Assembly: GCF_029664245.1 (NCBI RefSeq)
Contig: NZ_JANAIE010000010.1
Location: forward strand, 1-64,000
Reading direction: 5' to 3'
Length of the DNA: 64,000 nt
Origin: Profundicola chukchiensis
GTDB taxonomy: Bacteria > Bacteroidota > Bacteroidia > Flavobacteriales > Weeksellaceae
Shown: one piece after another, positions 1-64,000 of the stretch
How the letters are laid out: each line of letters opens with the position of its first letter
Numbering within the stretch: position 1 is the first letter of the stretch
Made by a program: the position numbers and the translations under genes
The notes under the pieces: generated by a model
What the model saw: the letters and a program-made list of their open reading frames with translations, nothing else
Told to the model about the DNA's origin: nothing
Database searches by the model: none

Positions 1-237
1 AAGGATTCAAATGTCTATAGCAATGATAATATGTGAAAAGTATATTCGACCCCGACGGGGTCGTAAAACCATTACGAATAATGGAATTTATAAATATTTA
101 ATCCCTTCGGGATTAATGAAGTAATTAAAATAGACAATCGACGCCCTATAATTAACTAAAGTAGCTAAACATGAATCCGAAGGATTCAAATAATTATAAA
201 ACAATCGATGATAAGTAATCCGACCCCGATGGGGTCG
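1..237. repeat. Cluster of short palindromic (REP-like) hairpins
   Basis: Four compact palindromes with 3-nt loops lie within 240 bases. Positions 47-63 (arms CGACCCC/GGGGTCG, loop gac) and 221-237 (same arms, loop gat) are two copies of one unit. Positions 98-116 (arms TTAATCCC/GGGATTAA) and 172-188 (arms TGAATCC/GGATTCA) are two further types. The window edge (1-12) repeats the right arm and flank of the 172-188 unit, so another copy probably begins just outside. Compact GC-rich hairpins in an AT-rich intergenic region resemble the REP/BIME sequences mobilised by REP-associated tyrosine transposases, but no such transposase gene is visible here. This is a structural observation; the functional label is inference. 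Confidence 0.6.
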
Positions 238-240
238 AAC

Positions 241-724
241 ATTTTCCCAATTTAATAGAATCTACTTCATCCCATAAGATTTTTTGTAAATGCTTTCAGA
301 ACTTACCTAAACATAGTAGGATTGCTCAAAGACTTGTGGAGTTGGAAATGTGAGTTGAATATATCTTAGCAGAAACTTATAAAATACAATTTCTGAAATC
401 GACGATAGGAGATTCATTCATACCTATGAAATAATAACAAATAATGAATAAAGCAATTCAAATGATAAGAAATAGAATTTTTTGATTTAGAGTTATAAAA
501 GCTGTTTGCATGCTTCGGTGATTCTAATTATCAACTTTTTTCTTGAAACAAATATTATAATAAGATAAGGATATTTAATTCTAATATCTTGTGGTAGTAG
601 GTAGATTTTGTTAAATTTGAATAAAGCGTAAATGTTACGTTCATTCAATTTCAGGTGTGTTTGCAATTCTTTTTTTTGCATCTATCATCTAAATTCTTTT
701 CTATACATCATTAAAAATATTCCA
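241..724. other. Gene-poor region between the hairpin cluster and the first gene
   Basis: About 480 bases of AT-rich sequence with no convincing gene. A 62-codon minus-strand reading frame (493-681) has low-complexity Lys/Ile/Leu composition and no recognisable motif. It overlaps the leader of the oxidoreductase gene, so I do not call it. I see no TAnnTTTG promoter core close to the 725 start codon and no RNA gene. Confidence 0.4.
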
Positions 725-1945
725 ATGAATAATCAAACAGAACGAAATGTAGTACCAGATGTCTTTTCACCTACACAATTGGGGCCTATCACCTTGCCAA
801 ATCGCGTCATAAAAGCAGCAACGAGTGAGGGGAGAAGCCCTAAAGGAAAAGTAACTCAAGCTCTTATTGACTTTCATCGTGGTTTTATTGAAGGTGGAAC
901 GGGAATGACTACTTTAGCTTATTGTGCTATTTCGCCTGAAGGATTTGCTGCGCCGGGAGAAATTTTGATGATTCGTGAAAATATTCCTGGTCTCAAGAAG
1001 TTTACCCGAGCTATGCACGAAGCAGGAGGAAAAGCTTCAGCTCAATTAGGTCATGCAGGACCTGTGGCTCATAAGAAGATAACGGGAGTGCAACCTGTAG
1101 CCCCTTCACGTTTTAGGAATCCTACGAGTTTTCAACTTTGTAGAGAAATCACGAAAGAGGAAATGCAGACAGTCATAAGACAATTTGCAGATGCTGCAGA
1201 AGTAGCTGCCGATGCTGGGTTTGATGCGATAGAACTTCATTTTGGTCATTTATATCTTGTTTCTGCTTTCTTTAGTCCTTGGATTAACAAGCGAAAAGAT
1301 GAGTATGGAGGTTCACTTGAAAACCGTACACGTTTTGCAAAAGAAATTCTTCTTGCTGTTAAAGAACGTGTTCAGGATCGCTTAGCCATTATCGTTAAAA
1401 TCTCTATGGATGATGGGATAAAAGGTTCTATTTGGCTAGATGAATCTACTCAATGTGCGAAAATTCTTGATGAAACTGGAGCTGTGGATGCGTTTGAGTT
1501 AACAATGGGCTCTTCGGTGTACAATCAGATGTATCTTTTCCGAGGTGAAACAGATATAGACGGTATGGCATCAACCCAAAAAGGCATATTCAAGTTGGGC
1601 GTCAAATTATTTGGTAAAATGATGCTAGGGGAGTATCCATACGAAGATTTATATATGTTAGAGTCGGCGAGACAATTTCAACCTATTATAAAGAGTGCTC
1701 AATTAATTTTACTCGGTGGAATTAACGATTATGCGCATATGGAACGAGCAATGGGGTATGGGTTTTCTTTTGTGGCCATGGGTAGAGCCTTGTTACGAGA
1801 ACCGGATTTAGTAAATAAACTAAAAACTAAATCTCAATTGGAGGGAAGATGTATTCATTGCAACAAATGTATGTTTAGCGTATTTACCACCACAAATTGT
1901 GTATTTACCAAAGACTATGCGACATCTTCTAAAGAGGCGATATAG
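725..1945 (+). CDS. NADH:flavin oxidoreductase, Old Yellow Enzyme family
   Basis: A 406-residue FMN-dependent TIM-barrel oxidoreductase of the Old Yellow Enzyme superfamily, expected to reduce activated alkenes or dienoyl substrates with NAD(P)H in the cytoplasm. The N-terminus carries the family pattern (FSPTQLGPITLPNRVIKAA). H172 and H175 occupy the substrate-binding HxxH position, followed by the family signature DEYGGSLENR. Four cysteines near the C-terminus (C376, C379, C382, C392) resemble the 4Fe-4S ligands of dienoyl-CoA reductase and trimethylamine dehydrogenase. The chain ends shortly afterwards, so the NAD-binding domains of those larger enzymes are absent. The frame is open back to 632, but the ATG at 725 gives the normal family N-terminus. 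The physiological substrate cannot be told from sequence. Confidence 0.85.
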   Translation: MNNQTERNVVPDVFSPTQLGPITLPNRVIKAATSEGRSPKGKVTQALIDFHRGFIEGGTGMTTLAYCAISPEGFAAPGEILMIRENIPGLKKFTRAMHEAGGKASAQLGHAGPVAHKKITGVQPVAPSRFRNPTSFQLCREITKEEMQTVIRQFADAAEVAADAGFDAIELHFGHLYLVSAFFSPWINKRKDEYGGSLENRTRFAKEILLAVKERVQDRLAIIVKISMDDGIKGSIWLDESTQCAKILDETGAVDAFELTMGSSVYNQMYLFRGETDIDGMASTQKGIFKLGVKLFGKMMLGEYPYEDLYMLESARQFQPIIKSAQLILLGGINDYAHMERAMGYGFSFVAMGRALLREPDLVNKLKTKSQLEGRCIHCNKCMFSVFTTTNCVFTKDYATSSKEAI

Positions 1946-2098
1946 ACATGAATTGTTAAGCTAAGTTAGATCTATGAATAGGATGGTTTACACGCATATT
2001 CTTTATTTTATCCAAATCATGAGTATTGGTTAAATAATAAAATAAATGCTAAATCGAAATTCGGATTTTATTAAATTGGGGATTGAAAAATTTTAATC

Positions 2099-2467
2099 AT
2101 GACGCTGGATAAATTTAAAGAGAGATTTGAATTATTAGTATTCATTTCAGTATACCTTGGTTATTTAATTCAAATAATAATCTTCGCACCCCCTGATGGA
2201 ATTTTAATTTTTCTTGGAATTTTTGCCTTAGCAATGATATTATTTTTAAATATTATGTTTAGCTATCCATTAGTAATAGTTCATCACCTTATTTACTTTA
2301 TGATGATTTCAGATTTAGTAGGGTATGAAAATTATGAAAAGGCTATAACAATAAATACTATTTTCTTTCTGCCATTTTATGTAGTGTTAATTTATACGCT
2401 AATTTCTCTGTTCATTTTTGACTTGGATTCGCGACTAGAAAAAATATTGAAAAAAATAAAAATATAA
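2099..2467 (+). CDS. Small hypothetical membrane protein (about four TM helices)
   Basis: A 122-residue protein I do not recognise. After a short polar N-terminus there are about four hydrophobic stretches: roughly residues 13-30, 34-65 (probably two) and 87-108. It ends in a Lys-rich tail (EKILKKIKI), suggesting an inner-membrane protein with a cytoplasmic C-terminus. It lies 153 bases downstream of the oxidoreductase on the same strand, with no clear terminator between, and 320 bases before the convergent ribB. No catalytic motif is visible. It may be a lineage-specific gene; base composition and codon use look typical of the window. Confidence 0.5.
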   Translation: MTLDKFKERFELLVFISVYLGYLIQIIIFAPPDGILIFLGIFALAMILFLNIMFSYPLVIVHHLIYFMMISDLVGYENYEKAITINTIFFLPFYVVLIYTLISLFIFDLDSRLEKILKKIKI

Positions 2468-2732
2468 AAGCATTCTTAAAACCGCTATCTTGAACATTGG
2501 TGATGATAACAAATTTCTCAATTAGAAGTTTTGGAGTTTCTAGATTATGGAAAAGTAAAAGGTAATAAACTATAACCAAAAAAACTGTTTACGATAATGC
2601 ATGAAAATATTGCGTAGCCTTCGTGCTTAATCCAAGATCCTTGCTTGTTTATAGACTTCAATCTACTTGACTTTAATATCACTTGTCGCAATTATATTCA
2701 TAGGATTTCATAATAATACTTAAGATAAAAAT
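2468..2732. other. Intergenic spacer between the membrane protein and ribB
   Basis: Between the small membrane protein and the ribB terminator I see no gene. A short open stretch near 2518-2575 reads like a fragment of coding sequence (LEVLEFLDYGKVKGNKL then stop), but it is far too short to support a call. Confidence 0.3.
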
Positions 2733-2764
2733 AAAGCCGTTTTAGTTGAAACTAAAGCGGCTTT
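2733..2764 (-). terminator. Intrinsic terminator of the ftsK-ribB operon
   Basis: Fourteen-base arms (2733-2746 and 2751-2764) pair with a single G-U wobble around a 4-base loop. On the minus strand a T-rich tract follows. It lies 24 bases past the ribB stop codon, where the operon should end. Confidence 0.8.
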
Positions 2765-2787
2765 GATATTTTTAAAAGCGACTTGTA

Positions 2788-3909
2788 TTAGATTTTAATA
2801 TAATCTACAATCTCTAGATCATAACCACTCAACGAACGTTTTTTGTTTGGAGATTGTGTGATTAATTTAATATTGGTAATACCTAAATCTTTAATGATTT
2901 GAGCTCCAGTACCATAATCTAACGAATCTGGTTTAAGCAATGGAGTTTGTTGATCTCCGGTTTGAAAGTCTTTAAATTGATTCACCTTCGCTTGAATTAA
3001 ATCCGAACTTACAATATTGTTAATAAAAACAATAGCTCCCTTTCCTTCCTCATCTATAATCTCAGTAATTCGCTTCAATAGTGGTGTTTCACCAAATTGT
3101 AGTGAAGAAAATAAATCATAATAAGAGTTGGTAGATTTCACACGAACCGGCACAGCTTCTTCTTCGCTCCATTCTCCTTTAACCAAAGCAAAGTGAATCT
3201 GCTCATTGGTTTTTTGCCTAAAGGTGATTAATTGATAATCCCCAAAGAAAGTTTTAATCGGAAACTCCTCAATTCGCTCAATCAATGATTCATGTTGCAA
3301 TCGATAAGCGATTAAATCTTGGATAGTAACCAACTTTAAATCAAACTTATCTGCAATTTCTCTTAATTGAGGAAGTCTTGCCATCGTACCATCTTCGTTC
3401 ATGATTTCTACAATCACACCACCTGGTTTAAGACCGGCTAAGACCGTTAAGTCAACAGCAGCCTCAGTATGACCTGGACGACGTAATACACCTCCTTTTT
3501 TAGCTCTCAGTGGGAATACATGCCCCGGACGACCTAATTGACCTGGCGTTGTATTAGGATCCATTAAAGCTTGAACTGTTTTCGCTCTATCTGCTGCAGA
3601 AATTCCGGTAGTTACTCCATGCCCTAATAAATCTACAGAAACCGTAAAGGCTGTTTCCTTAGGATCGGTGTTTTTACCTACCATAGGATGTAGTTCTAAT
3701 TCCTCGCATCTATCTTCTGGTAGGGGAGCACAATGCAATCCACGACCGTGAATAGACATAAAATTGATTATCTCTGGCGTAATTAATTCAGCAGAAACCA
3801 CAAAATCTCCTTCATTTTCTCTGTCTTCATCATCCACGACAATGACCATTTTTCCTTTCTTAATTTCTTCAATAGCCTCGGAAATGCTATCTAATTTAAT
3901 ATCATTCAT
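2788..3909 (-). CDS. ribBA: 3,4-dihydroxy-2-butanone-4-phosphate synthase with degenerate GTP cyclohydrolase II-like domain
   Basis: A 373-residue RibBA-type riboflavin protein. The N-terminal ~200 residues are a complete RibB domain (ribulose 5-phosphate to 3,4-dihydroxy-2-butanone 4-phosphate), with the acidic signature DDEDRENEGD at residues 26-35 and the later RPGHTEAAVDL motif. The C-terminal ~165 residues align in position with GTP cyclohydrolase II, but I see neither its three zinc-binding cysteines (GDxxxSxRCxCG region) nor the RQEGRGIGL active-site motif. GTP cyclohydrolase activity is therefore unlikely, and a separate ribA is expected elsewhere. The ATG at 3909 lies 7 bases after the lptG stop and fits the family N-terminus. 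An in-frame ATG at 3933 would overlap lptG. It is the last gene of the ftsK-lolA-lptG-ribB operon. Confidence 0.85.
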   Translation of the reverse strand: MNDIKLDSISEAIEEIKKGKMVIVVDDEDRENEGDFVVSAELITPEIINFMSIHGRGLHCAPLPEDRCEELELHPMVGKNTDPKETAFTVSVDLLGHGVTTGISAADRAKTVQALMDPNTTPGQLGRPGHVFPLRAKKGGVLRRPGHTEAAVDLTVLAGLKPGGVIVEIMNEDGTMARLPQLREIADKFDLKLVTIQDLIAYRLQHESLIERIEEFPIKTFFGDYQLITFRQKTNEQIHFALVKGEWSEEEAVPVRVKSTNSYYDLFSSLQFGETPLLKRITEIIDEEGKGAIVFINNIVSSDLIQAKVNQFKDFQTGDQQTPLLKPDSLDYGTGAQIIKDLGITNIKLITQSPNKKRSLSGYDLEIVDYIKI

Positions 3910-3916
3910 GATCAAA

Positions 3917-5377
3917 TTATTGGTATCTGGCATGTTCTTTTTTCTTGGTTCCAAAGATAGCAAAAAGCTTTCGGAATGGTTTAATATATGACTCAATATC
4001 GAAGATATCTGAATCGGTCATTGCTTTATAAGTAAAATACAATCCCATAGGGAAGAATACGATGACGGGAGACCAAGATGCCCAATACGGGTCTAGTTCT
4101 CCGTTTTTAGCTAAATTCTCTGTGTACATATATACCAAGTAGAATAAGATAAATATAATAATCGCTACAACCACAGGCATTCCCACACCACCTTTTCGAA
4201 TGATTGCCCCTAATGGAGCTCCAATTAAAAAGAAGGCGATACACATCAGTGCATTGGAATAGTTTCGCACCAAAACCAAAACATGTCGAGCATTGTTTTT
4301 GTTTCTACCTGAAATCTCTGACTTAGTAGCATTGTAGAAGGTTTTATCTCTTTCTACTTCAGCAATTGCAGATTTATAAATACTAATTCTGTCTTCCTCT
4401 TTTACTTCTTCTAGATTGGGTAGGGGAATAGCTTCAGTTTGGTGTTGACTCACTGAATCTAGCATATAATATCTAGGAAGAAGAGTCTGATATCTTTCAT
4501 CAAACATCTTAACATAGGTGATCGAATCATTCATTTTTAAGGTATCAATCCTATTCACCAAATCCTTAGAGTTCATGAATTTATAATGATCGGTTACCTT
4601 TTCATCTTCAATCGCTTTTTCTACCAAGGCAGACACATCAATGTACTGCACCATGGTATCAAATTTAATCTGTCTAAAGGGTTGTCTTTTTAGAACTTCG
4701 CGAGATTTATTATGAATTTCGTCTTCATAAAAATAACCTTCAAAAAGAGAAAGTCTTAAAAAACGTTGATCCTCTGCAGGTTCAAATATTCCTCTACTGG
4801 CAACAATGGTTTGTTGATTTTCGAAGGCGTTTACATCTTTATGAATAAAAACATCTTCTACGAATTGTCCGTCATCACCCGACTTATCACCAACTTTCAT
4901 AGAAAAACCAGGGATTCCCATTACGAAAACTCCTGGTTCAAAATTCACTGCAGGTTTTGTCCTTGCAATGTTAATTAACATGTTTCTTGCTTTCTGCTGC
5001 GATTTGGGTACTACATAATCAGAGAAGTAATATAATCCCACTGATAGTAGCGAAACCATAATAAACAACGGCAGCATAATTCTACCTAAGGAAATCCCCG
5101 TAGACTTCATGGCAGCGAGCTCATATCGCTCTCCAAACCCACCAAAAGTCATAATCGCGGCTAATAAGATGGTCAAGGGCATTACCAATTGAACCACCGA
5201 AAGACCTAGATAGAATAGAAGCTCGAAGATGGTGACCATATCCAATCCTTTACCGGCAAACTTTTCCATTTCTTGCCAAGCAAATTGTACCATAAAAATA
5301 AAGAACAGTACGCTGAATATAAATATGAAAGGACCAAAATAGGTTTTGATCGTATACCAATCAAGCTTCTTAAGCAT
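3917..5377 (-). CDS. lptG: LptF/LptG family lipopolysaccharide export permease
   Basis: A 486-residue YjgP/YjgQ-family permease. In the family, two such subunits with LptB extract lipopolysaccharide from the inner membrane and pass it to the periplasmic bridge. One TM helix lies near residues 13-30 and two more between about 45 and 125, with the conserved cytoplasmic segment FGGFGERYELAAMKSTGIS between them. A large periplasmic domain follows (about 130-365), then three C-terminal helices (about 370-460). The periplasmic insert is longer than in enterobacterial LptG, which is common in Bacteroidota. It lies 8 bases downstream of lolA in the operon. The choice between LptF and LptG rests on general similarity only. 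Confidence 0.85.
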   Translation of the reverse strand: MLKKLDWYTIKTYFGPFIFIFSVLFFIFMVQFAWQEMEKFAGKGLDMVTIFELLFYLGLSVVQLVMPLTILLAAIMTFGGFGERYELAAMKSTGISLGRIMLPLFIMVSLLSVGLYYFSDYVVPKSQQKARNMLINIARTKPAVNFEPGVFVMGIPGFSMKVGDKSGDDGQFVEDVFIHKDVNAFENQQTIVASRGIFEPAEDQRFLRLSLFEGYFYEDEIHNKSREVLKRQPFRQIKFDTMVQYIDVSALVEKAIEDEKVTDHYKFMNSKDLVNRIDTLKMNDSITYVKMFDERYQTLLPRYYMLDSVSQHQTEAIPLPNLEEVKEEDRISIYKSAIAEVERDKTFYNATKSEISGRNKNNARHVLVLVRNYSNALMCIAFFLIGAPLGAIIRKGGVGMPVVVAIIIFILFYLVYMYTENLAKNGELDPYWASWSPVIVFFPMGLYFTYKAMTDSDIFDIESYIKPFRKLFAIFGTKKKEHARYQ

Positions 5378-5385
5378 ATAGATTA

Positions 5386-6030
5386 TTAGATTTCTGAGAT
5401 ATAAAAGTCTTTATAGAAAGCTTTGTTAAAACTCAATAATGATTTAGGAACAATAATATCATTCAATTGTTTCTCAACGGTAATCGTTGTAGTGGTATTG
5501 TTGGTGTTGGTTTCAACCAATTGTACCAACTCATTGTTTGACTTATCAATTCCTACCAAAATATGTTTGATGCTAGCTTTATTTGTTGGAACTAGCTTAA
5601 CAAAAGTAACATTTCTACCATTTACTTTCTTGGTTTGATCCATAGAAAGCGTATATCCTTTTTTGTACATTTCCAACACTCGGGTAGGGGTGAACAACTC
5701 GTCGCTATTTGCTTCTGGAGAAGTTACAGTTACTTCTTGTTGATCTGTAGCAATGGTATATAATTTTTTACCATCATAAATCTGCTTAATGTCCATTTTA
5801 GGAACCGATAGGTTATATTGGTTTCCTTTTATGTAAACCTCGCCATTATAAGAATCTTTGGTTTTAGCTTGTGTGTTTTCTAAGACACTGCTAAACTTAA
5901 GATACATACTAGATTTAGTTTGGTAATTCGCTGAAACTTGATCTAAAAGACTTTTAGCTTCTGAACTATTTTGTGCAAATATTGGTGTAATTAGCAATAC
6001 TGCAAAAAGTGTATAAATTAATTTTTTCAT
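5386..6030 (-). CDS. lolA: LolA-like outer-membrane lipoprotein carrier protein
   Basis: A 214-residue periplasmic protein with a cleavable signal peptide (MKKLIYTLFAVLLITPIFAQ). The mature part matches the LolA/LolB half-barrel fold family, which ferries lipoproteins from the inner to the outer membrane. Visible family features are the N-terminal segment LLDQVSANYQTKSSMYLKF and alternating beta strands around YNGEVYIKGNQYNLSVP. It sits between ftsK (15-base gap) and lptG (8-base gap), as in other Flavobacteriia, tying the operon to envelope biogenesis. The assignment is by family pattern; LolA paralogs with other carrier roles exist. Confidence 0.85.
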   Translation of the reverse strand: MKKLIYTLFAVLLITPIFAQNSSEAKSLLDQVSANYQTKSSMYLKFSSVLENTQAKTKDSYNGEVYIKGNQYNLSVPKMDIKQIYDGKKLYTIATDQQEVTVTSPEANSDELFTPTRVLEMYKKGYTLSMDQTKKVNGRNVTFVKLVPTNKASIKHILVGIDKSNNELVQLVETNTNNTTTTITVEKQLNDIIVPKSLLSFNKAFYKDFYISEI

Positions 6031-6045
6031 GATTTTAAATTTAAT

Positions 6046-8538
6046 CTATGCCTCATTATTCAATATTTGTTCCAAACTCACTTCATCCTTTACCAGTACG
6101 TCACGCGCCTTACTTCCCTCAAAGTTTCCAACGATACCGTTAGCCTCTAATTGGTCAATAATTCTACCAGCGCGATTATACCCAATTTTTAATTTTCGTT
6201 GTAGGAGAGAAGCCGAACCTGATTGTGACGCAACGACAATTCTCGCCGCATCATTAAATAATGAATCTCTGTCATTTGGATCAACATCCAATGGGTCACC
6301 ACTTCCGCCGTCTTCTCCTTCATACTCTGGAAGCATATAAGCATCTGGATAACCTTTTTGACTACCGATGTAATCTGCTATCTCATCTACTTCAGGAGTG
6401 TCCACAAAAGCACACTGAATACGAACCAAATCATTTCCAGTTGTATAAAGCATATCTCCTTTACCAATCAACTGATCCGCTCCACCTGAATCTAAAATTG
6501 TTCTTGAATCCACTTTGGAGGTTACTCTAAAGGCAACTCTCGCTGGGAAGTTTGCTTTTATAATACCTGTAATTACGTTCACAGATGGACGTTGTGTAGC
6601 GATGATTAAGTGAATTCCCACCGCACGCGCTAATTGTGCAAGACGAGCTATAGGTTGTTCTACTTCCTTACCTGCAGTCATGATTAAATCCGCGAACTCA
6701 TCCACCACCAATACGATATAAGGCATAAATCTATGTCCGTTTTCTGGACTCAGCTTTCTAGCTTTAAATTTCTCGTTATATTCTTTAATGTTACGAACGT
6801 AGGCATCTTTTAATAAGTCATAACGATCGTCCATTTCAATACAAAGAGAGTTCAGTGTATGAATTACTTTTTGGTTATCGGTAATAATCGCATCCTCTGA
6901 ATCTGGAAGTTTAGCTAAGAAATGTCTTTCAATCTTGTTGTAAAGAGCTAACTCTACTTTCTTAGGATCGACCATCACAAACTTCAACTCAGCGGGATGT
7001 TTCTTATATAATAAAGAAGTAATGATAGCATTTAATCCTACCGATTTACCTTGCCCGGTAGCACCTGCCATCAACATGTGAGGCATTTTTGCTAAGTCAA
7101 CGACCAAGGTTTCATTAGAAATAGTCTTACCAAAAGCAATAGGCAACTCCATTTTAGAAGTCTGAAACTTCTGAGATGAAATCACCGAACGCATACTCAC
7201 CATTGTTGGGTTAGAATTCGGAACCTCAATTCCAATCGTTCCTTTCCCTGGAATAGGCGCAATAATTCTAATACCTAAAGCACTTAAACTTAGGGCAATA
7301 TCATCTTCTAAGTTTTTAATCTTAGAAATTCTTACCCCCGCCTCGGGTACAATTTCATATAAAGTAACTGTTGGCCCGATAGTCGCTTTAATCGAATCGA
7401 TGTTAATACCATAGTTACCCAAAGTATCAACGATTTTATCCTTATTCGATTCTAATTCAACTTGGTCAATAGATACATCGTTTCCACCTTCGTATTCTCT
7501 CAGTAAATCTAGGGTTGGGAACTTGTATTTTGATAGTTCTAAAGTTGGATCAAACTCACCAAATTTCTCTACCAATTGATTACTAACACTACCATCGGTT
7601 ACAGCCTCTTCTTTTGTAGTTTCAACCGTTAAAGCAACATCACCTTCTTTATGAGGTTCAATAATGATTTCTTTAATTTCAGGCTCAAAAACAACTTCCT
7701 GTTTCTTTTCCTCTTTAGGTTGAGACGTTGGGCTAGATTTTGGTTTTTCTTTTTTCTGAGAACTTGCCGAAACCTTGAATGGCTCTAATTCGTCATCAGA
7801 TGTTGTTGTATCAAAAGCCTTCTTAGGAGTAGCTGCAGGTATCGGAGTTTCTGCTGCAATTTCTTCTTGTGAATCTTCTTCAATAAGCTCTTTCTTAGCA
7901 GATTCTTTTTCTTTCTTAAGTTCTTGTTTTTTAGCTTCTTTCTTCTCTCTACGTAAATCTTTAGCTAAACGGTCTTCTTTTATCTTGTTGGCAATTTTTT
8001 CTGGTGTAATTCTCCATTCCAGCACAGCAAATAACAAGAAAGAAAATGCTAAAATTAAGATGATTCCTAAAGAATCTACCAAGTCCATTAAGTACTTCTT
8101 TAACACAAATCCCATTCTACCCCCAAAGTTATCATGTTCTGGAAAGGTGAAGCTAAAGAATAATGGCATCCAAATCAGGAAGAACAACATATTAAGTGTT
8201 GTGGTTAATATTTTGAACTTTTTAAGTTTGAAAATAATTAAAACCCCAACTAATACTAACCATAAAGAAATTAATATTGCTGAAGCACCCAAACCTTTAT
8301 AGATAAACATGTCACCTAGCCAAGCACCTAATTTTCCAAATATGTTATTAACTTCAAAAGTTTCGTCGTTCCATGTACCTATTTGACTTTGATCTTCTTT
8401 CCAGTTTATAAGGTGTGAGATAAAAGATAAAAACATTACCACACCTGTAAAAACAAAGATGATACCTGTAACCATTCTTACCATGGCCCAGTTTATTGTA
8501 ATTTTAGGTTGAGGTGTATCTTTAGTTTTCTTCGCCAT
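6046..8538 (-). CDS. ftsK: FtsK/SpoIIIE family DNA translocase
   Basis: An 830-residue septal DNA pump for chromosome segregation at division. About four TM helices occupy the first ~175 residues. A charged Lys/Glu/Pro-rich linker (about 190-330) follows, shorter than in E. coli FtsK. Then come the alpha/beta motor domains, with Walker A (GATGQGKS, near residue 491) and Walker B (LVVDEFADL, near residue 612). The C-terminal gamma winged helix (about 765-830, YNRAGRIIDQLEANGIVG) normally reads polar KOPS-type sites and contacts XerD. It is the first gene of the operon, with a TAnnTTTG core 20 bases upstream of the ATG. All motor motifs look intact. Confidence 0.95.
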   Translation of the reverse strand: MAKKTKDTPQPKITINWAMVRMVTGIIFVFTGVVMFLSFISHLINWKEDQSQIGTWNDETFEVNNIFGKLGAWLGDMFIYKGLGASAILISLWLVLVGVLIIFKLKKFKILTTTLNMLFFLIWMPLFFSFTFPEHDNFGGRMGFVLKKYLMDLVDSLGIILILAFSFLLFAVLEWRITPEKIANKIKEDRLAKDLRREKKEAKKQELKKEKESAKKELIEEDSQEEIAAETPIPAATPKKAFDTTTSDDELEPFKVSASSQKKEKPKSSPTSQPKEEKKQEVVFEPEIKEIIIEPHKEGDVALTVETTKEEAVTDGSVSNQLVEKFGEFDPTLELSKYKFPTLDLLREYEGGNDVSIDQVELESNKDKIVDTLGNYGINIDSIKATIGPTVTLYEIVPEAGVRISKIKNLEDDIALSLSALGIRIIAPIPGKGTIGIEVPNSNPTMVSMRSVISSQKFQTSKMELPIAFGKTISNETLVVDLAKMPHMLMAGATGQGKSVGLNAIITSLLYKKHPAELKFVMVDPKKVELALYNKIERHFLAKLPDSEDAIITDNQKVIHTLNSLCIEMDDRYDLLKDAYVRNIKEYNEKFKARKLSPENGHRFMPYIVLVVDEFADLIMTAGKEVEQPIARLAQLARAVGIHLIIATQRPSVNVITGIIKANFPARVAFRVTSKVDSRTILDSGGADQLIGKGDMLYTTGNDLVRIQCAFVDTPEVDEIADYIGSQKGYPDAYMLPEYEGEDGGSGDPLDVDPNDRDSLFNDAARIVVASQSGSASLLQRKLKIGYNRAGRIIDQLEANGIVGNFEGSKARDVLVKDEVSLEQILNNEA

Positions 8539-8557
8539 TCAATAGTGTATATTCCTG

Positions 8558-8565
8558 CAAAAATA
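8558..8565 (-). promoter_or_regulatory. -7 promoter element of the ftsK operon
   Basis: The minus strand reads TATTTTTG, an exact match to the Bacteroidota -7 consensus TAnnTTTG, 20 bases upstream of the ftsK ATG. I found no TTG at the usual upstream distance. Confidence 0.5.
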
Positions 8566-8741
8566 AGAAATTAAAAGTGGTAGGTGAAAAAAGATTTAAA
8601 GGATTATGTTGGTTTGAATTTATTTAAAAAGTGTATTTGTGATAAGAAGTTTAAATTTGAGTTTTTAAATGCAATTTTCTTTTCAAAACATAGGTTTTTA
8701 TTCTTTTTTTAAAGATATTGCTTAAATAATTATTGTATATC

Positions 8742-11405
8742 GTGAAGTTAAAATTTAAAGTTACTTTTAATAGTGTCGTTGGACAAAATATATTCATTAC
8801 CGGAAGTTGTAAGGAACTTGGCAACTGGGACAAAGACAAGGCGATAGCCCTAAGTTATTCTCATTTTGCCCAATGGTCGGTAGATATGAAAATAAAGTCT
8901 AAGGATTTTGAATATTTATATTTCATAAAAGATGATCGTGACCAGAGCATCACCGAGGAATGGTCTAAACGTAGTTTTTCTGCATTGGGTTCTAAGGATA
9001 GTTATATTTTAAAAGATGCTTGGAATTATCCCAACCTGCCTGAATTTAATTTGAATACTGAATTTTTTGAGCATATTGGTGTTGACATTCCTGTCACTGA
9101 GCAAAAAGTAAGTAAAAAACATACCCATCAATTCAATATTTCTTTTAGACCACTACATCCTAACGAATCTGTGTATTTATTAGGAAGCATTGGGGAATTA
9201 GGAAGTTGGAACGAAGAAAATGCCATTCCTATGCATTGGGATGGTAAAGGGAAATGGTCTGTTAACCTTGATTTAGCTCAAGTAAATCATCAGTTTTCTT
9301 ATAAATACTTAGTAGTTAATCCAGAAACAAATATTCTAAAATATTTTGAAGAAGGAGAAAATAGAATAGGTTTACCCTCTAATGATGACGAATTTATCAT
9401 TCAACATGATACAGGATTTAGACAACCTCAGCATAAAAAATGGAGAGGAAGTGGAATTGCGGTTCCTGTGTTTTCGTTAAGGTCTGAAAGAGGCTTAGGT
9501 GTTGGAGAGTTTTTGGACTTAATTGAATTCGGGAAATGGGCTAAAGAAGCTGGATTTTCTATGGTTCAAATCTTACCAATTCATGATACAACAGCTAAAT
9601 TTGACTGGACAGACTCTTATCCATATGCAGCAATTTCGGTTTATGCATTGCACCCGATGTATTTGAACTTAAATGCACTTAAATTTAAGTTATCAGCCAA
9701 AGAATTAAAAGAAATTGAAGCCAAAGCCAAGGAATTAAATCAGCATGATAATGTTGATTATGAGTTGGTCAACAATTTCAAAACTAAATTTTTAAAGAAA
9801 TACTTTAAAGAAAATAAAGAAGCTATTTTAGGAGATAAATCCTTTAAAGCTTTCTTGAAAGATAATGAAGAATGGGTGAAGCCTTACGCTGCCTTTTCGG
9901 TATTAAGAGATAAAAACAAAACAGCAGATTTCACTCAATGGAAATCGAATTCAAAAAGTTCTAAAGCTACTTTAACAAGAATGTTTGGTGCTAAGAGCAA
10001 GGACTTAGACGCTGTTATGTTCTACGTTTTTGTACAATGGCAATTGCACGAGCAGTTATCTAAAGCTGTAGATGAATTACATAATTTAAATTTAACCTTA
10101 AAAGGAGATTTACCTATCGGAATCTATCGCCATAGTGTAGATGCATGGTGGAATCCAGAGTTATTTCACATGGATCAACAAGCCGGAGCTCCGCCAGATG
10201 ACTTTGCTGTATTAGGTCAGAATTGGGAATTCCCTACCTATAATTGGCCTCGCATGAAGGAAGATGATTTTGCTTGGTGGAAAAGTAGATTCCAATTTAT
10301 GTCAAGGTATTTTGATGCCTTTAGGATAGATCATATTCTTGGTTTCTTTAGAATTTGGCAAATTCCTTTAAGCGCAACTCAAGGTATTTTAGGTCGTTTT
10401 GAACCAGCATTACCTATTAGTTTAGATGAATTAAACTTTCGTGGAATTCACTTAGACCTTGAACGTTTGGTTGAACCTTATTTGCATTATGATTTGATCA
10501 GATTGTATTTTGGTTCGGAAACAGAAGAAGTAGTACATACTTATTTTGATTTTAAAAACGATCTTGGTGAATTAAAGTTCAAAGAAGAATACAATACACA
10601 GCGAAAAATTAAAAATACTTTAGCTGCAGATCACGGACATTTAGAGCGTTTGTTGGAATTAGCAGCGAATGTATTGTTTATTAAAGAAGATGCCGATGAA
10701 GTAAGATTACATCCGAGGTATGGCATAAATGAAACCAATAATTTCAAATGGTTGCCAAAAGATACCCAGGATAAATTATATGCCTTGTACTTAGATTATT
10801 TCTATAATCGTCAAGAACAATTCTGGAAAGCTAAAGGTCTAGAGAAGCTTCCTGCTTTAAAACAAGCTACTAATATGTTGACTTGTGGAGAAGATTTAGG
10901 GATGGTTCCTAAGGTTGTTCCTCAAGTGATGAATGATTTAGCGATTATGTCATTACAAGTACAGAGAATGCCTTCAGACGAAGAACTGAAGTTCTCTAAT
11001 CCGCATCACGCACCATATTTGTCGGTAGTTTCTCCATCTTCACATGATACATCTACACTGCGCCAGTGGTGGAAAGAGGATAGAGAAGCTACACAGTATT
11101 TTTATAATACTATGATGGGTAAAAAAGGAGCTGCTCCTGAAGAATTATCAGAGGAATTGCTTTCGATTATTGTTGATCAGCATTTATATTCGCCTGCTTT
11201 GTTGTCTGTAATTCCATTGCAAGAGTTCTTGGGAATGCATTCAGAACTTAGAAATCCAAATGAGGAAATTGAGCGAATAAATGTTCCGGCTGTTTTCCCA
11301 CATTATTGGAGATATCGCATGCATGTGAATATTTCTGATTTAATTAATCACAAAGAGTTTACAAATATGTTAAAAGACCGCCACGCAAACGCGGGAAGAG
11401 GATAA
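8742..11405 (+). CDS. malQ: 4-alpha-glucanotransferase (GH77, MalQ) with two CBM20 domains
   Basis: An 887-residue amylomaltase that transfers alpha-1,4-glucan segments during maltodextrin and glycogen metabolism. Two N-terminal starch-binding CBM20 modules (about 1-105 and 122-228) each carry the LGNW or LGSW motif typical of CBM20. The GH77 barrel fills the rest: nucleophile D530 in RIDH, acid/base E717 in GEDLG, and third carboxylate D769 in HDTST. The GAPPDDF and GQNWEFP motifs of the 250s loop are also present. The proposed start is GTG at 8742 (Val-Lys-Leu-Lys-Phe), which gives the usual family N-terminus; a TTG at 8733 is in frame. It appears monocistronic, divergent from ftsK, with a terminator after it. 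Confidence 0.93.
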   Translation: MKLKFKVTFNSVVGQNIFITGSCKELGNWDKDKAIALSYSHFAQWSVDMKIKSKDFEYLYFIKDDRDQSITEEWSKRSFSALGSKDSYILKDAWNYPNLPEFNLNTEFFEHIGVDIPVTEQKVSKKHTHQFNISFRPLHPNESVYLLGSIGELGSWNEENAIPMHWDGKGKWSVNLDLAQVNHQFSYKYLVVNPETNILKYFEEGENRIGLPSNDDEFIIQHDTGFRQPQHKKWRGSGIAVPVFSLRSERGLGVGEFLDLIEFGKWAKEAGFSMVQILPIHDTTAKFDWTDSYPYAAISVYALHPMYLNLNALKFKLSAKELKEIEAKAKELNQHDNVDYELVNNFKTKFLKKYFKENKEAILGDKSFKAFLKDNEEWVKPYAAFSVLRDKNKTADFTQWKSNSKSSKATLTRMFGAKSKDLDAVMFYVFVQWQLHEQLSKAVDELHNLNLTLKGDLPIGIYRHSVDAWWNPELFHMDQQAGAPPDDFAVLGQNWEFPTYNWPRMKEDDFAWWKSRFQFMSRYFDAFRIDHILGFFRIWQIPLSATQGILGRFEPALPISLDELNFRGIHLDLERLVEPYLHYDLIRLYFGSETEEVVHTYFDFKNDLGELKFKEEYNTQRKIKNTLAADHGHLERLLELAANVLFIKEDADEVRLHPRYGINETNNFKWLPKDTQDKLYALYLDYFYNRQEQFWKAKGLEKLPALKQATNMLTCGEDLGMVPKVVPQVMNDLAIMSLQVQRMPSDEELKFSNPHHAPYLSVVSPSSHDTSTLRQWWKEDREATQYFYNTMMGKKGAAPEELSEELLSIIVDQHLYSPALLSVIPLQEFLGMHSELRNPNEEIERINVPAVFPHYWRYRMHVNISDLINHKEFTNMLKDRHANAGRG

Positions 11406-11428
11406 ACTGTAAATTTAGTTTATTACAA

Positions 11429-11465
11429 AAGGCTCAAAGTTTTTATAACTCTGAGCCTTCTTTTA
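11429..11465. terminator. Terminator between malQ and the thioredoxin gene
   Basis: Eight-base perfect arms AAGGCTCA (11429-11436) and TGAGCCTT (11452-11459), with a further AGT/ACT pair inside, followed by a T-rich tract. It lies between convergent genes and could serve both. Confidence 0.7.
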
Positions 11466-11499
11466 TTTATAGATGTTTAATGAAGTTGGTTAAAAATAT

Positions 11500-11868
11500 T
11501 TACTTAACGTCTTCTGAAAACTTTAAAACTTTATCTTTTAATAAAGGATAAGGAATCAAACCAGCTTGTCTTTCATAAACCTTGTTTTTATAAATATATA
11601 AAAGCGTTGGAACAGATTTAATTTCAAAATGTTTTGCTAGGGCAGGATTTGCATCAATATCAACCTTGGCAATAAGTGCTTTTCCTTGTACATCTTCTTC
11701 CTTGACCAAGCGATTAATCAGAGAAACCATTACATGACAAGGTTGACACCAAGTTGCGTAAAAGTCTAAAACAACTGGTTCGTCTGAATTAAAAACCAAA
11801 TCATTGAAGTTGGAATCTGTAATTTCAGTTGGTTTTACTTTCTTTTTCGATGAAAATAAGTTGAACAT
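11500..11868 (-). CDS. trxA: Thioredoxin family protein
   Basis: A 122-residue cytoplasmic thioredoxin fold protein with no signal peptide. The redox site is WCQPC (C41, C44), a variant of the usual WCGPC with Gln in place of Gly. The partner cis-proline loop (KSVPTLLYIY) and the buried acidic residue region (VVLDFYATW) are present. An N-terminal extension of about 12 basic residues precedes the domain. It should reduce disulfides in partner proteins. The Gly-to-Gln change at the active site can shift redox potential, so a specialised partner is possible. Confidence 0.88.
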   Translation of the reverse strand: MFNLFSSKKKVKPTEITDSNFNDLVFNSDEPVVLDFYATWCQPCHVMVSLINRLVKEEDVQGKALIAKVDIDANPALAKHFEIKSVPTLLYIYKNKVYERQAGLIPYPLLKDKVLKFSEDVK

Positions 11869-11991
11869 ATAATATCAATTTTTGTAAAAATAAGATTATT
11901 AGATTATTTATCCCCAAAGTTTGTGCAGATAATCAATTCAAGCCTATATAAAGGTCTTCGATAAATCATGTTTAAACTCATCTCTGAGAAA

Positions 11992-12023
11992 TTGCTAAAT
12001 TTCCCAAAACATTCTCATATTTG
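11992..12023 (+). promoter_or_regulatory. Promoter of the TRIC-family gene
   Basis: TTG at 11992-11994, a 21-base spacer, then CATATTTG at 12016-12023 (one mismatch to TAnnTTTG). The -7 element overlaps a possible GTG start at 12023, which favours the ATG at 12041 as the true start. Confidence 0.5.
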
Positions 12024-12040
12024 TGATCTCAACCATATTT

Positions 12041-12673
12041 ATGTTTGCAACATTCTTATTTCACGAAAATTTCTCCCTTCTCATTGAGGTAATTGGAACG
12101 ATTGCTTTTGCTATGTCTGGGGCTTTTGCAGCGATGCAATATAAGTTAGATCCTTTTGGTGTATTAATTATTGCCTTTGCCACGGCCGTTGGAGGAGGTA
12201 CCATTCGTGATTTGTTGTTGGGTGCTCCTGTTTTTTGGATGCACGATATGCTTATCTGTACGGTGATTTTTGTTACTGCTATATTCTCTATGATTTTTAG
12301 GTCGGTGGAGAAAAAGTACAAGAATACGTTATTTATTTTCGACTCCATTGGACTTGGACTATTCACAATTATTGGAGTTCAAAAAGGATTAGAATTTGGA
12401 CATCATCCAGTTATTTGTCTAACTCTAGGAACTATAACAGGTTGTTTTGGTGGAGTTTTAAGAGATATTCTTATCAATCGTATTCCACTATTATTAAGAA
12501 AAGAAATTTATGCAACTGCCTGTATTATAGGTGGTACAGCATTTATTATCATGACTTACATTCCTGGGTTCTCATCGCAATTAGTGCAAATTTCTACTAT
12601 CCTGATTATTATTTTAATCAGAAGTATAGCAGTGAAATACAGGCTTCACATTCCTAAATTTTATCTTAATTAA
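12041..12673 (+). CDS. TRIC-type cation channel family protein (YadS/UPF0126)
   Basis: A 210-residue inner-membrane protein with about seven hydrophobic helices, arranged as two repeats of the UPF0126 glycine-rich domain. The paired motifs GGGTIRDLLLG and GGVLRDILI are the family hallmark. Prokaryotic homologs of eukaryotic TRIC channels form trimers conducting monovalent cations; the exact ion is not evident here. The frame is open to a GTG at 12023, but that codon lies inside the probable -7 promoter element, so ATG 12041 is preferred. It converges on uvrB 14 bases away, with no obvious terminator hairpin between. Confidence 0.85.
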   Translation: MFATFLFHENFSLLIEVIGTIAFAMSGAFAAMQYKLDPFGVLIIAFATAVGGGTIRDLLLGAPVFWMHDMLICTVIFVTAIFSMIFRSVEKKYKNTLFIFDSIGLGLFTIIGVQKGLEFGHHPVICLTLGTITGCFGGVLRDILINRIPLLLRKEIYATACIIGGTAFIIMTYIPGFSSQLVQISTILIIILIRSIAVKYRLHIPKFYLN

Positions 12674-12687
12674 TTTTAAAGCTTAGT

Positions 12688-14688
12688 TTAAGATTCGACT
12701 TGTTCTTTTAAGGCTTTAATTTCGTCTCGTAAAGCAGCTGCTTGAATAAAATCTAAATCTTTAGCAGCCTTTTCCATGGCTTTTGTTTTTTGCTCAATTA
12801 ACTTTTCAATATCTACATCATCACCATATTCAGGACGCTCTGATGCTGCCATAATAACCGCCGATTTCTGAACATATGGATTTTTCTCGAAGTCAGCCTC
12901 GCGCTTAATTCGATTAATCTTCTTCACTAATGGCTCTGGTTTCTTGTTGTGATCTGTATTATATTGAATTTGAATTTCTCGTCTACGCTCAGTTTCGTCA
13001 ATGGTCTTTTGCATAGAGTCAGTAATCTTATCTGCATACATAATTACACGTCCATTTACGTTTCTCGCAGCTCTACCAGATGTTTGTGTAAGAGATCTAT
13101 GGCTTCTCAAAAATCCTTCTTTATCCGCATCTAAAATAGCCACCAAAGAAACTTCAGGCAAGTCTAAACCTTCTCTCAATAAGTTTACACCCACCAAAAC
13201 ATCAAATTTCCCGATTCTTAAATCTTCCATGATTTGAACACGATCCAAAGTATCCACATCAGAGTGAATATATTGAGTTCTTACACCATAGCGCGTCAGG
13301 AACTTAGTCAACTCTTCAGCCATTCTTTTGGTTAAAGTCGTAACAAGGACACGCTCATCAATTTCAGCACGCTTTTGAATTTCTTCCATCAAATCATCCA
13401 TTTGATTTAAAGAAGGACGGATTTCAATCGGTGGATCTAATAATCCTGTTGGACGAATAATTTGCTCTACCACAACACCTTCGGATTTTTCTAATTCATA
13501 ATTAGCCGGTGTTGCAGAAACATATATTACTTGATTTTGTAAAGCTTCAAATTCCTCAAACTTTAATGGTCTATTGTCCATGGCAGCCGGTAATCTAAAA
13601 CCATAATCCACCAAATTCTCCTTACGACTTCTATCTCCACCATACATTGCATGAACTTGTGGAATCGTAACGTGAGACTCATCGATTACCATTAAATAAT
13701 CATCTGGGAAATAATCCAACAAACAGAATGGACGTGTACCTGGTAGTCGGCCATCTAGATATCGAGAATAATTCTCAATTCCAGAGCAATAGCCTAACTC
13801 TTTCATCATCTCCACATCGAATTCAGTTCTTTCTTTCAGCCTTTTAGCTTCTAGACTCTTACCGATATCCTGGAAGTATTCAACTTGTTTTCCTAAGTCA
13901 ATTTGAATCTGATGAATTGCACCTTTCATCGTGTCAGGAGAAGTAACGAAGATGTTCGCAGGATAAACATTCATCTTATCAAAACTGGAAATTCTATTTC
14001 CGCTTCCTACAGAAAAGGACTCAATTTCTTCGATTTCATCTCCAAAGAAATGAACTCTAATTCCATCGTCTGCGTAAGCTGGAAATATTTCAACAACGTC
14101 TCCAAGAACCCTAAAATTACCACGACCAAAGTCTACAGCACTTCTAGAGTACAAGGCATTTACCAAATTATGTAAGAAGTGAGTTCGAGCAATTCTTTGG
14201 CCTTTCTCAATATTAATTACGTTTTTATGAAACTCGGTTGGATTACCAATACCATATAAACATGAAACAGATGCTACCACCAAAATATCTCGTCTTCCTG
14301 ATAGAAGAGAAGAGGTTGTACTTAATCTTAACTTTTCAATCTCCTCGTTAATGGATAAATCCTTTTCGATATAGGTTCCCGAAGTTGGAATAAACGCTTC
14401 TGGTTGATAGTAATCATAGTATGAAACAAAATATTCAACCGCATTGTCGGGGAAAAACTCTTGAAACTCCATATATAGCTGAGCCGCCAAAGTTTTATTG
14501 TGCGCTAAAACAAGGGTTGGTTTTTGAACTTCGGTAATCACATTGGCTACCGTAAATGTTTTACCCGATCCCGTAACACCTAATAAAGTTTGGTACGGAT
14601 CACCTTGATTCAAACCTCGGGTTAATTCCTTAATGGCTTGTGGTTGATCACCTGTGGGTTTATAGTCAGATTTAAGCTTAAATTGCAT
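12688..14688 (-). CDS. uvrB: UvrABC excinuclease subunit B
   Basis: A 666-residue nucleotide excision repair helicase-like subunit that verifies damage delivered by UvrA and recruits UvrC. Walker A is GVTGSGKT (37-44). The damage-probing beta-hairpin is recognisable by the YYDYYQPEAFIP segment. Helicase motifs DESHVT, VTTLTKRMAE and QTSGRAARN are present, and the C-terminal UVR coiled-coil (about 625-660) mediates UvrC contact. Length and motifs are standard. A TATCTTTG promoter core at 14693-14700 is only 4 bases from the ATG, implying a very short or absent leader. Its partner uvrA is in the same window at 60375. Confidence 0.97.
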   Translation of the reverse strand: MQFKLKSDYKPTGDQPQAIKELTRGLNQGDPYQTLLGVTGSGKTFTVANVITEVQKPTLVLAHNKTLAAQLYMEFQEFFPDNAVEYFVSYYDYYQPEAFIPTSGTYIEKDLSINEEIEKLRLSTTSSLLSGRRDILVVASVSCLYGIGNPTEFHKNVINIEKGQRIARTHFLHNLVNALYSRSAVDFGRGNFRVLGDVVEIFPAYADDGIRVHFFGDEIEEIESFSVGSGNRISSFDKMNVYPANIFVTSPDTMKGAIHQIQIDLGKQVEYFQDIGKSLEAKRLKERTEFDVEMMKELGYCSGIENYSRYLDGRLPGTRPFCLLDYFPDDYLMVIDESHVTIPQVHAMYGGDRSRKENLVDYGFRLPAAMDNRPLKFEEFEALQNQVIYVSATPANYELEKSEGVVVEQIIRPTGLLDPPIEIRPSLNQMDDLMEEIQKRAEIDERVLVTTLTKRMAEELTKFLTRYGVRTQYIHSDVDTLDRVQIMEDLRIGKFDVLVGVNLLREGLDLPEVSLVAILDADKEGFLRSHRSLTQTSGRAARNVNGRVIMYADKITDSMQKTIDETERRREIQIQYNTDHNKKPEPLVKKINRIKREADFEKNPYVQKSAVIMAASERPEYGDDVDIEKLIEQKTKAMEKAAKDLDFIQAAALRDEIKALKEQVES

Positions 14689-14692
14689 TTTG

Positions 14693-14700
14693 CAAAGATA
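14693..14700 (-). promoter_or_regulatory. -7 promoter element of uvrB
   Basis: The minus strand reads TATCTTTG, an exact TAnnTTTG match. It ends 4 bases before the uvrB ATG, so the transcript would begin at or next to the start codon. Confidence 0.4.
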
Positions 14701-14903
14701 AATATTTCAAACGCCTATACCTTAATATAAGGTCATGAAAGCTAGAATTTAGCTATTATTTAAGAATAAAGCCATGGGATTTATGATGAATCGAATTTTT
14801 TAAATGATTCTTGAGTGAGTTTAAGTGAGAATAAGTCTTAAGGCTATCTTAATATTCCCTTATTATAACTAGGTATTCATTCAAATTTGATAATTTTACA
14901 ACT

Positions 14904-15536
14904 ATGAATGAATTGCTAAAAGCCCAATATGGCTACTTATTTAGTCCAGAACTCTTACAGGAGATTGAAGAATTAGGAGTTTATCGTGAGTTTAAAGCTG
15001 GCGAGGAAATCATGGACTATGGTGTGACTTTTAAACATTTACCGCTATTATTAGATGGTGCCATTCGTATCTTAAGGGAAAATGAAAATGGACAAGAGTT
15101 ATTGCTTTATTTTTTAGAAAGAGGTGATACTTGTGCTTTTACATTAAACTGCTGCATGGGAAGCAAGCAAAGTGAAGTGAGAGCCGAGGCTGAGACCGAT
15201 GTTAAATTAGTAATGATTCCGATTCAAAAACTTGATGAATGGATGGTTAAGTATGATGAATGGAGAGCATTTGTTATGCAAAGCTATTTCGAGAGAGTCA
15301 ATGAACTTTTAGATGTTGTTGACGCAATGGCTTTTCAACAATTAGATCAAAGGGTTTATCAATTCTTAAAAGACAAAGCCATGGTTTCGGGTGATACCAA
15401 CATTATTGTTACCCACCAAGAATTAGCAAGTCATCTTAATTCGTCTAGGGTAGTTATCTCTCGATTACTTAAGAAATTAGAAAATCAAGGAAAAATAGAA
15501 ATTGGTAGAAATCAAATTAAACTATTAGATTTCTAG
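14904..15536 (+). CDS. Crp/Fnr family transcriptional regulator
   Basis: A 210-residue regulator with an N-terminal cyclic-nucleotide-binding-like beta-roll (about 15-120), a dimerisation helix, and a C-terminal winged helix-turn-helix (about 145-208; recognition region THQELASHLNSSRVVISRLL). The beta-roll lacks the canonical cAMP-binding RxS arrangement as far as I can see. It has three cysteines, C77, C83 and C84, clustered where an effector would sit. It lies 67 bases upstream of the sulfur-handling hydrolase and rhodanese on the same strand. Regulation of those genes by a thiol- or persulfide-reactive signal is a reasonable inference, but only inference. A CAAATTTG at 14882-14889 may be its promoter core. 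Confidence 0.85.
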   Translation: MNELLKAQYGYLFSPELLQEIEELGVYREFKAGEEIMDYGVTFKHLPLLLDGAIRILRENENGQELLLYFLERGDTCAFTLNCCMGSKQSEVRAEAETDVKLVMIPIQKLDEWMVKYDEWRAFVMQSYFERVNELLDVVDAMAFQQLDQRVYQFLKDKAMVSGDTNIIVTHQELASHLNSSRVVISRLLKKLENQGKIEIGRNQIKLLDF

Positions 15537-15582
15537 AAAGTCAATTGTAACTTAGATTACGATACAAGGCTTAGATTAATAC

Positions 15583-15590
15583 TAAATTTG
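15583..15590 (+). promoter_or_regulatory. -7 promoter element of the MBL/rhodanese gene
   Basis: TAAATTTG matches TAnnTTTG exactly, 13 bases before the ATG at 15604. The hydrolase can therefore be transcribed independently of the regulator. Confidence 0.5.
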
Positions 15591-15603
15591 TAAAAACTTT
15601 AAT

Positions 15604-17019
15604 ATGAATATAGAACAAATATATACGGGTTGTTTAGCACAAGGGGCTTATTATATTACTTCTAATGGAGAAGCTGCGATTATAGATCCATTAAGAGAAG
15701 TACAACCTTATTTAGATAAATTAGAAAAGGATAATGTAAAACTTAAATACATTTTTGAAACTCACTTTCACGCAGACTTCGTGAGTGGACATCTAAGTTT
15801 GTCTAAGAAAACAAATGCACCTATCGTGTATGGTCCAACAGCAGAACCAAATTATGATGTAATTGTTGCAGAGGATAATCAAGAGTTTAAGGTTGGAAAT
15901 GTTACGATTGTAGCCTTACACACGCCAGGACACACCATGGAAAGTACCACTTATCTATTAAGAGATGAGAACGGGAAAGATGTAGCAATTTTCTCAGGAG
16001 ATACTTTATTCTTAGGAGATGTTGGACGTCCTGATTTAGCTCAAAAAGGAAACGAATTAACATCTGAAATGCTAGCAGGTATTTTATATGATAGTTTAAG
16101 AAATAGAATCATGCCTTTAGCTGATGACATTACAGTTTATCCTGGTCACGGTGCTGGTTCGGCTTGTGGTAAAAACATGAGTAAAGAAACCGTTGATACT
16201 TTAGGGAATCAAAAAGCTACCAACTATGCTTTGAGAGCGGATATGACCAAGGAAGAGTTTATTGAGGCTGTATTGGATGGAATTGCTGAACCACCAGCTT
16301 ATTTCCCGATGAATGTACAGATGAATAAATCTGGTTACGATGATTTTGATGAAGTTAAAGAAAGAGGTTTAAAAGCTTTATCACCAGAAGAATTTGAATT
16401 AGTTGCCAATCAGAATGAGGCCTTAGTTTTAGATGTTAGAAATCAAAAAACTTATTCAGAAGGTCATATTCCAAAATCTATTTTTATTGGATTGAAAGGG
16501 CAATTTGCACCTTGGGTTGGAGCTTTAATTAAAGATGTAAAACAGCCGATTTTATTAGTTACCGAAGAAGGTCAAGAAGAGGAAGCTGTTACAAGATTAG
16601 CGAGAGTTGGTTTTGATAATGTTCTAGGATTCTTGAAAGGAGGATTTAATGCTTGGAAAGAAGCTGGTAAAGAAACCGATACGGTAACTTCTATCAATGC
16701 TGAAGAGTTTGCTGAAATCTATAAATCAGAGGATATTCCAGTTTTTGATGTTAGAAAAGATGGAGAGTTCACTTCTCAACACGTTGAAAAAGCTGAACAC
16801 ACACCACTTTCTAACTTAAATGATCATTTAGCTCAATTTCCTAAAGAGAAAACTTTCTATATTCACTGTCAAGGAGGTTATAGGTCTATGATTGCTGCTT
16901 CTATTTTGAAGAGCCGTGGATACCATAACTTAATCGATATAGCAGGTGGATTTAAGGATATTGCACAGACAGGTATTGTTACCAAAGAAATTTGTCCATT
17001 AACAGGAGAACCTAAATAA
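15604..17019 (+). CDS. MBL-fold hydrolase with two rhodanese domains (persulfide dioxygenase-like)
   Basis: A 471-residue cytoplasmic protein. The N-terminal metallo-beta-lactamase domain (about 1-240) has the ETHE1-like motif HFHADFVSGH (H54, H56, D58, H63), then GHTMES, SGDTLFLGDVGRPDL and YPGHGAG. ETHE1 relatives oxidise glutathione persulfide to sulfite with a mononuclear iron. Two rhodanese domains follow. The first (about 255-350) has no cysteine at its active-site loop, which reads VTEEGQEEEA. The second (about 365-471) keeps the nucleophile C422 in HCQGGYRS. One structural and one catalytic sulfurtransferase domain are implied. The rhodanese lipoprotein gene begins 1 base after the stop. 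Confidence 0.87.
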   Translation: MNIEQIYTGCLAQGAYYITSNGEAAIIDPLREVQPYLDKLEKDNVKLKYIFETHFHADFVSGHLSLSKKTNAPIVYGPTAEPNYDVIVAEDNQEFKVGNVTIVALHTPGHTMESTTYLLRDENGKDVAIFSGDTLFLGDVGRPDLAQKGNELTSEMLAGILYDSLRNRIMPLADDITVYPGHGAGSACGKNMSKETVDTLGNQKATNYALRADMTKEEFIEAVLDGIAEPPAYFPMNVQMNKSGYDDFDEVKERGLKALSPEEFELVANQNEALVLDVRNQKTYSEGHIPKSIFIGLKGQFAPWVGALIKDVKQPILLVTEEGQEEEAVTRLARVGFDNVLGFLKGGFNAWKEAGKETDTVTSINAEEFAEIYKSEDIPVFDVRKDGEFTSQHVEKAEHTPLSNLNDHLAQFPKEKTFYIHCQGGYRSMIAASILKSRGYHNLIDIAGGFKDIAQTGIVTKEICPLTGEPK

Positions 17020-17020
17020 G

Positions 17021-17401
17021 ATGAAAAATATTATAATTATACTAACTTTTTTGTTTGCCCTAAGTTGTAAGCAAGAAGTACAAGCTCAAAACGAAGTAGG
17101 CGATGTTCTTTCAGTAGAACAATTCGAACAAGAAATTCAATCTGACGATATTCAATTGCTTGATGTAAGAACGGCAGAAGAATATGAAGAAGGTTATATA
17201 GGTGATGCCACTAATATTGATGTCTTAAAAACAGATGAATTTAAACAACAAATTCAAAAACTAGATAAATCTAAGCCAGTGTATGTTTATTGTCGCTCGG
17301 GGAAGAGAAGTCAAAAGGCTGCTGAAATTCTAGAAGAAGAAGGTTTTGAAACTATCAAAGATTTAGATGGTGGATATAATGCTTGGAGTGAAAAACATTA
17401 A
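17021..17401 (+). CDS. Rhodanese-like lipoprotein
   Basis: A 126-residue single-domain rhodanese. The N-terminus is a lipoprotein signal (hydrophobic stretch ending FALSC, lipidated C16), so it should act in the periplasm, anchored to a membrane. The active-site loop YCRSGKRS has nucleophile C91. The CH2A-type motif LLDVRTAEEYEEGYI is present. It is translationally adjacent to the cytoplasmic MBL/rhodanese protein, suggesting sulfane-sulfur transfer on both sides of the inner membrane. A strong terminator follows. Substrate and acceptor are unknown. Confidence 0.9.
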   Translation: MKNIIIILTFLFALSCKQEVQAQNEVGDVLSVEQFEQEIQSDDIQLLDVRTAEEYEEGYIGDATNIDVLKTDEFKQQIQKLDKSKPVYVYCRSGKRSQKAAEILEEEGFETIKDLDGGYNAWSEKH

Positions 17402-17420
17402 GATTAATATTTTAATTTAG

Positions 17421-17464
17421 AACTAAATGTCCTTTGATTTATTTCAGAGGACATTTTTTAGTTT
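17421..17464 (+). terminator. Terminator of the sulfur module
   Basis: Arms 17425-17437 and 17444-17456 (13 pairs, one wobble), with outer AACTAAA/TTTAGTT pairing and a T-run. It ends the crp-MBL-rhodanese group. Confidence 0.75.
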
Positions 17465-17557
17465 AATTAAAGGAGATTAAGCCATTAAATATCTTTGATA
17501 ATTTTCTTTTAACTTATGGTAAATCTTACTAATTTTAACCCTTACAAAATTTAAGAC

Positions 17558-19531
17558 TTGAACTTACAAAAATACACGCCCGAACAACTTCAGGGCTTTT
17601 ATAAAAAGCTGTTGCTACCTCGTGTGATAGAGGAGCGTATGTTGATTTCACTTAGACAAGGTAAAATTTCTAAATGGTTCTCATCATGGGGACAAGAGGG
17701 TATTTCCGTTGGTTGTACGCTTGCTATGGACCCAGAGGAATATATGCTAACGATGCATAGAAATCTAGGCGTTTTCACTTCTAGAGATATTCCATTAAGA
17801 AGACTGTTTTCTCAGTTTCAAGGAAAAGAGAACGGATTTACCAAAGGTCGTGATCGTTCCTTCCACTTTGGAACACACGATTACAAAATCGTTGGAATGA
17901 TTTCTCATTTAGGATCTCAAATGGGAGTAGCCGATGGAATCGCTTTGGCCAATAAACTAAAGAAAAACAAACAAGCTTGTTTGGTATTTACGGGTGATGG
18001 AGGAGCGAGTGAAGGAGATTTCCATGAATCCATCAACGTGGCTGCGGTTTGGCAACTTCCGGTGATCTTTATTGTAGAAAATAACCAGTGGGGATTATCT
18101 ACGCCGTCTTCTCAGCAATTTAGAATGGAATCTTTTGCAGATAAAGGTATTGGATACGGAATTGAAGCAGTTTCTATCGATGGAAATGACTTTATGGAAG
18201 TTTACGAAACCGTTTCTCATTGGGCAGAAGAAATTAGAGAAAACCCTCGTCCGGTTTTAATTGAATGTAATTCATTCAGAATGCGTGGTCACGAGGAGGC
18301 GAGTGGTACGGCTTATTATCCAGAAGGCTTAATTGAAAGTTGGGAAGAAAAAGATCCGTTACCAAGATTTGAAGCGCAGTTATTAGAAAATAATATTATT
18401 GATCAAGAATTCATTGATGCAACTAAAGCTGAATTTGAGAAATTGGTCATGGATGAATTGGCGATTGCGGATGCAGAACCAAAAGTAGTTCCGAACAGAG
18501 AGAAAGAATTAGCGGATATGTATGCGCCATTCGATAACGAAGTTCATCAACCTAAAAAAGTTGAAGACCGTGAATTGAGATTTGTGGATGCCATTGCAGA
18601 GGCAATTCAAATTGCCATGGACGAACATCCGAAATTGGTTTTAATGGGACAGGATATCGCTGATTATGGTGGAGTGTTCAAGATTACCGATGGATTGTTA
18701 GCTAAATATGGCGAAGATCGCGTTAGAAATACGCCATTATGTGAAGCTGCGATTGTAGGTTCAGCGTTAGGATTATCGATTTCAGGTTACAAAGCCATGG
18801 TAGAAATGCAGTTCTCTGATTTCGTGACCGAAGGATTTAATCAAATCGTAAATAACTTAGCAAAATCACATTATCGCTGGCAACAAAATTCTGATGTAGT
18901 CGTGAGAATGCCAACCGGTGCTGGAGTTGCAGCTGGACCTTATCACTCGCAATCCACAGAAGCTTGGTTTACGCATACACCAGGGTTAAAAGTAGTTTAT
19001 CCATCTACACCAGAAGATGCAAAGGGATTATTATTACAAGCCTTTGCTGACCCGAATCCTGTAATGTTCTTTGAGCACAAAAAATTATATAGAACACTAA
19101 AATCTAATGTTCCGGAAGGATATTATACTTTACCTTTTGGTAAAGCTAGATTCCATACCAAAGGTGAAGATTTAACGATCGTAACTTATGGTTTAGGAGT
19201 TCATTGGGCCTTGGATTTATTAGCTAAAAATCCTGAAATCAAAGCTGACTTAATTGATTTAAGAACATTAGTTCCTTGGGATAAAGAAGCTGTAATTGAA
19301 TCTGTTAAGAAGACTGGAAAGGTTTTAGTTTTACACGAAGATGTTGAAATCGGTGGATTTGGGGGAGAAATTTCTGCAGTTATTTCAGAAACTTGTTTTG
19401 AATATTTAGATGCTCCGGTTATGCGTGTAGCTTCTATGAATACAGCTGTTCCGTTTGATGCAGAATTAGAAAAACAATTCTTACCAACTAAGGAATTAGA
19501 AGAGAAATTAATAAGGCTTTGGAAGTACTAA
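17558..19531 (+). CDS. 2-oxoacid dehydrogenase E1, fused alpha and beta subunits
   Basis: A 657-residue thiamine-diphosphate E1 in which the alpha (about 1-320) and beta (about 335-657) subunits are one chain. The TPP/Mg motif GDGGASEGDF...ENNQWG is in the alpha half. The beta half has MGQDIADYGG and RNTPLCEAAIVG. Such fusions serve branched-chain 2-oxoacid or related dehydrogenase complexes and work with a lipoylated E2, present 5 kb away at 24798. The start appears to be TTG at 17558; the next Met is 27 codons later, inside conserved sequence. TATCTTTG at 17490-17497 is a plausible promoter core. The substrate (branched-chain 2-oxoacids, possibly 2-oxoadipate) is not determinable from sequence. 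Confidence 0.9.
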   Translation: MNLQKYTPEQLQGFYKKLLLPRVIEERMLISLRQGKISKWFSSWGQEGISVGCTLAMDPEEYMLTMHRNLGVFTSRDIPLRRLFSQFQGKENGFTKGRDRSFHFGTHDYKIVGMISHLGSQMGVADGIALANKLKKNKQACLVFTGDGGASEGDFHESINVAAVWQLPVIFIVENNQWGLSTPSSQQFRMESFADKGIGYGIEAVSIDGNDFMEVYETVSHWAEEIRENPRPVLIECNSFRMRGHEEASGTAYYPEGLIESWEEKDPLPRFEAQLLENNIIDQEFIDATKAEFEKLVMDELAIADAEPKVVPNREKELADMYAPFDNEVHQPKKVEDRELRFVDAIAEAIQIAMDEHPKLVLMGQDIADYGGVFKITDGLLAKYGEDRVRNTPLCEAAIVGSALGLSISGYKAMVEMQFSDFVTEGFNQIVNNLAKSHYRWQQNSDVVVRMPTGAGVAAGPYHSQSTEAWFTHTPGLKVVYPSTPEDAKGLLLQAFADPNPVMFFEHKKLYRTLKSNVPEGYYTLPFGKARFHTKGEDLTIVTYGLGVHWALDLLAKNPEIKADLIDLRTLVPWDKEAVIESVKKTGKVLVLHEDVEIGGFGGEISAVISETCFEYLDAPVMRVASMNTAVPFDAELEKQFLPTKELEEKLIRLWKY

Positions 19532-19551
19532 AGTTAAAATAAAAACAAAAT

Positions 19552-19589
19552 AAAATCCCAAAACTTGAATATTCTCGTTTTGGGATTTT
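19552..19589. terminator. Bidirectional terminator between E1 and nrdA
   Basis: Perfect 13-base arms (19552-19564 and 19577-19589), A-rich on one side and T-rich on the other, centred between convergent genes. Confidence 0.85.
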
Positions 19590-19612
19590 TTATTAAAATT
19601 AAATATGAGAGG

Positions 19613-21259
19613 TTAAGCTTCGCAGCTGCTACATTGAACTAAATTGCTCACCAAATCTTTAGAAACACTTTGGCTTCTTTGGTAGTACAAAGTTTTAACG
19701 CCTAATTTCCATGCTTCAATCATTAATTGATTGACTTCTTTAATAGATAAAGCAGAAGGAATATTTAAGTTTAAACTCTGTGATTGATCCACATATTTTT
19801 GTCGAATCGAAGCTTGTTGAATAATTTCTAATTGACTTATTTCTTTAAAGGTTTTGAAAACATCTTTTTCTTCCTGTGTCAACTCGTTTAAGTGCTGAAC
19901 ACTTCCTTGATTCAACATGATACTTCTCCAAGTATCTTCATTATCTAATCCTTTTTCTTCAAGTAATTTCTTCAAGTATTTATTCTTTCTCATGAAATTA
20001 CCTTTAGACAAACCTGCCTTATAATAGTTACTGCTAAAAGGTTCAATACCAGGTGATGTTTGCCCTAAAATAGCGGAAGATGAAGTAGTAGGAGCGATGG
20101 CTAATAAAGTTGTATTTCTGCGGCCATAATCTTGTAAAATTTCAGGTTCGCCATAAATTTCTGCTAACTCCATTGTTGCTTGCTCGGCTTTTGTCTGAAT
20201 ATTTTTAAAGATTTCTGTAGTCAATTGTTTAGCTCTTAATCCTTCAAACGGAATCATATTCTTTTGTAAATAAGAATGCCAACCTAATACACCCAATCCT
20301 AAAGATCTATGTCTTTTTGCAAATCTATTCGCTGATGCTAAATAATAGTTGTTTTCAGTTTTAACAATGAATTCCTGCAGAACAGCATCTAAGAAATAAA
20401 TGGCATATTTAACGGCATCTGTATCTTTCCATTCCTCGTATAATTCCAAGTTCATGGAAGACAAACAACAAATAAATGACTCTTCTTCGGTAGATGGAAG
20501 CATGATTTCGGAGCATAAATTACTCGCGTTAATCTTTAAGTTTAAATCTTTATAAACTTGAGGTTTGTTTCTATTGACATTATCTGTGTAGAAAATATAT
20601 GGCAATCCTTTTTGCTGACGAGATTCCAGCACTTTTGCCCAGATATTTCTTTTATCCATGTCGCCATCTATCATTTCTTGCATCCAATAATCTGGAACAC
20701 AAACGCCGTAGAATAGATTTTGAATAGGATTTCCAATGTTTTTAATGCTTAAAAACTCTAAAATATCTTCGTGATCAATGTCCAAATAAGCCGCAAATGC
20801 ACCTCTACGAACTCCACCTTGAGAAATAGTGTCCATAGCAGTGTCAAACAATTTCATGAAACTGACCGCACCGCTACTTCTTCCGTTGTCGGTAACCGTA
20901 CTTCCGCGAGCACGTAATTCACCAAAGTATCCCGAAGTTCCTCCACCAATTTTGGTTTGCATGATAACTTCTCCCAATTTATGCGTAATTCCTTCTATGT
21001 AATCCGGAACATGAACATTAAAACATGAAATCGGCAAACCTCTTTCTGTTCCCATGTTAGCCCAAATCGGTGAGCTTAAACTCATCCAACCATTTTCTAT
21101 TATTTCCGTGAATTTTTCTTTTAATTCAGGTTTATATAATCGTTTGCAAGCTGCTGTAGTAATTCTATCTATGGCACCTTCTATTGTTTCTCCTTTTAGC
21201 AAGTAACCTCGATTCAGGATTTGCTCACTTTCGTGGTTCAACCACCAATATTTTTCCAT
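19613..21259 (-). CDS. nrdA: Class I ribonucleotide reductase, alpha (large) subunit
   Basis: A 548-residue catalytic subunit converting ribonucleoside diphosphates to deoxyribonucleotides with NrdB. C79 (LPISCFN) is the first redox cysteine. The radical-site loop NLCSE lies near residue 248, and the C-terminal shuttle pair is C543/C546 (CSSC). The protein begins directly at the catalytic fold and is much shorter than E. coli NrdA, lacking the N-terminal ATP-cone, so overall activity control by dATP is not expected through that domain. It is the last gene of nrdB-thioesterase-nrdA; its start overlaps the thioesterase by 22 bases. The operon sits behind a cobalamin riboswitch. Confidence 0.93.
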   Translation of the reverse strand: MEKYWWLNHESEQILNRGYLLKGETIEGAIDRITTAACKRLYKPELKEKFTEIIENGWMSLSSPIWANMGTERGLPISCFNVHVPDYIEGITHKLGEVIMQTKIGGGTSGYFGELRARGSTVTDNGRSSGAVSFMKLFDTAMDTISQGGVRRGAFAAYLDIDHEDILEFLSIKNIGNPIQNLFYGVCVPDYWMQEMIDGDMDKRNIWAKVLESRQQKGLPYIFYTDNVNRNKPQVYKDLNLKINASNLCSEIMLPSTEEESFICCLSSMNLELYEEWKDTDAVKYAIYFLDAVLQEFIVKTENNYYLASANRFAKRHRSLGLGVLGWHSYLQKNMIPFEGLRAKQLTTEIFKNIQTKAEQATMELAEIYGEPEILQDYGRRNTTLLAIAPTTSSSAILGQTSPGIEPFSSNYYKAGLSKGNFMRKNKYLKKLLEEKGLDNEDTWRSIMLNQGSVQHLNELTQEEKDVFKTFKEISQLEIIQQASIRQKYVDQSQSLNLNIPSALSIKEVNQLMIEAWKLGVKTLYYQRSQSVSKDLVSNLVQCSSCEA

Positions 21260-21654
21260 TTGTCTATAATTTTAACAGGCTTTTTATTTTCGTCTACGGC
21301 AACAAATGTGAAAAAACCTTCAATACATTTGTCTCGCATATCATCAAACATATTTTCTCTAAATACTTGAACTTTAACCTTCATGCTTGTATTTCCGATA
21401 TCAACTATTTCTCCAATCAATTCTACAATGGAATCCGCAGGAATAGGTTTATTAAAGTCAATCTGACTCGAAGAAATCGTAACTATACTTTTTCTACAAA
21501 ATCTAGTTCCTGTAATAAAGGCAACTTCATCCATCATGTGCATTGCCGTACCACCAAATAGCGTGTTGTAATGATTGGTAGTATTGGGAAACACGACTTT
21601 GAATATGCTTGTTTTAGAACTAGCAATTCTTTCATCAATTGTATTTTGTGTCAT
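21238..21654 (-). CDS. Acyl-CoA thioesterase, hotdog fold
   Basis: A 138-residue YciA/BFIT-like acyl-CoA thioesterase with one hotdog domain. The motif HYNTLFGGTAMHMMDEVA carries the conserved Asn, Gly-Gly and acidic catalytic region. The chain ends in basic residues. It hydrolyses acyl-CoA to free acid and CoA in the cytoplasm; chain length is unknown. It is inserted between nrdB (1-base gap) and nrdA (22-base overlap), so it should be co-transcribed with ribonucleotide reductase and share its cobalamin control. No biochemical link between the two activities is known to me. Confidence 0.88.
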   Translation of the reverse strand: MTQNTIDERIASSKTSIFKVVFPNTTNHYNTLFGGTAMHMMDEVAFITGTRFCRKSIVTISSSQIDFNKPIPADSIVELIGEIVDIGNTSMKVKVQVFRENMFDDMRDKCIEGFFTFVAVDENKKPVKIIDKWKNIGG

Positions 21655-21655
21655 C

Positions 21656-22630
21656 TTAAAATAAATCTAGAGCGGTAATACTTTTATCGTGTTTGGTGTA
21701 ATCCACAGGACGTTTTGCAAAGAAATCATCTAAACTATTAGAGAAAACTTCTTCTTCAAACCACTTCATAGGAGCATATTGCTCTGAATTGATATGGTAA
21801 ATTTTGCTCAGTCCAATTTTAGATAAACTATCATCTACTCTAAATTTCATGAAGTTCATAATATCATTTTTAGATATCATTTCGAGCTCACCATCTTCAA
21901 AAATCCAATCTAGAATTCTTGATTCTACGGACATCGATTCTTTAATGATTTCAGTGATTTTGTCTTGAGCTTCTTGATCTAAAAACTCTGGGAATTCCTC
22001 TTGAATGATATTTATAATATGAATACCTGCATTGGCGTGAATTTGCTCGTCAATAGAAGTCCAAGCGATGATATTGCTGGTATTTTTTAAGTAACCTTTA
22101 AATCTTGTGAAGTAAAGAATAATCCCAAATTGACTGAAAAGAGAAACGTTTTCAACTAAAATTGAAAATAAAATTAAAGAAAACAAATACTCTTCATTCT
22201 TGTCAGATTTAGCATTTTGTAAAGCTTTTTTAAGATAAGCGATACGATCTGAAATAGCTGGAACTTGCTCTAATTTCTCGAACTCGTTGGTGTAATTAAG
22301 CACTTCGAGTAAGCGAGAATAGGCTTCTGAATGTCTAAATTCACACTCTGCAAAGGTGCTTCCTAAACCATTAAACTCTGGTTTTGGTAAATGCTGATAA
22401 AGATTTCCCCAAAAGCTTTTTACATTCACCTCGATTTGAGCGATTGCCAACAAACATTTTTTGATGATTTGTTGTTCATGAGGCATTAAATGACTTTGAA
22501 AATCTTGCACATCGGCCGTAAAGTCAATTTCTGAATGAACCCAAAAACTTTTGTTGATGCTGTCTGTAAATTGAGTTATTTCTGGATACTCAAAAGGTTT
22601 ATAGGCTTGACGTGGACTAAAAATACTCAT
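21656..22630 (-). CDS. nrdB: Class I ribonucleotide reductase, beta (small) subunit
   Basis: A 324-residue ferritin-like radical-generating subunit. The metal ligand pattern is intact: E67, E97, H100, E160, E195 and H198. Y104 sits at the radical tyrosine position (ExxHxxxY). It is therefore a conventional tyrosyl-radical type rather than an R2c protein lacking the tyrosine. It is the first gene of the operon. Its leader (22631-22888) contains a cobalamin riboswitch and a terminator-like hairpin, so expression should fall when B12 is plentiful. That usually implies a B12-dependent class II reductase elsewhere in the genome. Confidence 0.94.
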   Translation of the reverse strand: MSIFSPRQAYKPFEYPEITQFTDSINKSFWVHSEIDFTADVQDFQSHLMPHEQQIIKKCLLAIAQIEVNVKSFWGNLYQHLPKPEFNGLGSTFAECEFRHSEAYSRLLEVLNYTNEFEKLEQVPAISDRIAYLKKALQNAKSDKNEEYLFSLILFSILVENVSLFSQFGIILYFTRFKGYLKNTSNIIAWTSIDEQIHANAGIHIINIIQEEFPEFLDQEAQDKITEIIKESMSVESRILDWIFEDGELEMISKNDIMNFMKFRVDDSLSKIGLSKIYHINSEQYAPMKWFEEEVFSNSLDDFFAKRPVDYTKHDKSITALDLF

Positions 22631-22665
22631 AATATGCTTTTAATTTAAATTCTATTAAAAACATA

Positions 22666-22728
22666 AAAAGTAAAGGAACGAGGCTTTGAGCTAATGAAAC
22701 TACTCAAGCTTTGTAGACTTTTACTTTT
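22666..22728 (-). promoter_or_regulatory. Terminator-like expression platform of the cobalamin riboswitch
   Basis: The minus-strand transcript can fold AAAAGTAAA (22720-22728) with TTTACTTTT (22666-22674), enclosing an inner GCTT-GAG/CTCAAAGC helix, and is followed by a U-rich stretch before the nrdB ATG. It lies between the aptamer and the gene, where an attenuator is expected. Confidence 0.55.
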
Positions 22729-22750
22729 CATGCGAAAGATAAAGTCTTGT

Positions 22751-22864
22751 AGCTAAAAAGGCATTCTGGCTCAGGGATTTAAACTCCCAATACAGTTGCG
22801 CAACAGCTCACGATTCTAACGTGATTCCCCTTTGTCGTATCTCGATGAAGAGATAAATTTAGCT
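22751..22864 (-). promoter_or_regulatory. Cobalamin (B12) riboswitch upstream of nrdB
   Basis: Reading the minus strand 5' to 3': closing-helix strand AGCTAAA (22858-22864), then GGGGAATC and a small TCACG/CGTGA hairpin (about 22807-22830). Next come GAGCTGTTGCGCAACTGTA (about 22791-22809) and the B12 box GAGCCAGAATGCC (22760-22772), and finally TTTAGCT (22751-22757) pairing with the first strand. GCAACTGT and GCCAGAATGCC are the most conserved segments of adenosylcobalamin aptamers. Position and orientation match control of nrdB. Confidence 0.85.
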
Positions 22865-22887
22865 AAAAGAAGATTTATAATTTGACT

Positions 22888-22895
22888 CAAAAATA
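22888..22895 (-). promoter_or_regulatory. -7 promoter element of the nrdB operon
   Basis: The minus strand reads TATTTTTG, an exact TAnnTTTG match, 23 bases upstream of the riboswitch closing helix. That is the correct place for the transcript to begin. Confidence 0.5.
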
Positions 22896-23075
22896 GGGAT
22901 AATATTTCGACTCTTTGCCAGAAAAATGTTTTTAAGATGTGAACATATTATCAACAAAATAAAATATTTAAATCTTAAAATTTGAGTTATATACCTAATA
23001 ATATAAGGGATTAAAAGAAGTGATGATTGTAGATTTAATTCGAAGCAAAAGGCTTCTAAATAGGAAAGTATTTAT
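22896..23075. other. Intergenic spacer between the nrdB and gcdH promoters
   Basis: AT-rich spacer between the divergent promoters. A small GAAGC/GCTTC hairpin is present near 23041-23056. I see no gene or RNA in it. Confidence 0.3.
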
Positions 23076-23083
23076 TAAATTTG
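23076..23083 (+). promoter_or_regulatory. -7 promoter element of gcdH
   Basis: TAAATTTG matches TAnnTTTG exactly, giving a leader of about 85 bases before the ATG at 23173. No TTG is seen at the standard upstream distance. Confidence 0.45.
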
Positions 23084-23172
23084 TGGGTTATGATGCATTT
23101 CAAAAATGTGCATAGAAAAGACAATTTAAACAATAATTAAAAGTTACTTCAAAGAAAATAATTAATAATCAG

Positions 23173-24339
23173 ATGCAAATAAACACAGACTATTATCAGA
23201 TTGATGATTTACTGACAGAGGAGCACAAAATGGTGCGTGGAGCTGTTCGTGATTTTGTAAATCAAGAAATTAAACCAGTGATTGACCAACATGCTCATGA
23301 TCATACGGATATACCAGATTTAATGAAAAAATTGGGAGCTATTGGTGCTTTAGGGCCATATATTCCAGAAAAATATGGTGGAGCAGGTTTAGATCAAATT
23401 TCTTATGGTCTGATTATGCAAGAATTAGAAGCAGGTGATTCTGCTGTTCGTTCTTCAGCTTCAGTTCAATCTTCATTGGTAATGTTCCCAATTCATCAAT
23501 ATGCTACAGAAGAGCAAAAAATGAAATGGCTACCAAAATTAGCTTCGGGAGAATTGATTGGATGTTTTGGTCTTACTGAACCAAACCACGGATCTAACCC
23601 AGCTGGAATGGAGACTAAATTTGTTGATAAAGGTGATCACGTGGTATTAAATGGTGCTAAAATGTGGATTACCAACTCTCCAATTGCAGACATTGCTGTA
23701 GTTTGGGCTAAGGACGAAGAAGGTGTTGTAAGAGGAATGGTTGTAGAAAGAGGAATGGAAGGATTTACTACCCCAGAAACTCACAATAAATGGTCATTAC
23801 GTGCTTCTAAAACAGGAGAATTAGTATTTGAAAACGTAAAAGTTCCAAAAGAGAACTTATTCCCAGATATCAAAGGATTAAAAGGACCTTTATCTTGTTT
23901 AAACTCTGCTAGATATGGTATTTCTTGGGGTGTAATCGGTGCTGCCATCGACTGTTATGAAACCGCGGTTAAATACAGTTTAGAAAGAACACAATTCGGA
24001 AAACCATTAGCTGGATTCCAATTACAACAGAAAAAATTAGCTGAATTCTTAACTGAAATCACCAAAGCTCAATTATTATGTTGGAGATTAGGTACTTTAA
24101 AGAATGAAGACAAAGCTAGTCCAGCACAAATTTCTATGGCAAAAAGAAACAACGTAAAAATGGCCATTGATATCGCACGCGAGAGCCGTCAGATTTTAGG
24201 TGGAATGGGAATCGTTGGAGATTATCCAATGATGCGCCACGCTGCTAACTTAGAATCTGTAATCACTTACGAAGGAACTCACGATGTTCACTTGTTAATC
24301 ACAGGTATGGATATCACTGGAATTAATGCGTTTGGATAA
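23173..24339 (+). CDS. gcdH: Glutaryl-CoA dehydrogenase (acyl-CoA dehydrogenase family)
   Basis: A 388-residue FAD enzyme oxidatively decarboxylating glutaryl-CoA to crotonyl-CoA, a late step of lysine and tryptophan breakdown. It has the acyl-CoA dehydrogenase fold with the FAD-loop motif CFGLTEPNHGSNP and catalytic base E367 in YEGTHD. Features more specific to glutaryl-CoA dehydrogenase are VRSSASVQSSLVM, NSARYGISWG and the C-terminal TGINAFG. Lysine aminotransferase and the semialdehyde dehydrogenase of the same route lie 15-17 kb downstream. Subfamily assignment is by motif pattern; a short-chain acyl-CoA dehydrogenase is the main alternative. Confidence 0.88.
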   Translation: MQINTDYYQIDDLLTEEHKMVRGAVRDFVNQEIKPVIDQHAHDHTDIPDLMKKLGAIGALGPYIPEKYGGAGLDQISYGLIMQELEAGDSAVRSSASVQSSLVMFPIHQYATEEQKMKWLPKLASGELIGCFGLTEPNHGSNPAGMETKFVDKGDHVVLNGAKMWITNSPIADIAVVWAKDEEGVVRGMVVERGMEGFTTPETHNKWSLRASKTGELVFENVKVPKENLFPDIKGLKGPLSCLNSARYGISWGVIGAAIDCYETAVKYSLERTQFGKPLAGFQLQQKKLAEFLTEITKAQLLCWRLGTLKNEDKASPAQISMAKRNNVKMAIDIARESRQILGGMGIVGDYPMMRHAANLESVITYEGTHDVHLLITGMDITGINAFG

Positions 24340-24342
24340 TAA

Positions 24343-24375
24343 GTAATTGGTATTTAGTAGTTAGTAATTGGTAAG
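24343..24375 (+). repeat. Left inverted repeat flanking the four-helix-bundle gene
   Basis: The segment is a mosaic of GTAATTGGTA, TTTAGTA and GTTAGTA units. Its reverse complement recurs at 24755-24780 on the other side of the small gene, with the units in a different order and the outermost ten bases (GTAATTGGTA) identical. It begins 3 bases after the gcdH stop codon. Confidence 0.7.
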
Positions 24376-24385
24376 TTGATGGCTT

Positions 24386-24745
24386 ATGAACGATTATCAA
24401 AAGTTAGAAGTTTGGCAATTATCTAAAGATGTATGTGTTAAAGTATATAAGCTCACTGAAAATTTTCCCTCTAAAGAAATTTATGGTATAACCAATCAAA
24501 TCAGAAGGTCATCCATTTCTATAGCCTCTAATTTAGCAGAAGGTAGTGGTAGAAGAGGTAAAAGAGACTTTCTAAAGTTTGTAGGTTATGCTATCGGATC
24601 GGCGAATGAGTTGGAAACACAGTTAATTATATCAAAAGAATTAGAATTTATTTCGCATAAAGATTTTGAAGAATTAATTGAAGAGTTAATTATCATTAAA
24701 AAAATGCTTTTTAATTTATCCAAATACTTAAACTCTAAATTATAA
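24386..24745 (+). CDS. Four-helix bundle protein (S23 / rRNA intervening-sequence family)
   Basis: A 119-residue protein of the S23/bAvd-like four-helix-bundle family, originally described from open reading frames inside 23S rRNA intervening sequences. Hallmarks are FPSKEIYGITNQIRRSSISI, SNLAEGSGRRG, then FLKFVGYAIGSANELETQL. It is small, basic and helical, and members form pentameric barrels thought to bind nucleic acid. The molecular role is unknown. It is not in an rRNA gene here but sits between gcdH and the E2 gene, framed by inverted mosaic repeats at 24343-24375 and 24755-24780. That looks like an inserted unit. Confidence 0.9.
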   Translation: MNDYQKLEVWQLSKDVCVKVYKLTENFPSKEIYGITNQIRRSSISIASNLAEGSGRRGKRDFLKFVGYAIGSANELETQLIISKELEFISHKDFEELIEELIIIKKMLFNLSKYLNSKL

Positions 24746-24754
24746 GGCTTTTAT

Positions 24755-24780
24755 CTTACTAAATACTAACTACCAATTAC
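24755..24780 (-). repeat. Right inverted repeat flanking the four-helix-bundle gene
   Basis: The minus strand reads GTAATTGGTAGTTAGTATT then TAGTAAG, built from the same units as the left repeat at 24343-24375. It starts 9 bases after the stop codon of the small gene and ends 17 bases before the E2 start codon. Confidence 0.7.
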
Positions 24781-24797
24781 CGTATACTAAATAAAAC

Positions 24798-26051
24798 ATG
24801 AGCAAAATAACAATTCCTATCCTTCTTCCTAAAATGGGGGAAAGTGTTTCGGAGGCTACGATTATCGAATGGTTTAAAAAGCCTGGGGATAAAATTGAGC
24901 GTGATGAACTTTTTGTTCTTATTGGAACGGATAAAGTTGAAAGCGAGTTGCCTTGCGAATACGAAGGTGTTTTAAAGGAGATTTTGGTTCCAGAAAAAGG
25001 TGAAACCGAAGTAGGAGCACCAATTTGTATGCTTGAAGTCGATGAAAATGATGTTCAGCATATCAAGTTAGAAGAGGCCAAAAACCAAGCAAATTCTAGT
25101 AAATCAGAGGAAAGTTCTGAAAGTATAAAAAGCAATTCATATAAAGGAAGTAAATCTTTCTTGTCTCCGGTAGTTAGAATGATTGCTACAGAGGCAGGAT
25201 TAGAACTTAACGAATTAGAGAAAATCAAAGGTTCTGGTGAGAATGGAAGAATTCAGAAAAAGGATATTTTAAAATACTTAAACCCTGAAAAGAAACAAGC
25301 CGTAGCCACAGGTTTCTCTAGTCAGAAAATGAAGCTACAATTAGCCGAAGGAGATACCTTAAATGAGTTAAGTCGTATGCAGAAGTTGCTTGCAGATCAT
25401 TTGCAGCAATCTTTTATGGAAATTCCACATGTAACGACTTTCGCAGAGGTTGATGTAACCAATATAGTGGAGCATAGAGAAAATATTAAAGATTCCTTCT
25501 TTAAGCAAAATGATACGAAAATAACTTACACACATTATTTTCAATATGCTATTATTCAGGCCTTAAAAGACTATCCACTTTTAAATACTTGGATGAATGT
25601 TGATGAATGGATTCATAAAAAAGACATTAATTTAGGCTTTGCCGCTTCTTTAGCGAACGGGGAATTAATAGTACCGAATGTAAAGGCTGCTCAAGACTAT
25701 GATTTTATATCGTGGGTAAAGGCTGTTAATGACAAAGCAGCACAGGCCAAATCAGGAAAATTAGCCAATGACGACGTTCAGAATACGACCTTTACAGTTA
25801 GTAATACTGGAATGTTTGGTAGTCTTGCTGGCACACCGATTATTAGTAAACCACAAGTTGGAGTGCTAGCATTAGGACAAATTCTTTCTGCTGCTGGAGT
25901 TATAGAAAAAGATGGAGTGGAACAATTAGCCGTACGTAAGAAAATGATGTTATCTATTTCTTATGACCACCGAGTAATTAATGGAGCTTATGCCAGTCAA
26001 TTTTTAACTCAAGTCAAAGAGAACCTTAAAGACTTCGAAAACTGGTTTTAG
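24798..26051 (+). CDS. 2-oxoacid dehydrogenase E2, dihydrolipoamide acyltransferase
   Basis: A 417-residue E2 core enzyme. The lipoyl domain (about 1-80) has the lipoylation lysine K46 in GTDKVESE. The peripheral-subunit-binding domain (about 118-155, SPVVRMIATEAG) docks E1/E3, and the catalytic domain (about 185-417) ends with SYDHRVING. The catalytic His is H391. The usual Asp of the DHRxxDG motif is Asn (N395), a conservative change that may alter but need not abolish acyl transfer. It probably partners the fused E1 at 17558. The coding start lies 17 bases after the right repeat of the neighbouring insertion-like unit, which may have displaced its original promoter. Confidence 0.9.
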   Translation: MSKITIPILLPKMGESVSEATIIEWFKKPGDKIERDELFVLIGTDKVESELPCEYEGVLKEILVPEKGETEVGAPICMLEVDENDVQHIKLEEAKNQANSSKSEESSESIKSNSYKGSKSFLSPVVRMIATEAGLELNELEKIKGSGENGRIQKKDILKYLNPEKKQAVATGFSSQKMKLQLAEGDTLNELSRMQKLLADHLQQSFMEIPHVTTFAEVDVTNIVEHRENIKDSFFKQNDTKITYTHYFQYAIIQALKDYPLLNTWMNVDEWIHKKDINLGFAASLANGELIVPNVKAAQDYDFISWVKAVNDKAAQAKSGKLANDDVQNTTFTVSNTGMFGSLAGTPIISKPQVGVLALGQILSAAGVIEKDGVEQLAVRKKMMLSISYDHRVINGAYASQFLTQVKENLKDFENWF

Positions 26052-26074
26052 AATTATCTATTTTAGAAATATTA

Positions 26075-26109
26075 AAAAATCCACCTTAGGAAATCTAAGG
26101 TGGATTTTT
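26075..26109. terminator. Bidirectional terminator downstream of E2
   Basis: Perfect 15-base arms (26075-26089 and 26095-26109) around a 5-base loop, with A and T tracts on opposite sides. It lies between convergent genes. Confidence 0.88.
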
Positions 26110-26135
26110 AATTTATATTTGATTTGTTATTGGAA

Positions 26136-27011
26136 TTAATCTTGGAATAAGGATATTCTCGTTAAATCCTTAAACGTTACTGTACAATCTGTATCAGAAG
26201 CTAAGAAAAGTTTATAACCTCTACCTGGATCTAAACTTGCATCGTCAGCTATTGTATAGAAATAAAAAGTCAAAATATTTCCAGTGGCCGAACCATGAGG
26301 AATTTGTGATATGTCAACAACCTCAAATCCAGACATTTGATTTCTCATGACTGCCATTAATGAGCCTGAACTATTCGGTCCTGTTCCTACTAACACATTC
26401 AACCTCCATACATGTACTTGTCCTAAAACTGGATTTTCACGCCATACTTTTCCCATTTGATTCATAGAACCAGGAGGGGTTAAAGTTGATGTTCTATAAA
26501 TTGCTTCAGATGTCCATGGATTTTGCTCATTCTCTGGCCAACTTGTAGTTGGAGCAGGTGCGAAAATTAAATCTTCAGTAAATTTCATTTCTTTTCTTGC
26601 ACCAAATCTACTTCCGCTATGTCTAAGGGAAATGAAAGGAAGTGTTAATGCTCCTTCTTGTCCAATGATTTTTACTGCACCAGCATTTCCAGCGGTAGTA
26701 GAGGTATTGTAGAATAATTGTCTCCATAATATACCATCCCAATATTCAAAAGCATTTTCAGTGGTGTTGAAAATTAATAAACCAGGAGTAATATCTGTAT
26801 TTACTACACCATTTGGAGGCACAGTATTAATATCATTATCTGCTAGGTTAGAATCACGTTCGGCACTAGTAAGTCTAGGAATTAGCACACCTTTCTCAGT
26901 AGATACAATATCTAAAATAGAGGCGCCATTGGGTGTGTCGGTATCAATACCAACTTGTGGAAATAAATTTGCGCATAGGAGCATAAGCCCAACTAGGATA
27001 AAATTTTTCAT
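26136..27011 (-). CDS. Secreted hypothetical protein with phage-tail-like N-terminal region
   Basis: A 291-residue secreted protein I cannot assign to a function. It has a signal peptide (about 1-19, ending LFPQ). The segment VGIDTDTPNGASILDIVS, followed by KGVLIPRLTSAERD and LLIFNTTENAFEYWDGILWRQL, is the N-terminal module seen on many Bacteroidota surface proteins and reminiscent of tail-fibre or collar repeats. Residues ~115-291 form an apparently beta-rich domain with many Gly, Ser and Thr and no catalytic motif. No C-terminal sorting domain is evident. It is monocistronic, with a promoter core at 27037-27044. Surface or extracellular location is inferred. Confidence 0.6.
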   Translation of the reverse strand: MKNFILVGLMLLCANLFPQVGIDTDTPNGASILDIVSTEKGVLIPRLTSAERDSNLADNDINTVPPNGVVNTDITPGLLIFNTTENAFEYWDGILWRQLFYNTSTTAGNAGAVKIIGQEGALTLPFISLRHSGSRFGARKEMKFTEDLIFAPAPTTSWPENEQNPWTSEAIYRTSTLTPPGSMNQMGKVWRENPVLGQVHVWRLNVLVGTGPNSSGSLMAVMRNQMSGFEVVDISQIPHGSATGNILTFYFYTIADDASLDPGRGYKLFLASDTDCTVTFKDLTRISLFQD

Positions 27012-27036
27012 AATAAAGAGTATTTAAGTTTCATTA

Positions 27037-27057
27037 CAAATATAGAATTTATATTTG
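27037..27057. promoter_or_regulatory. Divergent -7 elements forming an inverted repeat
   Basis: CAAATATA (27037-27044) is TATATTTG on the minus strand, facing the secreted-protein gene. TATATTTG (27050-27057) faces aspA on the plus strand, about 190 bases away. Together they form an inverted repeat with an 5-base centre. The minus-strand element is well placed; the plus-strand one would give a long leader. Confidence 0.4.
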
Positions 27058-27246
27058 ACATTACCATATTGATAAACAACATATACGGTGAATATCGTAT
27101 TGATAAGAATTGAAATTAAGAAATAGATAATTTTATATTGATGTTTTTGCGACTACAATAAATATGGCAGTAGAAATAATTTTAATAGTTTTTAAAATAA
27201 AACACTCAAAAATTGTAACTTAGATACATAAAATAAAATGTAATTT

Positions 27247-28668
27247 ATGAGCAAGCCTTTGAGTGGAAAAACGCGTTTAGAACATGATTTAATTGGTGAT
27301 AGAGAAGTCCCAGTAGAGGTTTATTATGGTGTACAAACCTTGCGCGCCGTAGAGAATTTCGATATTAGTGGCTCTTATCTATATGATTACCCCGAATTTA
27401 TTTATGCTTTTGCTGATGTGAAAGAAGCAGCTGCAAAAGCCAATAGAGATTTGGATTTACTCGAGCCTGTATTAGCGGGAGCAATCATTTCTGCATGTCA
27501 AGCTGTTAAATCAGGTAAATACAATGATCAGTTTGTGGTGGACATGATGCAAGGCGGAGCTGGAACTTCTACTAATATGAATGCAAACGAGGTTATTGCC
27601 AATATTGCACTAGAAATCATGGGACATAAAAAAGGTGAATACCAATATTGTCATCCCAATAATCATGTTAATTTATCACAATCCACCAACGATGCCTACC
27701 CAACTGCGCTTAAGATTGCTTTATACAGAAGCATTACAGCCTTAGAAAAGGAATTGAAATTATTAATTAAAAGCTTTAAAAGCAAAGGCAAAGAGTTCAA
27801 GAAAGTCATTAAGATGGGGCGCACTCAATTACAAGATGCTGTGCCAATGACATTAGGACAGGAGTTTAAAGCTTTTGCTGCTAACTTAAAAGAAGAAATT
27901 GATAGATTACAACAAAATAAAAAGCTTTTATTAGAAGTTAACATGGGTGCTACCGCTATAGGTACAGGTATTAACTCTGATCCAGATTACACGCCACTTT
28001 GTATTAAACACCTAAGAGATATCACTAATATAAAAGTGAAAGCAGCCAGCAACATGATTGAGGCCACTAGTGATACAGGTGTATTTATAATGAATTCATC
28101 TACTATAAAAAGATTAGCGGTTAAGTTATCTAAGATTTCAAATGATTTGAGATTGTTGTCTTCAGGACCACGAACTGGAATCAATGAAATCAATCTACCC
28201 GCAGTTCAACCGGGTTCATCTATTATGCCTGGTAAAGTAAATCCTGTAATTCCAGAAGTGGTAAATCAAATTGCTTTTAGAGTAATTGGTAATGATTTAA
28301 CCATAACTATGGGGTCAGAAGCGGGGCAGTTACAATTAAATGTAATGGAACCAGTTATTGCATTTTCTTTATTAGAAAATGTTGAAATGCTAATGAACGG
28401 AATGAAAACACTACGCATTCGATGTATTGATGGAATAACAGCCAATGCAGAAAGATGCAAAGAGCTTGTTATGAACAGTATTAGTCTAGTGACTGCATTA
28501 AATCCATATTTAGGATATGAAGTTTCCACTAAGTTAGCTAAAGAAGCTTTGGAAACTGGAGAATCGGTTTATGATTTAATTTTAAAGCAAGGATTAATGG
28601 AAGAGGAGAGGTTGAAGGATATTCTAAAACCAGAAAATATGATTAAGCCTAGAAAAATGAATTTATAG
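27247..28668 (+). CDS. aspA: Aspartate ammonia-lyase
   Basis: A 473-residue member of the fumarase/aspartase superfamily, deaminating L-aspartate reversibly to fumarate and ammonia in the cytoplasm. The superfamily signature GSSIMPGKVNP lies near residue 322 and carries the catalytic serine loop. The N-terminus RLEHDLIGDREVPVEVYYGVQT is characteristic of aspartase rather than class II fumarase. Length is normal and motifs are intact. It is monocistronic with a terminator at 28697. Together with rocD and the lysine genes it adds to the amino-acid catabolic content of the window. Confidence 0.94.
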   Translation: MSKPLSGKTRLEHDLIGDREVPVEVYYGVQTLRAVENFDISGSYLYDYPEFIYAFADVKEAAAKANRDLDLLEPVLAGAIISACQAVKSGKYNDQFVVDMMQGGAGTSTNMNANEVIANIALEIMGHKKGEYQYCHPNNHVNLSQSTNDAYPTALKIALYRSITALEKELKLLIKSFKSKGKEFKKVIKMGRTQLQDAVPMTLGQEFKAFAANLKEEIDRLQQNKKLLLEVNMGATAIGTGINSDPDYTPLCIKHLRDITNIKVKAASNMIEATSDTGVFIMNSSTIKRLAVKLSKISNDLRLLSSGPRTGINEINLPAVQPGSSIMPGKVNPVIPEVVNQIAFRVIGNDLTITMGSEAGQLQLNVMEPVIAFSLLENVEMLMNGMKTLRIRCIDGITANAERCKELVMNSISLVTALNPYLGYEVSTKLAKEALETGESVYDLILKQGLMEEERLKDILKPENMIKPRKMNL

Positions 28669-28696
28669 GTATTTATCTTTAATGTAATTATAAAGG

Positions 28697-28736
28697 TCAA
28701 GTGTCATTTCTAATTATAGAATTTCACTTGATTTTT
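28697..28736 (+). terminator. Terminator of aspA
   Basis: Arms TCAAGTG (28697-28703) and CACTTGA (28725-28731), with an inner TTCTA/TAGAA helix, followed by a run of T. Confidence 0.7.
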
Positions 28737-28860
28737 GCTTTTTAGGGCTTTAATACTAAAAAAATCGCTAAAAATAGCCTAGAATTAGAAGAAGCTAAGT
28801 TTTTAGGTTTCATTTCATAACTAATATTCGTAAATTAGGGACTTCTAAATTTTCTTATTT

Positions 28861-29703
28861 ATGATAAAGCCACATTATAAAATTAAAACTGTCGCTCCAG
28901 GTGAAGTTTCAACCCAAGAATTACACGGTTATTTATTGTCAGCCGTAGCTCCTAGACCGATTGCATTTGCAAGTACTGTCGATAAGGAAGGTAATGTAAA
29001 CCTGAGTCCGTTTAGTTTTTTTAATGTTTTTAGTGCTAATCCTCCAACCTTAATTTTTTCACCTGCTCGCCGTGTTAGAAATAATACCACCAAGCACACC
29101 TTAGAAAATATTTTGGAGACCAAGGAGGTTGTTATTAATGTTGTTACAGAAGAAATTGTTCATCAAGCTTCATTGGCTAGTACAGAGTATGCTGAAGATG
29201 TAAACGAATTCATTAAAGCTGGTTTAACGGAGGTTAAATCAGATATAGTTGCACCGCCACGTGTATTGGAATCTAAGGTATCGATAGAATGTAAGGTAAA
29301 TGAAGTAATATCTTTAGGAAATGAAGGTGGAGCAGGAAACCTTATAATATGTGAAGTGCTAAAAGTTCACATTCACGAAGAAGTTTTAGACGAAGATGGT
29401 AGAATTAGTACCGAACGAATGAAATTAGTAGCACGTATGGGCGGATCTTGGTATTGCAAAGCCTTTGGAGATGCATTATTCCAGATTCCTAAACCTCTAC
29501 AAACCCTAGGAGTAGGGTTCGATCATTTACCAAAAGATATTCTTAAAAGTGAAGTTCTTACCGGAAACGATTTAGCGCAGTTAGCCAATGTAGAAGAAAT
29601 TCCAAATGGTGTTTATTCAGCAGATGTTCATGACCATGCTAGAGCAAAGCAACTATTGAATAATGGAAAATTAGAAGAAGCATGGCAAGCTTTAATAAGA
29701 TAA
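28861..29703 (+). CDS. Flavin reductase family protein (DIM6/NTAB type)
   Basis: A 280-residue FMN-binding split-barrel protein of the flavin reductase-like family. The FMN-site pattern LLSAVAPRPIAFAST, NLSPFSFFNVFSANPPTLIF and the RRVRNNTTKHTLENI segment are clear. The C-terminal ~80 residues extend beyond the minimal domain, as in the ~290-residue Bacteroidota members. It may reduce flavin or carry out an FMN-dependent reduction; the substrate is unknown. It is the first of four co-directional genes (36 bases before DUF1015). No oxygenase partner is visible. Confidence 0.85.
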   Translation: MIKPHYKIKTVAPGEVSTQELHGYLLSAVAPRPIAFASTVDKEGNVNLSPFSFFNVFSANPPTLIFSPARRVRNNTTKHTLENILETKEVVINVVTEEIVHQASLASTEYAEDVNEFIKAGLTEVKSDIVAPPRVLESKVSIECKVNEVISLGNEGGAGNLIICEVLKVHIHEEVLDEDGRISTERMKLVARMGGSWYCKAFGDALFQIPKPLQTLGVGFDHLPKDILKSEVLTGNDLAQLANVEEIPNGVYSADVHDHARAKQLLNNGKLEEAWQALIR

Positions 29704-29739
29704 AAAAACAACTACTCATTTTAAACCTAATATTGTAAT

Positions 29740-30987
29740 ATGATAAAATTCAGTCCCTTTCGTGGTGTGAGACCAGCGAAGCAAAAAGCTGCATTGGTCA
29801 CTACCAAAAATGTTGATTATTATCCAAAAGAAGAAATGGAGAAAGAGTTAGCCACTAATGCTGAGTCTTTTTTACATATTATTTCACCATCTATTTTTAA
29901 TAAAGATGATTCAGATCAAAGCAATCTGGATGAAGTTAGAAGTAAATTCGAGCAATTTTTAGCGGATGAAATTCTTTTAAGAGATAATAAATCTTATTAT
30001 ATCTACGAGCAAGAAGATGATAATGAGATTTCTACGATTGGAATTCTTGGTTCTGTAAGTGTTGATGATTATAACAACGGTTTAATCAAAAAGCATGAAA
30101 ACACGATTGAGGAAAGGGAAATTAGATTTGCAGAATACTTAAAGAAAATTCAGATTCAGGCAGATCCGATTATGTTGACATTTCCTGAGAACCAAAGTAT
30201 TGAGTTGTTAATGTCTATGACAACTAGAAACACACCAACTTTAGAGTTCAAGGGATCAGATGGAAAAACACATCGTCTGTGGCAAGTAAAAGATAGACTT
30301 GTAATGAAGCAGATGAAAGATTCCATCGAAAAGCTTCCTGCTTTATACATTGCGGATGGTCACCATAGAATGGGTAGTTCTGCCATTTTTACTGAACACA
30401 TGAGAAAGCAAGAGCCAGATTACTTTGGTGGAGAGGCTTTCAACTGGGTAATGGCGATTTTAATTCCTGGAAATCATTTGAATATTTATGACTACAACCG
30501 TGTCATTAAAGATTTAAATGGAATGACCCCAGATGAGTTCTTAAAGAAAGTAGATGAGGTATTTACAGTTATAGAAAAAGGAGATACGCCTTATTTCCCA
30601 TCACACAAACATCACATTTCTATGTATTTAGATGGTAAATTCTATGGATTATATGTTAATCAAGAATTACGTGGTGTTCCAAAAGGTTTAGGTGAGCTAG
30701 ATACTTATTTATGGGAGGAATATTTAATGAAACCATTATTAGGTATTGAAAATATTCGCACAGACGATAGGGTAGGATTCATGAAGGGAACGGGAGACAT
30801 GAGAGGTATTATGAGCATGAAAGAAAAAGTTGATTCTGGCGCTTATAAAGTTGGATTTGGTTTTTATCCAATATCTATTCATGACTTATTATTGGTAGCT
30901 GATGAGGGATTAGTTATGCCTCCAAAATCAACTTATATTGAACCTAAATTTTTATCTGCATTAACTATTTTAGATTTAAACGATTAA
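29740..30987 (+). CDS. DUF1015 family protein
   Basis: A 415-residue cytoplasmic protein of the DUF1015 family, whose biochemical function is not established. Diagnostic segments are the N-terminal FSPFRGVRPAKQKAALV, ENTIEEREIRFAEYL, and ADGHHRMGSSAIF. The His-His-Arg motif in the last is a likely active or ligand-binding site. In other Bacteroidota it often lies near serine biosynthesis genes, which are not seen here. The next gene starts immediately after its stop codon, implying translational coupling with the YggS-type protein. Confidence 0.85.
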   Translation: MIKFSPFRGVRPAKQKAALVTTKNVDYYPKEEMEKELATNAESFLHIISPSIFNKDDSDQSNLDEVRSKFEQFLADEILLRDNKSYYIYEQEDDNEISTIGILGSVSVDDYNNGLIKKHENTIEEREIRFAEYLKKIQIQADPIMLTFPENQSIELLMSMTTRNTPTLEFKGSDGKTHRLWQVKDRLVMKQMKDSIEKLPALYIADGHHRMGSSAIFTEHMRKQEPDYFGGEAFNWVMAILIPGNHLNIYDYNRVIKDLNGMTPDEFLKKVDEVFTVIEKGDTPYFPSHKHHISMYLDGKFYGLYVNQELRGVPKGLGELDTYLWEEYLMKPLLGIENIRTDDRVGFMKGTGDMRGIMSMKEKVDSGAYKVGFGFYPISIHDLLLVADEGLVMPPKSTYIEPKFLSALTILDLND

Positions 30988-31647
30988 ATGAGTATTGAAG
31001 AAAATTATCTTCGTATAAAGAAGGAAATTCCAGAGGACGTTACTTTGGTTGTGGTTTCTAAAACCCATCCGGTTGAGGCTATTCAAAAGATTTACGACTT
31101 AGGACATCGTGATTTTGGTGAGAACAAAGTTCAAGAGATGCTAGAAAAAGCTGAGCTTTTACCAAAAGATATCCGTTGGCATATGATTGGACATGTTCAA
31201 ACGAATAAAATCCGTCAAATGGCTGATTTTGTGCATTTAATTCATGGTATCGACAAGGCTAAACGCTTGAAAGAAGTTCAAAAACGTGCTAAAAATTCCG
31301 ATCGCGTTCAGGATGTTTTGCTGCAAGTTAAAATTGCTGACGAAGACACAAAATTCGGAATGACGCTACAAGAAGCACGAGAAGTTTTAAATGCAGAAAA
31401 TGTAGCTAAAATGCAGAACGTAAACATCGTTGGTTTGATGGGAATGGCCACATTTACGGATGATATGGAACAAGTTCGTGAGGAATTCCAAGCCTTGAAA
31501 AAGCTTTATGATGAATTAAAAACAGAGTTTCCACAGATTCAACATTTATCTATGGGAATGACTGCTGATTATCAAATCGCTTTAGAAGAAGGTAGTAATA
31601 TGCTACGCGTAGGAAGTGCTATTTTTGGTGCGAGAGATTATAATTAA
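30988..31647 (+). CDS. YggS family pyridoxal 5'-phosphate homeostasis protein
   Basis: A 219-residue single-domain PLP-binding TIM-barrel protein (YggS/PROSC/PLPBP). It binds PLP without known catalysis and keeps cellular vitamin B6 and amino/keto-acid pools balanced. The PLP lysine is K25 in VVVSKTHP. FGENKVQE and WHMIGHVQTNK are family signatures, as are the C-terminal MGMTADYQIALEEGSNMLRVGSAIFG elements (read in two parts). The start codon directly follows the DUF1015 stop. All motifs are intact. Confidence 0.93.
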   Translation: MSIEENYLRIKKEIPEDVTLVVVSKTHPVEAIQKIYDLGHRDFGENKVQEMLEKAELLPKDIRWHMIGHVQTNKIRQMADFVHLIHGIDKAKRLKEVQKRAKNSDRVQDVLLQVKIADEDTKFGMTLQEAREVLNAENVAKMQNVNIVGLMGMATFTDDMEQVREEFQALKKLYDELKTEFPQIQHLSMGMTADYQIALEEGSNMLRVGSAIFGARDYN

Positions 31648-31689
31648 TCTTTAAATTCGCCGAGCATTTAAGCCCGTTTTATAACATAT

Positions 31690-33285
31690 ATGAATCAAAG
31701 CTATTTTGTTTATTTCTTAATCCTAATTTCTTTTATGGGAATTCATTCATGTGACATTCCTGTTCAGGTAGATGACACCAAGGTTTTTAGGTTAAATAGA
31801 TATGAGAACGTATCATCATTAGACCCAGCTTTTGCAAGAAGTAAATCCAATAATTGGATGGCGAATTTAATGTATACGGGCTTAGTGAATTTCGACGATA
31901 GCTTGCATATTATTCCTGAGATTGCTAAAAAATGGGATATTTCTGAAGATGGTAAAATCTATACTTTTACCTTAAGAAATGATGTCTATTTTCATAAACA
32001 TCCTGCTTTTGGCAAGGATTCAACTAGAACTGTAGTTGCAAGCGACTTTGAGTATAGTTTTCAGCGACTTACCAATCCAAAAGTTGGTTCTTCTGGTGGC
32101 TTTGTTTTAAATAATGTTGCTGATTATAAAGCTTTAAATGATTCTGTTTTTCAAGTGGAATTAAAGTCTGCATTTCCGCCATTTTTAGGTTTAATGGCCA
32201 TGAAATATTGTTCGGTAGTTCCTAAAGAATTATTCGAAAATGATGGGGAAGCTTTTAAAGAAAATCCAATCGGTACGGGGCCGTTTCAATTTCAATTATG
32301 GGAAAATAATGTAAAATTAGTTCTCAAAAAGAATCCTTTATTTTATAAGAAAGATGAATCCAGCGAAAACTTACCTTATTTAGACTATGTCGCAGTTAAT
32401 TTCTTGCCCGAAAAACATAGTGAGTTCCTTCAACTCGTTCAAGGTAAAATAGACATGATGGCAAGTTTAGATCCGTCTTATAAAGATGAATTACTAACTG
32501 CTGATGGTCATTTGCAAGAGAAATATCAAGAAGATTTGGTGATGATTAAGGCGCCTTATCTCAATACAGAATATTTATGCTTTTACTTAGATGATAATGC
32601 CGAAGTTCCTGCTGAATTAAGAAAAGCAATGAACATGAGTATCGATAAGTCTAAGATGATTCAATTTCTACGCAACAACATTGGTTTTCCGGCGCATGGT
32701 GGCTTTATTCCAAAAGGATTGCCTGGACATCAAGAGGACTTAGGCGATGGATATAACCCCATTAAAGCAAGAGAAATTATTAGTAAATATAAATCTGAAA
32801 ATGCGTCTCTTCCCAAAGTAAAACTCGTAACCACTCAAGAATATGCAGATATCTGCGAATTTGTTCAATCTGAAATGTTTAAAACGGGTTGGCCCATTGA
32901 AGTAAATGTTGTTGATCCATCCACATTAAGAGATGGAAAAGCTTCAGGTAAGTTCCCATTCTTTAGAGCCAATTGGGGAGCTGATTACCCTGATGCTGAG
33001 AATTTCTTATCCTTATTTTATAGTCAGAATTTCGCACCAAATGGACCGAATTATTCTCATTTTAAAAGTGATGAATTTGATGCGTTATATATGAAAGCAC
33101 TTCAAATGAACGACGAAAAGGCGAGGGTAGAGGTTTACAAACAAATGGATGAGCTCATCATGAATGAAATGCCAGTGATTCCAACTTTTTATGATCAGAG
33201 CACCACATTTCTTAGAAAAAACGTAAAAGGATTTAAATCTACACCCATTGATATGTTAGATTTAACCAGAGTAAGAAAAGATTAA
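31690..33285 (+). CDS. Peptide ABC transporter substrate-binding lipoprotein (family 5)
   Basis: A 531-residue periplasmic solute-binding protein of the oligopeptide/dipeptide class. The N-terminus is a lipoprotein signal with lipobox GIHSC (C21). Family 5 features include LDPAFARSKSNNWMANLMY, PEIAKKWDISEDGKIYTFTLR with VYFHKHPAF, and NPIGTGPFQF. No permease or ATPase genes accompany it, so it either serves a transporter encoded elsewhere or has a different binding role. It starts 42 bases after the YggS-type gene and ends at a bidirectional terminator. Confidence 0.9.
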   Translation: MNQSYFVYFLILISFMGIHSCDIPVQVDDTKVFRLNRYENVSSLDPAFARSKSNNWMANLMYTGLVNFDDSLHIIPEIAKKWDISEDGKIYTFTLRNDVYFHKHPAFGKDSTRTVVASDFEYSFQRLTNPKVGSSGGFVLNNVADYKALNDSVFQVELKSAFPPFLGLMAMKYCSVVPKELFENDGEAFKENPIGTGPFQFQLWENNVKLVLKKNPLFYKKDESSENLPYLDYVAVNFLPEKHSEFLQLVQGKIDMMASLDPSYKDELLTADGHLQEKYQEDLVMIKAPYLNTEYLCFYLDDNAEVPAELRKAMNMSIDKSKMIQFLRNNIGFPAHGGFIPKGLPGHQEDLGDGYNPIKAREIISKYKSENASLPKVKLVTTQEYADICEFVQSEMFKTGWPIEVNVVDPSTLRDGKASGKFPFFRANWGADYPDAENFLSLFYSQNFAPNGPNYSHFKSDEFDALYMKALQMNDEKARVEVYKQMDELIMNEMPVIPTFYDQSTTFLRKNVKGFKSTPIDMLDLTRVRKD

Positions 33286-33309
33286 GATATTAAAGTATTA
33301 TTCATAGAA

Positions 33310-33337
33310 AAAGGCTACCTCGAGAGAAGTAGCCTTT
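33310..33337. terminator. Bidirectional terminator after the solute-binding protein
   Basis: Nine-base perfect arms AAAGGCTAC (33310-33318) and GTAGCCTTT (33329-33337) between convergent genes, with A and T tracts outside. Confidence 0.8.
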
Positions 33338-33361
33338 CATTTTTATAATATCTATTTAAGA

Positions 33362-33883
33362 TTATTCTTTGTTTAAAGAATCATTTAAATCGTCGAATAA
33401 CTGTTTTTCTTTTTCACTATACTCAGTTCCTCCAAATCCAAAGAAATCTCCTTCAACTCCTGCTTTAGCAACATCTTCAGCGATTTCTAATAACCAAAGT
33501 TTAAATTCCTCTACTGTTTCTCTAGATTCTTTTTCTTCTAGAATATCCATAGCTCTGTCCGCATCATGCATCACCATATCAGCCATTTCTTCAGCGTCTT
33601 TTACTTCACTAGACTTAATTTTGTCCATGATTTTATTGCTACTCAATTTTGCTTCAGACATGCTTTCTCCAAAACTCTCTAAGCTTGGCATCATAGCTTG
33701 AATCAAATGATTGTCGGCATACTTTTCTTTAGCATTTTTCCATGCCTTACTGTTGGCAATCATTTCTTTTGTCGTGCCCACAATACCGCTAGCGGCAATT
33801 CCAGACATCGACATTCCCACTAAATGCGGCAGTGTGCTAACTATATTCCATTCCTCTTCAGAGTAATTTTCTAATTTTTTCAT
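33362..33883 (-). CDS. Hypothetical helical protein
   Basis: A 173-residue protein I do not recognise. The N-terminus has a conserved-looking segment (SEEEWNIVSTLPHLVGMSMS) and a moderately hydrophobic Gly/Ala/Ser stretch (about 20-40) that may be a membrane contact or buried helix. The remainder is charged and helical, rich in Met, Glu and Lys, with a short Gly-Phe segment (GDFFGFGG, about 146-153). There are no cysteines and no catalytic signature. It lies 83 bases downstream of another unknown gene on the same strand. Conservation would need a database search. Confidence 0.6.
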   Translation of the reverse strand: MKKLENYSEEEWNIVSTLPHLVGMSMSGIAASGIVGTTKEMIANSKAWKNAKEKYADNHLIQAMMPSLESFGESMSEAKLSSNKIMDKIKSSEVKDAEEMADMVMHDADRAMDILEEKESRETVEEFKLWLLEIAEDVAKAGVEGDFFGFGGTEYSEKEKQLFDDLNDSLNKE

Positions 33884-33966
33884 ACTATTTAATGGTCATT
33901 TATTGAGGTATCAATTTACAACTTTAATTTTAAACCAAAGAATTCAACCTTTTAATGAGCTTAAAA

Positions 33967-34482
33967 TCAAAACTGCTTTTGAATGTCTGATTGCAACTGC
34001 AACAAAGCACCATTACAAATAGAGTTACCATCCACAGAGCGCTTAATTAATTCACTTCTAAAGGCTTCCGAAGAGTTGGGATCTTCGCTAGTTTCTCTAC
34101 ATTGTTTAATGAAGTTTTGAGTTGCATTCTTTGCTGAAAAAATTACACTCCAAGTTTCTGGATCCATATAGATTTGCTGACTCAAGTTATGGTCAAACTC
34201 CTCTTGAACAGAATTAAATAAAACATATTCATAAGTATCTGCATCTGCTGGCATTTCAATTCTTCTTACCAAATTGGTAGGACGAATACGCTCTAAAAAC
34301 AAAGCCATTCTTTCATACGCTTGCATTCTTTGAGGCGTCAGCAGTTCTTTATCTTTTAATTGAAGTTCAATTTTTCGACGTATAGTTTCTTCAGCAAAAA
34401 ACTTTTCGATAAGAAAGTAAAAAATACCACCCATAATTAACATTGGAAGGATATACTTTAAAATCTCAAAAACTTCATTCAT
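33967..34482 (-). CDS. Hypothetical membrane-anchored protein
   Basis: A 171-residue protein with a single N-terminal TM helix (about 8-27, ILPMLIMGGIFYFLIEKFF). A charged helical segment follows (about 30-70), then a soluble domain with VRRIEMPADADTYEYVLFNSVQEEFDHNLSQQ features (about 75-110) and IYMDPETWSVIFSAK. This resembles a protein family common in Flavobacteriia and without assigned function. The topology suggests a short periplasmic N-terminus and a cytoplasmic body. It is divergent from rocD and in line with the 33362 gene. Confidence 0.65.
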   Translation of the reverse strand: MNEVFEILKYILPMLIMGGIFYFLIEKFFAEETIRRKIELQLKDKELLTPQRMQAYERMALFLERIRPTNLVRRIEMPADADTYEYVLFNSVQEEFDHNLSQQIYMDPETWSVIFSAKNATQNFIKQCRETSEDPNSSEAFRSELIKRSVDGNSICNGALLQLQSDIQKQF

Positions 34483-34675
34483 ATTTTATTTGTTTTGGGC
34501 GTTTTACGGGCTTTTCATTGCAATCTTTTGCCATTCGGGTAAATTTGTAACTGTGAAAAAGGAGCTTCTATAGTCGCTCTTTTCTACCGACAAATTATAA
34601 ACCCTCATCAGCAAAAGGATTTTCATTTCAATCCCTAACGCATTTCTGTTTAAAAAATTATAGACACAAATGTAA

Positions 34676-34703
34676 TTGCTTCGTTTCAAATTTCCTATTT
34701 TTG
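34676..34703 (+). promoter_or_regulatory. Promoter of rocD
   Basis: TTG (34676-34678), a 17-base spacer and TATTTTTG (34696-34703), an exact match to TAnnTTTG. The -7 core contains the TTG at 34701 that could otherwise be read as a start codon, supporting the ATG at 34728. Confidence 0.6.
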
Positions 34704-34727
34704 AACAAATTCATTAAAAATCAAAAT

Positions 34728-35969
34728 ATGTCAACAAATACGAAATACACCTCAGATGAGCTAATTGCTATGGAAAGTCGCTATGGTGCGCACAACTATC
34801 ATCCGCTTCCAGTAGTTTTAAGTAGAGGAGAAGGCGTATATGTATATGACGTAGAAGGAAAGAAATATTTCGATTTTCTTTCTGCCTATTCGGCCGTTAA
34901 CCAAGGTCATTGTCATCCTAAAATCATTCAAGCCTTAAAAGATCAAGCAGAGAAATTAACTTTAACTTCTAGAGCTTTTCACAGTGATCAATTAGGTCAA
35001 TACGAGAAATATGCATGTGAATTCTTTGGCTTCGATAAATTATTGCCAATGAACTCAGGGGCTGAAGCTGTAGAATCCGCTATTAAAATTGCTAGAAAAT
35101 ACGGCTACGAAAGACGTGGTATTCCAGATCAAGAAGCTAAAATCATTGTAGCAGAAAATAACTTCCACGGTAGAACTACTACAATTATCTCTTTCAGTAA
35201 TGACGAAGATGCTAGAAAGAATTTTGGTCCTTATACCAAAGGATTCATTAAAGTAGCTTATGATGATTTAGATGCTTTAGAAGAAGCTTTAAAAGAAGAT
35301 AATGTTGTGGCATTTTTAGTTGAGCCAATTCAAGGTGAGGCTGGTGTATTCGTTCCTCAAGACGGATACTTAAAAGGAGCAGCAGAGCTTTGTCATAAGT
35401 ACGAAACATTATTTATTGCTGACGAAATTCAAACAGGAATCGCAAGAACTGGTAGAATGTTAGCCGTAGATCACGAAGGCGTACATCCAGATATCTTAAT
35501 TTTAGGAAAAGCATTGAGTGGTGGAGTTTATCCAGTTTCAGCAGTTTTAGCTGATGACGATATTTTTGATGTATTAAAACCAGGTCAGCACGGATCAACT
35601 TTTGGTGGAAATCCATTAGCTTGTGCTGTTGCAATGGCAGCTTTAGAGGTTGTTCAGGAGGAAAACTTAATGGAAAATGCAGAAAAGTTAGGAAACCTGT
35701 TCCGTTCAGAAATTCAGAAATTGGTTGATTCAAATGATTTAGTAAAACTGGTACGTGGTAAAGGTTTATTAAATGCGATTGTAATTAACGATACCGAAGA
35801 TAGCTCTACGGCTTGGGACATTTGTGTTGCTCTAAAAGAAAATGGCTTATTAGCTAAACCAACCCATGGAAACATCATTCGTTTTGCACCACCTTTAGTA
35901 ATGACTGAAGAGCAAATGATGGAATGTGTTAAAATTATTACAGATACAATTAATAATTTCACCAAGTAA
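34728..35969 (+). CDS. rocD: Ornithine aminotransferase
   Basis: A 413-residue class III PLP aminotransferase converting L-ornithine and 2-oxoglutarate to glutamate semialdehyde and glutamate. The PLP lysine is K261 (ILGKALSGG). The cofactor motif [12 protein letters not shown] and the N-terminal [20 protein letters not shown] are typical of ornithine aminotransferase. The frame extends to a TTG at 34701, but that codon lies in the promoter core, so the ATG at 34728 is used. It appears monocistronic. It shares family, not close sequence, with the lysine 6-aminotransferase at 40414. Confidence 0.94.
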
Positions 35970-36064
35970 GAATTTGGGTTAATGAATTCTTAACATAGCT
36001 AAAATGCTATTTGTTTAGAATTTAAGAAATTGATTGCTTAACTTGTACCAAATAAATTAAAACT

Positions 36065-36349
36065 ATGAATAAAATAGAATTAGAAGATAACGGTAAAAAA
36101 GGCAGATTTGTAATTTACGAAGATGGAGTAGAAGCAGGTGAAATGACTTTTACTTGGGCCGGAGAAGATAAATTTATCATTGATCATACTGGCGTCGACG
36201 AAAAATTTGGTGGCAAAGGCTATGCGAAACAATTGGTGATGGCTGGAGTAGAATTCGCTCGTGAAAAAGGTGTGAAGGTTATTCCTCTTTGTCCATATGC
36301 TAAAAAGAGATTCGATCAAGACGAAAGTATTGGTGATGTTTTAGCTTAA
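36065..36349 (+). CDS. Small GNAT-fold N-acetyltransferase
   Basis: A 94-residue minimal GNAT domain of the YjdJ/Acetyltransf_CG type. It holds the acetyl-CoA loop (VDEKFGGKGYAKQLVMAGVEFARE) and the C-terminal VIPLCPYAKKRFDQD motif, but lacks the N-terminal strands of full GNATs. The conserved Cys in LCPYAKK is a family feature. Small-molecule or protein substrate is unknown. It lies 24 bases upstream of the pirin gene on the same strand, suggesting co-transcription. Confidence 0.88.
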   Translation: MNKIELEDNGKKGRFVIYEDGVEAGEMTFTWAGEDKFIIDHTGVDEKFGGKGYAKQLVMAGVEFAREKGVKVIPLCPYAKKRFDQDESIGDVLA

Positions 36350-36373
36350 TTAAAATTTATAAAAAATAGAGTT

Positions 36374-37267
36374 ATGTCTAACGTAGAATTGATTTTAGAA
36401 GAGCGCGCAGCAGATATTGGTAACTTTATGGTAGGTAGATTATTACCTTTCCGTCAAAAACGTTCGGTAGGTCCTTTTACTTTTATCGATCATATGGGAC
36501 CAGCCAATATGAGCAAAGACCAAAATCTAGATGTAGCTCCTCATCCGCATATAGGTTTATCAACTTTGACTTATTTATTCGAAGGCTCAATGCAGCATAA
36601 GGATAGTTTAGGATCTGATATTGAGATTAAACCAGGTGCAGTAAACTGGATGACAGCCGGAAAAGGTGTTGTTCACTCAGAAAGAACTCCTGATTATTTA
36701 AGAAATACAGAGAAATCTCTGCATGGATTACAGATTTGGGTGGCATTACCAAAGCATTTAGAAAAATCTGAGCCTAGTTTTTCACATATTCCAGAAGAAG
36801 ATATTCCAAGCTGGGAGGAAGATGGAGCAAAGTTTAAATTAATCGCTGGTAAAGCTTTCGATAAGGAATCACCTGTTCCTGTGCACAGTGAATTGTATTT
36901 CATTGAAATTAAGACGGATAAAAAACAACAAATCAATATTGGTAAAGATTTATATGGCGAAAGCGCTTTGTATATCTTAGAAGGAGGAATCAGTGCAGAT
37001 GGTCATATTTATGAACCAAAACACATTCTAATTGCAAAAGACAGTACGCTATGTTCTTTTGAAATGGAAGCCAATACAACTGTTTATATTTTTGGTGGAG
37101 AACCTTTTGAAGAAGAAAGATTTATTTTCTGGAATTTCGTGAATTCGGACAAAGCTGTAATCGAACAAGCCAAGAAAGATTGGGAAGAACAGAATTTAGA
37201 TGCTTTCCCTAAAGTTGTAGGCGATGAAGAAGAGTATGTACCTCTTCCTAGACCAAGAAGAATGTAA
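36374..37267 (+). CDS. Pirin family protein
   Basis: A 297-residue bicupin. The N-terminal cupin holds the metal-binding pattern PHPHIGLSTLTYLFEG, and HSER in the later strand supplies the remaining His and Glu. FIDHMGP is another pirin signature. Bacterial pirins include quercetinase-like dioxygenases and metabolic regulators; the role here is not determinable. The length and metal site are intact. Its terminator hairpin overlaps the 3' end of convergent dinB. Confidence 0.9.
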   Translation: MSNVELILEERAADIGNFMVGRLLPFRQKRSVGPFTFIDHMGPANMSKDQNLDVAPHPHIGLSTLTYLFEGSMQHKDSLGSDIEIKPGAVNWMTAGKGVVHSERTPDYLRNTEKSLHGLQIWVALPKHLEKSEPSFSHIPEEDIPSWEEDGAKFKLIAGKAFDKESPVPVHSELYFIEIKTDKKQQINIGKDLYGESALYILEGGISADGHIYEPKHILIAKDSTLCSFEMEANTTVYIFGGEPFEEERFIFWNFVNSDKAVIEQAKKDWEEQNLDAFPKVVGDEEEYVPLPRPRRM

Positions 37268-37288
37268 AGTTTTATCTTTATTTAAATA

Positions 37289-38380
37289 TTACAATCCCTT
37301 TTTCAACGCTGGAAAAGGGATTTTTAATTGAACCGTTTTCTCGGCGTATAAATTGAGTTGAGATATAGAAACACCTAACAATCGCACAGGTTTACGAGGG
37401 TTTTCTAAAATTAAAAGTTCGTTGATAATTTTATAAATTTCATCAAATTGATCAACGTATTCATCCCCAGTCTGACTTCGTGTGATGACACTAAAATCAT
37501 CAAATTTTATTTTCAGAGTAATGCTTCTACCTTTTACTTCCTTTTTAGCTAATCTATCCACCACTTTTTGAATAATGGGAACAAGTGCTGATTGCATTTC
37601 TTGGATAGATTTCAAGTTAGTTTCGAAGGTGTTTTCTCCACCTACAGATTTGGGTTGTCGATTGGGATTAACGGGACTATTGTGGATTCCACGTGCAATT
37701 TGATAATAATGCAAGCCCATATTTCTGAAATTTTGTTCTAAGAATTCTAAGCTTAAATCACGTAAATCCTTGCCATTAAAAATTCCCATATCTCGCATTT
37801 TTTGTGCAGTAACTTTACCAATTCCATAAAATTGTTGAATTTTTAAGGGGCCTAAAAAATCTAGAATTTCTTCTTGTGTAACGGTTTTCTGTCCATTTGG
37901 TTTATTGTAATCACTGGCTATTTTAGCCACAAATTTATTTACTGAAATTCCTGCTGAAGCGGTTAAACCTGTTTTCTCCAAAATTTTAGCTCTAATTTCT
38001 CTAGCAATTTGAGAAGCCGAGGAAATATTCTTTTTATTTATCGTAACATCTAAATAAGCTTCATCCAAAGATAATGGCTCGACCAAATCGGTATATTCAT
38101 AGAAAATCTCACGAATTTGATAGGAAACCTCACGATATCGCTCGAATCTTGGTTTAATAAAGATTAAATCTGGACAACGTTTGGCAGCAATCATACTACT
38201 CATAGCACTTTTTACTCCAAATTTCCTGGCCTCATAACTAGCAGCAGCCACCACACCACGTTCCGAACTTCCACCCACAGCAATAGGCTTACCTTTTAAC
38301 TCTGGAGCATCATGTTGTTCAACAGAAGCATAAAAAGCATCCATATCGATGTGAATAATTTTACGGTTGTCTTGATTCAT
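37289..38380 (-). CDS. dinB: DNA polymerase IV
   Basis: A 363-residue Y-family translesion polymerase. Catalytic acidic residues lie in IDMDAFYASVEQ (about 11-22) and SLDEAYLDV (about 103-110). The helix-hairpin-helix region IQQFYGIGKVTAQKM and the little-finger domain (about 235-345) are present. The C-terminus is short (LKIPFPALKKGL) with no obvious beta-clamp QLxLF pentapeptide at the extreme end; an internal SQLNLYAE segment may serve. The ATG at 38380 gives the usual Bacteroidota start (NRKIIHIDMDAF); a second ATG at 38395 adds five residues. No SOS-box is recognised upstream. Confidence 0.93.
   Translation of the reverse strand: MNQDNRKIIHIDMDAFYASVEQHDAPELKGKPIAVGGSSERGVVAAASYEARKFGVKSAMSSMIAAKRCPDLIFIKPRFERYREVSYQIREIFYEYTDLVEPLSLDEAYLDVTINKKNISSASQIAREIRAKILEKTGLTASAGISVNKFVAKIASDYNKPNGQKTVTQEEILDFLGPLKIQQFYGIGKVTAQKMRDMGIFNGKDLRDLSLEFLEQNFRNMGLHYYQIARGIHNSPVNPNRQPKSVGGENTFETNLKSIQEMQSALVPIIQKVVDRLAKKEVKGRSITLKIKFDDFSVITRSQTGDEYVDQFDEIYKIINELLILENPRKPVRLLGVSISQLNLYAEKTVQLKIPFPALKKGL
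37293..37325 (+). terminator. Terminator of pirin lying inside the 3' end of dinB
   Basis: Arms AATCCCTTTT (37293-37302) and AAAAGGGATT (37313-37322), followed by T residues. The hairpin also encodes the last residues of DinB (Pro-Ala-Leu-Lys-Lys-Gly-Leu) on the other strand. Confidence 0.65.
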
Positions 38381-38666
38381 TGGCTGCAATATCATTTTTC
38401 ATTCTTAAATAACCAAGATGCTCTAGTTCTTTAACTATTTAATACCTAAGGGAATTTAGGTAATATTATGATTTTCAAATAAATATAATTATTATGCTTA
38501 TAAAATATGGTTAGTAATCTTATAGATTGAATGCAAGGTGTGAACTTATATATTTTTATGTGATTGTTATTGAAAGATACAGAAATTTATATTAATTCAG
38601 AGAAATCATCATGTGAGTAACTTCCTCGAACAACTTGTTCATAAAATTATCTTAAGCTTTCTCTAC
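38381..38666. other. Intergenic region between dinB and the ALDH gene
   Basis: About 290 bases of AT-rich sequence between divergent genes, with no gene or RNA that I can identify. The right end leads into the ALDH promoter. Confidence 0.3.
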
Positions 38667-38701
38667 TTGGTAGGAAAAGTCTATGTATTTCATTAAATTT
38701 G
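38667..38701 (+). promoter_or_regulatory. Promoter of the ALDH7 gene
   Basis: TTG (38667-38669), a 24-base spacer and TAAATTTG (38694-38701), an exact -7 match, 35 bases before the ATG at 38737. A frame extension to 38683 would begin inside the promoter. Confidence 0.55.
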
Positions 38702-38736
38702 GAAACTTCGAAATTAAAATAAAACTAAATTTTATT

Positions 38737-40266
38737 ATGATACAAGACGTTTTAAAGCAATTAGGCATTGAAGCTACTAACAAAGGGACTTCTACAGGTT
38801 CAGATTGGTTTGGAAGTGGCGCAGAAATTTCTTCATCTTCTCCGGTAGATGCAATGCACATTGCTAAAGTTGCAACAACAACACGTGAGGACTATGATAA
38901 AGTCGTAGAAACTGCTCAAAAAGCCTTTAAAGATTGGCGTTTGGTTCCAGCTCCACAGAGAGGTGAAATCGTTCGTCAGTTTGGAAATAAATTAAGAGAA
39001 TTAAAAGAACCATTAGGAAAATTAGTTTCTTATGAAATGGGGAAATCTCTACAAGAAGGCTACGGTGAAGTGCAAGAAATGATCGATATCTGTGACTTTG
39101 CAGTTGGTTTATCTCGTCAATTATATGGTTCTACGATTCACTCAGAAAGACCAGGACACAGAATGTATGATCAATACCACCCACTAGGGATTGTAGGAAT
39201 TATTTCTGCATTCAACTTCCCAGTAGCGGTTTGGTCTTGGAATACTGCGTTAGCTTGGGTTTGTGGCGATGTTTGTATCTGGAAGCCAAGTGAAAAAGTT
39301 CCATTAACAGGTGTTGCTTGTCAGAAAATTATCGCTGATATCTTAAAAGAAAACAATTTACCTGAAGGTATTTCTTGTTTAATTAATGGTGATTACAAAG
39401 TAGGTGAATTCATGACAACCGATAAGCGTATTCCATTAATCTCTGCTACAGGATCTACACGTATGGGTAAAATCGTAGCGAGTACAGTAGCCGAAAGATT
39501 AGGTAAAACTTTATTAGAGTTAGGTGGAAACAACGCCATCATCGTTACTCCAGATGCTGATATTAAAATGACGGTAATCGGTGCTGTATTTGGTGCTGTT
39601 GGTACAGCAGGACAAAGATGTACTTCTACTCGTCGTTTGATCATCCACGAAAGCATTTATGATAAAGTGAAAGATGCCATTGTTGCTGCTTATGGACAAT
39701 TAAAAATTGGTAACCCATTAGACGAAAACAATCACGTAGGTCCATTAATCGATACAGATGCTGTAGCGATGTACCAAGATGCATTGAAACGCGTTGTAGA
39801 AGAAGGTGGAAACATCATTGTTGAGGGTGGTGTATTAGAAGGTGAAGGTTACGAAAGTGGATGCTACGTAAAACCAGCTATCGCCGAAGCTGAAAACCAT
39901 TTTGATATCGTTCAACACGAAACTTTCGCTCCAGTATTATACTTAATGAAATATAGCGGAGATGTTGAAAATGCTATTGAATTACAAAACGGTGTAGCTC
40001 AAGGTTTATCTTCTGCAATTATGACCAACAACTTGAGAGAAGCTGAGCGTTTCTTATCACATGCAGGTTCTGACTGTGGTATTGCAAACGTAAATATTGG
40101 TACTTCTGGTGCTGAAATCGGTGGTGCATTTGGTGGTGAGAAAGAAACTGGTGGTGGACGTGAGTCTGGATCAGATGCTTGGAAAATCTATATGAGACGC
40201 CAAACTAACACTATCAATTACACAACTGAACTTCCTTTAGCTCAAGGAATTAAATTTGATATTTAA
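38737..40266 (+). CDS. Aldehyde dehydrogenase family 7 (L-2-aminoadipate semialdehyde dehydrogenase)
   Basis: A 509-residue NAD-dependent aldehyde dehydrogenase of the ALDH7/antiquitin type, oxidising 2-aminoadipate 6-semialdehyde (open form of piperideine-6-carboxylate) to 2-aminoadipate. General base E261 (LELGGNNA) and nucleophile C295 (GQRCTS) are intact. ALDH7 markers are FNFPVAVWSWNTALAWVCGD and NIGTSGAEIGGAFGGEK. The ATG at 38737 lies downstream of the promoter core. The next gene on the strand is lysine 6-aminotransferase, whose product is this enzyme's substrate, which strongly supports the assignment. Confidence 0.92.
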   Translation: MIQDVLKQLGIEATNKGTSTGSDWFGSGAEISSSSPVDAMHIAKVATTTREDYDKVVETAQKAFKDWRLVPAPQRGEIVRQFGNKLRELKEPLGKLVSYEMGKSLQEGYGEVQEMIDICDFAVGLSRQLYGSTIHSERPGHRMYDQYHPLGIVGIISAFNFPVAVWSWNTALAWVCGDVCIWKPSEKVPLTGVACQKIIADILKENNLPEGISCLINGDYKVGEFMTTDKRIPLISATGSTRMGKIVASTVAERLGKTLLELGGNNAIIVTPDADIKMTVIGAVFGAVGTAGQRCTSTRRLIIHESIYDKVKDAIVAAYGQLKIGNPLDENNHVGPLIDTDAVAMYQDALKRVVEEGGNIIVEGGVLEGEGYESGCYVKPAIAEAENHFDIVQHETFAPVLYLMKYSGDVENAIELQNGVAQGLSSAIMTNNLREAERFLSHAGSDCGIANVNIGTSGAEIGGAFGGEKETGGGRESGSDAWKIYMRRQTNTINYTTELPLAQGIKFDI

Positions 40267-40279
40267 TATTTTAATTTAG

Positions 40280-40303
40280 GACCCTGGATTTATTTTCAGG
40301 GTC
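40280..40303 (+). terminator. Hairpin between the ALDH7 and lat genes
   Basis: Arms GACCCTG (40280-40286) and CAGGGTC (40297-40303), followed by a weak T/A tract. It could be a terminator or an attenuator or processing site, since the two genes act in the same pathway. Confidence 0.5.
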
Positions 40304-40413
40304 TTATATATTATATTATATACTTCATTAATAAATTGAGCGCATAAAACACAAAAAAATAACATTATTAAGTCAGTTCTTTTATGACTTAAATTTTAAA
40401 AAATTCAAGAAAT

Positions 40414-41721
40414 ATGAATGAAACATTAACTTCACAAAAAGTACACGATAGATTAAGCAAGCATATCTTAGCCGACGGTTTTGATTTGGTAATGGATTTA
40501 GAAAAATCACATGATAGCTATATCGTTGATGTAAATGGAGCAGAATATTTAGACATGTTCTCTATGTTTGCTTCGGCAGCTATTGGTTACAACCACCCAC
40601 ACATCAAAAAACACCAAGATTGGTTAGGTAAATGTGCTATCATTAAACCATCTATGTCTGATGTTTACAACCAAGAATTTGCTGATTTTATCGATACTTT
40701 TTCTAGAGTTGCTATTCCAGAAGAGTTACAATATGCATTCTTTGTTTCAGGTGGAGCTTTAGCAGTAGAAAATGCATTAAAAACAGCTTTTGACTGGAGA
40801 ACTAGATTGAATATGTCTAGGGGAGTTGACAAAGAAGCTGGACAAGTAATTCACTTCAAACAAGCATTCCACGGTAGAACGGGTTATACTATGTCATTGA
40901 CCAACACCAATGACCCAAGAAAATTCATGTACTTCCCTAAATTTGATTGGCCACGTATTGAAAACCCAAAAATGTTCTTCCCATTCGAAGGTGAAAATGT
41001 TGAAAAAACAATCGCTTTAGAAGAACAAGCAAAAAAACAAATTGAAGCAGCATTTGCTAACAACCCAGACGAAATCGCTTGTATCTGTCTTGAGACTATT
41101 CAAGGAGAAGGTGGAGATAACTTCTTCAGACCAGAATTCTTACAATACTTAAGAGATATTTGTGACGAAAAAGAAGTTTTATTAATCTTCGACGAGGTTC
41201 AATGTGGAATGGGAATCACAGGAACTATGTGGGCTTGGCAACATTATGGAATCGTACCAGATGTGATGTCATTCGGAAAGAAAACACAAGTTTGTGGAAT
41301 CTTAGCTAACAAAGAGAAATTAGATCAAGTTGATAAAAACGTGTTCAAAGAGAGTAGTAGAATTAACTCTACTTTCGGAGGTAACTTTATCGACATGATG
41401 CGTTTCAAGTTAATTTTAGAAGTAATTGAAGAGGAAAACTTAGTAGAGAACTCGCGCGTAATGGGTGAATACTTACTTTCAGAACTTCAAAAATTAGAGG
41501 CAGATTTCGAGCAAGTAACCAATGCTAGAGGTAGAGGTCTATGGTGTGCATTTGATTTACCAAATGATGCAGATAGAGATGCTTTCTGGTCTAAATGTTT
41601 CGAGAATAAATTATTGGTTTTAACTTGTGGAGAGAAAAGTGTTAGATTCCGTCCACACTTAACAGTTACTAAACAAGAAATCGACGATTCAATTAAAATC
41701 ATTCGTGAAGTATTAAGCTAA
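40414..41721 (+). CDS. lat: L-lysine 6-transaminase
   Basis: A 435-residue class III PLP aminotransferase that moves the epsilon-amino group of lysine to 2-oxoglutarate, giving 2-aminoadipate 6-semialdehyde. The PLP lysine lies in SFGKKTQVCG (K289 by the class III GK pattern). Other markers are HGRTGYTMSLTNT, FDEVQCGMGITGTMWAWQ and the long FPKFDWPRIENP insert. These distinguish lysine 6-transaminase from ornithine and GABA enzymes. It lies 147 bases after the ALDH7 gene. A perfect terminator follows. Confidence 0.92.
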   Translation: MNETLTSQKVHDRLSKHILADGFDLVMDLEKSHDSYIVDVNGAEYLDMFSMFASAAIGYNHPHIKKHQDWLGKCAIIKPSMSDVYNQEFADFIDTFSRVAIPEELQYAFFVSGGALAVENALKTAFDWRTRLNMSRGVDKEAGQVIHFKQAFHGRTGYTMSLTNTNDPRKFMYFPKFDWPRIENPKMFFPFEGENVEKTIALEEQAKKQIEAAFANNPDEIACICLETIQGEGGDNFFRPEFLQYLRDICDEKEVLLIFDEVQCGMGITGTMWAWQHYGIVPDVMSFGKKTQVCGILANKEKLDQVDKNVFKESSRINSTFGGNFIDMMRFKLILEVIEEENLVENSRVMGEYLLSELQKLEADFEQVTNARGRGLWCAFDLPNDADRDAFWSKCFENKLLVLTCGEKSVRFRPHLTVTKQEIDDSIKIIREVLS

Positions 41722-41742
41722 AACTTAAACTTCCATAAAATG

Positions 41743-41780
41743 AAAAAACCTATCTAATTTATTTTAGATAGGTTTTTTTT
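41743..41780 (+). terminator. Terminator of lat
   Basis: Perfect 15-base arms (41743-41757 and 41764-41778) with an 8-base T run. Confidence 0.88.
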
Positions 41781-41885
41781 ATGAATTTGAGATTTGCGAT
41801 CTAAAGTTATGTGTTATAAATCTCACATTTTTAAGATACCGAGTCAAGGTAATCCCAAAATTTCTTTGAAATAAATCAATTGTAC

Positions 41886-43069
41886 TTATAAAAACCTATA
41901 AGACAATACAGCAGTAAAGTTGCTATTTTTACCAGTCTGATGTCTTACATTTAAAACGCCCAGGCTAGAAAATCTAAGTTCTAAGCCAAATCTTTGATTA
42001 AATCGATAGCCTGTCCCTATGAAATATCCAAATCCAGACTTAGATTCATATAAAGTAGCATTATAGTTTACATTTTCAAAAATAGCATCACCTAAAGGAA
42101 TACCAAAGGAAACTCCAGAGTTTGCGAAAATCTGATGATTTTCAGCTAAAAACATATAATAACGAACGCCCAATGGAATCGACAATATATTATAATCGGT
42201 TTTAAATTTACGAGGTCTCAAAACAGGAGTTTGTGAAGAAGGAACAATATCACGATAAAGGATAAAGCCTTCTGATGTATTACTTGAATAATCCACGCCT
42301 AAAATTATTCCCAACTTATTGTTATTAATTGGTAATAGATATTCTAATTCCATTCCTGCCTTTAAAGAAACAAAGGTTTGGGTAGAAACAGCTTTATGTG
42401 CATTTTTACCCATTGGATTAAGTTTAAATGGAGAAATTCCTCCATAAACATACAAACTCATTGTACTCTCGTTCCGATATTGTGTAAAGTCTTTAAATTC
42501 TGAGTTCTCACAAGTGTTATAAATTTTAAAAATTTGAACCAAATCATCGACTTTATAATTTAAATCCTGAAATGTTTTTAAAGTTAAGTCCTCACATTTT
42601 AATCTTTTATATAATTGGCCACGAAATTTAGAAAATTCTTTTAATTTACTTTCTTCTACTTTGGTTTTGTATTCCAACATTTCTAAATCTTGCTGATTTA
42701 CATCAAAAAATAAAAACTCATTTAAGCCAGAATTAAATGAATAAAGCCTTGCTTTTCCATCCACAAGAACTCGTAAAAAGTTCTTTTGCGCAGGAATGTT
42801 ATTCACATGTTGAAAGAATTTACTGACATATTTATATTGTGTATCAAGTATATAAAACTCATCTATCGAATTTGCTGTTGCAATTAGCTCATCATCATTA
42901 TCCGAAACTTTATATGATATTTCGGAAGGTGATGTAAACCAACCTTCGTTCTTAATTAAACAATCGATTCTTTGTCCATTTTTGACAACATAACCAGGTT
43001 GGAATTCATGCTGTGCCCAAACCATCGCAAATAGTAAGCTCAGACAAAGTGAAGTAAAAGTTTATTCAT
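41886..43069 (-). pseudogene. Outer-membrane beta-barrel protein, frameshifted in the signal peptide
   Basis: The conceptual product matches its neighbour (43109-44305) throughout: an N-terminal domain and a C-terminal porin-like barrel ending in an aromatic residue (LSYRFL). The original ATG at 43069 is preserved (Met-Asn-Lys-Leu-Leu-Leu), but relative to the paralog one base is missing near 43045-43054. The frame therefore reaches TGA after nine codons. The open frame resumes only at Met-Val-Trp-Ala-Gln (43025), at the end of the former signal peptide. Translation from there would yield an unexported 379-residue protein. Either a recent pseudogene or a sequencing error; the rest of the frame is intact, so decay is young or phase-variable. 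Confidence 0.75.
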
Positions 43070-43108
43070 TTTTATTAATTTGAAAGCGAACTTAAGGTTA
43101 AAAGTGGT

Positions 43109-44305
43109 TTAAAATATTTTGTAAGAAAGCATTACAACCACAGCATTACTGCTAGGTTTCAATTCCCTAATATATACTACATTAGCAGGAGTATATCGAA
43201 TTTCTGCTCCAAATTTTGATTTAAATCTATATCCAATACCAGCGAAAAAACCGATACCATGATCTAAATAAGAAGAGTTTTTAGTTTCATTATTATCAAA
43301 GTGGGCGAAGTTAAATTCTTCTTCAGACATAATGAAGTTGTAGGTGAATCCTGGATTTATATAAAAAGAATGATTTGGATCTACAAACATACTTAACCTA
43401 ACTCCAACAGGTATGCTTAATAAATCATAAGCAACATCATAATCGTAATTATTTGTAAGATACAAACCTGTAGAAGGTACCTTAACTTTGCTTTTTAAAG
43501 TTCCTTCTACCTTATTTTGAGAATAAGACACTCCAGTAAATACTGAAAATTTATTATTATTAATTGGTAAAGTATATTCAATCTCCAAAGCTCCCATCAA
43601 TGGAATATTACTTGGTGCAGAAACTTCTGTTTCATTACCTTTAGCGCTAGTGCTAGTAGTGAATAAAGATGTTCCGGCCATTAGATAAAGATTAAAGTCA
43701 CCTTTATTTTTGAACTTAGTGTAATCTGTATATTCAGCATTAGAACATTCATTATAAGTATTGAATACGTTAACGAGTTTCTTTTTCTGATATTCTAAAC
43801 TTTGAAGCATAGACTTGGTAATATCCTTACATTCTAAATCTTGAAAAATTTGACCTCGAAACCCGAATTCTTCTCTTAACTTACTACCTTCTATCTTAGA
43901 TTTATATTGTAATTCCTTAAGCTTTCCATCCTCTGCTTCATAATAATATTTCTCACCACTTGCAGAATTAAATTGATAAAGAGATGCTTTTCCTTCTACC
44001 AAAACGAGCAAATACATATCAGTAGCTGGTTTGTTATACAAAGGTTGAAAATGACGACTTACATATTTATATTTAGTATCCTCAATATAAAATCCATCAA
44101 ACTCATTGGCAGGAGCCATGTTGATTTTGTCTTGATTTTCGAACTTATAAGAAATAACCTCAGGCGCTCTAAACCAACCTTCGTTCTTAATTAAACAATC
44201 GATTCTTTGGCCATTTTTAACAACATAACCAGGTTGAAATTCATGCTGTGCCCAAACCATCGTAAATAAAAAGCTCAGACAAAGAGAAAGTAAATGTTTA
44301 TTCAT
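43109..44305 (-). CDS. Outer-membrane beta-barrel protein
   Basis: A 398-residue outer-membrane protein with a normal signal peptide (MNKHLLSLCLSFLFTMVWAQ). The first half (about 20-210) is a soluble domain containing several conserved cysteines. The second half (about 215-398) alternates amphipathic strands typical of the PorT/OMP_b-brl family and ends LSYKIF, with the terminal aromatic that targets the BAM machinery. It is a tandem paralog of the 41886-43069 gene, with a nearly identical 5' end. Function is unknown; ligand binding at the surface is possible. Confidence 0.78.
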   Translation of the reverse strand: MNKHLLSLCLSFLFTMVWAQHEFQPGYVVKNGQRIDCLIKNEGWFRAPEVISYKFENQDKINMAPANEFDGFYIEDTKYKYVSRHFQPLYNKPATDMYLLVLVEGKASLYQFNSASGEKYYYEAEDGKLKELQYKSKIEGSKLREEFGFRGQIFQDLECKDITKSMLQSLEYQKKKLVNVFNTYNECSNAEYTDYTKFKNKGDFNLYLMAGTSLFTTSTSAKGNETEVSAPSNIPLMGALEIEYTLPINNNKFSVFTGVSYSQNKVEGTLKSKVKVPSTGLYLTNNYDYDVAYDLLSIPVGVRLSMFVDPNHSFYINPGFTYNFIMSEEEFNFAHFDNNETKNSSYLDHGIGFFAGIGYRFKSKFGAEIRYTPANVVYIRELKPSSNAVVVMLSYKIF

Positions 44306-44409
44306 TTTTATTAATTTGGAAGCGAATTTAAGGTTTTAAACTTTATCTTATTTAAAGTTTTTTTAAATTTAATTAACACTTGTTTAAGAATTTAAATTGG
44401 TGCAAAAAA

Positions 44410-44438
44410 AATAGCACTAATTAAAAATTAATGCTATT
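44410..44438 (-). terminator. Terminator of the Fe-S protein gene
   Basis: Arms 44410-44422 and 44426-44438 pair with one wobble on the minus strand, followed on that strand by eight T. It lies 26 bases past the stop codon. Confidence 0.78.
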
Positions 44439-44464
44439 CTATATTTTATTATTTTCTTTAAAAT

Positions 44465-45253
44465 TTATAAATCTTCTGCTTCTGCAATTAATTCAGCAAA
44501 GTCTCTAACCATAACGTCACCTTCGCGGTTAACTCCTTTAACACCATCGGTCATCATCGTCATACAGAATGGACATCCTGTTGCAATAACTTCAGCTTTG
44601 GTTTCAACTGCTTCTTCCGTACGCTCGATATTAATATCTTTATTTCCTGCTTCAGGTTCCTTAAACATCTGAGCACCACCAGCACCACAACATAAGCCTT
44701 TAGATTTACAACGCTTCATTTCCACCAATTCAGCGTCAAGTTTTTTAATTAAATCTCTCGGTGCCTCATACACATCATTTCCTCGTCCTAAATAACATGG
44801 ATCGTGGAACGTAATTTTTCTTCCTTTAAAAGTTTTACCTTCTATGGTTAACCTTCCTGCATCGATTAATTTTTGTAAATACTGAGAGTGGTGTTGAACA
44901 TTATAGAAACCTCCCAATCCAGGATATTCATTCTTTAGTGTATTAAAGCAATGAGGACAAGTCGTAACAATATCTTCAATTTGGTAGCCATTCAAAACTT
45001 CGATATTCATCATAGCCGACATTTGAAAAGCAAACTCGTTACCAGCACGTTTCGCAGGATCACCAGTACAACTTTCTTCTGTACCCAAAACAGCAAACTC
45101 AACACCTACTTTATTTAAAATCTTAACAAAAGCACGCGTGATTTTCTTTGCTCTATCATCAAAGCTTCCAGCACATCCAACCCAAAAAAGAACTTCAGGT
45201 TTTTTGCCTTCTGCCATAAACTGGGCCATCGTCTTAACTTGTATATTGCTCAT
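44465..45253 (-). CDS. HdrB-like (Fe-S)-binding protein with two CCG domains
   Basis: A 262-residue cytoplasmic protein related to heterodisulfide reductase subunit B and the LutA/GlpC family. Two cysteine-rich CCG-type segments are seen: TCPHC with upstream WVGCAG, and HDPCYLGR, CCGAGG and GCPFC. These cysteines bind iron-sulfur clusters and carry electrons in thiol-disulfide or lactate/glycolate-type redox systems. In many Flavobacteriia a second, membrane-linked 4Fe-4S gene sits upstream, but none is present here; the neighbour is the divergent pyrophosphatase gene. The partner and reaction are unknown. Confidence 0.88.
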   Translation of the reverse strand: MSNIQVKTMAQFMAEGKKPEVLFWVGCAGSFDDRAKKITRAFVKILNKVGVEFAVLGTEESCTGDPAKRAGNEFAFQMSAMMNIEVLNGYQIEDIVTTCPHCFNTLKNEYPGLGGFYNVQHHSQYLQKLIDAGRLTIEGKTFKGRKITFHDPCYLGRGNDVYEAPRDLIKKLDAELVEMKRCKSKGLCCGAGGAQMFKEPEAGNKDINIERTEEAVETKAEVIATGCPFCMTMMTDGVKGVNREGDVMVRDFAELIAEAEDL

Positions 45254-45541
45254 AGTCTAATTTTATAAATTATTAGTGAATTCAAACCATCAACATAGGA
45301 ATCATTTCTAAACAAAAGATTTTGAATTCAATTTCAAAAATAAACAATTTATTTTGGTTATTCCACTCAAATCAATTTAAATAAATACAGAGTAGGCTTT
45401 TTAAAATTTCATATGCTTCAATTTTAATGTAATTTAAACTTAACTCAATATTAATTTTATTTTAATAAGTTTATTAACCTTTTGTTGAAAAATCACCAAA
45501 TAACTAACCAAATTTATATAGTGAAAGAAATGTTAAATCTA
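45254..45541. other. Intergenic region between the Fe-S protein and hppA
   Basis: About 290 bases of very AT-rich sequence between divergent genes. I see no gene. The right end holds the hppA promoter core. Confidence 0.3.
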
Positions 45542-45549
45542 TATATTTG
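45542..45549 (+). promoter_or_regulatory. -7 promoter element of hppA
   Basis: TATATTTG matches TAnnTTTG exactly, 30 bases before the ATG. No TTG at the standard spacing is obvious upstream. Confidence 0.5.
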
Positions 45550-45579
45550 GTAATTCATTAAAAAAGTAAAACAAACATC

Positions 45580-48282
45580 ATGAGCGAATTTATACTGTTT
45601 ATACCAGCGATTCTAGCCATCATTGGTTTGATTTTCATGGGCATTAAAATGTCTTGGGTTAAAAAGCAAAATCCTGGAAGTGAAAAAATGCAAACTATTT
45701 CTAAGAGCATTAAAGAAGGAGCATTAGCGTTTTTAGCAGCCGAATATCGTCTACTAGTCATTTTCGCCTTAATAGCTTCCATAGCCTTATTTGCTATTTC
45801 GTGGATAGTTCCTTCTACCCATTGGATAATTGTAGTCGCCTTTATTGTGGGAGCCATTTTTTCAGCTTTAGCCGGAAATATTGGAATGCGAATAGCTACC
45901 GACGCCAACACAAGAACTGCAGAAGCAGCAAAAACAAGTTTGCCAAAAGCATTACAGGTTTCCTTTGGGGGTGGAACTGTTATGGGATTGGGTGTAGCAG
46001 GCTTAGCCGTATTAGGTTTAAGTTTATTCTTTCTTCTTTTTCTTAAAATGTTCATCACACCCGATGGTAACTTTTACGAAGAAATGACAATGGCACTTGA
46101 AGCACTTGCTGGATTTTCTTTAGGGGCAGAATCTATTGCTTTATTTGCAAGAGTAGGAGGTGGAATCTACACCAAAGCAGCTGATGTAGGAGCAGATTTA
46201 GTAGGAAAAGTTGAAGCAGGAATTCCCGAAGATGATCCAAGAAACCCAGCTACTATTGCAGATAATGTAGGGGATAATGTAGGTGATGTCGCTGGAATGG
46301 GTGCAGATTTGTTTGGATCTTATGTCGCTACGGTTCTAGCCTCTATGGTTTTGGGTAATTATATCATTAGAGATATGTCTTTGAATACTCAATTCACAGA
46401 TGATTTCAATGGTTTAGGCCCAATTTTATTACCACTTGTAATGGCTGGAGTTGGAGTTATCGCTTCAATTATTGGTACTTTTTTAGTTGGAATTAAAAAC
46501 AATGATGCCAAGGAAGCACAAGTACAAAAAGCACTTGATATTGGTAACTGGACAGCGATTGCTATCACATGGGTGACTAGTTTTTTCTTAATTAAATGGA
46601 TGCTACCAGAAGTAATTGACATGAATTTCTTTGGAGAAGGAACGAAACCCATTCCATCTATTCATGTATTCTATGCAGCAACGATTGGTTTAGCTGTAGG
46701 TGCGTTAATTTCTTGGGTTACGGCTTATTACACAAGTTTAGGTAAAAAACCTGTAATGGATATTGTTAGAAATAGTTCCACAGGTGCGGCAACCAACATT
46801 ATTGCAGGTTTGGCCGTCGGAATGAAATCAACTTTTGCATCCGTATTATTATTTGCTGCTGCCATTTATGGATCTTATGAATTAGCTGGGTTTTATGGAG
46901 TGGCTTTAGCTGCTTCGGCAATGATGGCAACCACTGCGATGCAATTAGCAATCGATGCATTTGGACCTATTGCAGATAATGCAGGAGGAATTGCCGAGAT
47001 GAGTAATTTAGAAGATCAAGTTAGAGAACGAACAGATATTTTAGATTCGGTAGGAAATACAACGGCAGCCGTAGGAAAAGGATTTGCTATTGCATCTGCA
47101 GCCTTAACAGCACTTGCCTTATTTGCAGCTTATGTAACCTTTACCGGTATTGACGGTATTAATATTTTCAAAGCTGACGTGCTGGCGATGCTATTCGTAG
47201 GAGGAATGATTCCAGTAATTTTCTCGGCCCTAGCTATGCAATCAGTTGGAAAAGCAGCTATGGAAATGGTTCATGAGGTAAGAAGACAGTTCAAAGAAAT
47301 TCCAGGTATTATGGAAGGAACAGGAAAACCAGATTATGCTAAATGTGTTGAAATTTCAACACAAGCTGCATTAAGAGAAATGCTTTTACCAGGTTTAATC
47401 ACCATTATTTCTCCAGTTATTATTGGATTAATTTTCGGGGCAGAACCACTTGGAGGTTATATGGCCGGAGTTTGTGTGTCAGGGGTAATGTGGGCTATTT
47501 TCCAGAATAATGCTGGTGGAGCGTGGGACAATGCTAAAAAATCTTTTGAAGCAGGTGTAGAAATAGACGGAGTTATGACTTATAAAGGTTCAGATGCACA
47601 CAAAGCTGCCGTTACAGGAGATACAGTAGGTGATCCATTTAAAGACACGTCAGGTCCTTCTATGAATATTCTTATTAAATTAACCTGCTTGGTTGGATTG
47701 GTGATTGCGCCGATTTTGGGTGGACATCATTTATCGGATGATTCTAATCAAACGAATTCAGCGGTAGAGAAACAATTAGATGAAGACGGAAATTACATTT
47801 ATGATACTGGAAAGGAAACCACTATTGAACTACCCACAGGTGATAAATTAAGATTTGGAGAAAATTCAACAGAAAATAAATTATTCAAGAGATTCTTAGA
47901 TGATAATTTCGATCCAGAAACGCCTAGTAATTTTGATAAGTGGCTGACTTTAGATAGAACTAGCTTTAAGAAAGGAAGTGCTGAATTGACAGAACAATCT
48001 ATAGAACAATTAAAAAACATTTCTGTATTAATGAACACCTTCTATTATTCTCAAATTAAATTTGGAGGATACACAGACAATTCTGGTTCTGCACAAACTA
48101 ACTTAGACTTATCTCAAGCTAGAGCAGAAGCGGTCATTAAGGAATTAATTAAATTAGGTGTTGATGAGGAACGAGTACATGCCGAAGGTTTTGGTTCTAA
48201 AAATCCTATATGTCCTGAAAATAATTCAAAAGTTTGTAGAGCACAGAATAGAAGAGTAGATTTATTATTACTTAAGAAATAG
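45580..48282 (+). CDS. hppA: Membrane-bound ion-pumping pyrophosphatase fused to an OmpA-like domain
   Basis: A 900-residue protein. Residues ~1-715 are a multi-helix membrane pyrophosphatase (16 helices in the family) that couples pyrophosphate hydrolysis to H+ or Na+ export. The pyrophosphate/Mg motif [11 protein letters not shown] is at 202-212, with [17 protein letters not shown] after it. GNTTAA (492-497) has Ala where K+-independent enzymes have Lys, suggesting K+ dependence. After the last helix comes a hydrophilic linker (about 716-785) and an OmpA-like domain (about 788-900), with GYTDNSG (830-836) and LSQARAEAV. The conserved Asp and Arg of peptidoglycan binding are retained. Family topology puts the C-terminus in the periplasm, consistent with cell-wall anchoring. 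Ion specificity is undetermined. Confidence 0.92.
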
Positions 48283-48306
48283 AGAATTGAAATTATTTAA
48301 AAATAA

Positions 48307-48333
48307 AAAAAGTCGGCAATTTGCCGACTTTTT
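48307..48333. terminator. Terminator between hppA and fhs
   Basis: Near-perfect self-complementary arms AAAAAGTCGGCAA (48307-48319) and TTGCCGACTTTTT (48321-48333), with T and A tracts; between convergent genes. Confidence 0.8.
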
Positions 48334-48431
48334 CTTTATCTAATTTTAAGGGTTTTAAATTGATATTTCTTTTAATTAACCTATAAATATTATTTTATTA
48401 CTCTGCTAATTATTGATAACCAATTTGAATA

Positions 48432-50105
48432 TTAACTTAAACCTGTAATCACACCATTATCATCTATATCCATTCCTTCAGCAGCTGGAGTAGCAGGTAG
48501 GCCAGGCATTCTCATTGCATCACCCAACATAGGGATAATGAATCCAGCACCCGAAGCAATTTCGAAATCGCGAACTGTAACCGAAAATCCGCTCGGACGA
48601 CCTAATTTATTGTCATCATCACTTAAAGATTTCGGAGTTTTAACCATACAAACTGGTAATTTCTCGAAGCCTTTCTTTTCTAAATCCTTCATCACTCTTT
48701 TTGCTTTGGCTAAAAAGTTGACTTTATCAGCTCCATAGATTTCTTTTGCAATGGTCTCAATTTTTTCTTGAATTCCAGCCGAGTGATTATACAAAGGCGT
48801 GAACTTCGTTTCATTAGCATCAGCGACTTCAGCCACCGCTCGAGCTAAATCTTCTGCGCCTTTTCCACCTTCTGAAAAGGCTTTAGATACAACAGCTTTA
48901 ATTCCTCTCTTTTCACATTCATTGATGATAAACTCTATTTCTTCATCACTGTCATTTGGGAAATAGTTGATAGCAACCACCGGCGTTATATTAAACTTCT
49001 GAACGTTCTCTATATGTTTTTCTAAGTTCGGGAAACCGGCTTTTAATTTCTCTAAATCTGGTTTTTGTAAATCATTTTTATGCGCGCCTCCATGATGTCT
49101 TAAGGCTCTAACAGTTGCAACCACAACAGCAACATCCGGAGATAATCCACCTGCAACACATTTAATGTTTAAGAACTTTTCTGCTCCTAAATCAGCACCA
49201 AAACCTGCTTCGGTAACAACATATTCCGATAGAGACAAGCCCATTTTAGTCGCAATTATCGTATTCGTTCCTTGTGCAATACTCGCGAAAGGTCCTCCAT
49301 GAACCAAGGCTGGATTTCCTTCTAAAGTTTGAACTAAATTTGGTTTAATAGCTTCTTTTAATAAAATAGCCATCGCACCTACAACTTTTAAATCCTTGGC
49401 AAATACAGGTGTTCCATCGAATTTATCTGCGACATAAATCTTACCTAACCTTTCTTTTAAATCGGAGAAGTTTTCTGATAAACACAAAATAGCCATGATT
49501 TCAGAAGCTGGTGTAATATTAAATCCATCTTGACGAACCACACCGTTTTTATCTCCCACGCCCACAATAACTTCGCGCAACGATCTATCATTCATATCCA
49601 TTACACGTTTCCATGTAACTGTGCTTGGGTCTATACCAATGGATTTAGTTCTGCTTTGAATATTATTATCAATCGCCGCCGATAATAAATTATTAGCTTT
49701 TTCAATCGCATTAAAATCCCCTGTAAAGTGAAGATTAATGTCTTCCATTGGGATAACTTGTGAATATCCACCACCAGCAGCGCCTCCTTTAATTCCAAAA
49801 ACAGGTCCTAGGGAAGGTTCTCGAATTACAGCAGTGGCTTGTTTTCCAATTTTGTTTAAACCATCTACCAAACCAATGCTCACGGTAGTTTTTCCTTCAC
49901 CGGCGGGCGTTGGCGTAATAGCCGTCACCAAAACCAATTTATTTGTCTTAATCTTTTCAGGATCGATATAACTTAAAGGAATTTTAGCTTTTACTTTTCC
50001 ATATAATTCTAAATCATTTTTATCGATGCCTAATTTTTTGGCAATCTTGGTGATTTTCTTTGGTTTTACAGCGTTTGCTATCTCTAAATCTGTTGGAAAT
50101 GCCAT
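48432..50105 (-). CDS. fhs: Formate--tetrahydrofolate ligase
   Basis: A 557-residue ATP-dependent enzyme making 10-formyl-tetrahydrofolate from formate, feeding purine and formyl-Met synthesis. The P-loop TPAGEGKTTVSIGL and the Gly-rich GIKGGAAGGGYSQVIP are family signatures. GFGADLGAEKF and the terminal IDDNGVITGLS are also present. Length is normal and motifs are intact. It appears monocistronic. The start at 50105 gives the usual N-terminus (PTDLEIANAVKPKKI). Confidence 0.96.
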   Translation of the reverse strand: MAFPTDLEIANAVKPKKITKIAKKLGIDKNDLELYGKVKAKIPLSYIDPEKIKTNKLVLVTAITPTPAGEGKTTVSIGLVDGLNKIGKQATAVIREPSLGPVFGIKGGAAGGGYSQVIPMEDINLHFTGDFNAIEKANNLLSAAIDNNIQSRTKSIGIDPSTVTWKRVMDMNDRSLREVIVGVGDKNGVVRQDGFNITPASEIMAILCLSENFSDLKERLGKIYVADKFDGTPVFAKDLKVVGAMAILLKEAIKPNLVQTLEGNPALVHGGPFASIAQGTNTIIATKMGLSLSEYVVTEAGFGADLGAEKFLNIKCVAGGLSPDVAVVVATVRALRHHGGAHKNDLQKPDLEKLKAGFPNLEKHIENVQKFNITPVVAINYFPNDSDEEIEFIINECEKRGIKAVVSKAFSEGGKGAEDLARAVAEVADANETKFTPLYNHSAGIQEKIETIAKEIYGADKVNFLAKAKRVMKDLEKKGFEKLPVCMVKTPKSLSDDDNKLGRPSGFSVTVRDFEIASGAGFIIPMLGDAMRMPGLPATPAAEGMDIDDNGVITGLS

Positions 50106-50268
50106 ATCTATTTATTTCTAAGGGTTATGATATAAAGATAAACCTATCTCGTCAAAACACTTTCAATTTAGGCGCTGATTTAAGTCACATTTGACTAATT
50201 TTTTATAGAATTATGCGATTAAACACTAAGTTGGTTTTATAATTAATGTTGCACTAAATTCAATAAAA

Positions 50269-50291
50269 AACCCTGCAATAATTGCAGGGTT
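50269..50291 (-). terminator. Terminator of the aldo/keto reductase gene
   Basis: Arms AACCCTGCAA (50269-50278) and TTGCAGGGTT (50282-50291), with a T run on the minus strand, downstream of the stop at 50343. Confidence 0.8.
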
Positions 50292-50342
50292 ATAGGTTAT
50301 AATAGAGTTTATTTAAATCAAACCCACATGTCTAATTTAAAA

Positions 50343-51299
50343 TTATTTTCCCCAAATATCTTCTACGGTATATGGTGATTCTCCACCACAAAAGAAGGTT
50401 GCGTCTACATATCTAAATCCTTTTTCTAAAGTAGAAATAGCGTCCATATGATCGTCTGTTAGTTCAAGACTCCTAGATTTGAAGTTTTCTTCTTGTCGAG
50501 TAGCATTAGAAGATTTTGGAACTGCAACAATTCCACGTTGTCTCAACCAAGCCAATAAAACATGTGAAACCGGTGCATTTAATTCCTCTGCAATTTTCAC
50601 TAAGGTTTCATTTTGCATCATGCTAGGAATTCCTCTCTTTTTCATGTTTTCGTTCACCAAATCACCTGAACCGATTGGTTTGTAAGCTGTAATGAAATAG
50701 CCAGTACTATCGGCATGTTCTTTTAGTTCGTTTTGTTGTAAATAAGGATGAACTTCGATTTGATTCATTTCTGGAACTTCTCCTGTATCCGCAATAATTT
50801 GGTTTATTTGCGCCACATTAAAGTTAGAAACACCAACATGTTTTGCTAAACCTTTTTCTCTTACTTTCAACATTCCAGCCCAAGTTTCACTAAGGCTAAT
50901 TTCTCCTGGTTTGTAGAAGTTTTCTGCTTTATCAGGGAATTCATGACCATGTTTTACAGCCATTGGCCAGTGGATAAGATAAAGATCTAAATAATCTAAT
51001 TGTAAGTTCTTAAGTGTGTGTTTAATGGCAGGTTCTACTTCATGTTCTTGATGTGAATCATTCCAAAGTTTAGAAGTAATCCATAATTCTTCGCGGGTAA
51101 CTTCGCCTTCTGCCATGGCATCAGCTAAGGCTTGTCCGATTTCTGCCTCATTGCCATAATTATGTGCACAATCAAAATGACGATATCCAATTTTAATTGC
51201 CGATCGAATTCCTTCGTAAACTCTTCCTTCGTCGGCTTTGTAGGTTCCTAAACCAATCATTGGAACTTTATCTCCATTTTTAAAAGTCAAATATTTCAT
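50343..51299 (-). CDS. Aldo/keto reductase
   Basis: A 318-residue NADPH-dependent carbonyl reductase of the AKR superfamily with an intact catalytic tetrad: D43, Y48 (CAHNYGNE), K77 (TSKLWN) and H110 (YLIHWP). NADPH-binding residues fall in the C-terminal KSSNATRQEEN segment. It resembles the AKR1/AKR2-type reductases that reduce sugar or small aldehydes. Substrate is not evident. It is monocistronic and divergent from the pepP-like gene, separated by a structured non-coding element. Confidence 0.92.
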   Translation of the reverse strand: MKYLTFKNGDKVPMIGLGTYKADEGRVYEGIRSAIKIGYRHFDCAHNYGNEAEIGQALADAMAEGEVTREELWITSKLWNDSHQEHEVEPAIKHTLKNLQLDYLDLYLIHWPMAVKHGHEFPDKAENFYKPGEISLSETWAGMLKVREKGLAKHVGVSNFNVAQINQIIADTGEVPEMNQIEVHPYLQQNELKEHADSTGYFITAYKPIGSGDLVNENMKKRGIPSMMQNETLVKIAEELNAPVSHVLLAWLRQRGIVAVPKSSNATRQEENFKSRSLELTDDHMDAISTLEKGFRYVDATFFCGGESPYTVEDIWGK

Positions 51300-51387
51300 G
51301 TTGTTATCAATTTAAATTTATAGGCATCTAATTTCTTGCCAAGATTCACGTTAGAGCTAGGAGAGAGCTCTAGCCCTGATTGTATTG

Positions 51388-51490
51388 AAAATCCTTTCTT
51401 TGCCAACAAGTTACAAAATACAACGACAAAGAGCGACCAAAGGAAGCTCCTTTGACTAGATATTTTTGTCTTGTTGGCAGAGAAAGATTG
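51388..51490 (+). ncRNA. Dispersed structured non-coding element, copy A
   Basis: A ~100-base sequence that recurs in inverted orientation at 59453-59556. An outer stem pairs CTTTCT (51394-51399) with AGAAAG (51481-51486), and GCCAACAAG (51402-51410) with CTTGTTGGC (51470-51478). An inner hairpin pairs CAAAGGA (51438-51444) with TCCTTTG (51448-51454). Flanks carry AGCTCTAGCCCTGAT on the left and CAGGAAATAGCTCCT on the right. Those flanks resemble a structured repeat found in many Flavobacteriia intergenic regions (Flavo-1-like). Whether it is a transcribed RNA or a mobile hairpin is not established. Confidence 0.6.
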
Positions 51491-51659
51491 AAAAGGAAAG
51501 CAGGAAATAGCTCCTTAAATAAATCTAAAGTTTTATTCAGATTCACAGTATAATTTTCAAATTTTAATGGATAATTCCCTTATTTTGGATAGGTCTTTGT
51601 AGCTTTATAGCTTGTAATTTTCTCAGTCGAGAAAGCGAAAAAAGTAAATAAATAGTTTT

Positions 51660-53432
51660 ATGACGATACAAGATAAAATTGGGGCATTAAGAAATGAAAT
51701 GTCTAATGAAGGAATCGATGCTTTTATTGTTTATTCAGCCGATCCACACATGAGCGAATATTTGCCAGATGAGTGGTTGGAGCGCGAATGGATTTCGGGT
51801 TTTACGGGTTCTGCGGGATTTGTAGTTTTCACGAAAGATAAGGCAGGTTTATGGACAGATTCTAGGTATTTTGTTCAAGCTCCAACGGAATTGAAAGGTA
51901 GCGGGATTGATTTGATGAAGGACGGTGAGGATGGAACGCCACACTATATTGATTGGATTATCGAAAATATTCCGGCAGGTGGAAAAGTGGGTGTAAATGC
52001 TTTGGCTACAGCACACAACAACTGGAAATCATTACAAGATAAGTTTGCGGAAAATGATATTCAGCTGGTTGATCAACCTTTGTTGAAGAATATTTGGAAG
52101 GATAGGAGCGAGGCAGGAAAAATTGCTCCGATTTTCATTCATCCGACTGAATTAGCTGGTAAATCTGTGGAGGATAAATTAGCTGAAATTCGTGAGGAAA
52201 TGAAGAAATCTAAAGCGACTCATCACATTATTACTGCTTTAGACGATGTTGCATGGACAGTGAATTTGCGTGGTGCTGATGTGGATTACAATCCAGTTTT
52301 CTTAGGCTATATTTTAGTGAGCGATTCTACTGCAACATTATATGTAGATGAGAATAAAATCGATGATAAAGTTCGTCAACATTTGTCGAATGCCAAAGTT
52401 TCGGTGAAAGCTTATGAAGCGTTTTTTGATGATTTAAAATCAATGAAAGATGAAACTATTTTGGTTTCTGCGACAAGTAACCAATCGATTTTTGATGCGA
52501 TTGAAAAAGACAATAAAGTTGTTGAGAAAGCTACGCCTGGGAACTTAATGAAAGCCATTAAAAATGAAGCTGAATTAGAAGGCTTTAGAAAAGTAATGGT
52601 GCGTGATGGTGTTGCTATGGTGAATTTCTTGTATTGGTTGAAGCACGAAGGTTGTAAGCAAAACTTAAGCGAATACGAAGTTGGATTAAAATTACGTGAG
52701 TTTAGAGCAAAAGGAGAAAACTTTGTTGGTGAAAGTTTTGGTAGCATCATTGGATATCAAGGAAATGGAGCGATTGTTCACTATTCAGCTTCTGAAGAAG
52801 GTGCGAAAACCGTGAAAGACGAAGGAAGTATTTTATTAGATTCAGGTGGACAATATAAAGAAGGAACAACTGATATTACACGTGTTTTAGTTTTAGGTGA
52901 CGTAACTGAAGAGTTTAAACAAAACTGTACGCTTGTATTACAAGGAATGATTGATTTATCAATGGTTCAATTCCCTAAAGGAACAAGAGGAGTTCAGCTT
53001 GATGCGATTGCTAGAATGCCACTTTGGTTAAATTCTAAAGATTATGGACACGGAACTGGACATGGTGTTGGTAGTTTTATGAACGTTCACGAAGGGCCAC
53101 AGAATATTCGTAAAGATATGAACGATCAGCCGCTGATTCCGGGAATGGTTTTATCTAATGAGCCAGGATTCTATGTTGAGAATAAATATGGAATTCGTCA
53201 CGAAAATTTAGTGGCAGTGAAAGAAGTTGAAAAAACGGATTTTGGAACTTTCTACAATTTCGAAACCTTAACGATTTGTCCTTTCTTTAAAGATTCAATC
53301 GTACCTGAAATGTTGACGCAACCACAAAAAAATTGGTTGAATGACTATCATGCATTTTGTGAAGAAAAATTAGCTCCACATTTAGAAGGCAAAGTAAAAG
53401 AATGGTTCTTAGAAGTTGTAAAACCAATCTAA
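51660..53432 (+). CDS. Xaa-Pro aminopeptidase family protein (M24B)
   Basis: A 590-residue aminopeptidase P removing N-terminal residues before proline. All five dinuclear metal ligands are in place: D394, D405, H468, E501 and E535. The N-terminal region (about 1-300) holds two creatinase-like domains, making this the long, eukaryote-like form common in Bacteroidota. It has no signal peptide. A terminator follows. Upstream 360 bases contain the structured repeat, with no clear TAnnTTTG core near the ATG. Confidence 0.92.
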   Translation: MTIQDKIGALRNEMSNEGIDAFIVYSADPHMSEYLPDEWLEREWISGFTGSAGFVVFTKDKAGLWTDSRYFVQAPTELKGSGIDLMKDGEDGTPHYIDWIIENIPAGGKVGVNALATAHNNWKSLQDKFAENDIQLVDQPLLKNIWKDRSEAGKIAPIFIHPTELAGKSVEDKLAEIREEMKKSKATHHIITALDDVAWTVNLRGADVDYNPVFLGYILVSDSTATLYVDENKIDDKVRQHLSNAKVSVKAYEAFFDDLKSMKDETILVSATSNQSIFDAIEKDNKVVEKATPGNLMKAIKNEAELEGFRKVMVRDGVAMVNFLYWLKHEGCKQNLSEYEVGLKLREFRAKGENFVGESFGSIIGYQGNGAIVHYSASEEGAKTVKDEGSILLDSGGQYKEGTTDITRVLVLGDVTEEFKQNCTLVLQGMIDLSMVQFPKGTRGVQLDAIARMPLWLNSKDYGHGTGHGVGSFMNVHEGPQNIRKDMNDQPLIPGMVLSNEPGFYVENKYGIRHENLVAVKEVEKTDFGTFYNFETLTICPFFKDSIVPEMLTQPQKNWLNDYHAFCEEKLAPHLEGKVKEWFLEVVKPI

Positions 53433-53452
53433 ATCCATTTAAGATAAATTTT

Positions 53453-53488
53453 AAATTCCCATGGTTCATTTAGCTGTGGGAATTTTTT
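53453..53488 (+). terminator. Terminator of the aminopeptidase P gene
   Basis: Arms AAATTCCCA (53453-53461) and TGGGAATTT (53477-53485), followed by T residues. Confidence 0.75.
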
Positions 53489-53623
53489 ATGTCAAAATTT
53501 TTAAGAATATAATTAATTAGTTTTCAGTAACAAACTTAGTTCTAGCGTACAAATTGTATTTTATACACTTAATACTCATAACAAATTGGTATTTTTACGC
53601 TTTCAACTTGTCATTTTATAATT

Positions 53624-54238
53624 ATGCATATAGCCATTTCAGGGAATATTGGAGCAGGAAAAACTACGCTAACTAAACTTTTAGCAAAACATTTTAATTG
53701 GACACCTCAATTTGAGGATGTGGATAGAAATCCATATTTAGACGATTTCTATAACAATATGGAGCAATGGGCTTTTCAACTTCAAATCTACTTTTTAGGA
53801 AGTCGTTTTGGTCAAGTGAAGCAAATTAGAGAGAGTGGAAAGAACATTATTCAGGACAGAACAATTCATGAAGATGCGCATATTTTCGCAAGTAATTTGC
53901 ATGATATGGGCTTGTTGATGACGCGTGATTATGAGAATTATCTAACAGTTTTTAATTTAATGAATTCTTTTGTTCAAGCGCCTGATTTGTTAATATATCT
54001 AGATGCGAATATTTCTACTTTGGTGAAGCAAATTCACATGAGAGGAAGAGATTACGAAAGTAGTATCAGTATTGATTATCTTAATCGATTAAATGACAAA
54101 TACGAAACTTGGATTAATTCTTATGATGAGGGTAAAAAGCTGATTATCAATGTAGATAATTTAGACTTCGTGAACAATCCAGAAGATTTAGGAAGCATTA
54201 TAGAAAAGGTAGAAGGAGAGATCAACGGATTATTCTAA
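53624..54238 (+). CDS. Deoxynucleoside kinase
   Basis: A 204-residue dNK/dGK-family kinase phosphorylating deoxynucleosides for salvage. The P-loop is GNIGAGKTT (7-15). The DRS-equivalent motif reads QDRTIHEDAHIFA, and the lid region MRGRDYESSI supplies arginines. It is short but complete for the bacterial family. Nucleoside specificity cannot be assigned. It could cooperate with the ribonucleotide reductase of this window in dNTP supply. Confidence 0.9.
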   Translation: MHIAISGNIGAGKTTLTKLLAKHFNWTPQFEDVDRNPYLDDFYNNMEQWAFQLQIYFLGSRFGQVKQIRESGKNIIQDRTIHEDAHIFASNLHDMGLLMTRDYENYLTVFNLMNSFVQAPDLLIYLDANISTLVKQIHMRGRDYESSISIDYLNRLNDKYETWINSYDEGKKLIINVDNLDFVNNPEDLGSIIEKVEGEINGLF

Positions 54239-54409
54239 TTCCTCTAAATCGAGGCACATAGCGAAGAGGAGTTTACACAACTAAGGGAGTATCTGGAGTT
54301 TAAACTAAGGAGTACCGTCGAAGATCATCGACCGATTTTTTGTTATGGTAAATTTCAACAAATGGAATCCTAGTGATTCTAGATAAAAGTTGACTCGATA
54401 TGATGATGC

Positions 54410-54622
54410 TAGTTATGGAATAAAATTCGAATCGGCGAATCCTTTCCCACCAAATTGGAGTATAACTTTGGTGACGATAAAGAAAAGGATTTATAATTTA
54501 AATTAAAAGTCAATCCCGAGGATGAAAATTCAGAGTTTCATTGGTCACAAGAATTTCCGAAAGCAATAGAATGGCTTTTTTATGATATCTTAGATGATTC
54601 ATCTACAATTAAAGAAGAATAA
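54410..54622 (+). pseudogene. Decayed gene fragment upstream of the leucyl aminopeptidase gene
   Basis: One frame reads as protein-like sequence with a single internal stop at 54494-54496. The upstream part is SFPTKLEYNFGDDKEKDL; after the stop come KLKVNPEDENSEFHWSQEF and PKAIEWLFYDILDDSSTIKEE, ending at TAA 54620-54622. The composition and continuity look like a former C-terminal coding region. The stop is 1 base before the aminopeptidase ATG, as in an operon. No N-terminal part is recognisable further upstream (54239-54409), where I see nothing else supportable. Family not recognised. Confidence 0.5.
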
Positions 54623-54623
54623 A

Positions 54624-56048
54624 ATGAATCCAATACAACAAATTAAATCTTACGACTTCAGTCAAACGAGCATTGTATTCGTTACAGAAGCTGAAAAAAA
54701 CAAAGTAGCTGAAAAATATGATCTAAATATTCCATTTTTTAAGGCAAAAAAGAATGAGACACAATTAATTGAAAAAAATTCAAAAATGTGTTTCTTGGTC
54801 GGCTTAGAAAATGAAAAAGATTTAGGCAAACTTAAAAACATAGCTAAAAAGTTCTCACATCAAAACAAAGAGAATATTGAAGCAGAAAACATCAGTATTG
54901 TTTTCCCAGAAAGTTTTAATGATCAGCAAGTAAAACATTTAATGATTGGATTGTTCGAAGGAACCTATAAAATCAATGTTGGAAAAGATGATAAAACCTT
55001 CGCACTTTGGAATGAGAACGTAAATCTATCTCTTTATCAACCTAATACGAAATTTAATTTAGATGATTTAGGCTTAGAAGCGCGTTATTTAGTAGAAGGT
55101 AAATTTATGGGAATGGATTTACTCAATCTTCCACCTAATCAAAAGAATTCCGAGATTTTAGCAGATTTCGTAACTGAATTTGCAGAGAATCTAGGTTTAA
55201 AACTAACCATCTTAAACAAGAAAGAATGTAAAAAAGTAGGTCTTTCGTCTTTCCTTTCCGTGAACCAGGGAAGTGCTTATGAACCAGCTTTTATGATCTT
55301 AGAATATAGACCAAAAAATGTAAAGAAAACCATTGGAATTGTAGGAAAATGCATCACCTTCGATACGGGAGGTATTTCGATTAAACCTTCTGAAAACATG
55401 CACTATATGAAAAGTGATATGGGAGGAGCCACCACGGTTTTAGGAACTTTATTGAGTGCTGTAAAACTTCAATTAGACAAAAATATCGTAGCAATTTTAC
55501 CAGCAACCGATAATGCTGTGGATAAAAATTCTTATTTACCAGGAGATGTCATTGATTCTTATGCAGGTAAAACCATTGAAGTAATCAATACAGACGCAGA
55601 AGGTAGAATGACCTTGGCAGATGGTTTAGCTTATTTGAATGATAAATATAATCCAGATGTTTTATTAGATATTGCCACTTTAACTGGAAGCGCTGTTAGA
55701 ACTTTAGGATACAAAGCAGCCGCAATGCTTACCGTAAGTGATGAAATCAGTGAGACCATGTCTAAATTAGGTAATGAAATCGGGGAAAAAGTTTGGCGTT
55801 TACCTTTATGGGATGAATATCTAGAAGATTTAAAATCTGATGTTGCTGACCTTAAACATATTAGCCTTGCACCACTTTCTGACGTGATTTATGCTGGTAA
55901 ATTTTTAGAGCAGTTCACCAATGAACATCCTAATTGGGTGCATTTAGATATTGCAGGAGTTGCATTTGGTAATAATGATTATTCAAAGGATAAAAGCGCT
56001 ACAGGTTATGGCGTAGAATTATTGATTAATTTCATCAAAAGCATTTAA
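54624..56048 (+). CDS. pepA: Leucyl aminopeptidase (M17)
   Basis: A 474-residue dinuclear zinc exopeptidase of the M17 family. The metal and catalytic motif NTDAEGRMTLADGLAY is intact. The first-site segment GKCITFDTGGISIKP, then MHYMKSDMGGA, supplies the Lys and Asp ligands. The N-terminal ~150 residues form the regulatory macro-like domain. The ATG at 54624 is preferred over an in-frame upstream ATG at 54594, which lies inside the relic. Cytoplasmic peptide turnover is the expected role. Confidence 0.93.
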   Translation: MNPIQQIKSYDFSQTSIVFVTEAEKNKVAEKYDLNIPFFKAKKNETQLIEKNSKMCFLVGLENEKDLGKLKNIAKKFSHQNKENIEAENISIVFPESFNDQQVKHLMIGLFEGTYKINVGKDDKTFALWNENVNLSLYQPNTKFNLDDLGLEARYLVEGKFMGMDLLNLPPNQKNSEILADFVTEFAENLGLKLTILNKKECKKVGLSSFLSVNQGSAYEPAFMILEYRPKNVKKTIGIVGKCITFDTGGISIKPSENMHYMKSDMGGATTVLGTLLSAVKLQLDKNIVAILPATDNAVDKNSYLPGDVIDSYAGKTIEVINTDAEGRMTLADGLAYLNDKYNPDVLLDIATLTGSAVRTLGYKAAAMLTVSDEISETMSKLGNEIGEKVWRLPLWDEYLEDLKSDVADLKHISLAPLSDVIYAGKFLEQFTNEHPNWVHLDIAGVAFGNNDYSKDKSATGYGVELLINFIKSI

Positions 56049-56201
56049 GAAACCTGAGAGATTATTTTTTGATAATCAAAGTTATAACAAATCAAGTCAC
56101 ATTGAGTTTAAATCTTAATATGACTTTTTTATTCCTTTTAATTTAAGGTAATTAATAAATAATTAAAGTTTTTGAAGTAAATTGGAAAATAATTTAATTT
56201 T

Positions 56202-56987
56202 ATGAAAAAGACTTACTTAGTATTATTAACCTTATCCTTATTGTTTTTGGCGGCTTGTTCCGGAACTCAGAAATTAGAATCTGATAATTTCGAAACCAAA
56301 ACTTTTGATTTAGAAGAGTTTAACTCCATCTCCGTTGCGGAAGGAATTGAAGTTGTTCTTCATAAATCTTTTGAGCACAGAGTAGATGCCTCAAGTAATT
56401 TCATGGACTATCTTAACATTCAGGTAGGCGATGATGGCGTTTTAACCATTGATTTTGATTTACCATATAATACGGTTTTAAATAAAAATAAAACTCGTTT
56501 AGAAGTTTGGGGAAGTGATGTGTCTAAATTCAAAGCCTCTAGTGCGGCTCAATTAAAAATAGATGGAAACTTCGATGCATCAGAACAGTTTATTTATGCT
56601 AGTTCATCAGGAAGTGTGGAATATGATGCAAACTGTGATAAAATAAATATCGAAGTGAGCAGTTCGGGGGAATATAAAGGAAGTGTCAAAGCAAAAGAAG
56701 CCAATTTAAATGCAACATCTAGTGGACTTATCAAAATCAAAGGTAGAACGAAAACGGCTAATATTATGGCTTCTAGCTCAGGCGATATTGATGGTAAATC
56801 TTTCACAGCAGATATTGTAAATGCTGAAATCTCTTCATCAGGTGATTTGAAAATAGGAGTAGAGAAGGAGCTTAATGCTTCTGTTTCTTCTAGCGGGGAT
56901 TTACATTATAAGCCAAAAGGAAGTATTCAAATGAATATCGAAAAAAGCTCTGGCGGAAAAGTAAAAGAAATCAGTGGAATTTTCTAA
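56202..56987 (+). CDS. DUF2807 (head GIN) lipoprotein
   Basis: A 261-residue lipoprotein with lipobox LAACS (C19). The mature part is one DUF2807 putative auto-transporter-like adhesin head domain: a beta-helix with repeated Ser-Ser-Ser-Gly-Asp/Glu turns (at about residues 132-137, 156-160, 168-172, 190-194, 210-214 and 229-233). Such proteins are common and functionally uncharacterised in Bacteroidota. It should sit on the outer membrane or periplasmic face. Monocistronic with a shared terminator downstream. Confidence 0.85.
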   Translation: MKKTYLVLLTLSLLFLAACSGTQKLESDNFETKTFDLEEFNSISVAEGIEVVLHKSFEHRVDASSNFMDYLNIQVGDDGVLTIDFDLPYNTVLNKNKTRLEVWGSDVSKFKASSAAQLKIDGNFDASEQFIYASSSGSVEYDANCDKINIEVSSSGEYKGSVKAKEANLNATSSGLIKIKGRTKTANIMASSSGDIDGKSFTADIVNAEISSSGDLKIGVEKELNASVSSSGDLHYKPKGSIQMNIEKSSGGKVKEISGIF

Positions 56988-57035
56988 TCCATTTTATACT
57001 TAAAAAATAATTCAGCCTTAAAATAGAGAACAAAA

Positions 57036-57059
57036 AAAACAGCCTTTTCAGGCTGTTTT
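57036..57059. terminator. Bidirectional terminator between the DUF2807 and YtxH-like genes
   Basis: Ten-base arms AAAACAGCCT (57036-57045) and AGGCTGTTTT (57050-57059) around a 4-base loop, between convergent genes. Confidence 0.85.
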
Positions 57060-57081
57060 GTATTCTATTAAGATTTACATC

Positions 57082-57321
57082 TTAGTTAGCAGAAACGTCT
57101 TTTTTCAAGTCGTCTACTTTTTCTTCAACTGTACTTTTAGCTTGGTTAAATTTATCTTCTACTTTAGACTTAATGTCTTGTCCAGCATCAGTAAATTTTC
57201 TTTTCGCTTCATTGATTTGTCCCTTTACATTTTCTTGCTCTTCTGGAGACATTTTCTTGTACTTCCAAAATGCTAAAGCTCCAATACCCAATAATGCTAA
57301 TAATCCATTTCTTTTTTTCAT
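57082..57321 (-). CDS. YtxH-like small membrane protein
   Basis: A 79-residue protein: an N-terminal basic start (MKKR), a short hydrophobic helix (about 6-18, GLLALLGIGALAFW), then a charged amphipathic helical tail (about 25-79) rich in Lys, Glu and Asp. This is the YtxH-type layout, linked to general stress in some bacteria. Function is unknown. It is the downstream member of a minus-strand pair with the DUF445 gene, 86 bases apart. Confidence 0.75.
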   Translation of the reverse strand: MKKRNGLLALLGIGALAFWKYKKMSPEEQENVKGQINEAKRKFTDAGQDIKSKVEDKFNQAKSTVEEKVDDLKKDVSAN

Positions 57322-57407
57322 AATAATTATTTTTAGTTTTTAAAAAATCTTAGCTTATATATAGAAAACTCTGTGCCAAAAACAATTGAAAATCAAAAGA
57401 TTTCGTC

Positions 57408-58019
57408 TTAACCAATAATTTCTAACATTAATACCTGAATTAATCCAATCAAAAATCCTAAAATAGCTCCAGTTAGCTCAATAAAGCCCAATTCCGACTT
57501 TAGAATTTGATTCATTAAATTATTTACTTGCCCCGAATCTAGACTACTAATTCTGTCAGAAACAAGTTTTCTGATATTCACCTTTTCCTCTAAATACTCA
57601 TGAAAATTCTCACTAATGTCATCTAGAGATTCATAAAGCTTTCTTTCTAGTTCAGATTTCATTTGTGTCTTGGTACCATCGCCCATAAACATATTCAAAA
57701 ACCAATGCTCTTTTTTGAATTCGTGCTCTAGATATAAATCGACGCGTTCTAAAACAAAATTCACAATACTCGATTGATTTTCATCTGTAAAAACTTGCTC
57801 CTTTATAGAATGAGCCGAAAGAAGCTCATCAGCTACCAAATCACCAATTCTAGTTGCAATCGCATCCTGTCGTTTTGGGAATACACCTTGAAAAGTCCAA
57901 AACAGAAACTTCACAGGTTCTTTAGGATTGAACAAAAGCCAAACAGCGATTTTATTCGTTATCCAACCAATGGCCGCCGAAACCAAGGGGATTAATATAA
58001 GTTTCAATAATAAAATCAT
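57408..58019 (-). CDS. DUF445 family membrane protein
   Basis: A 203-residue DUF445 protein with TM helices at both ends. The N-terminal helix (about 1-25) contains SAAIGWITNKIAVWLLF, and the FPKRQDAIATRIGDLVADEL motif follows. The C-terminal helix (about 180-203) is GAILGFLIGLIQVLML. The middle is a long helical domain. The family is uncharacterised in most bacteria. Length is typical of the short Bacteroidota form. It is divergent from fahA. Confidence 0.85.
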   Translation of the reverse strand: MILLLKLILIPLVSAAIGWITNKIAVWLLFNPKEPVKFLFWTFQGVFPKRQDAIATRIGDLVADELLSAHSIKEQVFTDENQSSIVNFVLERVDLYLEHEFKKEHWFLNMFMGDGTKTQMKSELERKLYESLDDISENFHEYLEEKVNIRKLVSDRISSLDSGQVNNLMNQILKSELGFIELTGAILGFLIGLIQVLMLEIIG

Positions 58020-58083
58020 TGTATAGTGCTAATAATTGATTAATTTCACGTCCAATAATAACAAATAAAATACCATAAATTTT

Positions 58084-59328
58084 ATGAAATCATTCATTAC
58101 CTATGATTCGGAATCAGATTTTTCAATATACAATATTCCATTCGGTGTAGCATTTATTGCTGAAGAATATCCTACATGTGTTACCAGAATTGGTGATACT
58201 GTGATTGACTTGGCTATGTTATACGATGCTGGTTATTTAGATAACCTAGGATTAGAAGAAAATGTTTTCGAAGCAATGGTTTTAAATCCGTTCATTGAAT
58301 TAGGAAAATCAGTTACCGTTCCGGTTCGTGAGCATATCCAAAAATTATTTTTAGAAGGTTCTGACTTATCTAAAGATACAGACTTACAGGCCAATGCATT
58401 TTTTGACCTTAATGATGTTCAAATGATGCTTCCTGTACATGTTCCAAACTATACAGATTTCTATAGCTCGATTGAACATGCTACCAACGTAGGTAAAATG
58501 TTTCGCGATCCAGAAAACGCTTTATTACCAAACTGGAAACACTTACCAGTAGGCTACCACGGTCGTTCTTCTTCTATCGTTAGCTCTGGAACTGCGCTTC
58601 ACAGACCAAAAGGTCAAACTAAGCCAGCAGACTCAGATATGCCAGTTTTCGGACCTAGTAAAAGATTAGACTTTGAATTAGAAATGGCATTCATTACTAA
58701 TACATATACAGAATTGGGTGATTCATTGACTACTGAAAACGCTGAGGATCACATCTTTGGAATGGTTTTATTCAATGACTGGAGTGCGCGTGATTTACAA
58801 AAATGGGAATATGTTCCTTTAGGGCCATTCCTTGCTAAAAACTTCGGTTCTTCGGTTTCTCCGTGGATTGTTACTTTAGAAGCGTTAGATCCATTCCGTG
58901 TGGCTGGTCCTAAACAAGATCCAGAAGTTTTACCTTACTTAAAATATGAAGGTGAAAAGAATTTCGATATCAATTTACAAGTTGGTTTAACGCCACAAGA
59001 CAGTGAAGAAACAGTAGTTTGTAACTCAAACTTCAAATACATGTACTGGAATATGGCGCAGCAATTGGCTCACCACACCGTAAATGGTTGTAATATCGAA
59101 GTAGGAGACATGTACGCAAGTGGAACTATCTCTGGAAAAGACGAAAATAGCTACGGATCTATGTTAGAAATCTCTTGGAGCGGACAAAAACCTGTTAAAC
59201 TTAAAGATGGTCAAGAACGTTCATTTATAGAGGATTACGATACAGTTACCATGAGAGGATGGAGCGAAAAAGATGGAAAACGTGTTGGATTTGGTGAAGT
59301 TGTAACTCAAATCTTACCAGCAAAATAA
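58084..59328 (+). CDS. fahA: Fumarylacetoacetase
   Basis: A 414-residue enzyme hydrolysing fumarylacetoacetate to fumarate and acetoacetate, the last step of tyrosine breakdown. The N-terminal SH3-like domain (about 1-115) is followed by the FAH catalytic domain. Visible motifs are DFYSSIEHATNVGKMFR (with catalytic Asp/His), LPVGYHGRSSSIV, the metal-ligand Glu in DFELEMAF, and FNDWSARDLQKWEYVPLGPF. C-terminal GDMYASGTISG is also typical. It is monocistronic. Homogentisate dioxygenase and other pathway genes are not in the window. Confidence 0.95.
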   Translation: MKSFITYDSESDFSIYNIPFGVAFIAEEYPTCVTRIGDTVIDLAMLYDAGYLDNLGLEENVFEAMVLNPFIELGKSVTVPVREHIQKLFLEGSDLSKDTDLQANAFFDLNDVQMMLPVHVPNYTDFYSSIEHATNVGKMFRDPENALLPNWKHLPVGYHGRSSSIVSSGTALHRPKGQTKPADSDMPVFGPSKRLDFELEMAFITNTYTELGDSLTTENAEDHIFGMVLFNDWSARDLQKWEYVPLGPFLAKNFGSSVSPWIVTLEALDPFRVAGPKQDPEVLPYLKYEGEKNFDINLQVGLTPQDSEETVVCNSNFKYMYWNMAQQLAHHTVNGCNIEVGDMYASGTISGKDENSYGSMLEISWSGQKPVKLKDGQERSFIEDYDTVTMRGWSEKDGKRVGFGEVVTQILPAK

Positions 59329-59452
59329 TAGGAATAATTTGGGTGGCTTTTGATTTTGACTTTAAATTTCAATTTTATTCAAGACTTGAAAATCAAGCTT
59401 CGAATAAATTCACTTTTAAAGAATAATAAAATCAAAACCGAGCATTTTGTTC

Positions 59453-59556
59453 CAATCTTTCTATGCCAACAAGACAACTAATCTAGCCAAAGGAGCTTCC
59501 TCTGGTCGCTCTTTGGCTTCGTTACTTGTTGCTTGTTGGCATGAGAAAGGATTTCC
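59453..59556 (-). ncRNA. Dispersed structured non-coding element, copy B
   Basis: Inverted copy of the element at 51388-51490. On the minus strand it has the same outer stem (GCCAACAAG/CTTGTTGGC, plus-strand positions 59532-59540 and 59465-59473) and the same core, AAAGAGCGACCAGAGGAAGC followed by TCCTTTGGCTAGAT. Ends read GGAAATCCTTTC and AGAAAGATTG, as in copy A. Outer flanks are more diverged than those of copy A. It lies between fahA and the FMN reductase gene. Confidence 0.6.
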
Positions 59557-59654
59557 ACGTCATTCCCTGCCACGATACCGCTTAGCTAAACGGCTTTGGA
59601 ATCAAAATTCATAAGTTTAAGAGCAAGGAGAAATTTTGACAAAGGAAATTATAT

Positions 59655-59681
59655 TTGCTAAACTCAAAGCCATTAAATTTG
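59655..59681 (+). promoter_or_regulatory. Promoter of the FMN reductase gene
   Basis: TTG (59655-59657), a 16-base spacer, and TAAATTTG (59674-59681), an exact -7 match, 38 bases before the ATG. Confidence 0.5.
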
Positions 59682-59719
59682 TGTATAAATTATAAGCTCT
59701 ACACCAAAAACAAAATTAA

Positions 59720-60265
59720 ATGAAAGTACAGATAATATCCTCAAGCATCCGAGACGGAAGAGATACTCACGGCATTGCCTTATTTCTTAAAAATTGGATG
59801 GATAATAACACCGATGTAGAAACTAATATCATCGATTTAAAAGAAAGAAATTTCCCATTATTTCATGAGCGTCTTAGCTTTATGAAAGAAAAACACGAGG
59901 GCGCAGTTAAATTTTCTAAGGAAATCGATGAGGCGGATGCTGTTATTATAGTTTCACCAGAATATAATGGCAGTTTTCCTGCATCACTTAAGAATGTAAT
60001 CGATCTGTTATATGCAGAATGGCAGAAAAAACCTATCGGACTTGCCGTTGCATCTTCAGGTGATATGGCAGGAGCTCAGGTTACAAAAGATTTACAATTC
60101 CTATTATATAAAATAGGAGCACACGTAGCAAAAGCTAGATTCCACGTAGCTCACGTTGGAACGGCCTTTAAAGAGGATGGATCCACAGAAAACGAGGAAT
60201 TCTATAATAAACACGCTAAAAGTTTATGGGAAAACTTAGAGTGGTTTATTAAAGCAAATCAATAA
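59720..60265 (+). CDS. NAD(P)H-dependent FMN reductase family protein
   Basis: A 181-residue flavodoxin-fold flavoprotein. The phosphate-binding loop SSSIRDGRDTHG lies at the N-terminus, and the flavin-contact motif SPEYNGSFPASLKN follows at about residue 77. A second contact is ASSGDMAGAQ. Members reduce quinones, azo compounds or FMN; which applies here is unknown. It has its own promoter and lies 110 bases before uvrA. Confidence 0.9.
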   Translation: MKVQIISSSIRDGRDTHGIALFLKNWMDNNTDVETNIIDLKERNFPLFHERLSFMKEKHEGAVKFSKEIDEADAVIIVSPEYNGSFPASLKNVIDLLYAEWQKKPIGLAVASSGDMAGAQVTKDLQFLLYKIGAHVAKARFHVAHVGTAFKEDGSTENEEFYNKHAKSLWENLEWFIKANQ

Positions 60266-60331
60266 GATTTAAAACTTTTTATATTCAACGAACGCCAATT
60301 GCATTTATATAGTTTCAAGTGGACGCAACAC

Positions 60332-60358
60332 TTGAGACATATATATTTCGTAAATTTG
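60332..60358 (+). promoter_or_regulatory. Promoter of uvrA
   Basis: TTG (60332-60334), a 16-base spacer and TAAATTTG (60351-60358), an exact -7 match, 16 bases before the ATG. I do not see an obvious SOS operator. Confidence 0.5.
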
Positions 60359-60374
60359 GCGTTCAATTTTCTTC

Positions 60375-63200
60375 ATGAAGAACGACACGATTCAGATTTA
60401 CGGCGCAAGAGAACATAACCTTAAAAATATTAATGTTGAAATCCCTAGGGATCAACTCGTTGTTATTACAGGTTTAAGTGGGAGTGGAAAATCTTCATTA
60501 GCCTTCGATACTATCTACGCCGAAGGTCAAAGACGTTATATAGAAACTTTCTCAGCTTATGCTCGCCAACTTCTTGGCGGCATGGAAAGACCCGATGTGG
60601 ATAAAATCGACGGACTTTCACCTGTAGTTGCTATAGAACAAAAAACAACCTCTAAAAGCCCACGATCAACTGTAGGAACTATTACAGAGATCTACGATTT
60701 TTTAAGATTATTATACGCACGAGCTTCCATTCCTTATTCCTATGTCACAGGTGAGAAAATGGTAAGCTACACAGATGATGAAATCAAGGATTTACTTAGA
60801 AAAGAATTTGGAGGCAAGAAAATAATGATTCTTTCTCCGGTTGTTAGAGCAAGAAAAGGTCATTATAGAGAATTATTCGAACAGATTACTAAAAAAGGAT
60901 TTTTAGAAGTTCGGGCAGATGGTGAAATTCTAGATATTGAACCTAGAATGCAACTGGATCGCTACAAGACACATGATATAGAAATTGTAATCGATAAGCT
61001 TAAACTTACAGATACCGTAAGTGATGATAGATTACAACTTTCCCTTGAGACGGCTATGTATCAAGGTGATAATGTAATGATGGTCTTGGATATGGACACC
61101 AACGAGGCTCGCTATTTTAGTAGAGATATGATGTGCCCAACTTCTGGTATTTCCTATCCAGTTCCAGAACCTAATACTTTTTCATTTAACTCTCCTAAAG
61201 GTGCCTGCCCAACATGTAATGGTATCGGAAAAGTAAAAATAATTGATGAAAGTTCCATTATTCCAGATGATAGCTTATCTATTTCAAAAGGTGCGATTGC
61301 TCCATTAAAAGATATCAAGAAAAAGGCCTGGATAAACAATCAAATTGAGTCTATCCTGGCAGCAAATGAAGAAACAGATAAAATTCCATGGAAAGACTTA
61401 TCTACCAAAACTAGAAAAGATATTTTAGAGGGTAGTGTAGAGAAAATCGAATTGAAGCTAAAGTACGCTGACATCACAAAAACTTATAAGATTGATTTCG
61501 AGGGAATTATTCCTTATCTAGATCGAGTGATTAATGATAAAGATAACCCATCGTCTCGCTCTTTGAGTAAGAGATATGCTGTACAAACAGATTGTTCTAC
61601 TTGTCATGGTCAGCGACTAAGAACTGATTCTTTATATTTCAAAATCGATGATAAAAACATTGCCGATGTTTCTGCATTAGATTTTAGAACATTAAAAACT
61701 TGGCTCGACGAACTACCAGAAAAACTTAATAACAAACAAAAACTTATTGGTTCTGAAATTTTAAAGGAAATTTCTACCAGATGTCAGTTCCTATTGGATG
61801 TTGGTTTAGATTATTTAACATTAAACCGAGGATCTAAGACTTTATCAGGAGGAGAAGCTCAACGTATTCGTTTAGCAACTCAAATCGGAACTCAATTAGT
61901 CAACGTATTATATATTTTAGATGAACCATCGATTGGTTTGCATCCTCGTGACAATGTTAAGCTAATTAAATCCTTAAAGGATTTACGAGACATCGGAAAC
62001 TCGGTAATTGTAGTAGAGCATGATGAGGAAATGATTTTAGAAGCCGATCAAGTTATCGACATGGGGCCATTTGCTGGGAAACATGGAGGTGAAATTGTTT
62101 GGCAAGGAAAACCTTCTGAATTAAAAAATGCTAAAACCTTAACTGCAGATTATATTAATCAAGTAAAAACCATTGAGGTACCAGCAGAGAGAAATAAAGG
62201 GAATGGAAAATTCTTAGAATTAAAAGGAGCAAAGGGAAATAACCTTAAAAATGTAGACATCAAAATTCCATTAGGAACTTTAACGGTTGTTACCGGAGTT
62301 TCAGGAAGTGGAAAATCTACATTGATTAATGAAACCTTATATAGAATTTTAAATCAGCATTTCTTTAAGGCCATCCAAAAACCATTGGAATACAAAAGCA
62401 TCAAAGGTATAGATGAAATTGATAAAGTAATCGATATTGATCAATCTCCAATTGGTAGGACGCCGAGAAGTAATCCTGCGACTTATACAGGTGTATTCTC
62501 AGATATTAGAAATTTATTTGCGAATTTACCTGAATCTAAGATTAGAGGTTATAAGCCAGGAAGATTTTCATTTAACGTAAAAGGAGGTCGATGCGAAACT
62601 TGTCAAGGTGCAGGTCTTCGAGTTATTGAAATGAATTTTTTACCAGACATTTATGTGCATTGTGAAACATGTCACGGTAAGAGATTTAATAGAGAAACTT
62701 TAGAGGTACGTTACAAAGGTAAATCCATATCTGATGTACTTGAGATGACGGTAGAGGAAGGTGTAGAGTTTTTTGAACCTATTCCAAACATTCATCGACG
62801 ACTTAAAATGTTACTTGAAGTAGGGCTAGGTTACATAACTCTGGGTCAACAATCTACGACTTTGAGTGGAGGTGAAGCTCAACGTGTAAAACTAGCTACT
62901 GAGTTAAGTAAAAAACAAACAGGAAATACTTTCTACATTTTAGATGAACCAACTACCGGTTTACATTTCGAAGATATTCGCGTGTTGATGGAAGTAATCA
63001 ATAAATTGGTTAGTTTAGGAAACACAGTGGTTATTATTGAACATAACTTAGATGTTATTAAAGTTGCCGATTATATCATTGATATTGGCCCAGAAGGAGG
63101 AAATTTAGGAGGTAAACTAGTAGCACAAGGAACACCAGATGAGATTAGCAAAGTAAAAGAAAGCTATACAGGTAAGTTCTTAAAAAGTGTTTTAAAGTAA
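60375..63200 (+). CDS. uvrA: UvrABC excinuclease subunit A
   Basis: A 941-residue DNA damage sensor with two ABC ATPase modules. Walker A sites are GLSGSGKS (33-40) and GVSGSGKS (near 641). Two ABC signatures read LSGGEAQR. Zinc-binding CxxC pairs are CPTC/CSTC in the first module and CETC/CETC in the second. The insertion and UvrB-binding regions are present and the length is normal. It loads UvrB (encoded at 12688) onto lesions. Followed by a strong terminator. Confidence 0.97.
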   Translation: MKNDTIQIYGAREHNLKNINVEIPRDQLVVITGLSGSGKSSLAFDTIYAEGQRRYIETFSAYARQLLGGMERPDVDKIDGLSPVVAIEQKTTSKSPRSTVGTITEIYDFLRLLYARASIPYSYVTGEKMVSYTDDEIKDLLRKEFGGKKIMILSPVVRARKGHYRELFEQITKKGFLEVRADGEILDIEPRMQLDRYKTHDIEIVIDKLKLTDTVSDDRLQLSLETAMYQGDNVMMVLDMDTNEARYFSRDMMCPTSGISYPVPEPNTFSFNSPKGACPTCNGIGKVKIIDESSIIPDDSLSISKGAIAPLKDIKKKAWINNQIESILAANEETDKIPWKDLSTKTRKDILEGSVEKIELKLKYADITKTYKIDFEGIIPYLDRVINDKDNPSSRSLSKRYAVQTDCSTCHGQRLRTDSLYFKIDDKNIADVSALDFRTLKTWLDELPEKLNNKQKLIGSEILKEISTRCQFLLDVGLDYLTLNRGSKTLSGGEAQRIRLATQIGTQLVNVLYILDEPSIGLHPRDNVKLIKSLKDLRDIGNSVIVVEHDEEMILEADQVIDMGPFAGKHGGEIVWQGKPSELKNAKTLTADYINQVKTIEVPAERNKGNGKFLELKGAKGNNLKNVDIKIPLGTLTVVTGVSGSGKSTLINETLYRILNQHFFKAIQKPLEYKSIKGIDEIDKVIDIDQSPIGRTPRSNPATYTGVFSDIRNLFANLPESKIRGYKPGRFSFNVKGGRCETCQGAGLRVIEMNFLPDIYVHCETCHGKRFNRETLEVRYKGKSISDVLEMTVEEGVEFFEPIPNIHRRLKMLLEVGLGYITLGQQSTTLSGGEAQRVKLATELSKKQTGNTFYILDEPTTGLHFEDIRVLMEVINKLVSLGNTVVIIEHNLDVIKVADYIIDIGPEGGNLGGKLVAQGTPDEISKVKESYTGKFLKSVLK

Positions 63201-63235
63201 ACTCTCATTTTATAAACCTTTAGAATAAGCATAAA

Positions 63236-63268
63236 AAAAGAGCAAGAAATTAAATTTCTTGCTCTTTT
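63236..63268. terminator. Bidirectional terminator between uvrA and the metallopeptidase gene
   Basis: Perfect 15-base arms (63236-63250 and 63254-63268) around a 3-base loop, with A and T tracts; between convergent genes. Confidence 0.88.
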
Positions 63269-63288
63269 CATTTTTATATGAATTTCGT

Positions 63289-63975
63289 TTAATCTCTATT
63301 ACCCATTAACATACTTGCAAAGTATACCAACTGAGCTAAGGATCCAATTGCTGCAACCACATATGTTCTAGCAGCCCATTTCAAAGCATCTTTAGACATC
63401 GCCAACTCACCTGATTGAACGATATTTCTTTCTCTCAACCATTTTAAAGCTCTATTACTTGCGTCATATTCCACAGGTAAAGTAATAAAAGCAAATAGAG
63501 TAGTTACCGCAAATGCAGCCACACCCAAAGCCAATACTATCTGATTTCCAGAAGTCGCCATCAAGAAAATACCACCCATAATCAACCACATAGACATCTT
63601 AGAACTGATGTTAACCATTGGAACTAACTTAGATCTAAGGTTTAACCAAGAATAGCCCACAGCATGCTGAACCGCGTGACCACATTCGTGTGCAGCTACT
63701 GCAGCAGCAGCGGCATTTCGTTCAAAATACACCGTTTCTGATAAGTTCACCGTTTTATTACTAGGGTTATAGTGATCGGTAAGGCTTCCTGGCGTAGAAA
63801 TTACTTTAACATCATAAATACCGTTATCAGCCAACATCTGTTCTGCAATTTCTTTTCCGCTCATGTTGTTAGCCAATCGCGTTTTAGAATATTTAGTAAA
63901 CTTAGATTTAAGCATATAACTCACGTACATACTAATCAAGGTAAATATTCCAATAACAATATAATATCCCATCAT
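63289..63975 (-). CDS. Zinc metallopeptidase (YugP family)
   Basis: A 228-residue membrane metallopeptidase. An N-terminal TM helix (about 3-22) is followed by the zinc motif HECGH (96-100) and then two or three further TM helices (about 118-165 and 205-225). The segment DHYNPSNKTVNLSETVYF, upstream of the zinc site, is characteristic of the family. Such proteins face the cytoplasm and are thought to act in membrane protein quality control; substrates are unknown. The first of two adjacent ATG codons (63975) is taken as start. The promoter probably lies at or beyond the window edge. Confidence 0.9.
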   Translation of the reverse strand: MMGYYIVIGIFTLISMYVSYMLKSKFTKYSKTRLANNMSGKEIAEQMLADNGIYDVKVISTPGSLTDHYNPSNKTVNLSETVYFERNAAAAAVAAHECGHAVQHAVGYSWLNLRSKLVPMVNISSKMSMWLIMGGIFLMATSGNQIVLALGVAAFAVTTLFAFITLPVEYDASNRALKWLRERNIVQSGELAMSKDALKWAARTYVVAAIGSLAQLVYFASMLMGNRD

Positions 63976-64000
63976 TTTATTTAATTTTGCTTCAAGATTA

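Follow-up and report, generated by a model that had tools for sequence, protein, structure and literature searches.

A short-form cobalamin riboswitch before a class I ribonucleotide reductase operon in Profundicola chukchiensis, with a proposed switch at the nrdB start

The nrdB operon and its genome

The DNA analyzed here, the window, is a stretch of 64,000 nucleotides constituting contig C11 of the 2.62-Mb genome of Profundicola chukchiensis, which is assembled in 108 contigs. On the minus strand there are three genes in the order nrdB, a thioesterase gene and nrdA. The first (21656–22630) encodes a class I ribonucleotide reductase small subunit of 324 amino acids that matches PF00268 with 218.9 bits (cut-off 33.6) and reaches no NCBIfam small-subunit cut-off. 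It is followed by a gene (21238–21654) for a 138-amino-acid protein resembling acyl-CoA thioesterases of the 4HBT hotdog type (PF03061, 61.2 bits), and then by nrdA (19613–21259), whose 548-amino-acid product is a class I large subunit of the NrdE-prime type (TIGR02510, 710.1 bits against a cut-off of 602.25; NF006577, 766 against 620). A first-pass annotation, made from the sequence alone, had placed a cobalamin riboswitch with a terminator-like platform before a class I reductase operon. The large-subunit scores confirm the operon, and the riboswitch does stand before it. The rest of that description has to be amended, in that the aptamer is a short variant, the platform does not look terminator-like and the operon has a third gene, that of the thioesterase.

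The same annotation had predicted that the genome would encode a class II reductase and would be able to take up or make B12. A Pfam search finds two reductase large-subunit barrel domains in the genome, one in the nrdA of the window and the other in NrdJ on contig C87, and the latter matches TIGR02504 with 461.4 bits against a cut-off of 399.95, so that the predicted class II enzyme is indeed there. A cobalamin adenosyltransferase is also encoded. The genome has two cobalamin riboswitches. The second scores 116.7 bits, has a long canonical aptamer, and precedes a TonB receptor, recognized by Pfam, and a DUF5074 protein that carries a type IX sorting tail. The best named family for the receptor is the B12 receptor TIGR01779, with 105.1 bits, far below the cut-off of 599.7, and the protein is BtuB-like by context only. 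This is a likely uptake locus, in keeping with the prediction. It resembles the Bacteroides BtuB/BtuG loci, of which that of B. thetaiotaomicron is repressed about 70-fold (PMC6143338, accessible excerpts); those loci differ from the nrdB leader in serving uptake genes and in having a long canonical aptamer. Bacteroidota with the switch before nrdB probably take B12 up.

The window also contains two Flavo-1 RNAs (RF01705), at 51368–51511 on the plus strand (64.9 bits) and 34500–34655 on the minus strand (44.9 bits), both above the gathering score.

A short-form aptamer in the nrdB leader

Within the nrdB leader there is a minus-strand match to RF00174 at 22739–22877, scoring 40.4 bits where the gathering score is 31.5 (cmscan, E = 9.7e-7 for the whole window). 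The leader thus passes the Rfam covariance check that had been suggested for it, and RF00174 is the best-scoring member of its clan. The aptamer-core motifs that had been singled out lie on the minus strand at 22799–22792 (GCAACTGT) and 22770–22760 (GCCAGAATGCC), and the -7 element noted upstream is present as TATTTTTG (22895–22888, minus strand), which matches TAnnTTTG, the Bacteroidota -7 consensus. Of 19 related leaders, 13 have this promoter box in the 110 nt preceding the aptamer, compared with the 1.4 expected from shuffles.

Matches above the cut-off connect the window (with RF00174) and some of its relatives (with any of the three) to the families RF00174, RF01689 and RF01482. Compared with RF00174, the aptamer of the window is missing some 59 positions of the consensus in the side region, and 7 bases stand there instead. 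Its score is only 9 bits above the RF00174 cut-off, and one relative, L039, falls below it (27.6 bits). The short-form relatives L074, L078, L224 and L229 reach the gathering score of AdoCbl-II (RF01689), L081 matches AdoCbl best, and L075, L080 and L082 have no match above any Rfam cut-off. A model built on an alignment of nine short cores including that of the window (R1) gives the window 110 bits, a score that is high by construction.

Using strict filters, R1 matches at E ≤ 0.01 are found in 157 of 395 genomes of the class, long canonical forms included. The ten best of these matches (75–111 bits) are all short forms, and nine lie directly before nrdB; downstream genes were checked at the loci returned by the class search. 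Also one of the ten is a short-form aptamer of 75.3 bits at L163 1775–1896 (genome G037), which stands before a gene of the NAD-dependent epimerase family. Altogether the short aptamer precedes nrdB in 18 genomes, and in six more a hybrid form or one of five canonical long forms (L068, L079, L134, L069 and L118) precedes class I nrd genes. In L069 the riboswitch is followed by an ATP-cone nrdA and then nrdB, and in L118 (4210–6000, Flavisolibacter) it lies before a dUTPase–nrdB–nrdA operon. The 19 nrdB leaders analyzed below are the 18 short forms together with L092, a long aptamer with short-form loops; L088 was recovered by R1, having been missed by a regex search. L121 comes from a contig filed as Thalassovita that carries a Bacteroidota-type nrdB and switch, and is perhaps misbinned. 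In 97 other loci R1 finds nothing before nrd genes, and 96 of the 97 are without any match. The remaining one is L153, whose riboswitch is not counted, as it is situated beyond the 3′ end of nrdA and serves metE.

The conserved core helices and the L5–L13 kissing contact of the RF00174 type are present. P13, the hairpin 3′ of the aptamer (22716–22746), is a 12-pair helix, and its loop CGCA at 22734–22731 is complementary to the UGCG of L5 (22799–22802). Comparison of the short-form sequences shows strong covariation. In a MAFFT alignment of nine sequences (A1) 91.6% of the cells are paired, with 33 double-change cells against 12.9 ± 3.3 after shuffling (none of 500 shuffles as high). For 18 sequences (A2) the paired fraction is 93.1%, and there are 79 double-change cells where shuffling gives 25.3 ± 5.2 (again none of 500); A2 was fitted to the model, and the MAFFT alignment A1 agrees with it. 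Sliding the helix partners in the 18-sequence alignment lowers the pairing to 51% or less. In this alignment ten of the P13 pairs have changes on both sides, and the kissing pairs are formed in 95.8% of the cells. The UGCG:CGCA contact is intact in 15 of the 18 sequences; L171 has a compensating UA to AU change, while one kissing pair is broken in L169 and two in L172.

The ligand would be adenosylcobalamin. Short cobalamin aptamers vary in their choice of upper ligand, and this gives some ground for thinking of another corrinoid, or of methyl- or aquocobalamin. Corrinoid riboswitches are moreover broadly sensitive to corrinoids (PMC9600662, in the accessible part). We nevertheless find such a ligand doubtful, although worth keeping in mind, since the five short-form relatives named above match AdoCbl-II or AdoCbl best, even if other relatives and the window itself have RF00174 as their best match, and since NrdJ uses adenosylcobalamin according to its family description.

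A proposed switch between P13 and the nrdB start

Between P13 and nrdB lies a strand on the minus strand that we term X (TTTACTTTTTATGTTTTTAAT, 22654–22674), which is complementary both to the 3′ strand of P13 and to the start region. The 3′ part of L13/P13 (CATGAAAAGTAAA, 22732–22720) can pair with X at 22674–22662, with a duplex energy of -14.6 kcal/mol compared with -8.2 kcal/mol for shuffles (p = 0.007). Shifted to 22665–22654, X can pair with ATTAAAAGCATA at 22644–22633, just before the AUG (p = 0.020). These two best pairings have 16 nt of X in common, and the calculated accessibility of the start region rises from 0.25 to 0.48 when X is captured (p = 0.008). Folding the window with P13 open gives the helix between the P13 3′ strand and X, together with a shortened helix between X and the start.

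We asked the same of all 19 leaders, with p values that are optimistic because the genomes are related. Pairing of the P13 3′ strand with X has p ≤ 0.05 in eight leaders and misses it in 11 (Fisher 9e-10). Pairing of X with the start region reaches this level in 13 (Fisher 2e-9), the exceptions being L080, L082, L164, L166, L167 and L170, and both pairings are significant in six (the window, L078, L121, L168, L171 and L172). Capture of X frees the start in 16 of the 19, with p ≤ 0.05 in six (Fisher 3e-5); in L088, L164 and L171 the accessibility stays the same or falls. At least 7 nt of X are shared by the two best pairings in 14 leaders, and fewer than 7 in L039, L075, L080, L081 and L092. 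When one member of each of three close pairs is dropped, leaving 16 leaders, the numbers significant for P13–X pairing, X–start pairing and accessibility are 7, 12 and 5, respectively. An earlier and narrower test of X–start pairing, in which the start region was shuffled, gave 5 of 18 (Fisher 0.004).

Controls were provided by 19 leaders of other cobalamin riboswitches, including five canonical nrd leaders; 14 were testable, three being too short and the loop not being found in two. X pairs significantly with the start region in two of the 14 (Fisher 0.16), and the five canonical-form nrd leaders do not display this pairing. The controls also have a mild excess of pairing between X and the P13 3′ strand (3 of 14, Fisher 0.003). 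The P13–X pairing is therefore partly general, and the clamp on the start region shows up in nrdB leaders of the short form, in a comparison where the effects of form and gene are inseparable because the controls are mostly long forms.

We consider it probable that the short-form riboswitch represses the nrdB–thioesterase–nrdA operon at high adenosylcobalamin, by a translational switch between P13 and X, so that NrdJ makes the deoxyribonucleotides. The aptamer, the kissing pair, P13, both X pairings of the window, NrdJ and the adenosyltransferase are all to be found in the sequence. The bound aptamer would hold the L5 loop (UGCG) against the P13 loop (CGCA) and so lock P13. X would then be free to pair with the stretch immediately ahead of the nrdB start and so to hinder initiation. 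In the absence of ligand P13 would open, its 3′ strand would capture X, and the nrdB start would be freer. Where B12 is plentiful the class I operon would thus be off, and the B12-dependent NrdJ, encoded elsewhere in the genome, would supply deoxyribonucleotides. The sign of the response would be repression, and control would be exerted at the level of translation. In Flavobacterium johnsoniae, which belongs to a phylum without Shine-Dalgarno sequences, structure at the start tunes initiation (PMC6847099, accessible excerpts), and this fits a start-region clamp.

The same riboswitch might act on transcription or on mRNA stability. In one form of this explanation the helix between the P13 3′ strand and X, with the TTTTT, would be an intrinsic terminator and B12 would turn the operon on; in the other there would be repression via the mRNA level, as in Bacteroides. 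A run of T does follow X in the window, and an activating corrinoid switch with P13 as antiterminator is known (PMC10653944, in the part accessible). However, the terminator-like platform seen by the first-pass annotation is not borne out, as there is no consensus terminator at 22560–23180, and the run of T is, by eye, missing from L121, L164 and L171. An intrinsic terminator was therefore rejected as the main platform. The match of X to the start region in 13 leaders would be unneeded by a terminator, and activation of a B12-independent enzyme by B12 makes little sense beside NrdJ. In B. thetaiotaomicron a B12 riboswitch cuts mRNA about 70-fold (PMC6143338, excerpts), evidence in that species against control by translation alone and a warning that the mRNA of nrdB may change too. 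On balance control of transcription or mRNA stability seems unlikely. Hindrance of translation by the riboswitch, which we prefer, is a testable model in a phylum without Shine-Dalgarno pairing.

Association with NrdJ and descent of nrdB

All 24 genomes in which class I nrd genes are preceded by a cobalamin riboswitch encode NrdJ. They comprise G000, G002, G038 and G051, 12 of 40 named genomes, and a further eight from the class sample; the presence of NrdJ in G279 and G100 was deduced from E-values of 1.2e-143 and 2.6e-144. The named set covers 40 of the 80 named loci, and there NrdJ is present in 12 of 12 genomes with the switch versus 10 of the 28 that lack it (p = 1.2e-4). Within the class sample it is present in nine of nine genomes with a short-form nrd switch versus 207 of 386 others (p = 0.005), among which there may be canonical nrd switches. 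NrdJ is not sufficient for the switch, since 18 genomes have NrdJ and this NrdB without it. Ten of these are in the named set, and the others are the relatives G005, G012, G013, G023, G025, G027, G033 and G047; absence at L094 was judged on only 65 nt of upstream sequence. G001, of the same genus as the window genome, has NrdJ and no NrdB match, and may therefore need B12 to make its DNA.

In a tree of 54 hand-chosen NrdB sequences that of the window groups with those of G002, G172, a Taibaiella MAG and the related L074, all of which bear the switch (97/80). A clade of 14 rows, containing most of the chosen family members of the window genome, has no switch (99/100). The switch label needs 6 changes on this tree compared with 17.4 when shuffled. 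It is likely that the operon and switch were transferred between groups, and loss elsewhere is also possible.

An aptamer that came with a transferred operon might be a decayed relic that no longer regulates. The low RF00174 score could be read in this way, as could the placing of the window NrdB with the Taibaiella MAG and its relatives, apart from the large clade of its own family. Against this are the compensatory changes across 18 sequences, the significance of the window's own X pairings, and the occurrence of NrdJ, the receptor locus and the adenosyltransferase in the genome. We regard decay as very improbable, and favor a working switch.

Comparison with known systems

Class I reductase is under B12 control in Streptomyces. 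In Desulfovibrio vulgaris and Desulfuromonas a B12 element lies before the genes of the B12-independent reductase NrdDG in genomes that also encode NrdJ, and repression by B12 was proposed; such control beside NrdJ is said to occur in other genomes too (PMC545781, accessible part). The nrdB operon of the window shares with those systems a riboswitch before a B12-independent reductase, an NrdJ-encoding genome and the proposed repression. It differs in that the enzyme is of class I and not class III, and in the Bacteroidota host, the short aptamer, the proposed start clamp and the thioesterase in the operon. There is also a likeness to the metE riboswitch of Priestia megaterium, in which P13 is stabilized by a kissing loop and, when no ligand is bound, has its 3′ side paired with a strand lying further downstream (PMC10653944, excerpts). 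There the freed strand builds a terminator, whereas X in the window would pair over the start region.

The principle of control is thus already known, while the short variant and the accompanying thioesterase are less familiar. A literature search from which subscription papers were mostly out of reach found no report of such control for class I genes of Bacteroidota, of the start-region clamp proposed here or of a link to the thioesterase, and absence from the literature is unproven. As the synthesis of DNA precursors is essential, the switch would tie replication to the supply of B12 in these Bacteroidota.

The thioesterase of the operon

Relatives of the thioesterase (E ≤ 1e-25) are found in 39 of 295 class genomes, and at 16 of the 30 loci examined the gene is linked to a cobalamin riboswitch. 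Twelve of these have a same-strand riboswitch in the 1.5-kb upstream flank, five via nrdB, five directly and two at a distance of 0.7–1.0 kb; a thirteenth flank match (L225, 16.6 bits) was left out of the count. In the other four the model match lies 2.0–2.6 kb upstream by coordinates, the thioesterase gene being behind metE in three (L203, L207 and L208); the fourth is L202. The frame before the thioesterase in L202 had been taken by eye for a TonB receptor, an assignment that was dropped because it has no Pfam family. Beyond the 30 loci, L155 and L157 have a model match right before the thioesterase that is below the Rfam cut-off, L188 has one above the cut-off 0.4 kb before it, and in L039, L081 and L088 the thioesterase follows nrdB. 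L174 is also among the loci having the thioesterase under a cobalamin riboswitch.

Solved relatives of the protein include many acyl-CoA hydrolases, from E = 6.9e-22 on. We lean towards the view that the thioesterase is an unlisted B12-deficiency gene of Bacteroidota, repeatedly placed under riboswitches (alone, or behind metE or nrdB), that would have a B12-sparing role, perhaps hydrolyzing acyl-CoA that accumulates when methylmalonyl-CoA mutase lacks its cofactor. The mutase is present in all 16 genomes with a riboswitch-linked thioesterase. It is, however, found in 274 of the 295 genomes generally and is missing from 7 of the 39 with the thioesterase, an excess over other genomes (p = 0.012, with G384 assigned from its absence among the matches), and the idea of mutase relief is weakened by this. 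None of the seven mutase-less genomes has a riboswitch-linked thioesterase, judged at the locus for two and by the lack of a listed R1 match for all seven. The switch before nrdB suggests that an uncharacterized thioesterase takes part when cells respond to a shortage of B12.

Similar secreted proteins of about 330 amino acids are encoded just after short cobalamin riboswitch matches in L177 and L178, that of L177 having no Pfam family above the cut-off. Others of the same kind are encoded 0.4–0.5 kb after such a match in L180 and L181, while in L205 and L215 the gene directly follows that of the thioesterase.
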